From assembly GCA_012518255.1 (NCBI GenBank), contig JAAYSX010000095.1:1-41915 (forward strand): DNA of 41,915 bases. The letters run 5' to 3'. Below the pieces are notes generated by a model. That model made no database searches and was not told the origin of the DNA. It was given only the letters and a program-made list of their open reading frames with translations. Each line of letters begins with the position of its first letter. Within the stretch, counting starts at the first letter, position 1. Below, piece after piece: positions 1-41,915 of the stretch. The position numbers were made by a program, and so were the translations under genes. Source of the stretch: Candidatus Epulonipiscium sp. Its GTDB lineage: Bacteria; Bacillota; Clostridia; Lachnospirales; Cellulosilyticaceae.

Positions 1-220
1 CAAATAAAACCTCGTCTTCTATATTATAGAAGTTTATTGTTTGGGTTTTACCTGGTTGCCCACTAGTCCTTGCAAGTGCCCTCCTATTTATTAAGGTATT
101 TATAAGGGATGACTTTCCTACATTGGATTTGCCCGCAAAGACTATCTCCGGCAATCCATGACTAGGAAACTGGGATTCCTTCCCCGCTGTCATCTCTAGC
201 TCTACATTATTAACAATCAC
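1..220 (-). CDS. ysxC: Ribosome biogenesis GTP-binding protein YsxC/EngB, N-terminal part (runs off left edge)
   Basis: Only the first 73 codons are in the window. They carry the P-loop G1 motif GKSNVGKS at about residues 27-34 and, further on, the switch region with [14 protein letters not shown], the signature of the TrmE-Era-EngA-EngB family member EngB (YsxC/YihA). Family knowledge: this GTPase acts late in assembly of the 50S ribosomal subunit. The start is GTG at 220, with AGGAGGT five bases ahead; this site lies inside the last codons of lon, whose stop is one base away, so translation is probably coupled to Lon. The order lonA-ysxC is the same as in Bacillus subtilis. The C-terminal half lies outside the window, so its integrity cannot be judged. 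Confidence 0.93.
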
Positions 221-221
221 T

Positions 222-2558
222 TTATACCTCCTGGTCATTAGCAAAAATATGTTCTAGTACTGTAGTCATATCCTTTGCATATATTATTTCTATACCTTCA
301 GTAACATTATCTTCTAATTCGCTAACATCTTTTTTGTTTTCTTGGGGTATTATAACCTTAACTATACCTGCCCTCTTTGCTGCAAGGATTTTTTCTTTTA
401 GTCCTCCGATAGGCAGAACTCTTCCCCTAAGGGTTATCTCCCCTGTCATAGCAATATCGTTCTTAATAGGCTTCTCTGTTAGGGCGGATATCATAGCTGA
501 TGCCATGGTTATACCTGCTGATGGTCCATCTTTAGGCACTGCACCTTCTGGAATATGAATATGGATATCTGTATTTTTATAAAAATTAGGGTCTACCCCT
601 AACTCTGCTGCCTTAGATCTAATATAGCTCATGGCTGCCTTGGCCGATTCTTTCATAACATCGCCAAGTTGCCCTGTAAGTTGTAATTTACCTGTACCTT
701 CCATAGTATTCACTTCTACAGACAGGGTATCCCCTCCCACTGACGTCCAGGCTAGACCTCTTACTACCCCAATTTGAGGCTCTACGCTTTTAGCCTCATA
801 ATGGTATCTTGGTATACCTAGTAATTCTTCTATATTTTTCTCAGTTACTGTAAATGATTTCCTGCCTGTTTCTATTAGTCTTTTGGCTACTTTCCTGCAC
901 AAGGAAGCAATAATACGTTCTAGCTTTCTTACACCTGATTCTTTAGTATATCCTCTTATTATAATTTGTAATCTTTCTTCATTGATTTTAAGCTGGGCCT
1001 TTTTCATTCCATGTTTCTTTAGTTGTTTTGGTATTAAATATTGCTTAGCTATCTCAATCTTCTCTGGTTCAGTGTAGCTACTTACCTCTATAATCTCCAT
1101 CCTATCTAATAAGGGTCCCGGGATATTAGCTGTGCTATTGGCTGTTGCTATAAAAAGCACATTGGATAAATCTACAGGTAACTCTATATAGTGATCCCTA
1201 AATGAATGGTTTTGTTCACTATCTAAGATTTCTAAAAGAGCTGCCGCTGGATCTCCCCTAAAATCATTGCTCATCTTATCTATTTCATCTAAGAGTATAA
1301 GAGGGTTATTTGATTCTGCCTGACTCAATGACTGTATAAACCTACCTGGCATAGAACCAATATAGGTCCTGCGATGTCCCCTTATTTCCGCCTCATCCCT
1401 AACTCCTCCTAGGGATAGTCTTACATAATTCCTTCCTGTTGCCCTAGCAATAGAACTTCCTATAGATGTCTTCCCAACTCCAGGCGGGCCTACCAAGCAT
1501 ATAATTGGACTGCTTACCTGGGGTGATAATACCCTGACAGCTAGGTATTCTAAAATTCTTTCTTTTATTTTAGTTAATCCATAGTGGTCTTCATTTAATA
1601 TTTTTTCGGCCTTTTCCATATCATCATTTTCTTCTGTAGATTTAGTCCAAGGCAAGGCTAAAACATTATCTACATATGTACGTATTACGCCACTTTCTGG
1701 TGAAGCTGGTGAGGTTCTTAAAAGCCGGTCTAATTCCTTGTTTATCTTTTCTTCTACTTCTTTAGGAGGCTTTATCTTCTTAAGCTTTTCCTTATATGCT
1801 TCAATCTCTCCTCTAACCCCATCTTTTTCTCCAAGCTCATCTTGGATAATCTTCAGCTGCTCCCTTAGGTAAAATTCTTTTTGACTTTTATCTATGTTTT
1901 TACGTACCTGACTATTAATATCTTTCTGTATCGAAAGTATTTCAATTTCCCTACGAAGAATCTCTATGGTTTTATAGAGTCTTTTTTCTTCATCTAATTC
2001 TTCTAGTATTTGTTGTTTTTCATATACAGATAAAGGTATATTTGCAATCATTAAATCTGCCACAGGTCCTGGGGATTCTATACCTAGTATACTATATATA
2101 TTTTCTTTGGTTACCCTAGGATTTAGCTTAGAATACTTTTCGAATAATTCACTTGCAACCCTTAGCAGGGCTGTTGTTGAATTAGAAAGCTCTTCTACAT
2201 CTGATTCTTCTTCTATATACATCTTTGCATTTACCAAAAAATATTCTTCTTCATCCTCGTAAGAAGTAATACTTGCCCTATGCTCACCCTCTACTAATAC
2301 CCTCATGGTAGAATCAGAAATCTTTAATATTTGCTTAATACTGGCCACTGTACCAAAATCATATAATTCATCTACCTTTGGATCATCAATTTTTGCATCC
2401 TTTTGGGATACTAATAATATCTTTTCATCATTGATCATGGCATTCTCAATAGCTTGAATTGAATTCTGCCTTCCTACATCAAAATGTATAATCATTTTAG
2501 GAAATACTGTAATCCCCCTTGTAGCTAACATGGGGATTTGTATTTTCTTACTCTCCAT
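222..2558 (-). CDS. lon: ATP-dependent protease LonA
   Basis: Cytoplasmic AAA+ serine protease that degrades misfolded and regulatory proteins; 778 residues, normal for bacterial LonA. In order: N-terminal substrate-binding LON domain (about 8-200), coiled-coil linker rich in E/K (about 200-300), AAA+ module with Walker [10 protein letters not shown] near 357-365 and Walker [10 protein letters not shown], then the protease domain with the Ser-Lys dyad: Ser680 in PKDGPSAG and Lys723 in GLKEK. The frame extends to a GTG at 2567, but that GTG is part of the ribosome binding site AGAGGTGG, so I start at the ATG at 2558. It lies downstream of lonB, separated by that gene's terminator and a 150-base AT-rich gap, so it probably has its own promoter. 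I saw no CIRCE element or tandem CtsR heptads in that gap. Confidence 0.97.
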
Positions 2559-2563
2559 ATTTT

Positions 2564-2571
2564 CCACCTCT
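2564..2571 (-). promoter_or_regulatory. Ribosome binding site of lon that decides the start
   Basis: AGAGGTGG lies five bases ahead of the ATG at 2558. The upstream in-frame GTG (2567) sits within this site and therefore cannot use it. Confidence 0.7.
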
Positions 2572-2694
2572 TGGTATCTTTCTATATGTAAATGTATAAT
2601 TTTTATTGTACTTATTACATTCTACAACATTATCTCCCCTATTTAAAGTTTTTACTAGTATTTACAATAAAAATTGACTGTTTGGCAAGGATTA

Positions 2695-2722
2695 TAAAAA
2701 AGCTGCCTAATATAAGGCAGCT
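2695..2722 (-). terminator. Intrinsic terminator of lonB
   Basis: Perfect stem AGCTGCCT/AGGCAGCT (2701-2708 with 2715-2722) read on the minus strand directly after the lonB stop and followed by a run of six T. It separates lonB from lon. Confidence 0.85.
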
Positions 2723-2726
2723 CCCT

Positions 2727-4385
2727 TTATGCATTTAATAAGTCCTGTGCCATATCCTTAATATCTCTAATATCTTCATTAAATACTGACTGTATAACCT
2801 CCTCTATATTAGATACAGCTATAATTTCAATCCCAAAGTCTTCAAAGCTAGACTGCATATTATCAATAGGTATAATAACCTTCTTAACACCTGCTAATTT
2901 AGCTGATGTCACCTTGCTATACACACCACCAACTGGGTATACCTTGCCTAGAATACCTATCTCTCCTGTCATGGCAATTTCCCTTGATATGGGTTTTTTT
3001 AGGATGGCAGAATATAGGGCTACAAATATAGCTATCCCCGCAGATGGCCCATCTACTGGGAGCCCTCCTGGATAGTTAATATGAATATTGTAATCATCAC
3101 GTGATATTCCTATTAAATTTTCTATAAGAGTTAGAGCATTACTTACTGATGCCTTAGCAGAACTTGTGCGTTTGCTACTAGTAGACTTATTATGAAACTC
3201 TTCCTCATCTATAATACCCGAAACAGTAAGCCTCCCCTCCTTACCTTGGCAGGGCTCAAATATGGCCTCTACTTCCAATAAGTGGCCAGAACCTAGGCCT
3301 GTAACAGCTAGGCCATTAACAAATCCTACCCTATGACCTGGCTCCACCCTTTTATAGACCCGTGGCTGGTAGTGGCCGGTTTCAATTACCCACTCCATAT
3401 CCTTAACAGTTATGTTAGCACGTTTATCTAGATTAGCTATACTACCTGCTGTTTGCACCATATTTACAGCATCTCTACCATTACTAGCATAATCTACTAC
3501 TAACTCAGGAACACCATCCTCATACTTAAACATAGACTTTTCCAGTGCATTAATAGTTATTTTTTTAATATCTTCCTTTCCTAAGGAATCAAAAAACACC
3601 TCCATGCACCTTGAACGCAGTGCTGGTGTAATCTCAGAAGGTTGGCAAGTTGTAGCTCCTACAAGCCTAAAGTCTGCTGGGAGACCATTTTTAAAAATAT
3701 CATGAATATGATTGGGAATATTTACATCCCCCTCTGTGTAATATGAACTCTCCAAAAAAACCTTCCTATCCTCAAGAACCTTAAGAAGTTTATTCATTTG
3801 GTTAGGGTGAAGCTCACCAATTTCATCAATAAACAGTATACCTCCGTGAGCCTTAGTAACTGCCCCCATCTTAGGCTGGGGAATACCTGCACTACCATAA
3901 GCCCCAGCACCCTGGTAAATAGGGTCATGGACTGATCCTATTAGAGGGTCTGCTACCCCCCTTTCATCGAATCTTAGGGTTGTACCATCAATTTCTATAA
4001 ATTTCGCATCATGGGTAAAGGGTGAATTATAGATTCCTTTAGCAATATCAAGTGCTATCCTAGCTGCTGCAGTCTTACCAATACCTGGCTCCCCATAGAT
4101 AATTACATGCTGGGGGTTAGGTCCGCATATGGCTGCCTTAAGCGCTAGCAATCCTCTGTCTTGCCCAATAATTTCATTAAAAGATGTTGGCCTTGTCTTC
4201 TCTGAAAGTGGATCCGTTAAAAAGACCCTTCTCATATTGTTAATCTTCTGTTGTTCTCTCGCATCATCCTTAACTACTGTCTTCTTGGCTTTGTTCTTAC
4301 CCTTTAGTAGTACAAGGAAATATATGGCTACGACAATACTGCAAAATAATGAAATAACTGTTAATAGTATTCCTGTGATTTTCAC
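2727..4385 (-). CDS. lonB: Membrane-anchored Lon-like protease LonB
   Basis: 552-residue Lon homologue of the short LonB type. It has an N-terminal membrane segment (about residues 5-28, ITGILLTVISLFCSIVVAIY) in place of the LON substrate-binding domain, an AAA+ domain with Walker A YGEPGIGKTA and Walker B GGILFIDEIGE, and a Lon protease domain with the dyad serine in PVDGPSAG and the lysine in GGVYSK 43 residues later. In B. subtilis lonB also lies between clpX and lonA and is transcribed in the forespore by sigma F, so a sporulation role is likely by homology. Two GTG starts are possible: 4391 and 4385. AAGGAGG lies only two bases before the first but eight before the second, so I chose 4385. 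It is isolated between two terminators, so it is probably its own transcription unit. Confidence 0.93.
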   Translation of the reverse strand: MKITGILLTVISLFCSIVVAIYFLVLLKGKNKAKKTVVKDDAREQQKINNMRRVFLTDPLSEKTRPTSFNEIIGQDRGLLALKAAICGPNPQHVIIYGEPGIGKTAAARIALDIAKGIYNSPFTHDAKFIEIDGTTLRFDERGVADPLIGSVHDPIYQGAGAYGSAGIPQPKMGAVTKAHGGILFIDEIGELHPNQMNKLLKVLEDRKVFLESSYYTEGDVNIPNHIHDIFKNGLPADFRLVGATTCQPSEITPALRSRCMEVFFDSLGKEDIKKITINALEKSMFKYEDGVPELVVDYASNGRDAVNMVQTAGSIANLDKRANITVKDMEWVIETGHYQPRVYKRVEPGHRVGFVNGLAVTGLGSGHLLEVEAIFEPCQGKEGRLTVSGIIDEEEFHNKSTSSKRTSSAKASVSNALTLIENLIGISRDDYNIHINYPGGLPVDGPSAGIAIFVALYSAILKKPISREIAMTGEIGILGKVYPVGGVYSKVTSAKLAGVKKVIIPIDNMQSSFEDFGIEIIAVSNIEEVIQSVFNEDIRDIKDMAQDLLNA

Positions 4386-4425
4386 TTTCACTTCCTCCTT
4401 GTCTATTTCAAATTTGCTCTTATAG

Positions 4426-4454
4426 AGTATTGCCGAATTTTTATGTTTTTATTA
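4426..4454 (-). promoter_or_regulatory. Candidate forespore (sigma F/G-like) promoter of lonB
   Basis: On the minus strand GGCAATACT (4434-4426) fits the sigma F -10 pattern GGnnAnAnT, with a poorer -35 (TAATA) 15 bases upstream at 4454-4450. It lies 41 bases before the lonB start. No sigma A hexamer pair of comparable quality was seen in the gap. The -35 match is weak and the call leans on the known sigma F control of lonB in Bacillus. Confidence 0.3.
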
Positions 4455-4483
4455 GGAGATTAACATATAATTTCTCAATCCAA

Positions 4484-4510
4484 TAAAAAAACAGGTGGTA
4501 AACCACCTGC
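4484..4510 (-). terminator. Intrinsic terminator of the tig-clpP-clpX operon
   Basis: Eight-base stem CAGGTGGT/ACCACCTG (4492-4499 with 4502-4509) immediately after the clpX stop, followed on the minus strand by seven T. The same stem is preceded by an A run, so it could also stop plus-strand transcripts. Confidence 0.88.
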
Positions 4511-4515
4511 TTTTT

Positions 4516-5811
4516 TTAAGCTGTTTCTATTTCTCTTTTGGAACTTGTTTTTCTTTTTTGAGAAATAGGTTTTTTATCTTCATTTATGATTATTTCTGCT
4601 TCTGCTTCTCCTAGCACAACTTCTTTTGTTATTATTACCTTCTCAACATTTGGTGTTGATGGTACCTCATACATTATATTGCGCATTTGATTTTCTATAA
4701 TTGACCTTAAACCTCTTGCCCCGGTTTCGAGTTCTATTGCCATCTTGGCTATTTCTGCAATTGCTTCCTCGTCAAACTCTAGGATTACATCATCCATTTC
4801 AAAAAGTTTTTTGTATTGTTTCGCAAGAGCATTCTTTGGTTGTGTTAGTATCTTGGACAATGCTTCCTCATCTAGCTCCTCAAGTGATACTACCACTGGT
4901 ACACGTCCAATAAATTCTGGTATTAATCCAAATTTCAAGAGATCTTTAGGTGATAGCTCCTTAAGAAGCTTTCCTAAGTCTTTTTCTTGTTTGCTTTGGA
5001 TTTCTGCACCAAAGCCCATAGCTTTAGTTCCTACACGACTTTCAATTATCTTCTCTATACCGTCGAAGGCTCCAGCACATATAAACAGTATATTCTTAGT
5101 ATCAATTTGGATGAATTCTTGGTGTGGATGCTTACGTCCCCCTTGCGGCGGAACTGATGCAACTGTACCTTCTATCATTTTAAGGAGAGCCTGCTGAACA
5201 CCCTCACCACTAACATCCCTTGTTATAGATCTGTTTTCTGATTTACGTGCTATCTTATCAATTTCGTCAATATATATAATGCCTCTTTCAGCTCTTTCAA
5301 TATCATAGTCTGCTGCCTGTAATAGCTTAAGTAGGATATTCTCAACGTCTTCTCCTACATAGCCTGCCTCTGTTAAGGAGGTGGCATCTGATATAGCAAA
5401 TGGCACATTAAGAAGCCTAGCTAAGGTTTCTGCTAGTAATGTTTTACCTGAACCTGTTGGTCCTAACATTAGAATATTACTTTTTTGTAACTCTACATCA
5501 TCAGTGGTATCTCCTGAATATATCCTTTTGTAATGGTTATATACAGCAACTGACAATGCTTTTTTGGCATCATCTTGCCCTATAACGTATTCATCTAATA
5601 TATCATTAATTTCCCTAGGTGTAGGTAGTTCAGACATTTCTTCGTACTCAAAAATTTCTTCAAACTCATCCTCTATTATGTCAGCACAAAGTTCAATACA
5701 TTCATCGCATATATATACGTTAGGGCCAGAAACCAACCTTCTTACTTGTTCTTGTCCTTTACCACAAAATGAACATTTTAATTGTTTAGGTTCGTCAAAT
5801 TTCGAAGCCAT
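4516..5811 (-). CDS. clpX: ATP-dependent Clp protease ATP-binding subunit ClpX
   Basis: 431-residue AAA+ unfoldase that feeds substrates to ClpP; length is normal. The N-terminal zinc-binding domain has the four cysteines Cys13, Cys16, Cys35 and Cys38. Walker A GPTGSGKT is at 117-124, the substrate-gripping pore loop GYVG at 150-153, and Walker [10 protein letters not shown] at about 178-186. Arginine-finger and sensor-2 regions follow, and the C-terminus is a basic and acidic tail. The ATG at 5811 is preceded by AGAGGTG. It is 24 bases downstream of clpP, forming the standard tig-clpP-clpX operon, and is closed by a strong terminator. Confidence 0.98.
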
Positions 5812-5835
5812 TATACACCTCTACTTCCTAGTTAA

Positions 5836-6420
5836 CTATTTTCTAATTTGGATAACTTCATCTATAAGGCCATATTTCTTACCTTCTTCTGCACTCATGA
5901 AGTAATCCCTTTCTACATCCTTCTCTATTTGTTTAAGTGATTGTCCTGTGTTTTCACTTAACATTTCATTCATGCGCTTTTTAGTCTTTATTATATGCTC
6001 TGCATGGATTTGTATGTCTGTTGCTTGACCCCTGGCACCACCTAGTGGTTGATGGATCATAATCTCTGCATTAGGGAGTGCAAAACGTTTACCTTTAGTT
6101 CCTCCTGCTAGTAAAAACGCTCCCATACTTGCAGCCATTCCTATACAAATAGTAGATACATCTGGTTTTATATACTGCATAGTATCGTAAATCGCCATAC
6201 CGTCAGTTATGGAACCTCCTGGACTATTAATATAAAGACTTATATCCTTATCTGGGTCATCTGCTTCCAAAAATAAAAGCTGGGCTACTATTAGGTTTGC
6301 TGTAACATGATTTACTTCATCTCCTAATAAAATAATCCTATCTTTAAGCAGCCTTGAGTATATATCATAAGATCTTTCTCCACGATTTGTGTGTTCTACT
6401 ACAACTGGTACTAAAGCCAT
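5836..6420 (-). CDS. clpP: ATP-dependent Clp protease proteolytic subunit ClpP
   Basis: 194-residue serine protease that forms the tetradecameric chamber used with ClpX. The catalytic triad is complete: Ser98 in GMAASMG, His123 in MIHQPLGG and Asp172 in ERDYF, the numbering expected for ClpP. The open frame continues upstream to an ATG at 6438, but that ATG overlaps the ribosome binding site GGAGGGTG. Starting at the ATG at 6420 gives normal spacing and the usual N-terminus MALVPVVVE. It lies between tig (24 bases upstream) and clpX and is co-transcribed with both. Confidence 0.98.
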
Positions 6421-6428
6421 ATCTATAA

Positions 6429-6436
6429 CACCCTCC
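6429..6436 (-). promoter_or_regulatory. Ribosome binding site of clpP that decides the start
   Basis: GGAGGGTG, spaced eight bases from the ATG at 6420, rules out the longer in-frame ATG at 6438 that overlaps it. Confidence 0.7.
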
Positions 6437-6444
6437 ATAAATTA

Positions 6445-7746
6445 TTATTCTTTAACTACTGCACTGTCTACTACTAGTTTTATAGCTTTTGTTATTTTTA
6501 GGTCTGCTTCTAGCATTTCATTTCCATTTGCGCCGACTGCTTTCTTAATATCTTCAAGTTCCATATTAAAGCGTTCAGCCATTTCTTTCATTTCTTCTTC
6601 TATTTCTTCTTCTGTTACTTCTATATTCTCTACCTTTGTTATTTCTTCAAGAACCATACGTGACTCTAATTGTGTCTTAGCATCTTCAGCAAAGCCTTCC
6701 CTAAACTCATCCATATCTTGGCCTGTATACTGCATATATGTCTGCATATCTAATCCTTGTTGGGCCATTCTTTGAGCAAAATCATTTACATTCCTATCTG
6801 TCTGCTCATCTACCATTGCTTGTGGGATTTCCATTGTAGCATTCTCTATTATTTTCTCAATTACTGAGCTTTCAATTTGTGTAGTTCTTTCATTTTCTTT
6901 TTGTTCTAAGAGTTTTGCCCTAATATCCTCTTTATATTCATCTAATGTTTCAAAATCTGAAACATCTGCTGCAAAATCATCATTAAGTTCAGGTAGTTCC
7001 TTAACGGTAATACCTTTAATTAGTACTTCAAATCTAGCTGGTTTACCTGCTAATTCTTCTGCATGGTAGTCTTCTGGGAAGTTAACATTTACTTCTACTT
7101 CTTCATCGATATTTTTACCAATTAATTGGTCTTCGAAGTTATCAATAAATGAACCAGACCCTATTACTATTTCGTGATCTTCTGCCTTACCACCTTCAAA
7201 TGCTTCGCCATCTACAAATCCTTCAAAGTCTATTGTAACCTTGTCTTGTGGTTCTACTGGCCTATCTGTAATAGTTAATTCACGAGCATTCTTGTCTTGT
7301 TCTGCTGCAACTCTTTCATTAACTTCTTCATCTGTTACCTCAGCAGCTGCAACTTCTACTTCTATTTCCTTGTACTGGCCTAACTCTACATCAGGCTGAA
7401 CTGTTATAGTAACTTCAAAAACAAATGGTTTTCCTTTTTCTAGTGTTATTATTTCAAAGTCATTTTGATAGTCTATGCTTGCTGCTATATCAATATCATT
7501 TTCTTTTATTGCTTCGTCTAAAGCATCTGGAACTACAGCATTAATTGCATCATCATAAAAAATTTCACGCCCGTATACCTTTTCAATTAAAGCACGTGGC
7601 GCCTTACCTTTTCTAAAACCTTGCATAGAAATATGGCCTTTATTTTTGTGGTATGCTGCATCCATCCCTTTTTCAAATCTATCTTCTTCTACTTCTACTG
7701 TTAATTTTACCAAGCTATTTTCTAGGTTCTCTACTTTTGTATTCAT
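6445..7746 (-). CDS. tig: Trigger factor (ribosome-associated chaperone and prolyl isomerase)
   Basis: 433-residue trigger factor, normal length. The N-terminal ribosome-binding domain (about 1-145) holds the signature GFRKGKAPR at 43-51 that docks on ribosomal protein L23. A central FKBP-like isomerase domain follows (about 160-245), then a helical C-terminal substrate cradle rich in Glu, Lys and Met (about 255-430). The ATG at 7746 has AGGAGG eight bases upstream. It is the first gene of the tig-clpP-clpX operon, the usual pairing of folding and degradation in Firmicutes. A candidate sigma A promoter lies 120 bases upstream. Confidence 0.98.
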   Translation of the reverse strand: MNTKVENLENSLVKLTVEVEEDRFEKGMDAAYHKNKGHISMQGFRKGKAPRALIEKVYGREIFYDDAINAVVPDALDEAIKENDIDIAASIDYQNDFEIITLEKGKPFVFEVTITVQPDVELGQYKEIEVEVAAAEVTDEEVNERVAAEQDKNARELTITDRPVEPQDKVTIDFEGFVDGEAFEGGKAEDHEIVIGSGSFIDNFEDQLIGKNIDEEVEVNVNFPEDYHAEELAGKPARFEVLIKGITVKELPELNDDFAADVSDFETLDEYKEDIRAKLLEQKENERTTQIESSVIEKIIENATMEIPQAMVDEQTDRNVNDFAQRMAQQGLDMQTYMQYTGQDMDEFREGFAEDAKTQLESRMVLEEITKVENIEVTEEEIEEEMKEMAERFNMELEDIKKAVGANGNEMLEADLKITKAIKLVVDSAVVKE

Positions 7747-7866
7747 TTAAATATGCCTCCTCAAAACATTCAAAATGTATTCGTTTTTTGTAATCTTTCA
7801 TTTATATTTATTATGATAGGAAAATTAAGATTCTGCCTATATACTAATGTAATTTAACATCTACCA

Positions 7867-7896
7867 ATTATATCATGTTTTCAAAGCTAAATCCAA
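7867..7896 (-). promoter_or_regulatory. Candidate sigma A promoter of tig-clpP-clpX
   Basis: TTGGAT (7896-7891), an 18-base spacer and a perfect TATAAT (7872-7867) on the minus strand. The leader to the tig start would be about 115 bases; no protein could be read in it. Confidence 0.5.
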
Positions 7897-7953
7897 TAAA
7901 TCAACTCAAATATATTTCTACCAAGTATTACATATGTTTTTTGAGATTTCCTT

Positions 7954-7962
7954 TGCTATAAT
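7954..7962 (+). promoter_or_regulatory. Candidate extended -10 promoter of the 149-residue orphan
   Basis: TGCTATAAT, an extended -10 element (TGn before a perfect TATAAT), 44 bases ahead of the ATG at 8007. No convincing -35 hexamer is present, as is usual for extended -10 promoters. Confidence 0.45.
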
Positions 7963-8006
7963 TATTAAGTATTAATATTATAATTGTTAAGTGAAAGGAC
8001 GATTTT

Positions 8007-8456
8007 ATGGACAAGATTCCCCCACACACCTTAAGATACATATGTTTTGCTAATGTTTATGAACATAACATAGAAAGAAAAATCAAGGAAATTGATCTTT
8101 TTATAAAAACATCTCCCCCTCCCTATAAGGCAGAAGATATTAGTGACTTATTACATATTAATTTAGACGAACTTTATAGTATCTTAGAAGTTGAGTATTG
8201 TGATTCTTTAGATATGCTATCCTTTTTTAAGCTTATTCGTACATCCTCCAGTTACATCTGTAGGCTAATTCAAAGGCAGTGTGAGTATTATGACATCAAA
8301 TATTATACACCTGAAGTCATATCCTATATTTATGAGCTGAATATAGATAAGGTGCGTAAAGCCTTTAAGGAATCTTCTTTATTATGTGTAGAATCTCATA
8401 ATCTCAAGGAGATTTTCAGCTATATCTATGTGCCTGTTGTAAATTTAAATTATTAG
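8007..8456 (+). CDS. Unknown protein with two similar helix-turn-helix-like modules
   Basis: 149 residues, no signal peptide or membrane segment; I do not recognise the family. Two segments exactly 60 residues apart resemble each other: 40-56 (YKAEDISDLLHINLDEL) and 100-116 (YTPEVISYIYELNIDKV) share Y, E, I, S, N and D at equivalent positions. Each has the spacing of a helix-turn-helix or a related helical DNA-binding unit, so it may be an internally duplicated regulator; this is inference. Five cysteines are scattered without a metal-binding pattern. The start is the ATG at 8007 with a modest AAAGGA site. It stands alone on the plus strand between two minus-strand operons, with its own extended -10 promoter and a shared hairpin after it. 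Confidence 0.75.
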   Translation: MDKIPPHTLRYICFANVYEHNIERKIKEIDLFIKTSPPPYKAEDISDLLHINLDELYSILEVEYCDSLDMLSFFKLIRTSSSYICRLIQRQCEYYDIKYYTPEVISYIYELNIDKVRKAFKESSLLCVESHNLKEIFSYIYVPVVNLNY

Positions 8457-8467
8457 CAAGACAAATC

Positions 8468-8503
8468 AAGGACAGTTAACAATTAAGATTGTTAGCTGTC
8501 CTT
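8468..8503. terminator. Shared hairpin between the orphan gene and oppF (convergent)
   Basis: Near-perfect 16-base arms (8468-8483 with 8488-8503) separated by four bases; one A-C mismatch on one strand is a G-T pair on the other. It lies between two converging genes and probably ends both transcripts, although neither side has a long T run. The arm contains GGACAGTTAAC, akin to a repeated sequence elsewhere in the window. Confidence 0.6.
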
Positions 8504-8507
8504 ATGT

Positions 8508-9479
8508 TTAGTCTCTTAACTCCTCTGCCCTGTGACAAGCTACATAATGCTTATCTTCTAGTTCTCTCCACTCTGGCTCCTCATCCCTACATCTTTGTAT
8601 GGCATATGGACACCTATCAACGAATCTACATCCCTCTGGTGGGTTTATAGGGCTTGGAACATCCCCTTCAAGTTTAATTATCTTCTTTTTCCTTTGGGCT
8701 TCTGGATCAGGAATTGGAATCGCTGACAAAAGAGCCTTTGTATAAGGATGAAGCGGATTATCGTATAGAACTTCACTTGGTGCAAGTTCCATCATCTTAC
8801 CTAGATACATAACCCCAACCCTATCAGATATATACCTAACCATTGATAGGTCATGGGCAATAAATAAATAAGTAAGACCCAGTTTATCTTGTAACTCCTT
8901 AAGCAGGTTAACAACCTGAGCCTGTATTGATACGTCTAAGGCTGATATAGGCTCATCACATATAATAAATTCTGGATTTAGCGCTAAAGCTCTAGCTATA
9001 CCTATTCTTTGTCTCTGGCCACCTGAGAATTCATGAGGGAATCTCATTGCATGTTCGTTACCAAGTCCAACAAGTTCTAATAATTCTACAACTTTCCTAT
9101 GTCTTTCTTCCCTATTTGTGTAGATATTATGAATATCTAATGGTTCTGCTACTATATCTTCCACGTTCATTTTTGGATTCAAACATGCATATGGATCCTG
9201 GAAAATCATTTGAAAGTTTTTCCTTACGTCTTGCATTTCCTTCTTAGATAGTTCATAAATATTGTTACCCTTAAACATAAGCTCTCCATCAGTTGGTTCA
9301 TAAAGTCTCATAATGGTTCTACCTGCTGTAGATTTACCACAGCCTGACTCACCAACAAGGCCAAAAGTTTCACCAGGGTATATATCAAAGCTTATGCCGT
9401 CAACTGCTTTTAGGGATCCGCTCTCTACTTGAAAATGCTTTTTTATATCTTTTACTGATATTAATGGTTCTTGGCTCAT
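8508..9479 (-). CDS. oppF: Oligopeptide ABC transporter ATP-binding protein OppF
   Basis: 323-residue ABC ATPase, the second of the two nucleotide-binding subunits that power peptide import. Walker A GESGCGKS is at 43-50, the signature [12 protein letters not shown] and Walker [13 protein letters not shown] follow, then the oligopeptide-specific C-terminal region ([12 protein letters not shown] and the cysteine-containing [10 protein letters not shown] ... CRDEEPEW ... VACH), which in related proteins binds an iron-sulfur cluster or is structural. The start is ATG at 9479, one base after the oppD stop. It is the last gene of the opp operon, and a shared hairpin follows the stop. Confidence 0.95.
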
Positions 9480-9480
9480 A

Positions 9481-10479
9481 TTATCCCTCCTTCCCTTGTT
9501 TTTGGGCCATTGGATGATTTAACCAACAGCTACTTTGATGTGTCTTACTATGGGATGTTGCATCTGGCATATGGTGCTGACAAATTTTAAGGGAATCAAC
9601 ACATCTATCATAGAAAGCACATCCTTCTGGTGGCGCATATAAGTCTGGTGGTGTTCCTTCTATTGACTGTAGTGGTTGGTCCTTTGTCATATTAGGCCTT
9701 GGAACTGATTCTAGTAATCTTTTGGTGTATGGATGCTTAGGATTATTGAAAATTTCATCTGTCGTCCCTGTTTCAACAATTTGTCCAGCATACATAACAA
9801 CTATCCTATCACTTGTATCTGCAACGACACCAAGGTCGTGAGTAATCAACATTATTGACATATCATGCTTATCTTGTAATTCTTTCATAAGATCTAATAT
9901 TTGTGCTTGAACTGTAACGTCAAGGGCCGTAGTAGGCTCGTCTGCAATAAGTAACTTAGGGTTTGATACCATAGCTAAGGCTATCATAACCCTTTGCCTC
10001 ATCCCCCCTGAAAACTCATGAGGATATTGTTTTACACGTTCTTCCGCTTGTGGCACCGATACAATCTCCAACATTTCAATAGCTTTTTGCTCCGCTTCCG
10101 CTTTAGTCATCTTTACATGCTTCCTGTAGCCTTCAACTATTTGAGGGCCAACACGCATAGTAGGATTTAATGATGTCATTGGGTCTTGAAATACCATAGC
10201 TATTTCTTTTCCCCTAATTTCCTGCATTTCTTTTTCACTTTTATCTAGAAGGTTTTCACCCTCAAAAATAATCTCTCCACCCTTATAATATGCAGGTGGG
10301 ACTTGTAAAAGTTGCATTATAGCATTAGCTGTTACACTCTTACCACATCCAGATTCTCCAACTACTGCTACTGTTTCTTTCTTGCCAACATTAAAACTTA
10401 CACCTCTAACTGCTTCTACTTCACCAAAAAATGTTTGAAATGATATTTGTAAGTCTTTTATTTCTAATAAATTATCCAT
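9481..10479 (-). CDS. oppD: Oligopeptide ABC transporter ATP-binding protein OppD
   Basis: 332-residue ABC ATPase, partner of OppF. Walker A GESGCGKS is at 41-48, signature [12 protein letters not shown], Walker [13 protein letters not shown], and the oligopeptide/dipeptide C-terminal extension with [12 protein letters not shown] and the cysteine set GCAFYDRC...CQHH. The ATG at 10479 has AGGAGG seven bases ahead. It follows oppC by 11 bases. Substrate class cannot be narrowed beyond di/oligopeptides from this subunit alone. Confidence 0.95.
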
Positions 10480-10490
10480 TTTCCCACCTC

Positions 10491-11423
10491 CTACTTACGT
10501 AATCTTGGATCTAAGGCATCCCTTAAACCGTCACCTAATACATTAAATGCAAACATGGTTAATGATATAAATATAGCTGGTATAAATAGCTGGTAACCGT
10601 GCCCTATTGCAAGGCCTGCTAAACCGTCACTTGCCATAGTTCCCCAACTAGACTTAGGTGCTTCTATACCTAAACCAATAAAGCTTAGTGTAGCTTCTGC
10701 AAATATAGCAGTTGGCACTAATAAAGTAACATTAACTAGTATAGGTCCCATTGCATTAGGGATTATATGTTTACGAAGTATCCACCACTTGGATGCTCCC
10801 AAAGAGTTGGCAGCTGTAACATATTCATTTTCCCTTAATTGTAATACTTGTCCCCTTACTAAGATAGCCATAGGTACCCAGCCCGTAAGACCTAGGGCCA
10901 AAATCATAACTAAAAGGCTATCTGCCTCAGTAAATACAACCATCATCATAATAACTATTAGCATATATGGAATACTATAGATAACCTCTGCAATACGCAT
11001 CATCCAAGAGTCAACTTTATTGCTAGCCATACCTGCGATACCGCCATATAAAACTCCACAAGTAAAGTCGATTAAGGCTGCTGCTACACCAATTAGTAAG
11101 GAGTATCTTGCTCCATACCAAATCCTTGTGAACATATCCCTACCAAGATCATCTGTCCCAAACCAGTGTACACTATTTGGACTTTGGTTTGTGTTAGATA
11201 AATTTTGTTCATAGTATTTGAATCCACTAAGGTGGGTTCCAATTATAGCCATAAAGACAAGGGCTACAATAATAACAAGACCAAACATTGCTAGTTTGTT
11301 CTCTTTTAGTCTTCTCCATACATCGGACCAGTATTTAATACTAGGACGATGAATTTTTTCTGAATCTTTATCTCCTTTTTCTGATGGCATAAATAACTCT
11401 GGCGAGTATTCTACTTTCATCAT
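10491..11423 (-). CDS. oppC: Oligopeptide ABC transporter permease OppC
   Basis: 310-residue inner-membrane permease. A soluble N-terminal tail (about 1-40) precedes the first membrane segment (about 44-66), then a periplasm-facing loop with HWFGTDDLGRDMFTRIWYGAR, the typical OppC/DppC N-terminal signature, and five further membrane segments. The EAA coupling loop that touches the ATPases is at VTAANSLGASKWWILRKHI. The start ATG at 11423 overlaps the oppB stop by four bases (ATGATG arrangement); the second ATG at 11420 is equally well placed relative to the GGAGG inside the end of oppB. Translation is probably coupled to oppB. Confidence 0.94.
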   Translation of the reverse strand: MMKVEYSPELFMPSEKGDKDSEKIHRPSIKYWSDVWRRLKENKLAMFGLVIIVALVFMAIIGTHLSGFKYYEQNLSNTNQSPNSVHWFGTDDLGRDMFTRIWYGARYSLLIGVAAALIDFTCGVLYGGIAGMASNKVDSWMMRIAEVIYSIPYMLIVIMMMVVFTEADSLLVMILALGLTGWVPMAILVRGQVLQLRENEYVTAANSLGASKWWILRKHIIPNAMGPILVNVTLLVPTAIFAEATLSFIGLGIEAPKSSWGTMASDGLAGLAIGHGYQLFIPAIFISLTMFAFNVLGDGLRDALDPRLRK

Positions 11424-12352
11424 CCTTCCTCCTTCATAATGTTAATACGTGGATCAATAAGTACATAAGCAATATCTACTATTAAAAGCATTACAATTAA
11501 TACTAGTGCATAAAACACTGTCGTACCCATAATTATAGGGTAGTCCCTACTTGTAATAGATGAAACAAAATACATGCCAAGTCCTGGTATTGCAAATATT
11601 TTCTCTACTACGAAACTTCCTACTACTAAGTTTGTTGTAATAGTTCCTAAAACTGAAATTATAGGTAATATAGCATTTCTAATAGCATGCTTAACAATTA
11701 CAACTCCTCTTGATAAACCTTTAGATTTAGCCGTTTTAATATAATCTTGGTTAAGTACCTCTAACATACTAGATCTCATTAATCTTGCAATAAATGCAAG
11801 TGGCGACATAGCCAGCGCTATTGTTGGCAATATTGTATGCCTAAAACTTCTCCAACCTGCAACAGGTAGTAATCCTCCACTTTTAGCAGCTACGAATTGT
11901 ATAAGCACTGTACCTAATACAAAACTAGGAACCGATATTCCAATTATGGCTATAACCATACTAAAGTAATCGGGCCACTTATTTTGATTAAGTGATGCTA
12001 TTACTCCAAGTACTGGGCCAAAACATAAAGCTACTAATAAAGCCTGGAATCCTAAGTATGCTGAAACTGGAAAGCCACTACCTATCATTTGGTTTACTGT
12101 TTGAGTATTACTCTTCATAGATTCCCCAAAGTCTCCACGGGCAATATTTCCTAGATATATTAGGTACTGCTCATGATATGGCTTATTAAGTCCATATTTT
12201 TCTTTTAAGTTTTCATATACTTCTGGAGGCATTTTACTCTCAGTTCTTATAGGGTCCCCTGGAACAGCATTCATTAATATGAATGTAATAGTAATGATTG
12301 CCCACAGGGTAATTATTGCCATCCCTATACGTTTTACTATATACTTAAACAT
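11420..12352 (-). CDS. oppB: Oligopeptide ABC transporter permease OppB
   Basis: 310-residue permease with six predicted membrane segments. It begins with the OppB/DppB signature MFKYIVKRIGMAIITLW and ends with IDIAYVLIDPRIN, both diagnostic of the family. The EAA loop (QDYIKTAKSKGLSRGVVIVKHAIRNA) is in the fourth cytoplasmic loop. The ATG at 12352 has AGGAGGG seven bases upstream. It is separated from oppA by a 97-base gap containing a GC-rich hairpin and overlaps oppC by four bases. Confidence 0.95.
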   Translation of the reverse strand: MFKYIVKRIGMAIITLWAIITITFILMNAVPGDPIRTESKMPPEVYENLKEKYGLNKPYHEQYLIYLGNIARGDFGESMKSNTQTVNQMIGSGFPVSAYLGFQALLVALCFGPVLGVIASLNQNKWPDYFSMVIAIIGISVPSFVLGTVLIQFVAAKSGGLLPVAGWRSFRHTILPTIALAMSPLAFIARLMRSSMLEVLNQDYIKTAKSKGLSRGVVIVKHAIRNAILPIISVLGTITTNLVVGSFVVEKIFAIPGLGMYFVSSITSRDYPIIMGTTVFYALVLIVMLLIVDIAYVLIDPRINIMKEEG

Positions 12353-12384
12353 CTTTACCCTCCTAATTTTATTTATAACATAAA

Positions 12385-12417
12385 GAAAATCGGCGCGTTA
12401 TCAGCGCGTCGATTTTC
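12385..12417 (-). terminator. GC-rich hairpin between oppA and oppB (partial terminator or stabiliser)
   Basis: Arms GAAAATCG + CGCG pair with CGCG + CGATTTTC across a seven-base loop, with one mismatch. There is no long T run after it. In opp operons such a structure commonly lowers read-through into the permease genes or protects the oppA message, giving more binding protein than permease; that role here is inferred. Confidence 0.6.
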
Positions 12418-12449
12418 TGCATCTCAACCCTAAATTTTGCTTTATCTTA

Positions 12450-14057
12450 TTAGTCTATATCTGCATAAATGAATGATGGATCACGGTTAACAACTTTATG
12501 CACATTTGTTAAGTGTGATTTTTGTGCATATGGTTTAGTGTAGAAGTAAACTGGCATTACAGGTAAGTTATCCATAAATAATTCTTCAGCTTCACGCATT
12601 GCATCGAATCTTACCTTAGGATCTACATTCGTTTTTGCAATATTTACAAGCTCATCATATTTAGCATCGCTAAACCCAGAGTCATTGTAAGGACCATCTG
12701 TTACAAACAGGTCTATAAAGGTCATTGGATCTACATAGTCACCAACCCATCCTGCTCTTGAAATCTCATAGTCTCCTGCTTTTTCTCTATCAAGTTTAAC
12801 TTGGAATTCAACGTTTTCAAGTTCAACATCAACACCTAGGTTATTTCTCCACATTTCTTGTATAACTTGGGCAATTTTCTTGTGAGATTCCATAGTATTG
12901 TAAAGAATTGTTGCTTTAAAGTCTTCCTTAGTCATACCTTCTTCTTCAAGTCCTTCTTCAAGTAAAGCATTAGCTGCCTCGATGTCTTCTTCAAAGTAAG
13001 CTCCTTGCGCCCCTTGGAAATCCTCACCATCTTCATTTGGAATACCTGGAGGTACAATACCATAAGCTGGCGTTTCCCCACCTTGGGATACTTTACTAGT
13101 TATAGTTTCACGATCAATAGCCATAGTAAGCGCTTTTCTTACTTTAGCATTATTGAATGGTACTAATTCTGTATTAAAGTTATAGTAGTATGTCGCTAAC
13201 TCTTCACCAATTACAAGTTCTGGATCATTCTTTTCTTGTAAGTCTGCTACTATTGTTTGTGGTAATGGATATAGGAAATCGAATTCATCAGCTTGGTATT
13301 TTTGCCATGCTGTATCTTCGTTTTCGATTATTGCAAAATCGATACCATCTAATTTTACTTCTTTTGCATTGTAGTAGTTTTCGTTTTTCTCTACTAGGAT
13401 GTTCGCTTTGTGATTCCATTCTGTTAACTTAAAAGCACCATTAGAAACAAATGTTTCTGGTTGCTTAGCCCAGTCTGGATTATCCTCTACTACTTTCTTA
13501 TTAACTGGGAATAGTGTATAGAATGCTGTAAGTTCTATAAAGTATGCAGCTGGTTCTTCAAGTACTACTTCAAGTGTAGTATCATCTAACGCTTTAACAC
13601 CAACATCATCTACATCAGCTTCGCCTGTATTATAAGCTTCAGCATTTTTTAGGTAGTATAGTTGGTAAGCATATGTTGAACCTAAATCCACATCTAGTAC
13701 ACGTTTCCATGAGAATTCAAAGTCATGTGCTGTAACTGGATCTCCGTTAGACCACTTAACATCATCACGTAGCTCAAATGTATAAGTTAGGTTATCATCT
13801 GATACAGTATAGTCCTTTGCCATCCCACCTATTAGGTTACCATCTTGGTCTTTTTTCATAAGACCTTCGAATGTATGGTCAATTACCCAAGACTCATGTG
13901 TACCTTGTGCTAGTGCTGGGTCTAATGATCCTGGCTCACTAGAGTTGTTTGTATGAAGTATTTTACCGTCTCCCCCACTACCACCAGCAAAACATGCTGT
14001 GGTCATTAATGCCACTGCTAATGCCAATCCGGCAACAGTGATTAGTTTTTTCCTCAT
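12450..14057 (-). CDS. oppA: Oligopeptide-binding lipoprotein OppA
   Basis: 535-residue substrate-binding protein of family 5 (SBP_bac_5). The lipoprotein signal peptide MRKKLITVAGLALAVALMTT ends in a lipobox with Cys22, so the mature protein should be tethered to the outer face of the membrane. Family marks include EPGSLDPALAQGTHE at the mature N-terminus, the block YTFELRDDVKWSNGDPVTAHDFEFSWKRV and VRKALTMAIDR. The ATG at 14057 follows AGGAGG with eight-base spacing. It is the first and probably most highly expressed gene of the opp operon, behind a strong promoter. Its acidic composition is typical of extracellular Firmicutes binding proteins. Confidence 0.96.
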   Translation of the reverse strand: MRKKLITVAGLALAVALMTTACFAGGSGGDGKILHTNNSSEPGSLDPALAQGTHESWVIDHTFEGLMKKDQDGNLIGGMAKDYTVSDDNLTYTFELRDDVKWSNGDPVTAHDFEFSWKRVLDVDLGSTYAYQLYYLKNAEAYNTGEADVDDVGVKALDDTTLEVVLEEPAAYFIELTAFYTLFPVNKKVVEDNPDWAKQPETFVSNGAFKLTEWNHKANILVEKNENYYNAKEVKLDGIDFAIIENEDTAWQKYQADEFDFLYPLPQTIVADLQEKNDPELVIGEELATYYYNFNTELVPFNNAKVRKALTMAIDRETITSKVSQGGETPAYGIVPPGIPNEDGEDFQGAQGAYFEEDIEAANALLEEGLEEEGMTKEDFKATILYNTMESHKKIAQVIQEMWRNNLGVDVELENVEFQVKLDREKAGDYEISRAGWVGDYVDPMTFIDLFVTDGPYNDSGFSDAKYDELVNIAKTNVDPKVRFDAMREAEELFMDNLPVMPVYFYTKPYAQKSHLTNVHKVVNRDPSFIYADID

Positions 14058-14074
14058 CGTTTTCTCCTCCTGTC

Positions 14075-14107
14075 GACAACATCTGTATGCTAGTGTAACA
14101 TGTTGTC
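14075..14107 (-). promoter_or_regulatory. Leader hairpin of oppA
   Basis: A perfect eight-base inverted repeat GACAACAT/ATGTTGTC with a 17-base loop lies in the predicted opp 5' leader just before the ribosome binding site. It could be a 5' mRNA stabiliser or an operator; the sequence does not decide between them. Confidence 0.4.
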
Positions 14108-14135
14108 TTAATATGTCTAAAATTATTTTACAAAA

Positions 14136-14164
14136 AGTATACCATTAATAAATTTAAAGTTCAA
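14136..14164 (-). promoter_or_regulatory. Sigma A promoter of the opp operon
   Basis: TTGAAC (14164-14159), a 17-base spacer ending in TGG, and TATACT (14141-14136) on the minus strand. The predicted leader is about 70 bases to the oppA start. Confidence 0.7.
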
Positions 14165-14351
14165 GTCATTAGTGATATATAGGCCTATAAAACTTTGGTA
14201 ATTATAGTTAAAAATAGGGTCTTTACCATATTTCTTGCCTTTTTCTTGCTTTAGGCTTGATTTTTATTCCCTAACATCATATCCTTAATTGTATAAAATG
14301 ATAGATATAAAAGCTTTTTTAATTATTTATATTACAATTGGAGGTATAGAA

Positions 14352-14804
14352 ATGGAAATCGAACGTAAGTTTTTGGTAAATTCACTGCCAAATTTAGATA
14401 ATCACAAGGGTAAATTGGTTAAACAAGGATATATTTCAACAGATCCTGTTATTAGGATTCGTAAAATGGATGATTTATATACATTATCTGTTAAATCTAA
14501 GGGACATCTAGTAAGGGAAGAGTTTGAGCTGGATTTAACTCCTGAGCAATTTGAAGATCTATGGGAAAAGGTTAATGATACCTATGTTTCAAAAACCAGG
14601 TACTTCATTCCATTAGATTCCAAACATACCGCTGAGCTAGATATTTACTATGAGGAGCTACAGGGCCTTTATACAGTAGAGGTAGAATTTGATTCTACAA
14701 GGGATGCTGAAAAGTTCATTGCCCCCGACTGGTTCGGAAAAGATGTTACCCATGATAGCAGGTATAAGAATAATCATTTGGCGGTTTATGGATTGCCAAG
14801 GTAA
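14352..14804 (+). CDS. CYTH-domain triphosphate tunnel metalloenzyme (probable inorganic triphosphatase)
   Basis: 150-residue single CYTH domain, about the length of the Clostridium thermocellum tripolyphosphatase. The hallmark EIERK is at 2-6. The eight-stranded tunnel residues are visible as alternating charged positions: Arg35 and Arg37 (VIRIRK), Lys48 and Lys50, Glu57 and Glu59, Arg83, Glu95, Glu110 and Glu112 (VEVEF), and the end motif DVTHDSRYKN at 131-140. Family members hydrolyse tripolyphosphate or nucleoside triphosphates with a divalent metal. The frame is open from 14289, but the GGAGG site seven bases ahead of the ATG at 14352 and the family N-terminus fix the start. It stands alone, divergent from opp, and ends in a strong terminator. 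The natural substrate is unknown. Confidence 0.9.
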   Translation: MEIERKFLVNSLPNLDNHKGKLVKQGYISTDPVIRIRKMDDLYTLSVKSKGHLVREEFELDLTPEQFEDLWEKVNDTYVSKTRYFIPLDSKHTAELDIYYEELQGLYTVEVEFDSTRDAEKFIAPDWFGKDVTHDSRYKNNHLAVYGLPR

Positions 14805-14870
14805 GGAACAAGCTTTGCTTGCAAGGTATTTTAGGGGACTTATTTATAGGCATTTGGCTTATCCATAACA

Positions 14871-14904
14871 AAAAAGGTTAGCAAGTTATCTTGCTAACCT
14901 TTTT
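14871..14904. terminator. Bidirectional terminator between the CYTH gene and the tRNA cluster
   Basis: Perfect 15-base arms, AAAAAGGTTAGCAAG with its complement, around a four-base loop. The A and T runs at the outer ends serve both strands, ending the plus-strand CYTH gene and the minus-strand tRNA transcript. Confidence 0.9.
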
Positions 14905-14910
14905 ATATTA

Positions 14911-14982
14911 CTGGGTAGAGAGGATTCGAACCTATGCATGCAGGAGTCAAAGTCCTGTGCCTTACCACTTGGCGACTACCCA
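14911..14982 (-). tRNA. tRNA-Gln (anticodon UUG), copy 1
   Basis: 72-base cloverleaf on the minus strand: acceptor TGGGTAG/CTACCCA with discriminator G, D arm with GCCAAGTGGTAAGGC, anticodon stem CAGGA/TCCTG around CTTTGAC, T loop TTCGAAT. No CCA is encoded. It is the last gene of the cluster in transcription order and is identical base for base to the first one (15512-15583). Confidence 0.96.
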
Positions 14983-14990
14983 ATATTAAA

Positions 14991-15065
14991 GGTGAAAGAG
15001 GGGATTCGAACCCCCGGTCTTCGGAGCCACAATCCGACGCTTTAACCAGCTAAGCTACTCCCACC
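14991..15065 (-). tRNA. tRNA-His (anticodon GUG)
   Basis: Anticodon stem TCGGA/TCCGA around TTGTGGC. The acceptor is GTGGGAG/CTTTCAC, and the extra 5' G (position -1, base 15065) typical of tRNA-His is encoded and faces discriminator C. No CCA is encoded. Confidence 0.96.
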
Positions 15066-15074
15066 ATATTAAAA

Positions 15075-15148
<74 letters not shown>

Positions 15149-15173
15149 ATATTCATATTATATTTATATTACA

Positions 15174-15244
15174 AGCGGGTGATGGGAATCGAACCCACGT
15201 ATGCAGCTTGGAAGGCTGCCGTTCTACCATTGAACTACACCCGC
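15174..15244 (-). tRNA. tRNA-Gly (anticodon UCC)
   Basis: 71-base cloverleaf: acceptor GCGGGTG/CACCCGC... with the 3' arm pairing fully, anticodon stem GCAGC/GCTGC around CTTCCAA, T loop TTCGATT, discriminator U. No CCA is encoded. Confidence 0.96.
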
Positions 15245-15306
15245 AAATACTTATTTATTATTTGCATTGCTTATTATATTATATTTACAATAAAATTGCA
15301 AATTAA

Positions 15307-15388
15307 TGCGGGTAGAGGGGGTCGAACCCACATGCCCAAGGGCACTAGATCCTAAGTCTAGCGCGTCTGCCAATTCCGCCATACCCGC
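15307..15388 (-). tRNA. tRNA-Leu (anticodon UAG)
   Basis: 82-base class II tRNA with a long variable arm (TGCCC/GGGCA): acceptor GCGGGTA/TACCCGC, anticodon stem CTAGA/TCTAG around CTTAGGA, T loop TTCGACC, discriminator A. No CCA is encoded. Confidence 0.96.
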
Positions 15389-15391
15389 ATA

Positions 15392-15464
15392 TGAACCACC
15401 CGGGGCTCGAACCCGGGACAACTGGATTAAAAGTCCAGTGCTCTACCTACTGAGCTAGTGATTC
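15392..15464 (-). tRNA. tRNA-Lys (anticodon UUU)
   Basis: 73-base cloverleaf: acceptor GAATCAC/GTGGTTC (one G-U pair), anticodon stem CTGGA/TCCAG around CTTTTAA, T stem CCGGG/CCCGG, discriminator A. Only three bases separate it from tRNA-Leu. No CCA is encoded. Confidence 0.96.
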
Positions 15465-15511
15465 ATTTTATATTTATTTGTTTTGGAAGGTAGTTAGGTG
15501 ATACCTTCTAA

Positions 15512-15583
15512 CTGGGTAGAGAGGATTCGAACCTATGCATGCAGGAGTCAAAGTCCTGTGCCTTACCACTTGGCGACTACCCA
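15512..15583 (-). tRNA. tRNA-Gln (anticodon UUG), copy 2
   Basis: Identical over all 72 bases to the gene at 14911-14982, while flanking bases differ. It is the first gene of the cluster, 54 bases after the promoter -10 box. No CCA is encoded. Confidence 0.96.
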
Positions 15584-15636
15584 ACGTTTAAGCTTTATTT
15601 TATTTTTTAAAGCTTTTGTAACGACCAACAAGTTGT

Positions 15637-15665
15637 ATTATACATAATCTAAACCCAATAGTCAA
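15637..15665 (-). promoter_or_regulatory. Strong sigma A promoter of the tRNA cluster
   Basis: TTGACT (15665-15660), a 17-base spacer and a perfect TATAAT (15642-15637) on the minus strand. This is the best consensus promoter in the window and fits stable RNA expression. It lies directly behind the YfcE-like phosphoesterase gene. Confidence 0.85.
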
Positions 15666-15693
15666 CATCTTTTTTGAAATTCTTTTATTTTTT

Positions 15694-16224
15694 TTATAAA
15701 AGTGGGATTTCCCTAGGAGTTTTCTCGATTATTATCATGTGTTTTACCTGGGTTTCCTGATCCCTTTTTATCCTTAAAACTGCATAGGATGGATAGACTG
15801 AGTCCCTTGGAAGGCTTATGCTACCAGGGTTTACAGCAAGTAGCCCTCTGGTCTTATCAATTTCTTTATGGGCAATATGAGTATGCCCGCATACTCCTAT
15901 ATGAGCTTTTTTATTTTTCATATCTTTAAATAATTCTTGGTAATTATTTTTTATATTATGATGATCTCCGTGAGTTATTAGTACTTTTTTGTCTTCTATC
16001 TCCACTACCTTTGTTCTATCTTTTTCTTTAAAAAACCACCCATCACAGTTACCTGGCACATAATAAAATTTTAGCTTTGGGAATTGTCTTTCTAGCCTTC
16101 TAGCATCTTCTATATGATCACCACAGTGTATTACAACATCCAAGCCCTCTTTCATTGTGTGCCTAATGGCAAGGCCTGCATAAGACAAGTCCTTATGGCT
16201 ATCACTTATTACTAATACTTTCAT
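15694..16224 (-). CDS. YfcE/MJ0936-type metallophosphoesterase
   Basis: 176-residue calcineurin-like phosphodiesterase, cytoplasmic. The metal-binding motifs are all present: DSH (Asp8, His10), GDH (Asp36), GNCD (Asn59), THGD (His85) and GHTH (His114, His116), followed by NPGSISLPR, which marks the small YfcE-like family. Members hydrolyse phosphodiesters with Mn or similar metals; the natural substrate is unknown. The ATG at 16224 is three bases after the stop of the XTP/dITP pyrophosphatase gene, a pairing common in Firmicutes. The stop overlaps an AT-only palindrome (15682-15702), a poor terminator, so some read-through into the tRNA promoter region is possible. Confidence 0.92.
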   Translation of the reverse strand: MKVLVISDSHKDLSYAGLAIRHTMKEGLDVVIHCGDHIEDARRLERQFPKLKFYYVPGNCDGWFFKEKDRTKVVEIEDKKVLITHGDHHNIKNNYQELFKDMKNKKAHIGVCGHTHIAHKEIDKTRGLLAVNPGSISLPRDSVYPSYAVLRIKRDQETQVKHMIIIEKTPREIPLL

Positions 16225-16227
16225 TGT

Positions 16228-16830
16228 TTATTTCTCCAATACCTTTCTAATTTGTTTCTCCATTGCCCTCAGAGCCTTTCCTCTATGGCTAATGGCATTC
16301 TTTTCCTTGGCTGATATATCTGCCGATGAGGTTTGATATCCCTGTGGGTAGAAAATAGGGTCATAGCCAAAGCCTCCACTTCCTACGGCCTTTCTACCTA
16401 TCTTGCCTTCCATGGTATCCCTGGTAATTATAGTTGCCCGGCCATCTGGGAAGGCTGTAGCTATAGCGCATACAAAACGGGCGCTTCTCTTATTGTCTTC
16501 TATATCCTTCATCTTATCCAAAATAATTGCATTTTTTTCTTCATATGGAGTATTCTCTCCTAGGTATCTAGCTGAGTATACACCTGGCGCCTTATCAAAG
16601 CAATCTATTTCAAGTCCAGAATCATCGGCCATTACTATATGACCAGACTCTTTCATTATCTCCTCAGCCTTCTTTCTAGCATTTTCTTCAAATGTTTGCC
16701 CATCTTCAATAACATCAATATCAATACCTGCTTCTTCCATTGTTATAATATTAACATTTATATTGGACATTATTTCTCTTATTTCTTTTACTTTATCTTT
16801 GTTCTTTGTTGCAAAAATAATTGTTTTCAT
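16228..16830 (-). CDS. rdgB: XTP/dITP diphosphatase (non-canonical purine NTP pyrophosphatase)
   Basis: 200-residue member of the Ham1/RdgB family, which removes deaminated purine nucleotides (dITP, XTP) by releasing pyrophosphate. Family blocks: the nucleotide-binding start IIFATKNKDKVKEI, TFEENARKKA, the catalytic acid pair Asp69-Asp70 in MADDSGLEID, GVYSARY, SGGFGYDPIF and the C-terminal SHRGKALRAM. Length is normal. The ATG at 16830 has AGGGA upstream. It leads a two-gene operon with the YfcE-like phosphoesterase. Confidence 0.96.
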   Translation of the reverse strand: MKTIIFATKNKDKVKEIREIMSNINVNIITMEEAGIDIDVIEDGQTFEENARKKAEEIMKESGHIVMADDSGLEIDCFDKAPGVYSARYLGENTPYEEKNAIILDKMKDIEDNKRSARFVCAIATAFPDGRATIITRDTMEGKIGRKAVGSGGFGYDPIFYPQGYQTSSADISAKEKNAISHRGKALRAMEKQIRKVLEK

Positions 16831-16898
16831 TATTATCCCTACTATTTTATAATTTATTCTTCCTCTATTTTACACCTAAATCATATGTTTATACAAGC

Positions 16899-16932
16899 AA
16901 AAACACACCTATTTTAAAATAAGTGTGTTTTT
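16899..16932 (-). terminator. Intrinsic terminator of the amidase gene
   Basis: Ten-base arms AAAAACACAC/GTGTGTTTTT around a 14-base AT loop, just after the amidase stop; the second arm ends in a T run on the minus strand. Confidence 0.8.
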
Positions 16933-16940
16933 CTTATACT

Positions 16941-18707
16941 TTACCTAAAAGATATTGTATTAAATATCTCTACTGTTGAGTCATATACTGTCTGCCCTAC
17001 TTTTCTATTGAACTCTGCTGACTTAAGCTTAGCTGCATCCCCTGAGTTGGTCATAAATCCCGTTTCAATAAGAACTGCTGGCATATTTGTTTGATTAAGA
17101 ACGATAAGGCCTGGTCTTGGTTTTGTTCCCCTATTATTAGTACCTAAATTTTTAACCATATTTCTTTGAATTATCTCTGCCGCCTGCTTGCTTTTCGGGT
17201 CTTTGGTGGAATAAAGTACTTCTGTCCCATTGGCCGTTGGAATGCCGGTAACTGAATTATTATGGAAACTTATAAAAAGATCCGCTCCTATGTCATTAGC
17301 AAGCTTTGCCCTACTTGGATTGGAAGGATAAGTATCATTATCCCTTGTTATATAAACTTTAATATTAGGGTCATTTTCTAGTAATCTATATGCATGCATA
17401 CCCTGCTCAAAGTTAAGGTTTTTCTCTACTAGTCCATTGGCTGATGCTCCCGGATCACTTCCACCATGGCCAAAGTCTAATACTACAATTTTATCGTATC
17501 TTTCTCTTGGTTGCATAAATAATATTTTGATATCATCCCCATCATTTACTATTTCATATGCCCTAATTTTCTTCTCAAAAATAGTAATTTGGGTATTTCC
17601 TCCACTTGTGGCTACAACTATTCTATCTATAGTGCTACTAGCAATATTTAGAGTCTGATTTTTATAAAGATTACTATGGTTACCTGGCAAGGTTATAGTT
17701 GTTTTTAGGTTTCTATAGTCATTATTAATCTTTATATTATTAGTTGTCATTCCTGGTGCTTTTTTAAGCACTAGAGCCTCTCTTGGGCTATTTGTATATC
17801 TTAAGTTATCCCCACCCACATTTTCAGGGTTTACAGGTGGAGCTGGCCTATCTCCTTTTATACTTACATTTATTTCTTTTTTACTAGGTGAAAGATCTAC
17901 CTTGACCTTACCTTCTCTCTTAAGGTCAAATACCACCCTTGTAGTTTCGGGAGTAAACTGGCTTGTCCTAACTCTCTCTACATAGGGGTTGTCACCTAGT
18001 GTAAAGTTAGACTGTAATGAATTTTTAGTATTATTAATATCAACAACCACTTTACCTGTTTGTGTAAAATGAGTGTATGACTTTAAGGGTTCCTTTAAAT
18101 ATATAGTATATATTGATGTTCCATCGTTTTCATTTCTTACTTTAACTTCCCTAGCCTCTGTAATATGTTTAGGGGCTACTGGCTTGTCTTCTGGATTTTC
18201 CTCTGGCTGGATTGGTGAAGTTGTTGTAGGCTGATTAATTTTAATATGCCTACTATCATCATTCCAATCTACTACAAAATCTAAGGTTTCTCCTATAAAT
18301 CTAATAGGTAACATTAGGGTATTATTAATTATTTTAGGGGGAGCATCTAATTTTTCCATTTTCCCCTCTACCCATGCATTTTCACTATTTACCTCTAGCA
18401 CAATTAATTTGTTTTCAAAGTTAACATATGCCTTTTTCTCTACTTCTTTCCATTCAACTAATGCCCCCATTGGTTCGAAAACTCCCCTGGTTGGCACTAA
18501 AGTTCTGCCTCCTATTTGTACTGGTGGCATTTCCATATCTATCTTTTTATTATTTACTTCAAGTGTTATTGGTGGTTTATCATATATATGCTGCTTTCCA
18601 TCATATGTAAGTGTTCTTGGACTAGCATGTAAAGTTGTAGCTGGTTTTATCATTTGTAAGGATAGGATACATGTTAAAACTAAAGCTTTTTTGATAAATT
18701 TCTTCAT
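16941..18707 (-). CDS. Secreted N-acetylmuramoyl-L-alanine amidase with stalk and AMIN domains
   Basis: 588-residue cell-wall hydrolase. Residues 1-29 form a signal peptide. A copper amine oxidase N-terminal-like stalk domain follows (about 45-155), with two repeats of the pattern TLVPTR...W and MLPIRFIGE...VDW. AMIN-type domains come next (about 185-285 and possibly 320-405), which position such enzymes on peptidoglycan. The catalytic Amidase_3 domain (about 408-585) has zinc ligands His414, Glu428 and His482 and catalytic Glu548 in LIETGFMTN, so it should be active. The enzyme cuts the amide bond between MurNAc and L-alanine. The ATG at 18707 has AGGAGG. It is a single gene with its own terminator. 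A role in daughter-cell separation, growth or sporulation cannot be told from sequence. Confidence 0.94.
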   Translation of the reverse strand: MKKFIKKALVLTCILSLQMIKPATTLHASPRTLTYDGKQHIYDKPPITLEVNNKKIDMEMPPVQIGGRTLVPTRGVFEPMGALVEWKEVEKKAYVNFENKLIVLEVNSENAWVEGKMEKLDAPPKIINNTLMLPIRFIGETLDFVVDWNDDSRHIKINQPTTTSPIQPEENPEDKPVAPKHITEAREVKVRNENDGTSIYTIYLKEPLKSYTHFTQTGKVVVDINNTKNSLQSNFTLGDNPYVERVRTSQFTPETTRVVFDLKREGKVKVDLSPSKKEINVSIKGDRPAPPVNPENVGGDNLRYTNSPREALVLKKAPGMTTNNIKINNDYRNLKTTITLPGNHSNLYKNQTLNIASSTIDRIVVATSGGNTQITIFEKKIRAYEIVNDGDDIKILFMQPRERYDKIVVLDFGHGGSDPGASANGLVEKNLNFEQGMHAYRLLENDPNIKVYITRDNDTYPSNPSRAKLANDIGADLFISFHNNSVTGIPTANGTEVLYSTKDPKSKQAAEIIQRNMVKNLGTNNRGTKPRPGLIVLNQTNMPAVLIETGFMTNSGDAAKLKSAEFNRKVGQTVYDSTVEIFNTISFR

Positions 18708-18819
18708 TTCACTTCCTCCTATATTAATTTCTGTAATAATTTCAACCTTAGTATATCAGATTTTGTCTAGGAGCACAAAGACTAAAAACACCATAAAATG
18801 ATATATTTATACTCAAACA

Positions 18820-18873
18820 TAAAAATACAGCACAACTAAATAGCTTTAATGAAGCTATTATTTAGTCATGCTG
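18820..18873 (-). terminator. Long imperfect terminator of the adh-gatCAB operon
   Basis: Nested stems CAGC/GCTG, ACTAAAT/ATTTAGT and AGCTT/AAGCT with small internal loops, followed on the minus strand by TATTTTTAT. It lies about 85 bases behind the last gene of the operon. Confidence 0.65.
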
Positions 18874-18957
18874 CTAGATATACTGCTTATTTATATGTTT
18901 TTATCTTTTATTTTCTTTTTTTATGCTTATTTGCGTTATATAAATGTTACCCAATTG

Positions 18958-19464
18958 TTACACAATGTTAACATTTAACTCTTCAAAAACTTCTTCCAGT
19001 AGCTGCCTTTTCTTATTACTTGTAATAAGGGATAATTTTTTATCCTTCTTTCCCTTTGTATAATGTAGGCTTATCCTATAGCTAATTAAGTGTTTTTTTA
19101 TTTTACATTTCTTAATTTCGCCTATATCTACAACATCTTGGGGTGTATATAGCTTCCTGTCAACAAGGATTAGGATTTGTGTAAACTGCATTATAGAATA
19201 TATTAGGAACATCACTATTATAATTGCATGAAGATGCCTTAATATTGGCTGATATGAATATTTGAATTTATCAAATATAGAGCTATTTATTACTAGCAAA
19301 AATATAATAATAATTGCTGAGTCACCTTCCCTATCCCTAATAATAAGCTTGTTTTCCTCATTCCTTAGTTTGCTTATTTGCCATATATATCTGACCCGCA
19401 TTAGGCTTAAGAATGCAGTTAAGATTATTAACATTTTAACTAGGGGATCTAAGTACTTTGACAT
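18958..19464 (-). CDS. Unknown small membrane protein following gatB
   Basis: 168 residues; family not recognised. Three hydrophobic segments (about 8-25, 49-64, 79-101) are followed by a basic, soluble C-terminal part (about 104-168) with the alternating pattern of a beta-rich unit and a final amphipathic helix, KKRQLLEEVFEELN. That layout recalls small membrane proteins with a PH-like cytoplasmic domain, but this is only a resemblance. The ATG at 19464 touches the gatB TAG stop with no gap, so its expression must be tied to gatB; the site AAAGGAAA inside gatB is weak. It is AT-rich with many Ile and Lys. No link with amidotransferase function can be shown. Confidence 0.75.
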   Translation of the reverse strand: MSKYLDPLVKMLIILTAFLSLMRVRYIWQISKLRNEENKLIIRDREGDSAIIIIFLLVINSSIFDKFKYSYQPILRHLHAIIIVMFLIYSIMQFTQILILVDRKLYTPQDVVDIGEIKKCKIKKHLISYRISLHYTKGKKDKKLSLITSNKKRQLLEEVFEELNVNIV

Positions 19465-20907
19465 CTATTCCATTTCCTTTAGCATATTTACTAATATTTC
19501 ATTTACCTTTTGTGGATTTGCCTTGCCCCTAGTCTTCTTCATCATTTGCCCCATTAAGGCTTTAAGAGCCCTTTTGTTGCCACCTAGGTAGTCTTTTACT
19601 GATTGTTCATTACTATCTAATACCTCTTTGGCCATTTCTATTAGGGCATCATCATCATTTATTTGTTTTAAACCTTTCTCTTCAACTATTGCCTCTGGGT
19701 TCTTACCTGTTTTCCACATCTCTTCAAAAACCTGCTTAGCAATATTGTTACTTATGGTTCCTGCATCAATAAGCTTAATCATTTCACCTAGTAGCCTTGC
19801 TTCAAATGGTATAGCAGCTTCTTCTTTTTCAGTTTCGTCTAATAGCCGGAAGATTTCCCTCATAATCCAGTTAGCAACTTCTTTAGGATTATTGCAAGTT
19901 TCTACTGCATCCTCAAAGAATTTAGCAATTTTTTGCGATTCTACTAGTTGCCCTGCATCATAATCATTTAGATCATATTCTTCCATATACCTTGCTTTTT
20001 TAGCATTTGCAAGTTCTGGCAAGCTCTTGCCTATGTTTTCTATATATTGATCTTCTAATATTACAGGCCTAAGGTCCTCATCCCTAAAATAGCGATAGTC
20101 TGCAGCCTCCCCCTTAGTTCTCATAGATACTGTAGTCTGGGAAGCTTCGTCCCACCTTCTTGTTTCCTGAATAACTTCACCACCAGCTTCTATAAGATCA
20201 ATTTGCCTTTTTGTTTCAGCTTCAATGGATTTTACTACATTACTAAATGAGTTTAGGTTTTTCATTTCTGTTCTTGTTCCAAGTTCTTTGTCCCCTTTTT
20301 TACGGACTGAAATGTTAACATCTGTCCTAAAGGAGCCCTCATTCATTTTGCAGTCTGATACTCCTATATATATAAATATATTTCTTAAGGTCTCAAGGTA
20401 AGCCCTTGCTTCTTGAGCTGAATTAATATCTGGTTCTGATACTGTTTCAATAAGGGGAACACCGCAGCGGTTATAGTCAATAAGTGAGCCGTCCTGGTCA
20501 TGGGTTAGCTTACCTGTATCTTCTTCAAGGTGTATCCTTGTAATCCCTATTCTCTTTATCTTATCTTCTACTTCTATATCAATATGCCCATCATAGCAAA
20601 GTGGTAATTTATCCTGAGTAACTTGATAGCCTTTAGCAAGGTCTGGATAAAAATAATTCTTTCTATCTTGGTAGCTATATTTATTAATGGAACAATTAGT
20701 TGCAAGCCCTGCCCTAACTCCATATTCCACTACTTTTTCATTTAATACCGGCATGGCACCTGGCATGCCCACACAAACTGGGCAGCAGTGGGTATTTTCT
20801 TCTCCGCCAAATTTAGTTGTGCAACTGCAAAATGCCTTTGTATTGGTAGATAGCTCAGTGTGTACTTCTATCCCAATAACCGTTTCATAATTTGAATATA
20901 TACTCAT
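19465..20907 (-). CDS. gatB: Asp/Glu-tRNA(Asn/Gln) amidotransferase subunit B
   Basis: 480 residues, normal length. GatB carries the kinase/transamidase site that phosphorylates Glu on mischarged Glu-tRNA(Gln) (or Asp on Asp-tRNA(Asn)) and adds the ammonia delivered from GatA. The cradle domain starts with ETVIGIEVHTEL and has the zinc cysteines CSCTTKFGGEENTHCCPVCVGMPG, then YFYPDLAKGYQ. The helical and YqeY-like tail domains (about 325-480) bind the tRNA. The ATG at 20907 has GAAGGTG upstream and lies 16 bases after gatA. With two tRNA-Gln genes in the same window, the transamidation route to Gln-tRNA is expected. Confidence 0.97.
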   Translation of the reverse strand: MSIYSNYETVIGIEVHTELSTNTKAFCSCTTKFGGEENTHCCPVCVGMPGAMPVLNEKVVEYGVRAGLATNCSINKYSYQDRKNYFYPDLAKGYQVTQDKLPLCYDGHIDIEVEDKIKRIGITRIHLEEDTGKLTHDQDGSLIDYNRCGVPLIETVSEPDINSAQEARAYLETLRNIFIYIGVSDCKMNEGSFRTDVNISVRKKGDKELGTRTEMKNLNSFSNVVKSIEAETKRQIDLIEAGGEVIQETRRWDEASQTTVSMRTKGEAADYRYFRDEDLRPVILEDQYIENIGKSLPELANAKKARYMEEYDLNDYDAGQLVESQKIAKFFEDAVETCNNPKEVANWIMREIFRLLDETEKEEAAIPFEARLLGEMIKLIDAGTISNNIAKQVFEEMWKTGKNPEAIVEEKGLKQINDDDALIEMAKEVLDSNEQSVKDYLGGNKRALKALMGQMMKKTRGKANPQKVNEILVNMLKEME

Positions 20908-20923
20908 CTTTTCACCTTCTATA

Positions 20924-22384
20924 TTATAGTTTTGGTCTTTGATCTTTAAAATCTGTAGCTTGTTCTAATGTATAGGCTACCCTTAGTATTGTTTCTTCTT
21001 TAAATTCTCCTGCAATTAACTGCATACCTATTGGAAGCCCGTCCTTATCAAAGCCACATGGAAGTGACATAGCCGGCACTCCTGCAATATTAGCATTAAT
21101 TGTGCATATATCATTTAAGTAGTCTTTGACTGGGTCTTCCTGTTTTTGTCCTATCTTAAGGGCTGTTGTTGGCATTGTAGGTGCTATAATAACATCATAG
21201 TCTTCTAAGACCTTATTATGTTCTTCCTTAATAAGCTTGGCTGTTTCAAGAGCTTTTTTATAGTAACTATCATAATTAGCTGCGCTTAGTACAAAAGTAC
21301 CTAAGATAATACGGCGCTTTACTTCTGCTCCAAATCCTTCTCCTCTTGAGTTACTATATAGGCTTTCTACATCTGTATAGTCTTTAGCACGGTGGCCATA
21401 AGCAACCCCATCTAGTCTAGCCAAATTAGATGATGCCTCAGCGCAGGCTATAATATAATAGGCTGGCAAGGAATGTTTAATAAGGGGCATAGATATCTCT
21501 TCCACAACTGCTCCCATATCTTCTAGTTTTTTGGTAGAGGCTAATACTGCCTCTTTTACTTCCTGGTTAAAACCTTCCCCAAAATACTCTTTAGGCAAGG
21601 CTATGCGAAGACCCTTAACGTCCTCGGTAAGCGCCTTTGTATAATCAGGATATTCCATATTAATAGATGTAGAATCCTTAGGATCATGACCTGTTATTGC
21701 ATTTAGCACTAAGGCCATATCTTTTACATCTTTGGTAATGGGAGATGTTTGGTCAAAAGATGAGGCATAGGATACTACCCCATAGTTAGAAACTAGCCCC
21801 TTGCTCGGTTTAAGCCCAACTAGGTTACAACTTGATGCTGGTTGCCTAATAGAGCCTCCCGTATCTGTGCCAATAGAAAAAACTGATTCCCCTGCTGCAA
21901 CTGCTGCTGCACTTCCCCCAGAGCTTCCCCCCGGTCCCCTTTCTAGGTCCCATGGATTATGGCTTGGGAAGAAATATGAATTTTCGGTACTTCCCCCCAT
22001 GGCAAATTCATCCATATTTAGCTTACCAATTATAATGGCTCCTGCATCTTCTAGTTTTTCTACTACAGTTGCACTATAAGGTGGGATAAAATCTTCTAAC
22101 ATACGGGATGCACATGTTGTTTTTAAACCCTTTGTGCAAATATTGTCTTTAATACCTATTGGTATACCTGCTAACCTAGAAAGTTCTTCACCTTTTTCTA
22201 GTTTAGCATCTATCTCTTCAGCCTTCTCAAGGGCCCCTTCTTTATCAAGACTAATATAAGCCTTAACCTTATCATCAACTGCTTCTATTCTTTCAAAATA
22301 AGCTTCTATTAATTCTACGCTTGTAACTTCTTTGTTTCTAAGCATAGTAGCAAGCTCATCTGCTGTTTTTGTAAATAAGTGCAT
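20924..22384 (-). CDS. gatA: Asp/Glu-tRNA(Asn/Gln) amidotransferase subunit A
   Basis: 486-residue amidase-signature glutaminase that releases ammonia from glutamine and passes it to GatB. The Ser-cisSer-Lys triad is complete: Lys79 in GIPIGIKDN, Ser154 in GGSSGGSA and Ser178 in DTGGSIRQ, the same numbering as Staphylococcus GatA. The ATG at 22384 has AGGAGG upstream. It follows gatC by 14 bases. Confidence 0.98.
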   Translation of the reverse strand: MHLFTKTADELATMLRNKEVTSVELIEAYFERIEAVDDKVKAYISLDKEGALEKAEEIDAKLEKGEELSRLAGIPIGIKDNICTKGLKTTCASRMLEDFIPPYSATVVEKLEDAGAIIIGKLNMDEFAMGGSTENSYFFPSHNPWDLERGPGGSSGGSAAAVAAGESVFSIGTDTGGSIRQPASSCNLVGLKPSKGLVSNYGVVSYASSFDQTSPITKDVKDMALVLNAITGHDPKDSTSINMEYPDYTKALTEDVKGLRIALPKEYFGEGFNQEVKEAVLASTKKLEDMGAVVEEISMPLIKHSLPAYYIIACAEASSNLARLDGVAYGHRAKDYTDVESLYSNSRGEGFGAEVKRRIILGTFVLSAANYDSYYKKALETAKLIKEEHNKVLEDYDVIIAPTMPTTALKIGQKQEDPVKDYLNDICTINANIAGVPAMSLPCGFDKDGLPIGMQLIAGEFKEETILRVAYTLEQATDFKDQRPKL

Positions 22385-22398
22385 AACTTTCCTCCTGT

Positions 22399-22686
22399 TT
22401 ACTCTACTATTTGTGGTACAAAGAAGCAGCCTTCTTTTTGCTCTGGCGCATTTGCAAGAAGTTCTTCTTTTGCCATAGATGGTTTAACTTCATCTTTTCT
22501 TAACACATTGTATACATTAGTATCCCTATCTTCAAGGTCTATACTACTTGTATCTAGGCCTTGCAGTTCTTCTGCAAAGCTAACCATCTTATCTAGGTCT
22601 TTAGCAAATTCTTCTGCCTCACTTTCTGTAAGGCTTAAGTGGGCTAACCCAGCTAATTTTAAAACGTCTTTCTTATTAAGTCCCAT
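22399..22686 (-). CDS. gatC: Asp/Glu-tRNA(Asn/Gln) amidotransferase subunit C
   Basis: 95 residues, normal for GatC, which wraps around and stabilises the GatA-GatB pair. Family features: LKLAGLAHLSLTESEAEEF near the N-terminus, LDKMVSFAEELQGLDTS, and a C-terminal FFVPQIVE. The ATG at 22686 has GGAGAG, which lies within the last codons of the upstream alcohol dehydrogenase gene; the two genes are one base apart, so translation is coupled. Confidence 0.96.
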   Translation of the reverse strand: MGLNKKDVLKLAGLAHLSLTESEAEEFAKDLDKMVSFAEELQGLDTSSIDLEDRDTNVYNVLRKDEVKPSMAKEELLANAPEQKEGCFFVPQIVE

Positions 22687-22687
22687 A

Positions 22688-23875
22688 TTACTCTCCTTCT
22701 TCTAGGGATTTATCCCCTGCTATTTCTAGTATTGCCATAATATCTTCCTCATCTAGTGGTAAAAACTGACCTATAGGCCCGTTTTCGGCGCCTTTTTTGG
22801 CCATTTCTTCAATCCTATCTAAAGGAATATTGGCATCATTTAATCTTACAGGCATATTTATAGATTTAAAAAACTCTTCTGTACGTCTTATACCCTCTAG
22901 TGCAGTCTCTTCCATATTAAATGGGTTAATGTCTACATTCCATACCCTGTTAGCATATTGAACGAATCTTGGAATATCATGCTTATATACATATTTCATC
23001 CAGGCTGGAAAAACTATGGCAAGTCCTGCCCCATGTGCAATGTCATATATACCCCCAAGTTCATGCTGGATACCGTGGCTTGCCCAATCCCCAATCCTAC
23101 CAGTATCCAAAAGATTGTTATGCGCTAGTGTTCCTGCCCACATAATCTCTGCCCTAGCATCATATCCATTAGGATCATTCAAGACCTTAGGAGCGTTGTC
23201 TATAATAGTTTTCATAACGGCTTCGCACATTCTATCTGTAAGTTCTACATTGGGAACGTTTGTAAAGTAACGCTCTAAGACATGGGCAAACATATCTGAT
23301 AGTCCACATGATGTTTGATATGGTGGCAGGGTATAGGTAAGGACAGGGTTCATAATTGCAAACTTAGGCCTTAAGATATCTGCGCCTGCTGATTTCTTAT
23401 AGCCGCCATCTTCGTTAGTTACAACTGTACCTGTGCTAGATTCACTTCCTGCTGCCGGAATAGTTAGGACAACTCCCACTGGTAGAGCTTCTTCTATCTG
23501 CGCCTTTCCCGTAAAGAAGTCCCATACATCTCCTTCATATAAGACTCCTGCTGAAATAGCTTTGGCTGAATCTATTACACTGCCACCGCCTACAGCTAAT
23601 ACAGAATCTATCTTCTCATCTTTACATAGTTTAATACCTTCTCTTACTAGGCTTAATCTTGGGTTAGGCATAACTCCTCCAAGTTCCACAACTTCAATAT
23701 CTGCTTCCTTAAGGGCCTTTATTACAGTATCGTATAATCCACTTCTTTTTATACTTCCCCCTCCATAATGGAGTAGCACCTTATTACCAAGACCTGACAT
23801 CTCTTTGCCTACAAGGGATTCTGTGTCTTTTCCGAATATTATTTTTGTAGTGTTTTGGTATACAAAGTTTTCCAT
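22688..23875 (-). CDS. Iron-containing alcohol dehydrogenase (butanol dehydrogenase/YqhD type)
   Basis: 395-residue group III alcohol dehydrogenase. The nucleotide-binding GGGSVIDSAKAI is at about 96-107, and metal ligands Asp194, His198, His267 and His281 match those of YqhD in position. The N-terminal HYGGGSIKRSG resembles the cofactor loop of NADPH-preferring YqhD/BDH enzymes. It likely reduces short-chain aldehydes to alcohols in fermentation or detoxification; the substrate cannot be told. The ATG at 23875 has AAGGAGG. It lies 17 bases after a HAD phosphatase gene and one base before gatC, an unusual operon partner for gatCAB. Confidence 0.94.
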   Translation of the reverse strand: MENFVYQNTTKIIFGKDTESLVGKEMSGLGNKVLLHYGGGSIKRSGLYDTVIKALKEADIEVVELGGVMPNPRLSLVREGIKLCKDEKIDSVLAVGGGSVIDSAKAISAGVLYEGDVWDFFTGKAQIEEALPVGVVLTIPAAGSESSTGTVVTNEDGGYKKSAGADILRPKFAIMNPVLTYTLPPYQTSCGLSDMFAHVLERYFTNVPNVELTDRMCEAVMKTIIDNAPKVLNDPNGYDARAEIMWAGTLAHNNLLDTGRIGDWASHGIQHELGGIYDIAHGAGLAIVFPAWMKYVYKHDIPRFVQYANRVWNVDINPFNMEETALEGIRRTEEFFKSINMPVRLNDANIPLDRIEEMAKKGAENGPIGQFLPLDEEDIMAILEIAGDKSLEEGE

Positions 23876-23892
23876 AATTATATGCCTCCTTA

Positions 23893-24669
23893 TTATTTAA
23901 ATAATCCTAGTTTTTCACAGGCTTTCCATATACCATCATCCATGTTTGATGTGGTAATATAATCTGCAACTTCTTTTAATCCATCTATGGCATTACCCAT
24001 GGCTACACCACATCCAACATAGGATATCATCTCCATATCATTTAGCGCATCTCCAAAGGCATAGGAGTTTTCTATCTTAAAGCCACCTACTTCAAGCATC
24101 TTCCTTATACCTACTGCCTTAGATAATCTCCTATCCGTTGCATCCATCCCCAGTTCATGGAATCTTATAAATTCCAGGTTAGGATGTGCTTCCTTATAGA
24201 AATTGTCATATTCTTCCTCACTATAAATCACAATTTGATTTATAGGCCTATCAAGATGTAGATTTTTTTCAACCTTAGGATAATCTAAATCAAGAGCCCT
24301 TGTACAACTAGTAATAGATGGGTGATTTTCATCTAGCACCCATATATCATTATGGGTCATAAATGCTGCAGAGTGCTCATATTTTCTTACTGTATCTACT
24401 AAATTAAGGACTTCATCCTGATCCAAGGCTTGTAGGAAGATCTCCTTCCCTTCAAATATAGCATAAGAACCATTTATGGCCACATATGAATTAATGTTTA
24501 ACTCCCTAGCCGCCCACTCCATATCACTAGGCCCCCTGCCAGTAGCTATTGCAGTGTAGATGCCATTTTCTTGTAGCCTAAAAATAGCTTCCTTAGTTGA
24601 CTTTGGGATTTTCTTATAATCATCTAAAACTGTACCATCTAAGTCAAAAAATACAATCTTTCTATCCAC
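23893..24669 (-). CDS. Cof-type HAD-superfamily phosphatase
   Basis: 258-residue HAD-IIB hydrolase, cytoplasmic. Motif I FFDLDGTVLDD gives the nucleophile Asp9 and acid/base Asp11, motif II is the ATGRG region, motif III the lysine in SKAVGIRKM, and motif IV FGDALNDMEM. The C2-type cap (about 80-185) fits the Cof family, which dephosphorylates sugar phosphates and cofactors such as FMN or PLP intermediates; the substrate is unknown. The start is GTG at 24669 with AAAGGGA upstream; a nearby ATG is out of frame. It lies 35 bases after cobD and 17 before the alcohol dehydrogenase. Whether it belongs functionally with cobD is open; the missing alpha-ribazole phosphatase is only a weak possibility. 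Confidence 0.9.
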   Translation of the reverse strand: MDRKIVFFDLDGTVLDDYKKIPKSTKEAIFRLQENGIYTAIATGRGPSDMEWAARELNINSYVAINGSYAIFEGKEIFLQALDQDEVLNLVDTVRKYEHSAAFMTHNDIWVLDENHPSITSCTRALDLDYPKVEKNLHLDRPINQIVIYSEEEYDNFYKEAHPNLEFIRFHELGMDATDRRLSKAVGIRKMLEVGGFKIENSYAFGDALNDMEMISYVGCGVAMGNAIDGLKEVADYITTSNMDDGIWKACEKLGLFK

Positions 24670-24704
24670 ATTTGTTCCCTTTCTAGTCTTTATTTATATT
24701 TTAA

Positions 24705-25781
24705 TCATATATCTAGTATATCATATCTTTCCAGTTTTTCTATTAGGATCTCATTATCTTCTCTTGCCTTAATGGCAAGCCTAACATACTCATCACCTAG
24801 GCCATTGTAATTATTACACCTTCTAATTAGGATATTTTCTTTAATTAGGTCCTGGTATAACTTCTCACCACTAATTTTATTTAACCTTACTAGGATAAAA
24901 TTAGCCTTGCTAGGGTATACCCTGTCTACCATCTTTAAGCTTCCTATTTCCTTTATAAAAGCTGGCCTTTCCTCCTCTAACCACTTCTTTGTGACCCTTA
25001 TGTACTCCTCATCCTCTAGCACATACTTTAAGGCTAACTGGGCAAATGAATTTACATTCCAGGGTATTTGCTTATCTCTCATTCGGCCATTGTAATCTTT
25101 GTCCTTGCAAATACTGTATCCTAATCTAATTCCCGGTATCCCGTAAAATTTCGTTAAAGCTCTTATAATACATATACAGGAATAGCTATTTACTAAGTCT
25201 ATTAAGCTATCATCCTTATTGCCTGTAAATTCAATAAAGGCCTCATCTATAATAACCTTCTTATTATATTTTTGGCAGTGCTTAAGTATAGGCTTAAATT
25301 TTTCTCTATCAATAAGCCCCCCATTTGGGTTATTAGGATTAGCTATTATTAGGCCCTGGGTAGCCTTAACTTTTTCAAGTAAATCTTTATAGTCTACCTC
25401 CATATCCTTATTTAACATGCTATACGCAATCTTACTTCCATTTTTTTGGGCCCTATCTTCATATTCTATAAATGCTGGGCTTACTATAGTTATACTTTCT
25501 AAGCTCCTTATAGCAATGTCTATATTTTCTCCGGCCCCATTACCAAGAACAAGGTCTTCTTCCTTGCAGTTTATAGCCCAGCTTTTATTTATATAATTGC
25601 AAATATATTGTTTTGATTCCCTGTATTTAATATCTGGGTAGACATCTAATCCTGCCAGCCCTTCTCCTATATTGGCCGTAAAACTTTCCGGCACGCCTAA
25701 AGGATTAATATTAGAACTAAAATCTATTAATTTTCTTCCCTTAAGTATTCCTTCTGTATAAATATCTCCACCATGTTCCAT
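24705..25781 (-). CDS. cobD: Threonine-phosphate decarboxylase CobD (PLP enzyme)
   Basis: 358-residue fold-type I PLP enzyme related to HisC. The opening MEHGGDIY with IDFSSNINPLG is typical of CobD, as are ANPNNPNG (about 147-154), DEAFIEF and the PLP lysine Lys211 in RALTKFYGIPGIRLGY. It makes (R)-1-amino-2-propanol phosphate from threonine phosphate, the side chain attached by CbiB, whose gene lies upstream in the same cluster. A histidinol-phosphate aminotransferase is the alternative, but the HGGD start and the neighbours favour CobD. The ATG at 25781 has AGAGGTG. A plus-strand gene separates it from cbiB, so it appears to have its own promoter. The cluster lacks cobU, cobS and cobT here. 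Confidence 0.9.
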   Translation of the reverse strand: MEHGGDIYTEGILKGRKLIDFSSNINPLGVPESFTANIGEGLAGLDVYPDIKYRESKQYICNYINKSWAINCKEEDLVLGNGAGENIDIAIRSLESITIVSPAFIEYEDRAQKNGSKIAYSMLNKDMEVDYKDLLEKVKATQGLIIANPNNPNGGLIDREKFKPILKHCQKYNKKVIIDEAFIEFTGNKDDSLIDLVNSYSCICIIRALTKFYGIPGIRLGYSICKDKDYNGRMRDKQIPWNVNSFAQLALKYVLEDEEYIRVTKKWLEEERPAFIKEIGSLKMVDRVYPSKANFILVRLNKISGEKLYQDLIKENILIRRCNNYNGLGDEYVRLAIKAREDNEILIEKLERYDILDI

Positions 25782-25817
25782 CTAATCACCTCTTCTAAAT
25801 ACGCCATCTAAAATTTT

Positions 25818-25846
25818 ATTATATTCGACAATAGCCATGCCCTTAA
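25818..25846 (-). promoter_or_regulatory. Candidate promoter of cobD
   Basis: Perfect TATAAT (25823-25818) with a 17-base spacer to a weak -35, TTAAGG (25846-25841), on the minus strand, 36 bases before the cobD ATG. It lies back to back with the plus-strand promoter at 25852-25860. Confidence 0.4.
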
Positions 25847-25851
25847 CTTTA

Positions 25852-25860
25852 TGGTATAAT
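25852..25860 (+). promoter_or_regulatory. Candidate extended -10 promoter of the secreted stalk-domain protein
   Basis: TGGTATAAT, a TGn-extended perfect -10, 35 bases ahead of the ATG at 25896. No good -35 is present. Confidence 0.5.
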
Positions 25861-25895
25861 TTCCATAATTATAAATTAAGTAAAGGAGAAGGTTT

Positions 25896-27056
25896 ATGAA
25901 ATCAATTAAAAAGAATTTTACTTTGATGCTAGCCTTAGCTATAAGTATTATGTTCATTAGTACTAAGCCTATCTATGCTAGCGCGGGCCCATATCTAGTA
26001 ATTAACCATGTGCCTGTTACAGGGGGCGCTAAACCTTTATTGGATAAGGGGACAACATTGGTACCTATTAGGGTAATATCTGAGACACTAGGTGCTGAAT
26101 TAGATTGGAATCCAGATACTGAACAGATTAGGATTTATACTACTGGATCAAGTATTGAAATGACTATTGGAGATCCTAATGTTAAGGTTAATGGACAAGC
26201 ACAAACCCTAGCAGTGGCTCCCACTATTGACAAGGGGTCCACTATGCTACCTATTAGGTTTGTAGGCGAAGCACTAAATTGCACAGTTAGCTGGGATAAT
26301 GCAAAGAATACTGCTTATATCACCAGCCCTAACCTAGCTAAGGCAGAGTTACCTAACTTTAGCCATGATCCATGGGGCAGGAAGGTAAAAACTAGCAATT
26401 TACCAAAGAATGCTGTGATATTCCCCTACATCGCTGAAGATGTGCCTAACTGGGCCTATGAAAATATTAATATGACTCATACAGCCCTTGCATCTAGTAA
26501 GGGATTAATGCATTTACCAAAGGAATTTTTCTATAGTGGTTATAACCATGCCCAGGTGGTAGATGTCTTAAACAGGCACTTTGACACGGTTCTTAATCTT
26601 GATTATAGGACTATAAATAAGGATGAATTTAAAAGCTATGTAAATGAAGTTTTTAGTGATAAAAGTTTTGAAAAAACAGGTTTTTCAGGTGCGGAATGGG
26701 CTGATACCTATGTTGATTATGTGGTGGATAACAAAATAACTACCACTGGTTCTGCGATTATTATGCCTGAAGCCTTTTGGGTTAATAATGCAAATGATCT
26801 TATAATTAGTGCATGGGTTAATTTAGAAGTTACTAGCCAAGACCTAGTTGATTCAAGGTTGGTATTCCAGGACTTTGGTAACTTCCCAACTAGTGGTTTA
26901 AGATCTGGTGTATTCCCTTCCACTCAAACTAATCAAAAATATGAAGGGTTAGTACAGTTTAGAATGTTCGGGAATAAAATAGACTATAGAACTAATTCAA
27001 TTGTGGACCAAATACACCCTCAGGTTAACGGATTTGGAGGAGCATATATACAATAA
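25896..27056 (+). CDS. Secreted protein: copper amine oxidase N-type stalk domain plus unknown C-terminal domain
   Basis: 386 residues. A signal peptide (1-30, likely cut after YASA) is followed by a stalk domain (about 33-145) with two repeats: TTLVPIRVISETLGAELDW and TMLPIRFVGEALNCTVSW. The same domain is found in the amidase at 16941, where it heads a cell-wall enzyme, so surface or matrix location is likely. Residues about 150-386 form a domain I do not recognise; it is rich in aromatic and Asn residues, has no membrane segment or LPXTG, and contains motifs such as WAYENINMTHTAL and EGLVQFRMFGNKIDYR. It is the only plus-strand gene between cobD and cbiB, and its last 32 bases overlap the cbiB 3' end. 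Not an oxidase: the name reflects only a shared accessory domain. Confidence 0.88.
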   Translation: MKSIKKNFTLMLALAISIMFISTKPIYASAGPYLVINHVPVTGGAKPLLDKGTTLVPIRVISETLGAELDWNPDTEQIRIYTTGSSIEMTIGDPNVKVNGQAQTLAVAPTIDKGSTMLPIRFVGEALNCTVSWDNAKNTAYITSPNLAKAELPNFSHDPWGRKVKTSNLPKNAVIFPYIAEDVPNWAYENINMTHTALASSKGLMHLPKEFFYSGYNHAQVVDVLNRHFDTVLNLDYRTINKDEFKSYVNEVFSDKSFEKTGFSGAEWADTYVDYVVDNKITTTGSAIIMPEAFWVNNANDLIISAWVNLEVTSQDLVDSRLVFQDFGNFPTSGLRSGVFPSTQTNQKYEGLVQFRMFGNKIDYRTNSIVDQIHPQVNGFGGAYIQ

Positions 27057-27960
27057 TAAGTAAAATTTCAGCGCTGTACATAAGTACTACAGCTTGCTGA
27101 ATATGACTCTCTTCTAACTTATTTACTGGTTCACCTATAGTAGGCTTCTTTATAACTTGACCAAAGTAATTATTATCTCCACCTAACTGAATTCCTAAGG
27201 CCCCGGCTGCTGCACCCTCTGGATATGCACAGTTGGGGCTTTTATGATTTTTACGATCTCTTATCATAATCCTGGCACTTCTTATAATATTTCCTTTTAC
27301 TAGCGGGGATACTAGGACAAATAAAAACCCAGTAAGCCTAGCAGGTATTAGGTTGGCAAGATCATCTACTTTTGCCGGGAAAAAACCAATGTCCTTATAA
27401 TGAGGGCTTACATAACCTAGCATGGAATCCATTGTATTTATTCCCTTATATAGCATAGCTAAAGGTGCCCCACCTATCATTCCGTACAAAAGTGGGGCAA
27501 TAACCCCATCTGCAGTATTTTCTGTAATTGTTTCTATATCTGCCCTAATTATTTCTTCCCTGTTTAAACTTTCTGTATCTCTTCCCACAATATAAGAAAG
27601 CTTTATTCTGCTGTCTTCAATATCACCTTTTATAAGAGAATCATACACCTTAAGTCCTTCTTTCCTAAGGCTTGTGGCTGCTAAACTTGTCCATAGAAGG
27701 CCTATGTTAATTATATGATTAATATAAAAGTATGGTTTAGTAAGTCTTAAGATTAAATATGGTATCGCAAAACTTACTAGGCATACTAGGATAACAATCA
27801 CTAGACCTAGCAACTTAAGTGCCTTTGAAGTTTTGCATATCTTTCTCCCTTTTTCTTCTAAGTAACTAATAAATTTACCTATATAAATAACAGGGTGGGG
27901 AAAGCCATAGGGGTCCCCTAGTATAAAATCTAATATTACTGCTATTAAAATGTCTATCAT
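27025..27960 (-). CDS. cbiB: Adenosylcobinamide-phosphate synthase CbiB
   Basis: 311-residue membrane enzyme that joins aminopropanol phosphate (from CobD) to adenosylcobyric acid. The N-terminus ILIAVILDFILGDPYGFPHPVIYIGKFI is diagnostic (LDxxxGDP...HPV), as are ITENTADGVIAPLLYG, GGAPLAMLYKGINTMDSM, and EGAAAGALGIQLGG near the end. About five hydrophobic segments. The ATG at 27960 is 14 bases behind the cobQ-like stop, so the two genes are co-transcribed in pathway order. Its last codons overlap the convergent gene at 25896-27056 by 32 bases. Confidence 0.96.
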   Translation of the reverse strand: MIDILIAVILDFILGDPYGFPHPVIYIGKFISYLEEKGRKICKTSKALKLLGLVIVILVCLVSFAIPYLILRLTKPYFYINHIINIGLLWTSLAATSLRKEGLKVYDSLIKGDIEDSRIKLSYIVGRDTESLNREEIIRADIETITENTADGVIAPLLYGMIGGAPLAMLYKGINTMDSMLGYVSPHYKDIGFFPAKVDDLANLIPARLTGFLFVLVSPLVKGNIIRSARIMIRDRKNHKSPNCAYPEGAAAGALGIQLGGDNNYFGQVIKKPTIGEPVNKLEESHIQQAVVLMYSAEILLIIVYMLLQIR

Positions 27961-27974
27961 TATGCCATGCCCTT

Positions 27975-28754
27975 CTATTGGTTAAATATAATTTTATATA
28001 TTGCATCCATATCTATATTATCTCTTACTAAATCTGCTAGCCTATTAATTCCATCTTCATCCTCAAGGTCAAAATCAAAATATGGTAATACACCAGCATT
28101 AGGTATCTTGATTATATCTTCAATCATTGTAAGGCCTGGCTCAAGAAGCTTAATATCCCCTCTAAATTTATTGATTATAGTAGCCCTTACCCTAGGTTTT
28201 TCCTCTTCCTTAAGCAGTAGCATAGTACCAGCTAGGGAAGCAAACACTCCCCCTTTATCAATATCACCTACCAAAACTACAGGTGCATCTACAAGTTCTG
28301 CCATACCCATATTTACAATATCCCTGTCCCTAAGATTAATCTCCGCAGGGCTACCTGCACCCTCCATAATAATTACATCAAACTTTTCCTCCAGTTTATT
28401 AAAATCTTCCTTAAGCATTTGACTAAACTTTAATTTTAGATCATGATATCCCATGGCTGTGGTATCAGCATACAACTTACCATTAACAATAACATGGCAC
28501 CTTTTATCTCCTAGGGGTTTTAATAGGATGGGATTCATATAACTGTCTGGTTCAAGGCCTGCTGCATAAGCCTGTACTACCTGAGACATGCTCATTTCCT
28601 TACCTTCCTTAGTTATGTAAGTATTAAGACCCATATTTTGTGATTTATAGGGACACACTGAGTATCCATCCTGCTTGAGGATTCTACATAATGCTGCAAC
28701 TATTATACTCTTTCCTACTGATGAACCTGTTCCCTGTATCATTAGCTTGCCCAT
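27975..28754 (-). CDS. cobQ: Cobyric acid synthase, synthetase domain only (amidotransferase domain absent)
   Basis: 259 residues, about half the usual length of roughly 500 for CobQ/CbiP. The dethiobiotin-synthetase-like ATP domain is complete: P-loop GTGSSVGKS at 8-16, [50 protein letters not shown] and [12 protein letters not shown]. The protein ends at [14 protein letters not shown], which corresponds to the linker before the glutamine amidotransferase domain; the catalytic Cys-His half is missing, and only 14 bases lie before cbiB, so no remnant is left. It would amidate cobyrinic diamide using free ammonia or a separate glutaminase subunit. ATG at 28754 with AAGGAG, directly after the cbiK stop. 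No frameshift sign is seen. Confidence 0.93.
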
Positions 28755-29555
28755 TTAATCACTTCTCCTTATTGCTTCCCTAATATGTTCAATATATATG
28801 TCCTGAAATGCCCTTATTTCTCCTAGGCTTTTTGTATCTGCCCTCGTTTTTATCCCTGCATCTTCTAGGATATTTTGCCAGGAGCCTTTATTATCCCCTA
28901 GCATATCCTTATAAACATGCCGTCCGGAAACCAGCATAAGGGGCTTAAGTATCACCTGGTCTACATTGTCCTTAATAAGCCTTTCTTTTATTAAGGATAT
29001 ATCTGGGTATCCCTTTAGACTAGCAATATATACATTCTTATATCCTTCTTTATAAAAACTTTGCTGAAGTTGTAAGTAGCACTCATTGGCTTGGTGGCTT
29101 GTCCCATGGGCCATTAGAAGAAAGTTATCTTTTTTATTTAGATCTTCCTCCATTGCATCTACAAAAATTTTATAATCATCTGGCCTATCTTTCTTACCCT
29201 TATAATATAGGGCTGGCCTAGCTAGCCTAATTTTACTAAAGGCCTTCTTATGGCTAAATTCTTTAACCACAGATCTAAGGTACTGGTACTCTAGTCCTGG
29301 AATTATATGAAGGGGCTGGACTATAACCTGATTATATTCCTGATCTATTAATCTTTCTAGCGCCTCAACTGGGTTATCAATATGGATATTATCCCTTTCC
29401 TTAATCTTATTGATTATTATATGGGAGCTATAAGCCCTTCTAACATCATAGGCTGGAAATGCCAGCCTAATCTTGTCTTCTATAGGATCTATTGCCTTTT
29501 TACCCGCTGCTGCAAGGCTGGTCCCAAAACTAACTACTAATATGGCTTTTTTCAT
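28755..29555 (-). CDS. cbiK: Sirohydrochlorin cobaltochelatase CbiK
   Basis: 266-residue class II chelatase that inserts cobalt into sirohydrochlorin in the anaerobic B12 route. The start KKAILVVSFGTS is typical. Metal/catalytic residues fit CbiK: Glu89 in HIIPGLEY, His150 in LMAHGTSH and His213 in VSGRHVYKDMLGD. No signal peptide is present, so it is cytoplasmic, unlike some periplasmic CbiK homologues. The ATG at 29555 is six bases after the hemL stop; its stop touches the cobQ start codon. Confidence 0.95.
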   Translation of the reverse strand: MKKAILVVSFGTSLAAAGKKAIDPIEDKIRLAFPAYDVRRAYSSHIIINKIKERDNIHIDNPVEALERLIDQEYNQVIVQPLHIIPGLEYQYLRSVVKEFSHKKAFSKIRLARPALYYKGKKDRPDDYKIFVDAMEEDLNKKDNFLLMAHGTSHQANECYLQLQQSFYKEGYKNVYIASLKGYPDISLIKERLIKDNVDQVILKPLMLVSGRHVYKDMLGDNKGSWQNILEDAGIKTRADTKSLGEIRAFQDIYIEHIREAIRRSD

Positions 29556-29561
29556 ACTATC

Positions 29562-30836
29562 TTACCCTTCAAATGTACTAACCAGTTCTAAAAATCTTTC
29601 TATATGATCCTTGGTATGGGTAATGTTAATAAATAAGGCTTCAAACTGGGATGGTGATATATAAATTCCACCTTTTATCATATGGGCAAAAAACCTGCTA
29701 TATCTTTTAGTATCAGATTTTTTTACATCCTTAAAGGTTGTAACTTCTGGTAGGTCATTAAAGAAAATAGTCATCATAGGACCTCTACGATTTATAACTA
29801 CAGGTATGTTTTTTTCCTTGGTAATTTCTTTAACTCCATCTTCTAGCATAGATGCTAGTTCTTCCAAATGTTCATAGTATCCTGGATTATCATTTAACTT
29901 GCTAACTGTTGCAAGGCCTGCTGCCATTACAATAGGATTCCCTGACATTGTGCCTGCCTGATATACTGGCCCTACTGGTGAAAGGTATTCCATTATCTCC
30001 CGCCTACCACCAAACGCACCACATGGTAAGCCTCCTCCCATTATTTTGGCAAAGGATATTAAATCTGGTTTTATATTGTATATGTTTTGTGCTCCCTTGT
30101 AATCAACCCTAAACCCTGTCATAACTTCATCAAATATAAGCAGCGCTTCTTCCTTGTCGCAAAGCTGCCTAAGGCTATTAATAAATTCCTGGCTTGCTGG
30201 AATAACTCCCATATTTCCTGCTATTGGCTCTATTATAATTCCTGCTATTTCATCCTTATAGTTTTCAAATAACTCCTTAACACTTTCAATATCGTTAAAC
30301 TGGGCAATTAGGGTGTTCTTTATGCTATCTTGTGGTACACCTGGTGAACCAGGAATATTTTCCGTTAAAACACCTGATCCTGCCTCAACTAAAAAACCAT
30401 CGTAGTGGCCATGATAACACCCAGCAAATTTAATAATTTTATCTTTGCCAGTGTAACCCCTTGCTAGTTTAACTGCGCTCATTGTAGCTTCAGTCCCTGA
30501 ATTTACCATGCGAATCATATCTACATTAGGTACAGTAGTACATATAAGTTTAGCAAGTTCTAATTCAAGGTTAGTTGGTGCGCCAAAGGCTATTGCATTT
30601 TCGCTTGTTTCTTTAATAGCCTTTACTACATCGTCATCGTTATGGCCAAGTATCATAGGACCCCAGGCTCCAACAAAATCTATATAATCCTTATCTTCTT
30701 CATCTGTAACTATAGCTCCCTTAGCCTTCTTTATAATTGGTGGTAAAATATCTACATCCTTAAAGGCCCTAACTGGGCTATTAACTCCTCCTGGTATATA
30801 TTTCTTAGATTCTATAAATATAGACTCATTCCTCAT
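29562..30836 (-). CDS. hemL: Glutamate-1-semialdehyde 2,1-aminomutase
   Basis: 424-residue PLP enzyme that forms 5-aminolevulinate, the tetrapyrrole precursor. Family blocks: [58 protein letters not shown] and the PLP lysine Lys264 in [16 protein letters not shown]. Length is normal. It is embedded in the corrinoid genes between cobA-hemD and cbiK, with a long 12-base spacing from GGAG to the ATG at 30836. hemA, hemB and hemC are not in the window. Confidence 0.97.
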
Positions 30837-30842
30837 TGTTAT

Positions 30843-32312
30843 TTAAATCTCCTTTTTATTAGATAAATCTATTAGTTTGTTTACCATTGCATTTGTACTA
30901 TATTCCTGGCATACATAGGGTTTAATACCATGCTTTACTATCTCTTTTTCTGTAATTGGGCCTATGGCTAGTAGAGTCTTCTCTTTTATTTTGTCTAGGC
31001 CTACAATTTCCACCATATTATTAAAGGTAGATGGTGATGTGAATAATACTATATCAGTACTATCAAAGTCTTCCCTAGCCTGGCCTATTTCTGGCCTATA
31101 AATATCTACCCTATCAACCATTGCTCCGCATTTTTCAAGGTTATCCTTAAGGTAGCTCCTTGCCATAGCAGAGGTTGGCAAGAGTATTTTATCACCCTTA
31201 GTAACCTTATTCTTAAGTTCTATAAATAAATCCTCTGCAACAAAATGCCTGGCTAATATGGTAGTTACAATTCCATAACTACTTATGGCCTTTAGGGTAG
31301 CTGGCCCTATGGCTGCAAATTCTCCCTTTATGGTCCTAACATCTATTTTATTTTCTATTAAATAGTTAAAGAATATCTCTACACTATTAACAGAAGTAAA
31401 AACTATATAGTCATATTTATCAAATTTTTTTACATATGGATCAAGTTTCTTAGAATCTGCCTTAATTTCTATGGAGTTTATCTGGGTAACTTCTGCCCCA
31501 AGGTCTAAAAGCTGCCTTCTTAAATCCCCTGACTGTTTTTTTGTCCTTGTTATGCATATATTCTTTCCAAATAAAGGCTTATCTTCATACCAGTTTAATC
31601 TATCACTAAATTCTACTACTTGTCCTACCACTATAATACAAGGGGATGTAAAGTTCCTTTCCTTTACAATATTAGCTATTGTATTTAGCCTTCCAATTGC
31701 CTTTTTCTGCTTTGAGGTAGTACCTTTCATAATAACTGCGCAAGGTGTATCCTCATTCTTGCCATGTTTTATTAATCTTTCTATTATATCTTCTAGATTT
31801 CTAAGACCCATTAGAAATACAAGAGTCCCCTCAAGCCCGGCTACACTTTCCCAATTTGTATTAAGTTTATCAGCACTTGTCCCAGTAAAAACATGAAAGC
31901 TTTGGGCTATTCCTCTATGGGTAATTGGTATACCGGCATAGTTCAAAACTGCAATAGCGGATGTAACTCCAGGTATTACTTCAAAGGGTATCTCTTCCTC
32001 ACTTAGTATAAGAGCCTCTTCTCCTCCCCTTCCAAAAACATAGGGATCTCCTCCCTTGATCCTAGCAATAGTGTGCCCCTTTTTTGCTAGTTTTACTAGC
32101 ATTTCATTAATTTCATCCTGACTTTTATAGTGGGCTCCAGGTTCCTTCCCGCAGTAATATATCTGGCAGGATTCATCTAGGTATTTTAAATATTTTTCTC
32201 CTGCTAGTCTATCGTACATTACTGCTGTACATTTTTCTAGAACTTCTATGGCCCTAAGAGTAATAAGACTTTCATCACCTGGCCCACCACCTATTAAATA
32301 AACCTTTCCCAT
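30843..32312 (-). CDS. cobA-hemD: Fused uroporphyrinogen-III C-methyltransferase / uroporphyrinogen-III synthase
   Basis: 489-residue bifunctional fusion common in Clostridia. The N-terminal SUMT domain (about 1-243) has the SAM-binding VYLIGGGPGDESLIT, the block ARIKGGDPYVFGRGGEE, PGVTSAIAVLNYAGIPITHRG and GTLVFLMG. It methylates uroporphyrinogen III to precorrin-2. The C-terminal HemD domain (about 250-485), beginning GKNICITRTKKQSGDLRRQL, closes and inverts the tetrapyrrole ring. The frame extends to 32330, but the SUMT N-terminus and the position after the ridA stop (one base gap) favour the ATG at 32312. No real ribosome binding site precedes it, so it probably depends on ridA translation. 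Confidence 0.94.
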   Translation of the reverse strand: MGKVYLIGGGPGDESLITLRAIEVLEKCTAVMYDRLAGEKYLKYLDESCQIYYCGKEPGAHYKSQDEINEMLVKLAKKGHTIARIKGGDPYVFGRGGEEALILSEEEIPFEVIPGVTSAIAVLNYAGIPITHRGIAQSFHVFTGTSADKLNTNWESVAGLEGTLVFLMGLRNLEDIIERLIKHGKNEDTPCAVIMKGTTSKQKKAIGRLNTIANIVKERNFTSPCIIVVGQVVEFSDRLNWYEDKPLFGKNICITRTKKQSGDLRRQLLDLGAEVTQINSIEIKADSKKLDPYVKKFDKYDYIVFTSVNSVEIFFNYLIENKIDVRTIKGEFAAIGPATLKAISSYGIVTTILARHFVAEDLFIELKNKVTKGDKILLPTSAMARSYLKDNLEKCGAMVDRVDIYRPEIGQAREDFDSTDIVLFTSPSTFNNMVEIVGLDKIKEKTLLAIGPITEKEIVKHGIKPYVCQEYSTNAMVNKLIDLSNKKEI

Positions 32313-32313
32313 T

Positions 32314-32694
32314 TTAACCACATACTGCAATAACTTCTACTTCAAGTTTTGCATCCTTTGGAAGCCTAGCTACTTCCACAGCACTTCTGGCAGGGTAATC
32401 CCCTGTAAAATACTCTTCATAAATTTTATTAACTGCTAGAAAATCATCCATATCGGATAAAAATACCAAGGTCTTAACTACCTTATCCATATCTGTCCCA
32501 GCAGCCTCTAAAACGGCTTTTATGTTCTTAAAAACTTGATGTGCTTGAGATTCTAAGTCATCTGGCATTTCTCCTGTTTCAGGGTTAATTCCCAGCTGAC
32601 CTGATGTATATACCATCCCATTTATTTTAATTGCCTGTGAATATGGGCCTAATGCTCCTGGTGCCTTGTTAGTTTCAATTACTTCTTTACTCAT
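32314..32694 (-). CDS. ridA: RidA/YjgF-family 2-iminobutanoate/2-iminopropanoate deaminase
   Basis: 126-residue RidA, normal length. The features are APGALGPYSQAIKINGMVYTSGQLGINPETGEM, the catalytic Arg in ARSAVEVARLPKDAKLEVEVIA and the C-terminal Glu. The family hydrolyses reactive enamine/imine products of PLP enzymes before they damage other PLP enzymes. The ATG at 32694 has AGGAGG. Its stop is one base before cobA-hemD, so it heads the tetrapyrrole operon, which contains the PLP enzyme HemL and lies near CobD; a protective role there is an inference. Confidence 0.95.
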   Translation of the reverse strand: MSKEVIETNKAPGALGPYSQAIKINGMVYTSGQLGINPETGEMPDDLESQAHQVFKNIKAVLEAAGTDMDKVVKTLVFLSDMDDFLAVNKIYEEYFTGDYPARSAVEVARLPKDAKLEVEVIAVCG

Positions 32695-32747
32695 TTTTAT
32701 CCTCCTATTATCTTCTTTTGTTAACCGTCCCTATTATTTTACTTCAA

Positions 32748-32780
32748 AATTCCCCTAACAACAATGTCATTAGGGGAACT
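32748..32780 (-). terminator. Terminator of ytaF
   Basis: Nine-base arms TTCCCCTAA/TTAGGGGAA (32750-32758 with 32770-32778) around an 11-base loop, directly after the ytaF stop; the T run on the minus strand is short. Confidence 0.6.
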
Positions 32781-32781
32781 T

Positions 32782-33411
32782 TTATATTCTTACTAGTTTT
32801 ACTAGGGCTAGTGATATTAAGATTACACCACTTAGCCATGATATATTAAATTTTGCTTTTTGTGCAAACCTATCACCTATTAATACTCCTAGCCATACAG
32901 CAGCCATATGAAAAACAAGTGATGCTAGTAATACCTGGCTATAATTAATGCTACCTAAAGCACTTGCAAAGCCTGCAGCTAAGCCGTCTAAAGATAGGGC
33001 TACTCCTAGCATAAATGCTTCCTTAGTATTAAGTCTACTAGATCTATCAAAATCAGCCTTGGTTGTATCTACATAGATTTCCAGTACAAATCTAAAATCA
33101 TATAATTTAAATCTTATAGTTCTATTTTTGTTTAGGTGTTTTTCTATGATACTTTTACTAATACCCTGGAAAAGTTGATATATTCCCAAGCCTAATAAAA
33201 TAAATATTCCAGCCAAGACCACCAGGTTACCTGGTATTAATTCCCTTACTATGGATCCAAAAAAAAGTGAAATACCAAGAAGAGCTGTACATACGAGATT
33301 AATTGTTATGGCAGACCTAAAAGGTATCTTAATCTTATTAGCACCATAGGCAATGCTAGCTACAAATGCATCTATGGACAAGGCTATTATTAGCAGTATA
33401 GCTTCTAACAT
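32782..33411 (-). CDS. ytaF: Sporulation membrane protein YtaF (MntP-like fold)
   Basis: 209-residue polytopic membrane protein with about six membrane segments. The first helix LIIALSIDAFVASIAYGANKI and the fourth FMLGVALSLDGLAAGFASALG both carry the SxD(A/G)xxAxxAxG repeat of the MntP/YtaF family; the aspartates (SIDAF, SLDGL) line the transport path in MntP. The long central hydrophilic loop (about 85-130) distinguishes YtaF from the shorter manganese exporter MntP. YtaF affects sporulation in Bacillus; the transported ion is not established. The ATG at 33411 has AGAGGTGG four bases ahead. It follows ligA by 58 bases and has its own terminator. Confidence 0.88.
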   Translation of the reverse strand: MLEAILLIIALSIDAFVASIAYGANKIKIPFRSAITINLVCTALLGISLFFGSIVRELIPGNLVVLAGIFILLGLGIYQLFQGISKSIIEKHLNKNRTIRFKLYDFRFVLEIYVDTTKADFDRSSRLNTKEAFMLGVALSLDGLAAGFASALGSINYSQVLLASLVFHMAAVWLGVLIGDRFAQKAKFNISWLSGVILISLALVKLVRI

Positions 33412-33440
33412 CCAACCACCTCTAAAATACTTTTTATTTC

Positions 33441-33446
33441 ATTATA
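33441..33446 (-). promoter_or_regulatory. Possible -10 box of ytaF
   Basis: A perfect TATAAT on the minus strand, 30 bases before the ytaF start, with no recognisable -35 at 16-18 bases upstream. If it is used, the ytaF leader starts inside the inverted repeat at 33416-33456. Confidence 0.3.
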
Positions 33447-33469
33447 TTAGGGGTGGCGACATATTGTGC

Positions 33470-35419
33470 TTATATCATATCCATAAACTCTTCTTCACTT
33501 ATTATTGGAATTTCTAATTCTTTTGCCCTTCTGTTCTTACTTGAGGTGGAGTCAACATCATTATTAATTAGGTAGTCTGTATTGCCACTTACAGACCCTA
33601 CTACCTTTCCTCCTAACTCCTCGATCCTCTGGCTTAATTCCCTTCTATTTTTAAAGATACTAACCTTGCCTGTTACAACAAAGGTTTTGCCTGCTATTGA
33701 AGATTCCTCTATCTCTTGAATATTAGGTATATCAAACTCTATTTCTTTCATTAGCCTATTTACAAGCTCCCTATTATCTTCAAGCTTAAAATAAGAATAT
33801 ATACTATGGGCTATAATAGGCCCTATTCCATCTATAGCCACGAGATCCTCTTCTTTGGCGTCCATTATGTCATTTATATTATAATTAAAATGATTACAAA
33901 TTAGTCTTGCATTGCTAATTCCAACCCTTTCTATACCCAGTGCATATAGAAAGTTTGCAAGATCGGTTTTCCTAGATGCTTCTACTGAATCTATAATATT
34001 ATTATATGACTTTTCCCCGAAGCCATCTAGACTTATAATCTCTTCTTTATGATTGTCTAGATAATATAAATCCACAAAATCATTGATGAAGTTATTGCCT
34101 ATAAATTTCTCGATACTAGCTTCCGAAAAGCCCTGTATATCCATGGCATCTCTTCCTACGAAATGTACAAAGGCCTTGGCTCTCTTTGCCTGGCAATTAG
34201 GATTACTACAATACAGCACCTTAGCATCCTTAACAACTTCTATTCTAGTTTCCCCGGTGCATACTGGGCACTCTTTGGGAATCTCTATATTATTACTTTT
34301 TGTTATGTTATCTGCAATTTGTGGAATAATCATATTAGCCTTGTATACCTGAATTGTATCCCCTTCCCCTAACTTTAAGTTCTGGACTATGCTAACATTA
34401 TGGACACTTGCCCTTGCAACAGTGGTACCTTCTAATTCTACAGGTTCAAATATTGCTATTGGATTAATAGCCCCTGTCCTAGATGTATTCCATTTTATCT
34501 TTATTAACTTGGTTTCCTTAATCTCATCTTCCCACTTAAAAGCTATAGAATGGCGTGGGAATTTGGCAGTTGCTCCTAATGAATCTGACTTAGATATGCT
34601 ATCTAACGTTACTACCAAACCATCAGAGGCAAAATCCCTCTTTGTAATATTATTGGCAAACCATTCCACTGAATCTGCTACTGTATGGGCATTTACCATC
34701 TTATATTCTACAACTTCAAACCCTTGATCATCTAACCACTTTATCTGCTCTTCCTTAGAGTCTGTGTCAAGACCACCTTCTACTAGGGTAAAGGCATAAA
34801 ACCTTATATTTCTTTGGGCTGTAATCTTTGAATCAAGTTGCCTTACACTACCACTACATAGATTCCTTGGATTTTTGTATTTTTCATCATCTGGAAGCTC
34901 TTTATTAATTCTTTCAAATTCCGAATAGGTAATTATAGCCTCCCCACGAATTGTTACCTGCCCTTTATAATTAATTCCTAGGGGTAGGTTAGCAAAGGTT
35001 CTAGCATTGGAAGTTACATCCTCTCCAATTATTCCATTTCCCCTTGTAATAGCTTGCACAAGCCTGCCTTCATTATAGGTAATAACTAGTGTAATGCCAT
35101 CTAATTTCCAGGATAATAATCCCTGATCATTATCCAAAAAACTTTCTAACCTACTTACTTCCTTAGTCTTATCTAGGGATAGTATGCTTTGGCTATGCCT
35201 AACTTTAGGCAAGTCACTAAGCACCTCATATCCAACCTTCTGGGTAACACTATTTGCAAGTATTACTCCAGTTTCTTCTTCTAACCATTTTAATTCATCA
35301 TAAAGCTTATCATATTCATGGTTAGGCATAATTTCCCTATCTTCTTGTTCATATATACGGGCAGCTTCAGCTAATATTGGTACTAGCTCCTGAATCCTTT
35401 TAATTTGTTTTGCTCGCAT
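33470..35419 (-). CDS. ligA: NAD-dependent DNA ligase LigA (divergent clostridial form)
   Basis: 649-residue NAD-dependent ligase that seals nicks in replication and repair. The order is: domain Ia (EYDKLYDELKWLE), adenylation domain with Lys105 in SWKLDG, OB fold (TGAINPIAIFEPVELEGTTVARASVHN), four-cysteine zinc finger (CPVC...CSNPNC), helix-hairpin-helix repeats, and a C-terminal BRCT domain (about 570-649). Two motif positions differ from typical LigA: the residue two before the lysine is Ser where Glu is usual, and RGDG reads RGNG. The zinc, HhH and BRCT parts are intact, so it is probably functional. The frame opens at 35446, but AGAGG five bases before the ATG at 35419 decides the start. 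Confidence 0.93.
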   Translation of the reverse strand: MRAKQIKRIQELVPILAEAARIYEQEDREIMPNHEYDKLYDELKWLEEETGVILANSVTQKVGYEVLSDLPKVRHSQSILSLDKTKEVSRLESFLDNDQGLLSWKLDGITLVITYNEGRLVQAITRGNGIIGEDVTSNARTFANLPLGINYKGQVTIRGEAIITYSEFERINKELPDDEKYKNPRNLCSGSVRQLDSKITAQRNIRFYAFTLVEGGLDTDSKEEQIKWLDDQGFEVVEYKMVNAHTVADSVEWFANNITKRDFASDGLVVTLDSISKSDSLGATAKFPRHSIAFKWEDEIKETKLIKIKWNTSRTGAINPIAIFEPVELEGTTVARASVHNVSIVQNLKLGEGDTIQVYKANMIIPQIADNITKSNNIEIPKECPVCTGETRIEVVKDAKVLYCSNPNCQAKRAKAFVHFVGRDAMDIQGFSEASIEKFIGNNFINDFVDLYYLDNHKEEIISLDGFGEKSYNNIIDSVEASRKTDLANFLYALGIERVGISNARLICNHFNYNINDIMDAKEEDLVAIDGIGPIIAHSIYSYFKLEDNRELVNRLMKEIEFDIPNIQEIEESSIAGKTFVVTGKVSIFKNRRELSQRIEELGGKVVGSVSGNTDYLINNDVDSTSSKNRRAKELEIPIISEEEFMDMI

Positions 35420-35482
35420 TATATCCTCTTTCCATAGATAAGTCATAAGTCATTATTAGTCCCAGTTCTTCCATTATTATAT

Positions 35483-35668
35483 TCATTTATATTCCGAATT
35501 CACATCCTGCAAAAACTGCTTTTTTGTATGTGTTAACTTTTCGTATTCTTCTTTAGAAATATCACCTTTACGCAAAAGTTCATCTGTCAAATCTAAAAAC
35601 TGCTTTGTGATATCTATCAAGGTCTCAATCTGTGTTAAATTTATACTTTCCGCATCAGTAGTAAGCAC
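35483..35668 (-). CDS. Small acidic helical protein between pcrA and ligA
   Basis: 61 residues, unknown. It is predicted wholly helical: two amphipathic helices (about 9-33 and 37-58) around the turn KGDISKEEYEKL, rich in Lys, Glu, Leu and Thr, without cysteine or membrane segment. It starts at GTG (35668), with a weak AGGATG nine bases upstream. It lies between pcrA and ligA on the same strand, 63 bases ahead of ligA. The regular heptad-like pattern and good codon use speak for a real gene, but the weak start keeps confidence moderate. Confidence 0.6.
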   Translation of the reverse strand: MLTTDAESINLTQIETLIDITKQFLDLTDELLRKGDISKEEYEKLTHTKKQFLQDVNSEYK

Positions 35669-35863
35669 ATTGCCACATCCTATTCTATAAAATCATTTAT
35701 ATATCCTATAAAACATTAATTATGCCTTGTATATATTGCTTAACTTAAGAACTTTATTTTATGCATGATTTCTGAATTTTTCCACTAAGTTGATACTATC
35801 ACTATTCCCATATTATTACAAGCATTTTTTGGAACTTATTTAATTTTATGACCTTTCTTTTTA

Positions 35864-38047
35864 TTATATGACCTTTAACCTTGCAAATTTTGCACTTAAA
35901 CGTCTTTTTTGCCCATTATCAAAGTTAATTGTAACGAATAAGTCATCTCCTTTATCTTCTAAATCTTCAATAATCCCCTCCCCAAATCTTATATGGGAAA
36001 TTCTATCTCCAATATTGTAGTCTTGGTCTACAGTTTTGGGGATATTATCAATAAGGCCTTTACCCATCTTAGGTCTAGTCTTTAAAAAGGGATTATGGCC
36101 TGGTATATTCCTTTTTGGTTCTTGCTTTCTAAACTGGCTAGGGAGCTCAGATAGGAATCTTGAGGGGGCTGCATACTGCACCCTACCATAAGTCCTCCGA
36201 CACTCCGCATGCAGTAAGTATAACCTTTGCCTTGCCCTTGTTATACCTACATAACATAAGCGCCTCTCTTCTTCTAAGCTATCTTCCCCTTCTTCCAAGC
36301 TCATAGAACTTGGGAACAGTCCCTCTTCCAGCCCTGGCATAAATACTACAGGAAACTCTAGGCCTTTGGCACTATGAAGGGTCATAAGTACTACTGAATT
36401 ACTATCTTCGTCATAGTTATCTACATCTGCAACCAGGGTAACTTCTTCTAAGAATCCTGCTAAACTTGCTTCTTCAGCTGTACTTTCATAGTTTGCTGCC
36501 TTAGAAATAAGTTCCCCAATATTACTTATCCTATCCTCTGCATCTTCAGAGTACTGCTGGTAGATATAATCATAGTAGTTAGTAGTATCTATGATATCTT
36601 CCAGAAGTTTTGCTACACCCTTTACTGGTGCCAGGGTTCTGAACCTATCCATCATTTCAATAAATTCTACAACCTTAGTTGCTGCAGCATTACCCACTAC
36701 TTCTAATTCCTTAGACCGTCTAGCTACCTCATAGAATCTCATATCTTCTTCATATCCGTACTGAGAAATCCTATCTACAGTTGCCGCCCCTATTCTCCTT
36801 CTTGGAACATTGATAATACGCTGGATAGATACATCATCATGAATATTTTCGATAACGCGTAGATAGGCTAGAAGATCTTTTATTTCTCTTCTTTCATAGA
36901 ATCTTGTCCCTCCAAGTAGCCTATAGGGTATTGAGTTAGATACCATCTTCTCCTCAAGCACCCTTGACTGGGCATTAGTCCTATAAAGAACTGCAAAATC
37001 ACTAAAATTCCTGTCACCTGACATTGCCTTTCTTCTTATATTATCTGCAATAAAGTCAGCTTCCCTGTACTCATTATCATATTTTAGGACTTCTATAGCC
37101 TTACCCTTTTCATTATCTGTCCAAAGTTTCTTTGGTTTTCTTCCCTTGTTGTGGGAAACTACTGAGTTAGCAGCCTCTAATATAGTTCCTGTAGACCTAT
37201 AGTTCTGCTCAAGTTTTATAGCTCTAGCTCCTGGGAAGTCCCTTTCAAAGTCTAAAATATTTGCTATGTCAGCACCCCTCCAGCCATATATGGATTGATC
37301 ATCATCACCAACTACGCATAAGTTGTGCCTATCCCCAGCTAAATGACGTACTATATAATACTGGACAGTGTTAGTGTCCTGGTATTCATCAACATGAATA
37401 TACTGAAATTTATTTTGATAGAACTTAAGAACATCTGGATGTTCAGTAAACAATTCATTGGTCTTCATAAGTAAATCATCAAAATCAAGTGCATTATTTT
37501 CCTTTAATTCCTGCTGATATAATGCATAGATATTTGCTATCATAGATAGCCTAAAATCATCTTCTACAGACTTTTTATATTCTTCCGGGGTTATGGCTTT
37601 ATTCTTTTGGGCACTAATCTCTCCTAAGACCTTTCCTACTGGAAATAACTTCTCATCATAGTTTAAGTTTTTAATAATATCCTTCAGTAATACCTTTTGA
37701 TCTGATGCATCATATATGGTAAACCATTGTCCATATCCTAGAAGGTGAATATTCCTGCGCAATATACGAACACACATAGAGTGAAAGGTACTTACCCACA
37801 TACTTTCAGTTGCATCTTGCCCAATTAATACTTCTATTCTTTCTTTCATTTCTGATGCTGCCTTATTGGTAAATGTAATAGCCAATATATTCCATGGGTT
37901 TACACCTTTATCCTTGACTAAATGTGCAATACGGTGGGTTAATACTCTAGTCTTACCTGAACCTGCACCTGCCAAAATAAGCAAAGGCCCCTCGGTATGT
38001 AATACCGCCTCCTTTTGCCTTTCATTTAATCCTGTGGTTATACTCAT
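35864..38047 (-). CDS. pcrA: ATP-dependent DNA helicase PcrA (UvrD family)
   Basis: 727-residue superfamily 1A helicase for repair and plasmid/rolling-circle replication. Motifs in order: Q motif LNERQKEAV, Walker A GAGSGKT (27-33), motif Ia AITFTNKAASEMKER, Walker B VDEYQDTN, motif III GDDDQSIYGWRGA, motif IV LEQNYRSTGTIL, motif V LMTLHSAKGLEFPVVF and motif VI VGITRARQRLYL. The C-terminal unit (about 675-727, DYNIGDRISHIRFGEGII...) is the Tudor-like region that in PcrA binds RNA polymerase. The ATG at 38047 has GGAGG. It lies 65 bases after the YerC-like gene. Confidence 0.97.
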   Translation of the reverse strand: MSITTGLNERQKEAVLHTEGPLLILAGAGSGKTRVLTHRIAHLVKDKGVNPWNILAITFTNKAASEMKERIEVLIGQDATESMWVSTFHSMCVRILRRNIHLLGYGQWFTIYDASDQKVLLKDIIKNLNYDEKLFPVGKVLGEISAQKNKAITPEEYKKSVEDDFRLSMIANIYALYQQELKENNALDFDDLLMKTNELFTEHPDVLKFYQNKFQYIHVDEYQDTNTVQYYIVRHLAGDRHNLCVVGDDDQSIYGWRGADIANILDFERDFPGARAIKLEQNYRSTGTILEAANSVVSHNKGRKPKKLWTDNEKGKAIEVLKYDNEYREADFIADNIRRKAMSGDRNFSDFAVLYRTNAQSRVLEEKMVSNSIPYRLLGGTRFYERREIKDLLAYLRVIENIHDDVSIQRIINVPRRRIGAATVDRISQYGYEEDMRFYEVARRSKELEVVGNAAATKVVEFIEMMDRFRTLAPVKGVAKLLEDIIDTTNYYDYIYQQYSEDAEDRISNIGELISKAANYESTAEEASLAGFLEEVTLVADVDNYDEDSNSVVLMTLHSAKGLEFPVVFMPGLEEGLFPSSMSLEEGEDSLEEERRLCYVGITRARQRLYLLHAECRRTYGRVQYAAPSRFLSELPSQFRKQEPKRNIPGHNPFLKTRPKMGKGLIDNIPKTVDQDYNIGDRISHIRFGEGIIEDLEDKGDDLFVTINFDNGQKRRLSAKFARLKVI

Positions 38048-38112
38048 ATGCTACCTCCGGTTTTTATTCTTGTACATAATCTTACAACTCTGCTTGTTTT
38101 GTAATTCTTCCC

Positions 38113-38418
38113 TTATTTTTCTTCTCTTAAACGTTCCAATATGAATCCGTATCCACCAGTTCCATAGTTAAGGACCCTGCTTACACGGCTTATTGTGGCT
38201 GCTGATGCACCTGTTTTTTCTGTTATATCTGTATACTTACTTTTTTGTTCTAGCATCTTAGCAACTTCCAATCTTTGTGCAAGTGATTTAATCTCATTAA
38301 CAGTACATATGTCTTCAAAAAACGCATAACATTCTTCTATACTTTCAAGTTCTAGAATCGCCTCAAAAAGTTGGTCTGTTAAGTCATCTTTAAGCTTAGG
38401 ATTAATATTATGATTCAT
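38113..38418 (-). CDS. yerC: YerC/YecD family TrpR-like DNA-binding protein
   Basis: 101-residue protein with the Trp repressor fold. The typical block DLTDQLFEAILELESIEECYAFFEDICTVNEIKSLAQRLEVAKML is followed by a helix-turn-helix, YTDITEKTGASAATISRVSRVL (about 62-83), and the conserved end NYGTGGY. The family lacks a known tryptophan-binding role, so no target is proposed. In B. subtilis yerC also lies just upstream of the pcr-lig genes. The ATG at 38418 lies within the end of the PHP gene, with an 11-base overlap. Confidence 0.93.
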   Translation of the reverse strand: MNHNINPKLKDDLTDQLFEAILELESIEECYAFFEDICTVNEIKSLAQRLEVAKMLEQKSKYTDITEKTGASAATISRVSRVLNYGTGGYGFILERLREEK

Positions 38419-39139
38419 CTGAATCTCCCTTTCTTTGGATAAAGTCCATTAGCCTATCCTGGCTCTTATTTACAATTAAATCCTCAGGAAAATCAAGCTC
38501 TTTCATTAAGTTAATAGCTTCTGTAAAATCACCTACACTTCCGTAGTAGTGGGAATCGCTACCTACTACTATTGGTGTTTCATATTTCTTACAGCTTTCT
38601 AACATCTTAACTATGTGTTTCCTCGCCCCAAGCCGTGTTCCTGTGGGCTGTAAGGATGAGTTGTTAAGTTCTAATAGAACCCTATGCTTTTTGGCATGCT
38701 GTGCTATTATATCAAAATCCATAGGAAACCTATCATCCCCTGGATGACCTATGATATCTACATGTGGATTTTCTATTACTTTCATTAAGGTTCTTGTGAT
38801 AGTCTCCTTGTCTGCCCCTTTTATACAGGGTGGATGTAAGCTTGCAATTACTAAATCTAACTTTTCCATCATGGCTTCCTCTAGATCAATGGTACCATCG
38901 TAATCCATAATATTAACCTCTGCGCCTCTTATTATCCTTACCCCGTGAATATATTCTGGTAGTATGTGCAAGTTGGCAAAGTGGAATAAGTGGGCGCCTC
39001 CCGGCATGGCTGCTGAATGATCTGTAATGGCAACAGCCTCCATTCCCTTGCTACCTGCAAACCTAGCAATCTCATCAACAGTACTGTATGCATGACCACT
39101 TGATATTGTATGAACATGTATATCTGCTAAAATTTTCAT
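38408..39139 (-). CDS. PHP-domain metal-dependent phosphoesterase (YcdX-like)
   Basis: 243 residues. The polymerase-and-histidinol-phosphatase fold is indicated by IHVHT (His8, His10), ITDHS, the GAEVNI glutamate, VIASLHPP, IIGHPGDD and GSDSHYYG, which provide the trinuclear metal site. It resembles YcdX/PolX-type stand-alone PHP hydrolases; the substrate is unknown. The ATG at 39139 has AGGAGG upstream. It is first in the operon before yerC, pcrA and possibly ligA, and overlaps yerC by 11 bases, so expression is coupled. Confidence 0.93.
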   Translation of the reverse strand: MKILADIHVHTISSGHAYSTVDEIARFAGSKGMEAVAITDHSAAMPGGAHLFHFANLHILPEYIHGVRIIRGAEVNIMDYDGTIDLEEAMMEKLDLVIASLHPPCIKGADKETITRTLMKVIENPHVDIIGHPGDDRFPMDFDIIAQHAKKHRVLLELNNSSLQPTGTRLGARKHIVKMLESCKKYETPIVVGSDSHYYGSVGDFTEAINLMKELDFPEDLIVNKSQDRLMDFIQRKGDSDES

Positions 39140-39325
39140 TATTGTGTCCTCCTTATGATTATATTACCTATTCTACAACCTCTCACCATTACATTCAAGT
39201 GGCATGCACTATAGCCTGTAATACTTTTTGCATCTTAAAGTGAAAGTTTATAAATTAGGTTTGCATTATTGGTAATAGATAATGTACACTATAAGATGAT
39301 GATATTATTTACAGGAGGTATTTTT

Positions 39326-40681
39326 ATGAAGACTTTTGACGAAATTTATAAACTTATTAAGAATAACCAAATCATTGAAGCACGTAATCTCTTGGTTAAA
39401 ATGAATGTGGTTGATATAGCTCAATTTTATGAGACTATATTTGAAGATGAGGATGAAGAACATTTTATCGTCCTATTCCGTGTATTACCCAAGGATATTG
39501 CGGCAAATGTATTTTCCTATCTTTCACCCGAAGGTAAAAGTCATATCATCCAGTCTGTAACAGACAAAGAAATAACATATATTTTAGACGAATTATACCT
39601 AGACGATGTTGTGGATCTTATAGAGGAGTTCCCTGCTAATATAGTTAAAAGGCTGGTTGAAAACACAGATGAGCCAAGGCGTACTCTTATTAATAAATTT
39701 TTGCAGTATCCTAATGATTCTGCTGGCGGTATAATGACTATTGAATATGTGGCCCTAAAAAAAGAAATGAGTGTAGCTGAGGCCCTAGCCCATATTAAGT
39801 CTGTTGGTGTTGATAAGGAGACTATTAATACCTGCTATGTTATGTCATCTGACCGTAAACTTGAAGGTGTAATTTCCATACGTAAACTTATTTTAAGTGA
39901 TGATGATGTTATAGTTGGGGATATTATGGACACCCACCTTATAAGTGCCAAAACTTTAGATGATCAGGAGGTTGTAGCAGATGTATTTAAAAAATATGAT
40001 TTTATAGCCTTGCCTGTAGTTGATAAGGAGGGACGTCTTGTTGGAATTATTACTATCGATGATATTATTGATATTATTGAGTCTGAAAACACAGAGGACT
40101 TCCATAAGATGGCAGCTATGCAACCCTCTCAGACTGATTACCTTAGAATGAGCGCCTGGGAACTATCCAAGAATCGTATCCCCTGGCTTTTATTCCTTAT
40201 GATATCAGCACTTTTTACAGGTAATATAATAGAAAGCTATGAAGAAGCCATAATACAGGTTACTGCACTATCTACCTTCTTGCCTATGCTTATGGACTCT
40301 GGTGGTAATGCAGGTTCCCAGTCATCAACGCTAATTATCCGTGGACTAGCTCTTGGAGAAATAGAAACTAGTGACTTTTTCAAGGTTCTTTGGAAGGAAC
40401 TCAAGATCAGTATCATTGTAGCAACTATACTTAACGCAGCTAACTTTGTTCGCTTATATTTCTTAGGTTCAACAGATCTAATGCTAGCAATCACAGTATG
40501 TCTTAGCTTGTATTTTACAATTATTTTAGCAAAAATGGTTGGTGGTATTCTACCGATTATTGCTAAAAAGTTTAATATGGACCCAGCTATAATGGCTGGA
40601 CCACTTATTACAACAATCGTAGACGCTCTTGCACTTCTTGTTTATTTTGCAACTGCAACACAACTTCTTGGAATAGGATAA
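39326..40681 (+). CDS. mgtE: Magnesium transporter MgtE
   Basis: 451-residue MgtE channel. The superhelical MgtE N domain (about 1-130) is followed by a pair of CBS domains (about 135-250; LEGVISIRKLI and LVGIITIDDII), which sense cytoplasmic Mg. A plug helix follows, and then five membrane segments (about 280-450) with the pore signature LPMLMDSGGNAGSQSSTLIIRGLALGEI. The frame opens at 39269, but AGGAGGT (39313-39319) seven bases ahead of the ATG at 39326 sets the start. The 186-base leader region shows no M-box riboswitch. It is a single gene with a convergent terminator shared with trpS. Confidence 0.96.
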   Translation: MKTFDEIYKLIKNNQIIEARNLLVKMNVVDIAQFYETIFEDEDEEHFIVLFRVLPKDIAANVFSYLSPEGKSHIIQSVTDKEITYILDELYLDDVVDLIEEFPANIVKRLVENTDEPRRTLINKFLQYPNDSAGGIMTIEYVALKKEMSVAEALAHIKSVGVDKETINTCYVMSSDRKLEGVISIRKLILSDDDVIVGDIMDTHLISAKTLDDQEVVADVFKKYDFIALPVVDKEGRLVGIITIDDIIDIIESENTEDFHKMAAMQPSQTDYLRMSAWELSKNRIPWLLFLMISALFTGNIIESYEEAIIQVTALSTFLPMLMDSGGNAGSQSSTLIIRGLALGEIETSDFFKVLWKELKISIIVATILNAANFVRLYFLGSTDLMLAITVCLSLYFTIILAKMVGGILPIIAKKFNMDPAIMAGPLITTIVDALALLVYFATATQLLGIG

Positions 40682-40690
40682 AATTTACCA

Positions 40691-40750
40691 AAAATGCCCT
40701 ACGTCTCACAAGTCAACCTTGGTTGAAAAAGTGATGCATAGGGCATTTTA
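40691..40750. terminator. Long convergent terminator between mgtE and trpS
   Basis: Outer 11-base arms AAAATGCCCTA/TAGGGCATTTT enclose further paired segments TCAC/GTGA and TCAAC/GTTGA. The A and T ends serve both strands, ending the plus-strand mgtE and the minus-strand trpS. Confidence 0.8.
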
Positions 40751-40752
40751 TA

Positions 40753-41757
40753 TTATCTAATTTTTGGCGGGAAGCCTACTTTTCTTTGTACCTTACTTAA
40801 AGTTTTATTTGCAAGATAGGAGGCTGTCTGGGCATTTTCTTTAATAATACCATCTATATAAGCCTTATCCTTCTCTAGTTCCTTGTAGCGGTCTTGCAGC
40901 GGCCTTAGCTCATCAATAACAACCTCAGCAACTGCCATCTTAAAGTCACCATATCCTTTACCATCAAAGTCCTTTTCTGATTCCTCGATGCTCTTACCAG
41001 TAATCGCAGAATATATATTTAAGAGATTGCTAATTCCTGGTTTATCCTCTGAAAATCTAATTTCATTATCAGAGTCAGTAACCGCCCTTTTAAATTTCCT
41101 AGCGATTACGTCTGGTGAATCCAGGATAGATACAAAGGCATTTTCATCTTCATCTGATTTAGACATCTTCTTATTAGGTTCTTGAAGGCTCATAACCCTA
41201 GCCCCCGCCTTACCAAAGTATCCCTCTGGCACCTTAAAAGTTGGACTATAGGCATTATTAAATCTAATAGCTATATCCCTGGCTAGTTCAAGGTGCTGCT
41301 TTTGATCATCACCAACTGGAACAAGGTCAGTTTGATATAAAAGTATATCCGCTGCCATTAAGGCTGGATATGTAAATAAACCAGCATTTATATTCTCAGC
41401 ATGCCTTTGGGATTTATCCTTAAACTGAGTCATGCGGTTAAGCTCACCCATATAAGTAAAACAGTTTAAAATCCATGCAAGCTCTGCGTGCTCAGGTACA
41501 TGGGACTGATAGTACATAATATTTTCTTCAGGATTAATACCAGCTGCAATATACTGCATCAAAAATTCCCTAGATAATCTCCTTAAAGTAGGCGGGTCCT
41601 GCCTTACAGTAATAGAGTGCATATCTACTACACAAAATAAACAGTTATAATCCTCTTGTAAATCAGTCCAGTTCTTTAATGCCCCAAGATAGTTACCAAG
41701 GGTAACATGGCCTGATGGCTGCATTCCACTAAAAATAACCTTCTTTTTATCACTCAT
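40753..41757 (-). CDS. trpS: Tryptophanyl-tRNA synthetase
   Basis: 334-residue class I aminoacyl-tRNA synthetase, normal length, that charges tRNA-Trp. The HIGH-type motif is PSGHVTLGN (14-22) and the KMSKS loop is KKMSKSDED. The tryptophan pocket region LLYQTDLVPVGDDQKQHLELARD is typical, and the C-terminus TLSKVQRKVGF is conserved. The frame extends to 41775, but AGGAG ahead of the ATG at 41757 decides the start. The 158 bases upstream show no T-box (no TGGNACC-type antiterminator sequence), so control differs from many Firmicutes trpS genes, or the leader lies further upstream. Confidence 0.97.
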   Translation of the reverse strand: MSDKKKVIFSGMQPSGHVTLGNYLGALKNWTDLQEDYNCLFCVVDMHSITVRQDPPTLRRLSREFLMQYIAAGINPEENIMYYQSHVPEHAELAWILNCFTYMGELNRMTQFKDKSQRHAENINAGLFTYPALMAADILLYQTDLVPVGDDQKQHLELARDIAIRFNNAYSPTFKVPEGYFGKAGARVMSLQEPNKKMSKSDEDENAFVSILDSPDVIARKFKRAVTDSDNEIRFSEDKPGISNLLNIYSAITGKSIEESEKDFDGKGYGDFKMAVAEVVIDELRPLQDRYKELEKDKAYIDGIIKENAQTASYLANKTLSKVQRKVGFPPKIR

Positions 41758-41915
41758 GTATATTCTCCTAATCATTAATAAGTATAGTTTACTCTACTTG
41801 ATGTTATCATATTTAGGTGGATTTAATCAAGACCTAGTAGGGACGGTTAACAAGTTTCCCTAGCAATTATTATAACTATTGCTTATTGATTTGCTGCCGG
41901 CCTATTTACATCTGG

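Follow-up and report, generated by a model that had tools for sequence, protein, structure and literature searches.

How can the translation of a sporulation gene be tied to the correct promoter when the gene lies directly behind a housekeeping gene? This question is raised by the ytaF locus in the window, i.e., the whole analyzed stretch of 41,915 nucleotides of Candidatus Epulonipiscium sp. (contig JAAYSX010000095.1). On the minus strand, ligA (33470..35446), taken from the list of open reading frames and coding for an NAD-dependent DNA ligase of 658 aa (TIGR00575, 556.8 bits, over the cut-off), terminates with its stop codon at 33472-33470, and the start of ytaF (32782..33411), likewise on the minus strand, follows at 33411 after a gap of 58 bases. 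The 209-aa product was recognized as the sporulation membrane protein YtaF of the MntP superfamily (TIGR02840, PF02659), with 170.4 bits against TIGR02840 at a cut-off of 149.6. No terminator-like site was listed within the ligA-ytaF gap by a consensus scan restricted to loops of 3-8 bases; the scan also did not list the terminator-like hairpin located 3' of ytaF (32746..32782, minus strand), which has 17 pairs, a 3-base loop and a predicted energy of -21.1 kcal/mol. Upstream of ligA lies a UvrD/PcrA-like ORF, to which the name pcrA was assigned by reading the ORF, and the 61-aa frame between the two (35483-35668) matched no NCBIfam or Pfam model.

The gene order was compared in loci that mostly had flanks of 1.3 to 4 kb, contig ends truncating some of these. 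ligA was found in 2 of 103 ytaF loci, namely the window and L115, where it lies about 1 kb off on the strand opposite to ytaF, and it directly precedes ytaF in none of the 102 loci other than the window, contig ends having cut some of these. Similarly, among 25 ligA loci, with L067 offering no sequence past ligA, ytaF was found near ligA only in that of the window. In L115, which belongs to another family, a 188-aa membrane protein (2511-3168) is encoded 90 nt after ligA and resembles the MntP/YtaF kind by eye; it was matched by no NCBIfam model, and the true ytaF lies nearby on the other strand.

The initial annotation had described a hairpin in which, on the minus strand, CCACCCCT (33456-33449) pairs at seven of eight positions with the ytaF ribosome-binding site AGAGGTGG (33423-33416) across a 25-base loop harboring a TATAAT. 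The pairing is present as claimed, and it forms the outer half of a longer, imperfect inverted repeat of 16 bases (33456-33441 with 33431-33416) with 13 of 16 Watson-Crick pairs. Since the pairing runs further inwards, the loop comprises 9 bases rather than 25, and the TATAAT, although indeed found at 33446-33441, is located in the left arm and not in the loop. The full left arm CCACCCCTAATATAAT (33441..33456, minus strand) thus faces the right arm AGTATTTTAGAGGTGG (33416..33431, minus strand), which contains the ribosome-binding site. No published description of this hairpin was found in the open-access literature searched.

The segment from 33390 to 33470 (81 nt) has a predicted minimum free energy of -18.0 kcal/mol (z -2.40), and 4 of 200 shuffled sequences folded as low. 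Among 5000 shuffles, 22 equalled the 8-base match, picked by the reader from the whole window, and 2 the 16-base arm match, the arm having been defined after the pairing was seen. The cost of freeing the ytaF ribosome-binding site was equalled in 4 of 1000 shuffles and a duplex-energy test on a 60-nt region gave a weaker result (p = 0.020 to 0.027), these p values shifting with the choice of the region that is shuffled. Among 199 leaders sampled from the same genome and the window (253,039 bases), eight carried an 8-base match of seven or better, and three, ytaF among them, equalled ytaF in both fold energy and site pairing. The ytaF hairpin is unusual for a single leader but not unique in the genome. 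A slightly different count detected seven of the 199 leaders at seven of eight matches as compared to 3.1 expected by shuffling, with 4 for the complement-not-reversed control and 10 for the direct-repeat control, and these numbers do not support a genome-wide class of masked sites.

The TATAAT itself was not supported as a sigma-A promoter: by eye, no -35 hexamer at 16-18 nt agrees with TTGACA at more than three of six positions, and the promoter scan listed no promoter at the TATAAT in the gap. It probably belongs to AC-N17-AATATAATG, a sigma K/E-type mother-cell promoter, with a predicted -35 element AC (33466..33467, minus strand) located 17 nt before a predicted -10 element AATATAATG (33440..33448, minus strand), which contains the TATAAT and scores 6.48 bits on a matrix derived from orthologous leaders. 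We read it as such because of the two-block pattern shared with ytaF orthologues, the likeness to the sigK P2 promoter of Clostridioides difficile and the data available for ytaF of Clostridium perfringens. As regards the first of these, 103 ytaF leaders were gathered from named genomes as well as throughout the order, and the -10 matrix was built from 102 of them, excluding the window, with CATAnnAT as a seed set by hand rather than found blind. The matrix converged on [G]CATAnnATR, which reached at least 4 bits in 85 of the 102 leaders, the median distance from the end of the site to the start codon being 29 nt. At 42 of these 85 sites AC was found 16 or 17 nt before CATA (16 and 26 sites, respectively), as compared to a mean of 3.4 at each of five other gaps. 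Both blocks together were present in 42 of 102 ytaF orthologues and in 4 of 218 control genes, and in the same genome in 2 of 199 sampled genes, one of which is ytaF; the threshold equals the score of the window site, which consequently passes by construction, so that the comparison tells how rarely other genes pass. The -10 score alone was reached by 20 of 199 genes of this genome and 32 of 217 controls, which speaks against the reading developed below.

The -10 element of the window has A in place of the usual first C. A single base separates it from CATATAAT, which is reported as the -10 element of the sigK P2 promoter in C. difficile, together with AC as the -35 element and ATA as its counterpart for sigma E (PMC3789822). 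Activity of the ytaF promoter in C. perfringens was confined to sporulation and depended on Spo0A and sigma E (PMC9332280). Eight ytaF leaders aligned from two sister genera have a promoter block in common. Even if the pairing were due to chance, the promoter call would be corrected, in that the TATAAT more likely belongs to a sporulation promoter.

The masking arm CCACCCCT (33449..33456, minus strand) lies within the spacer of this predicted promoter and ends directly before the -10 element. Because it sits wholly in the spacer, a transcript initiated there cannot carry it. The start of such a short transcript would be expected at 33430..33436 (minus strand), a region inferred from the usual distance to the -10 box. 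Folds predicted for naked RNA gave a probability of 0.13 for the ribosome-binding site to be unpaired in transcripts beginning at 33700, 33600, 33520, 33490 or 33460, as compared to 0.44 to 0.50 for those beginning at 33436, 33434, 33432 or 33430. Freeing of the site was predicted to cost 11.7 kcal/mol with starts at 33490 and 33600 and 3.75 kcal/mol with a start at 33434. Both transcript forms put forward in the initial annotation, i.e., a long ligA-derived one with a masked ytaF site and one started in the gap that lacks the masking arm, are therefore supported by prediction. The ribosome-binding site is still about half paired in the predicted short transcript, which speaks against the silencing reading set out next.

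Following this, we propose that the gap may act as an insulator tying translation of ytaF to the correct promoter. RNA running on from pcrA and ligA, the housekeeping genes that precede ytaF, would include the arm CCACCCCT, which would fold onto the ytaF ribosome-binding site and hold down its translation in growing cells. During sporulation, a mother-cell polymerase carrying sigma K or sigma E would initiate at AC-N17-AATATAATG, and the resulting short message without the spacer-borne arm would be translated. We consider it about an even chance, slightly less (a probability of roughly 0.48), that the ligA run-on message of ytaF is silenced while the sporulation message is translated; the pairing, the predicted difference in energy, the lack of a listed terminator between the genes and the statistical match to the ytaF promoter pattern are results of the analysis, whereas run-on transcription, use of the promoter and a difference in translation are inferred. 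The existence of two transcripts, with a sporulation promoter replacing the vegetative one, is plausible and better supported than it was from reading the sequence alone. If silencing holds true, the layout would be a compact one in which a single segment serves both as promoter spacer and as silencing arm and which guards against a spore membrane protein being made from behind a housekeeping gene; a fold in the run-on RNA would then silence a further sporulation gene besides sigG.

Sigma E is encoded in this genome with a score over the cut-off, which is in favour of this reading. By contrast, the Spo0A C-terminal domain was not found in this genome, although it was present in 20 of 23 other genomes of the family; its absence may reflect a gap in the draft assembly, which is 95% complete. 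Furthermore, deletion of ytaF in C. perfringens left sporulation almost at wild-type level (PMC9332280), which makes the benefit of such a control questionable and also speaks against the silencing reading. The genome additionally encodes sigG and gives a further sigma-E-like match of 217 bits, below the cut-off.

The arrangement proposed here resembles that of sigG (spoIIIG) in B. subtilis, for which a large hairpin was proposed to block run-on translation; RNA initiated at the sigG promoter itself cannot adopt this fold (PMC5942855). Like ytaF, sigG is a sporulation gene lying close behind a co-directional gene, being located downstream of spoIIGA-sigE, and in both cases the site would be masked in the long run-on RNA, as predicted here for ytaF, whereas the own developmental promoter, likewise predicted for ytaF, excludes the hairpin (PMC5942855). 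The systems differ in hairpin size (20 or more pairs in sigG as compared to 13 of 16 in ytaF), in the upstream genes, which are sporulation genes at sigG and the housekeeping gene ligA at ytaF, and in the promoter, which is of the sigma F/G type in sigG and of a predicted mother-cell type in ytaF (PMC5942855). A second, small hairpin at the sigG ribosome-binding site, which lowers translation 2-4 fold in the short transcript, is located inside the own-promoter transcript, whereas the ytaF masking arm lies outside of it (PMC5942855). Protein and operon are unrelated between B. subtilis sigG and ytaF. In the IS10/Tn10 transposase, RNA running in from outside carries an arm that hides the start, and the element's own transcript is made without this arm; there, the arm is a terminal repeat of a mobile element, whereas no mobile element was seen at ytaF. 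By analogy, the ytaF leader would work like the sigG leader.

In the genome studied here, sigG is located 87 nt after sigE, and the junction (L181 2205-2310) is predicted to fold over the sigG ribosome-binding site with -25.1 kcal/mol (z -3.86; none of 200 shuffles as low). This predicted fold matches the mechanism proposed for sigG in B. subtilis. Masking of sigG was scored in the best 30 of 52 genomes with a match, of which 29 yielded a value, L191 being short of upstream sequence, and 10 of the 29 leaders were masked at p ≤ 0.05, the sample including the sigG leader of this genome at 0.052. The masking test is thus not sensitive.

The same test was applied to ytaF in relatives. When the order was searched, 152 of 392 genomes had a hit at E ≤ 1e-12 among the matches listed, from which the 30 loci returned and 60 loci hand-picked down the list, with some skipped, were taken. 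From 125 ytaF loci in total, 103 leaders were kept after removal of duplicates, truncated genes, leaders with short upstream sequence and those with a site match below 4. Start codons and ribosome-binding sites were rule-based guesses of the scripts; the site of L198 was judged to be wrongly chosen, and this row was kept in the count. Masking at p ≤ 0.05 was detected in 13 of 103 ytaF leaders and in 18 of 227 neighbouring control genes, which is no significant excess (Fisher 0.22, Mann-Whitney 0.13), so that an enrichment of ytaF masking across the order was not supported. A smaller scoring of 33 ytaF leaders, from which L010, L018 and L036 were left out because they lacked a start or a match to the ribosome-binding site, found 6 masked at p ≤ 0.05. 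Within the family the arms are not conserved: in the sister genera, where ligA does not lie upstream of ytaF, 1 of 10 leaders (L007) was masked at p ≤ 0.05, the genus itself being represented by one genome.

Masked ytaF leaders amounted to 4 of 19 with a close co-directional neighbour and 9 of 84 otherwise (Fisher 0.25, Mann-Whitney 0.07). In L017, L147, L024 and L149, ytaF is strongly masked and yet has a divergent neighbour, so that run-on transcription fails to explain the masking there. Far stronger hairpins than that of the window were found at ytaF in L100, a member of another family (720-800), where a co-directional gene lies 88 nt upstream (duplex -27.6 kcal/mol), and in L020, where the distance to such a gene is 59 nt (duplex -25.2 kcal/mol); L100 moreover has the same AATATAATGAAAT as the window, placed between its hairpin arms. 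Together with the window and, more weakly, L021, these cases and the known case of sigG would suggest that read-through silencing has arisen repeatedly and independently as a solution for ytaF and perhaps other sporulation genes behind co-directional genes, in which the promoter region gives rise to an arm against the ribosome-binding site and thereby marks run-on messages as untranslatable; such a generalization is, in our estimate, rather doubtful. Among the control genes of the ytaF loci, masked sites were observed in 10 of 60 located behind a close co-directional gene and in 6 of 132 others, 35 of the 227 having no upstream neighbour by which to be classified. This excess may be due to translational coupling or to an artefact of gene calling.

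A serious rival to silencing is that the ytaF sporulation promoter has a C-rich spacer which fortuitously complements the ribosome-binding site, with no silencing having been selected. Such a chance origin is quite possible, since the hairpin was selected out of the whole window, and it would be in accordance with the leader counts given above (about 3 of 199 expected at seven of eight, 7 seen, 4 and 10 in the controls), with masking before ytaF that does not significantly exceed that of neighbouring genes and with the lack of conservation of the arms in the family. It accounts less readily for the fact that the 16-base arm match, albeit chosen post hoc, and the freeing cost (2 of 5000 and 4 of 1000 shuffles) are rarer than the 8-base match, and for an arm end that directly abuts the -10 element. 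The short co-directional gap without a listed terminator and the excess of masking among control genes behind co-directional genes could alternatively point to translational coupling, in which ribosomes terminating on ligA open the hairpin and the output of ytaF follows that of ligA. We regard coupling as unlikely: the core arm begins with the 14th nt downstream of the ligA stop codon, which is probably outside the footprint of a terminating ribosome, so that the suggestion of the initial annotation that a trailing ribosome opens the stem finds little room, and tying a sporulation gene to DNA ligase would hardly be meaningful where a sporulation promoter is predicted for it.

A stem over the ribosome-binding site is also the general shape of a riboswitch or RNA thermometer, and opening by a ligand or by temperature had been suggested for this leader as well. 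Within the gap, however, no Rfam family matched at its gathering score, the only match being a far sub-threshold one to a plastid family (19.2 bits, E 3.5, cut-off 54.3), and the 58 bases offer little room for an aptamer; with arms that are not conserved in the family either, a ligand- or temperature-sensing leader is very improbable. Much the same holds for a DNA operator, i.e., an inverted repeat over the promoter bound by a dimeric regulator: despite the overlap of the dyad with both the spacer and the -10 element, its right arm is largely dictated by the ribosome-binding site, the arms differ by three mismatches and the left arm does not recur elsewhere in the window with fewer than 3 mismatches, which makes an operator hardly to be expected.

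Exact inverted pairs of the type CCTCCT...AGGAGG were found at three places in the whole genome. One of them, in the metK leader behind a SAM riboswitch, was set aside, as was a hairpin after a gene end in C35 for which no role at a ribosome-binding site was discerned. The third precedes a membrane-protein-like gene and forms a perfect hairpin, with the 11 pairs of CCCTCCTAAGT and ACTTAGGAGGG lying over the ribosome-binding site (L080 3078-3126, equivalent to L091, before the ORF at 1546), and it is a stronger candidate than ytaF for the same kind of masking. The gene that follows codes for a 227-aa membrane-like protein matching no NCBIfam or Pfam model and is located directly behind a thioredoxin-reductase-like gene.
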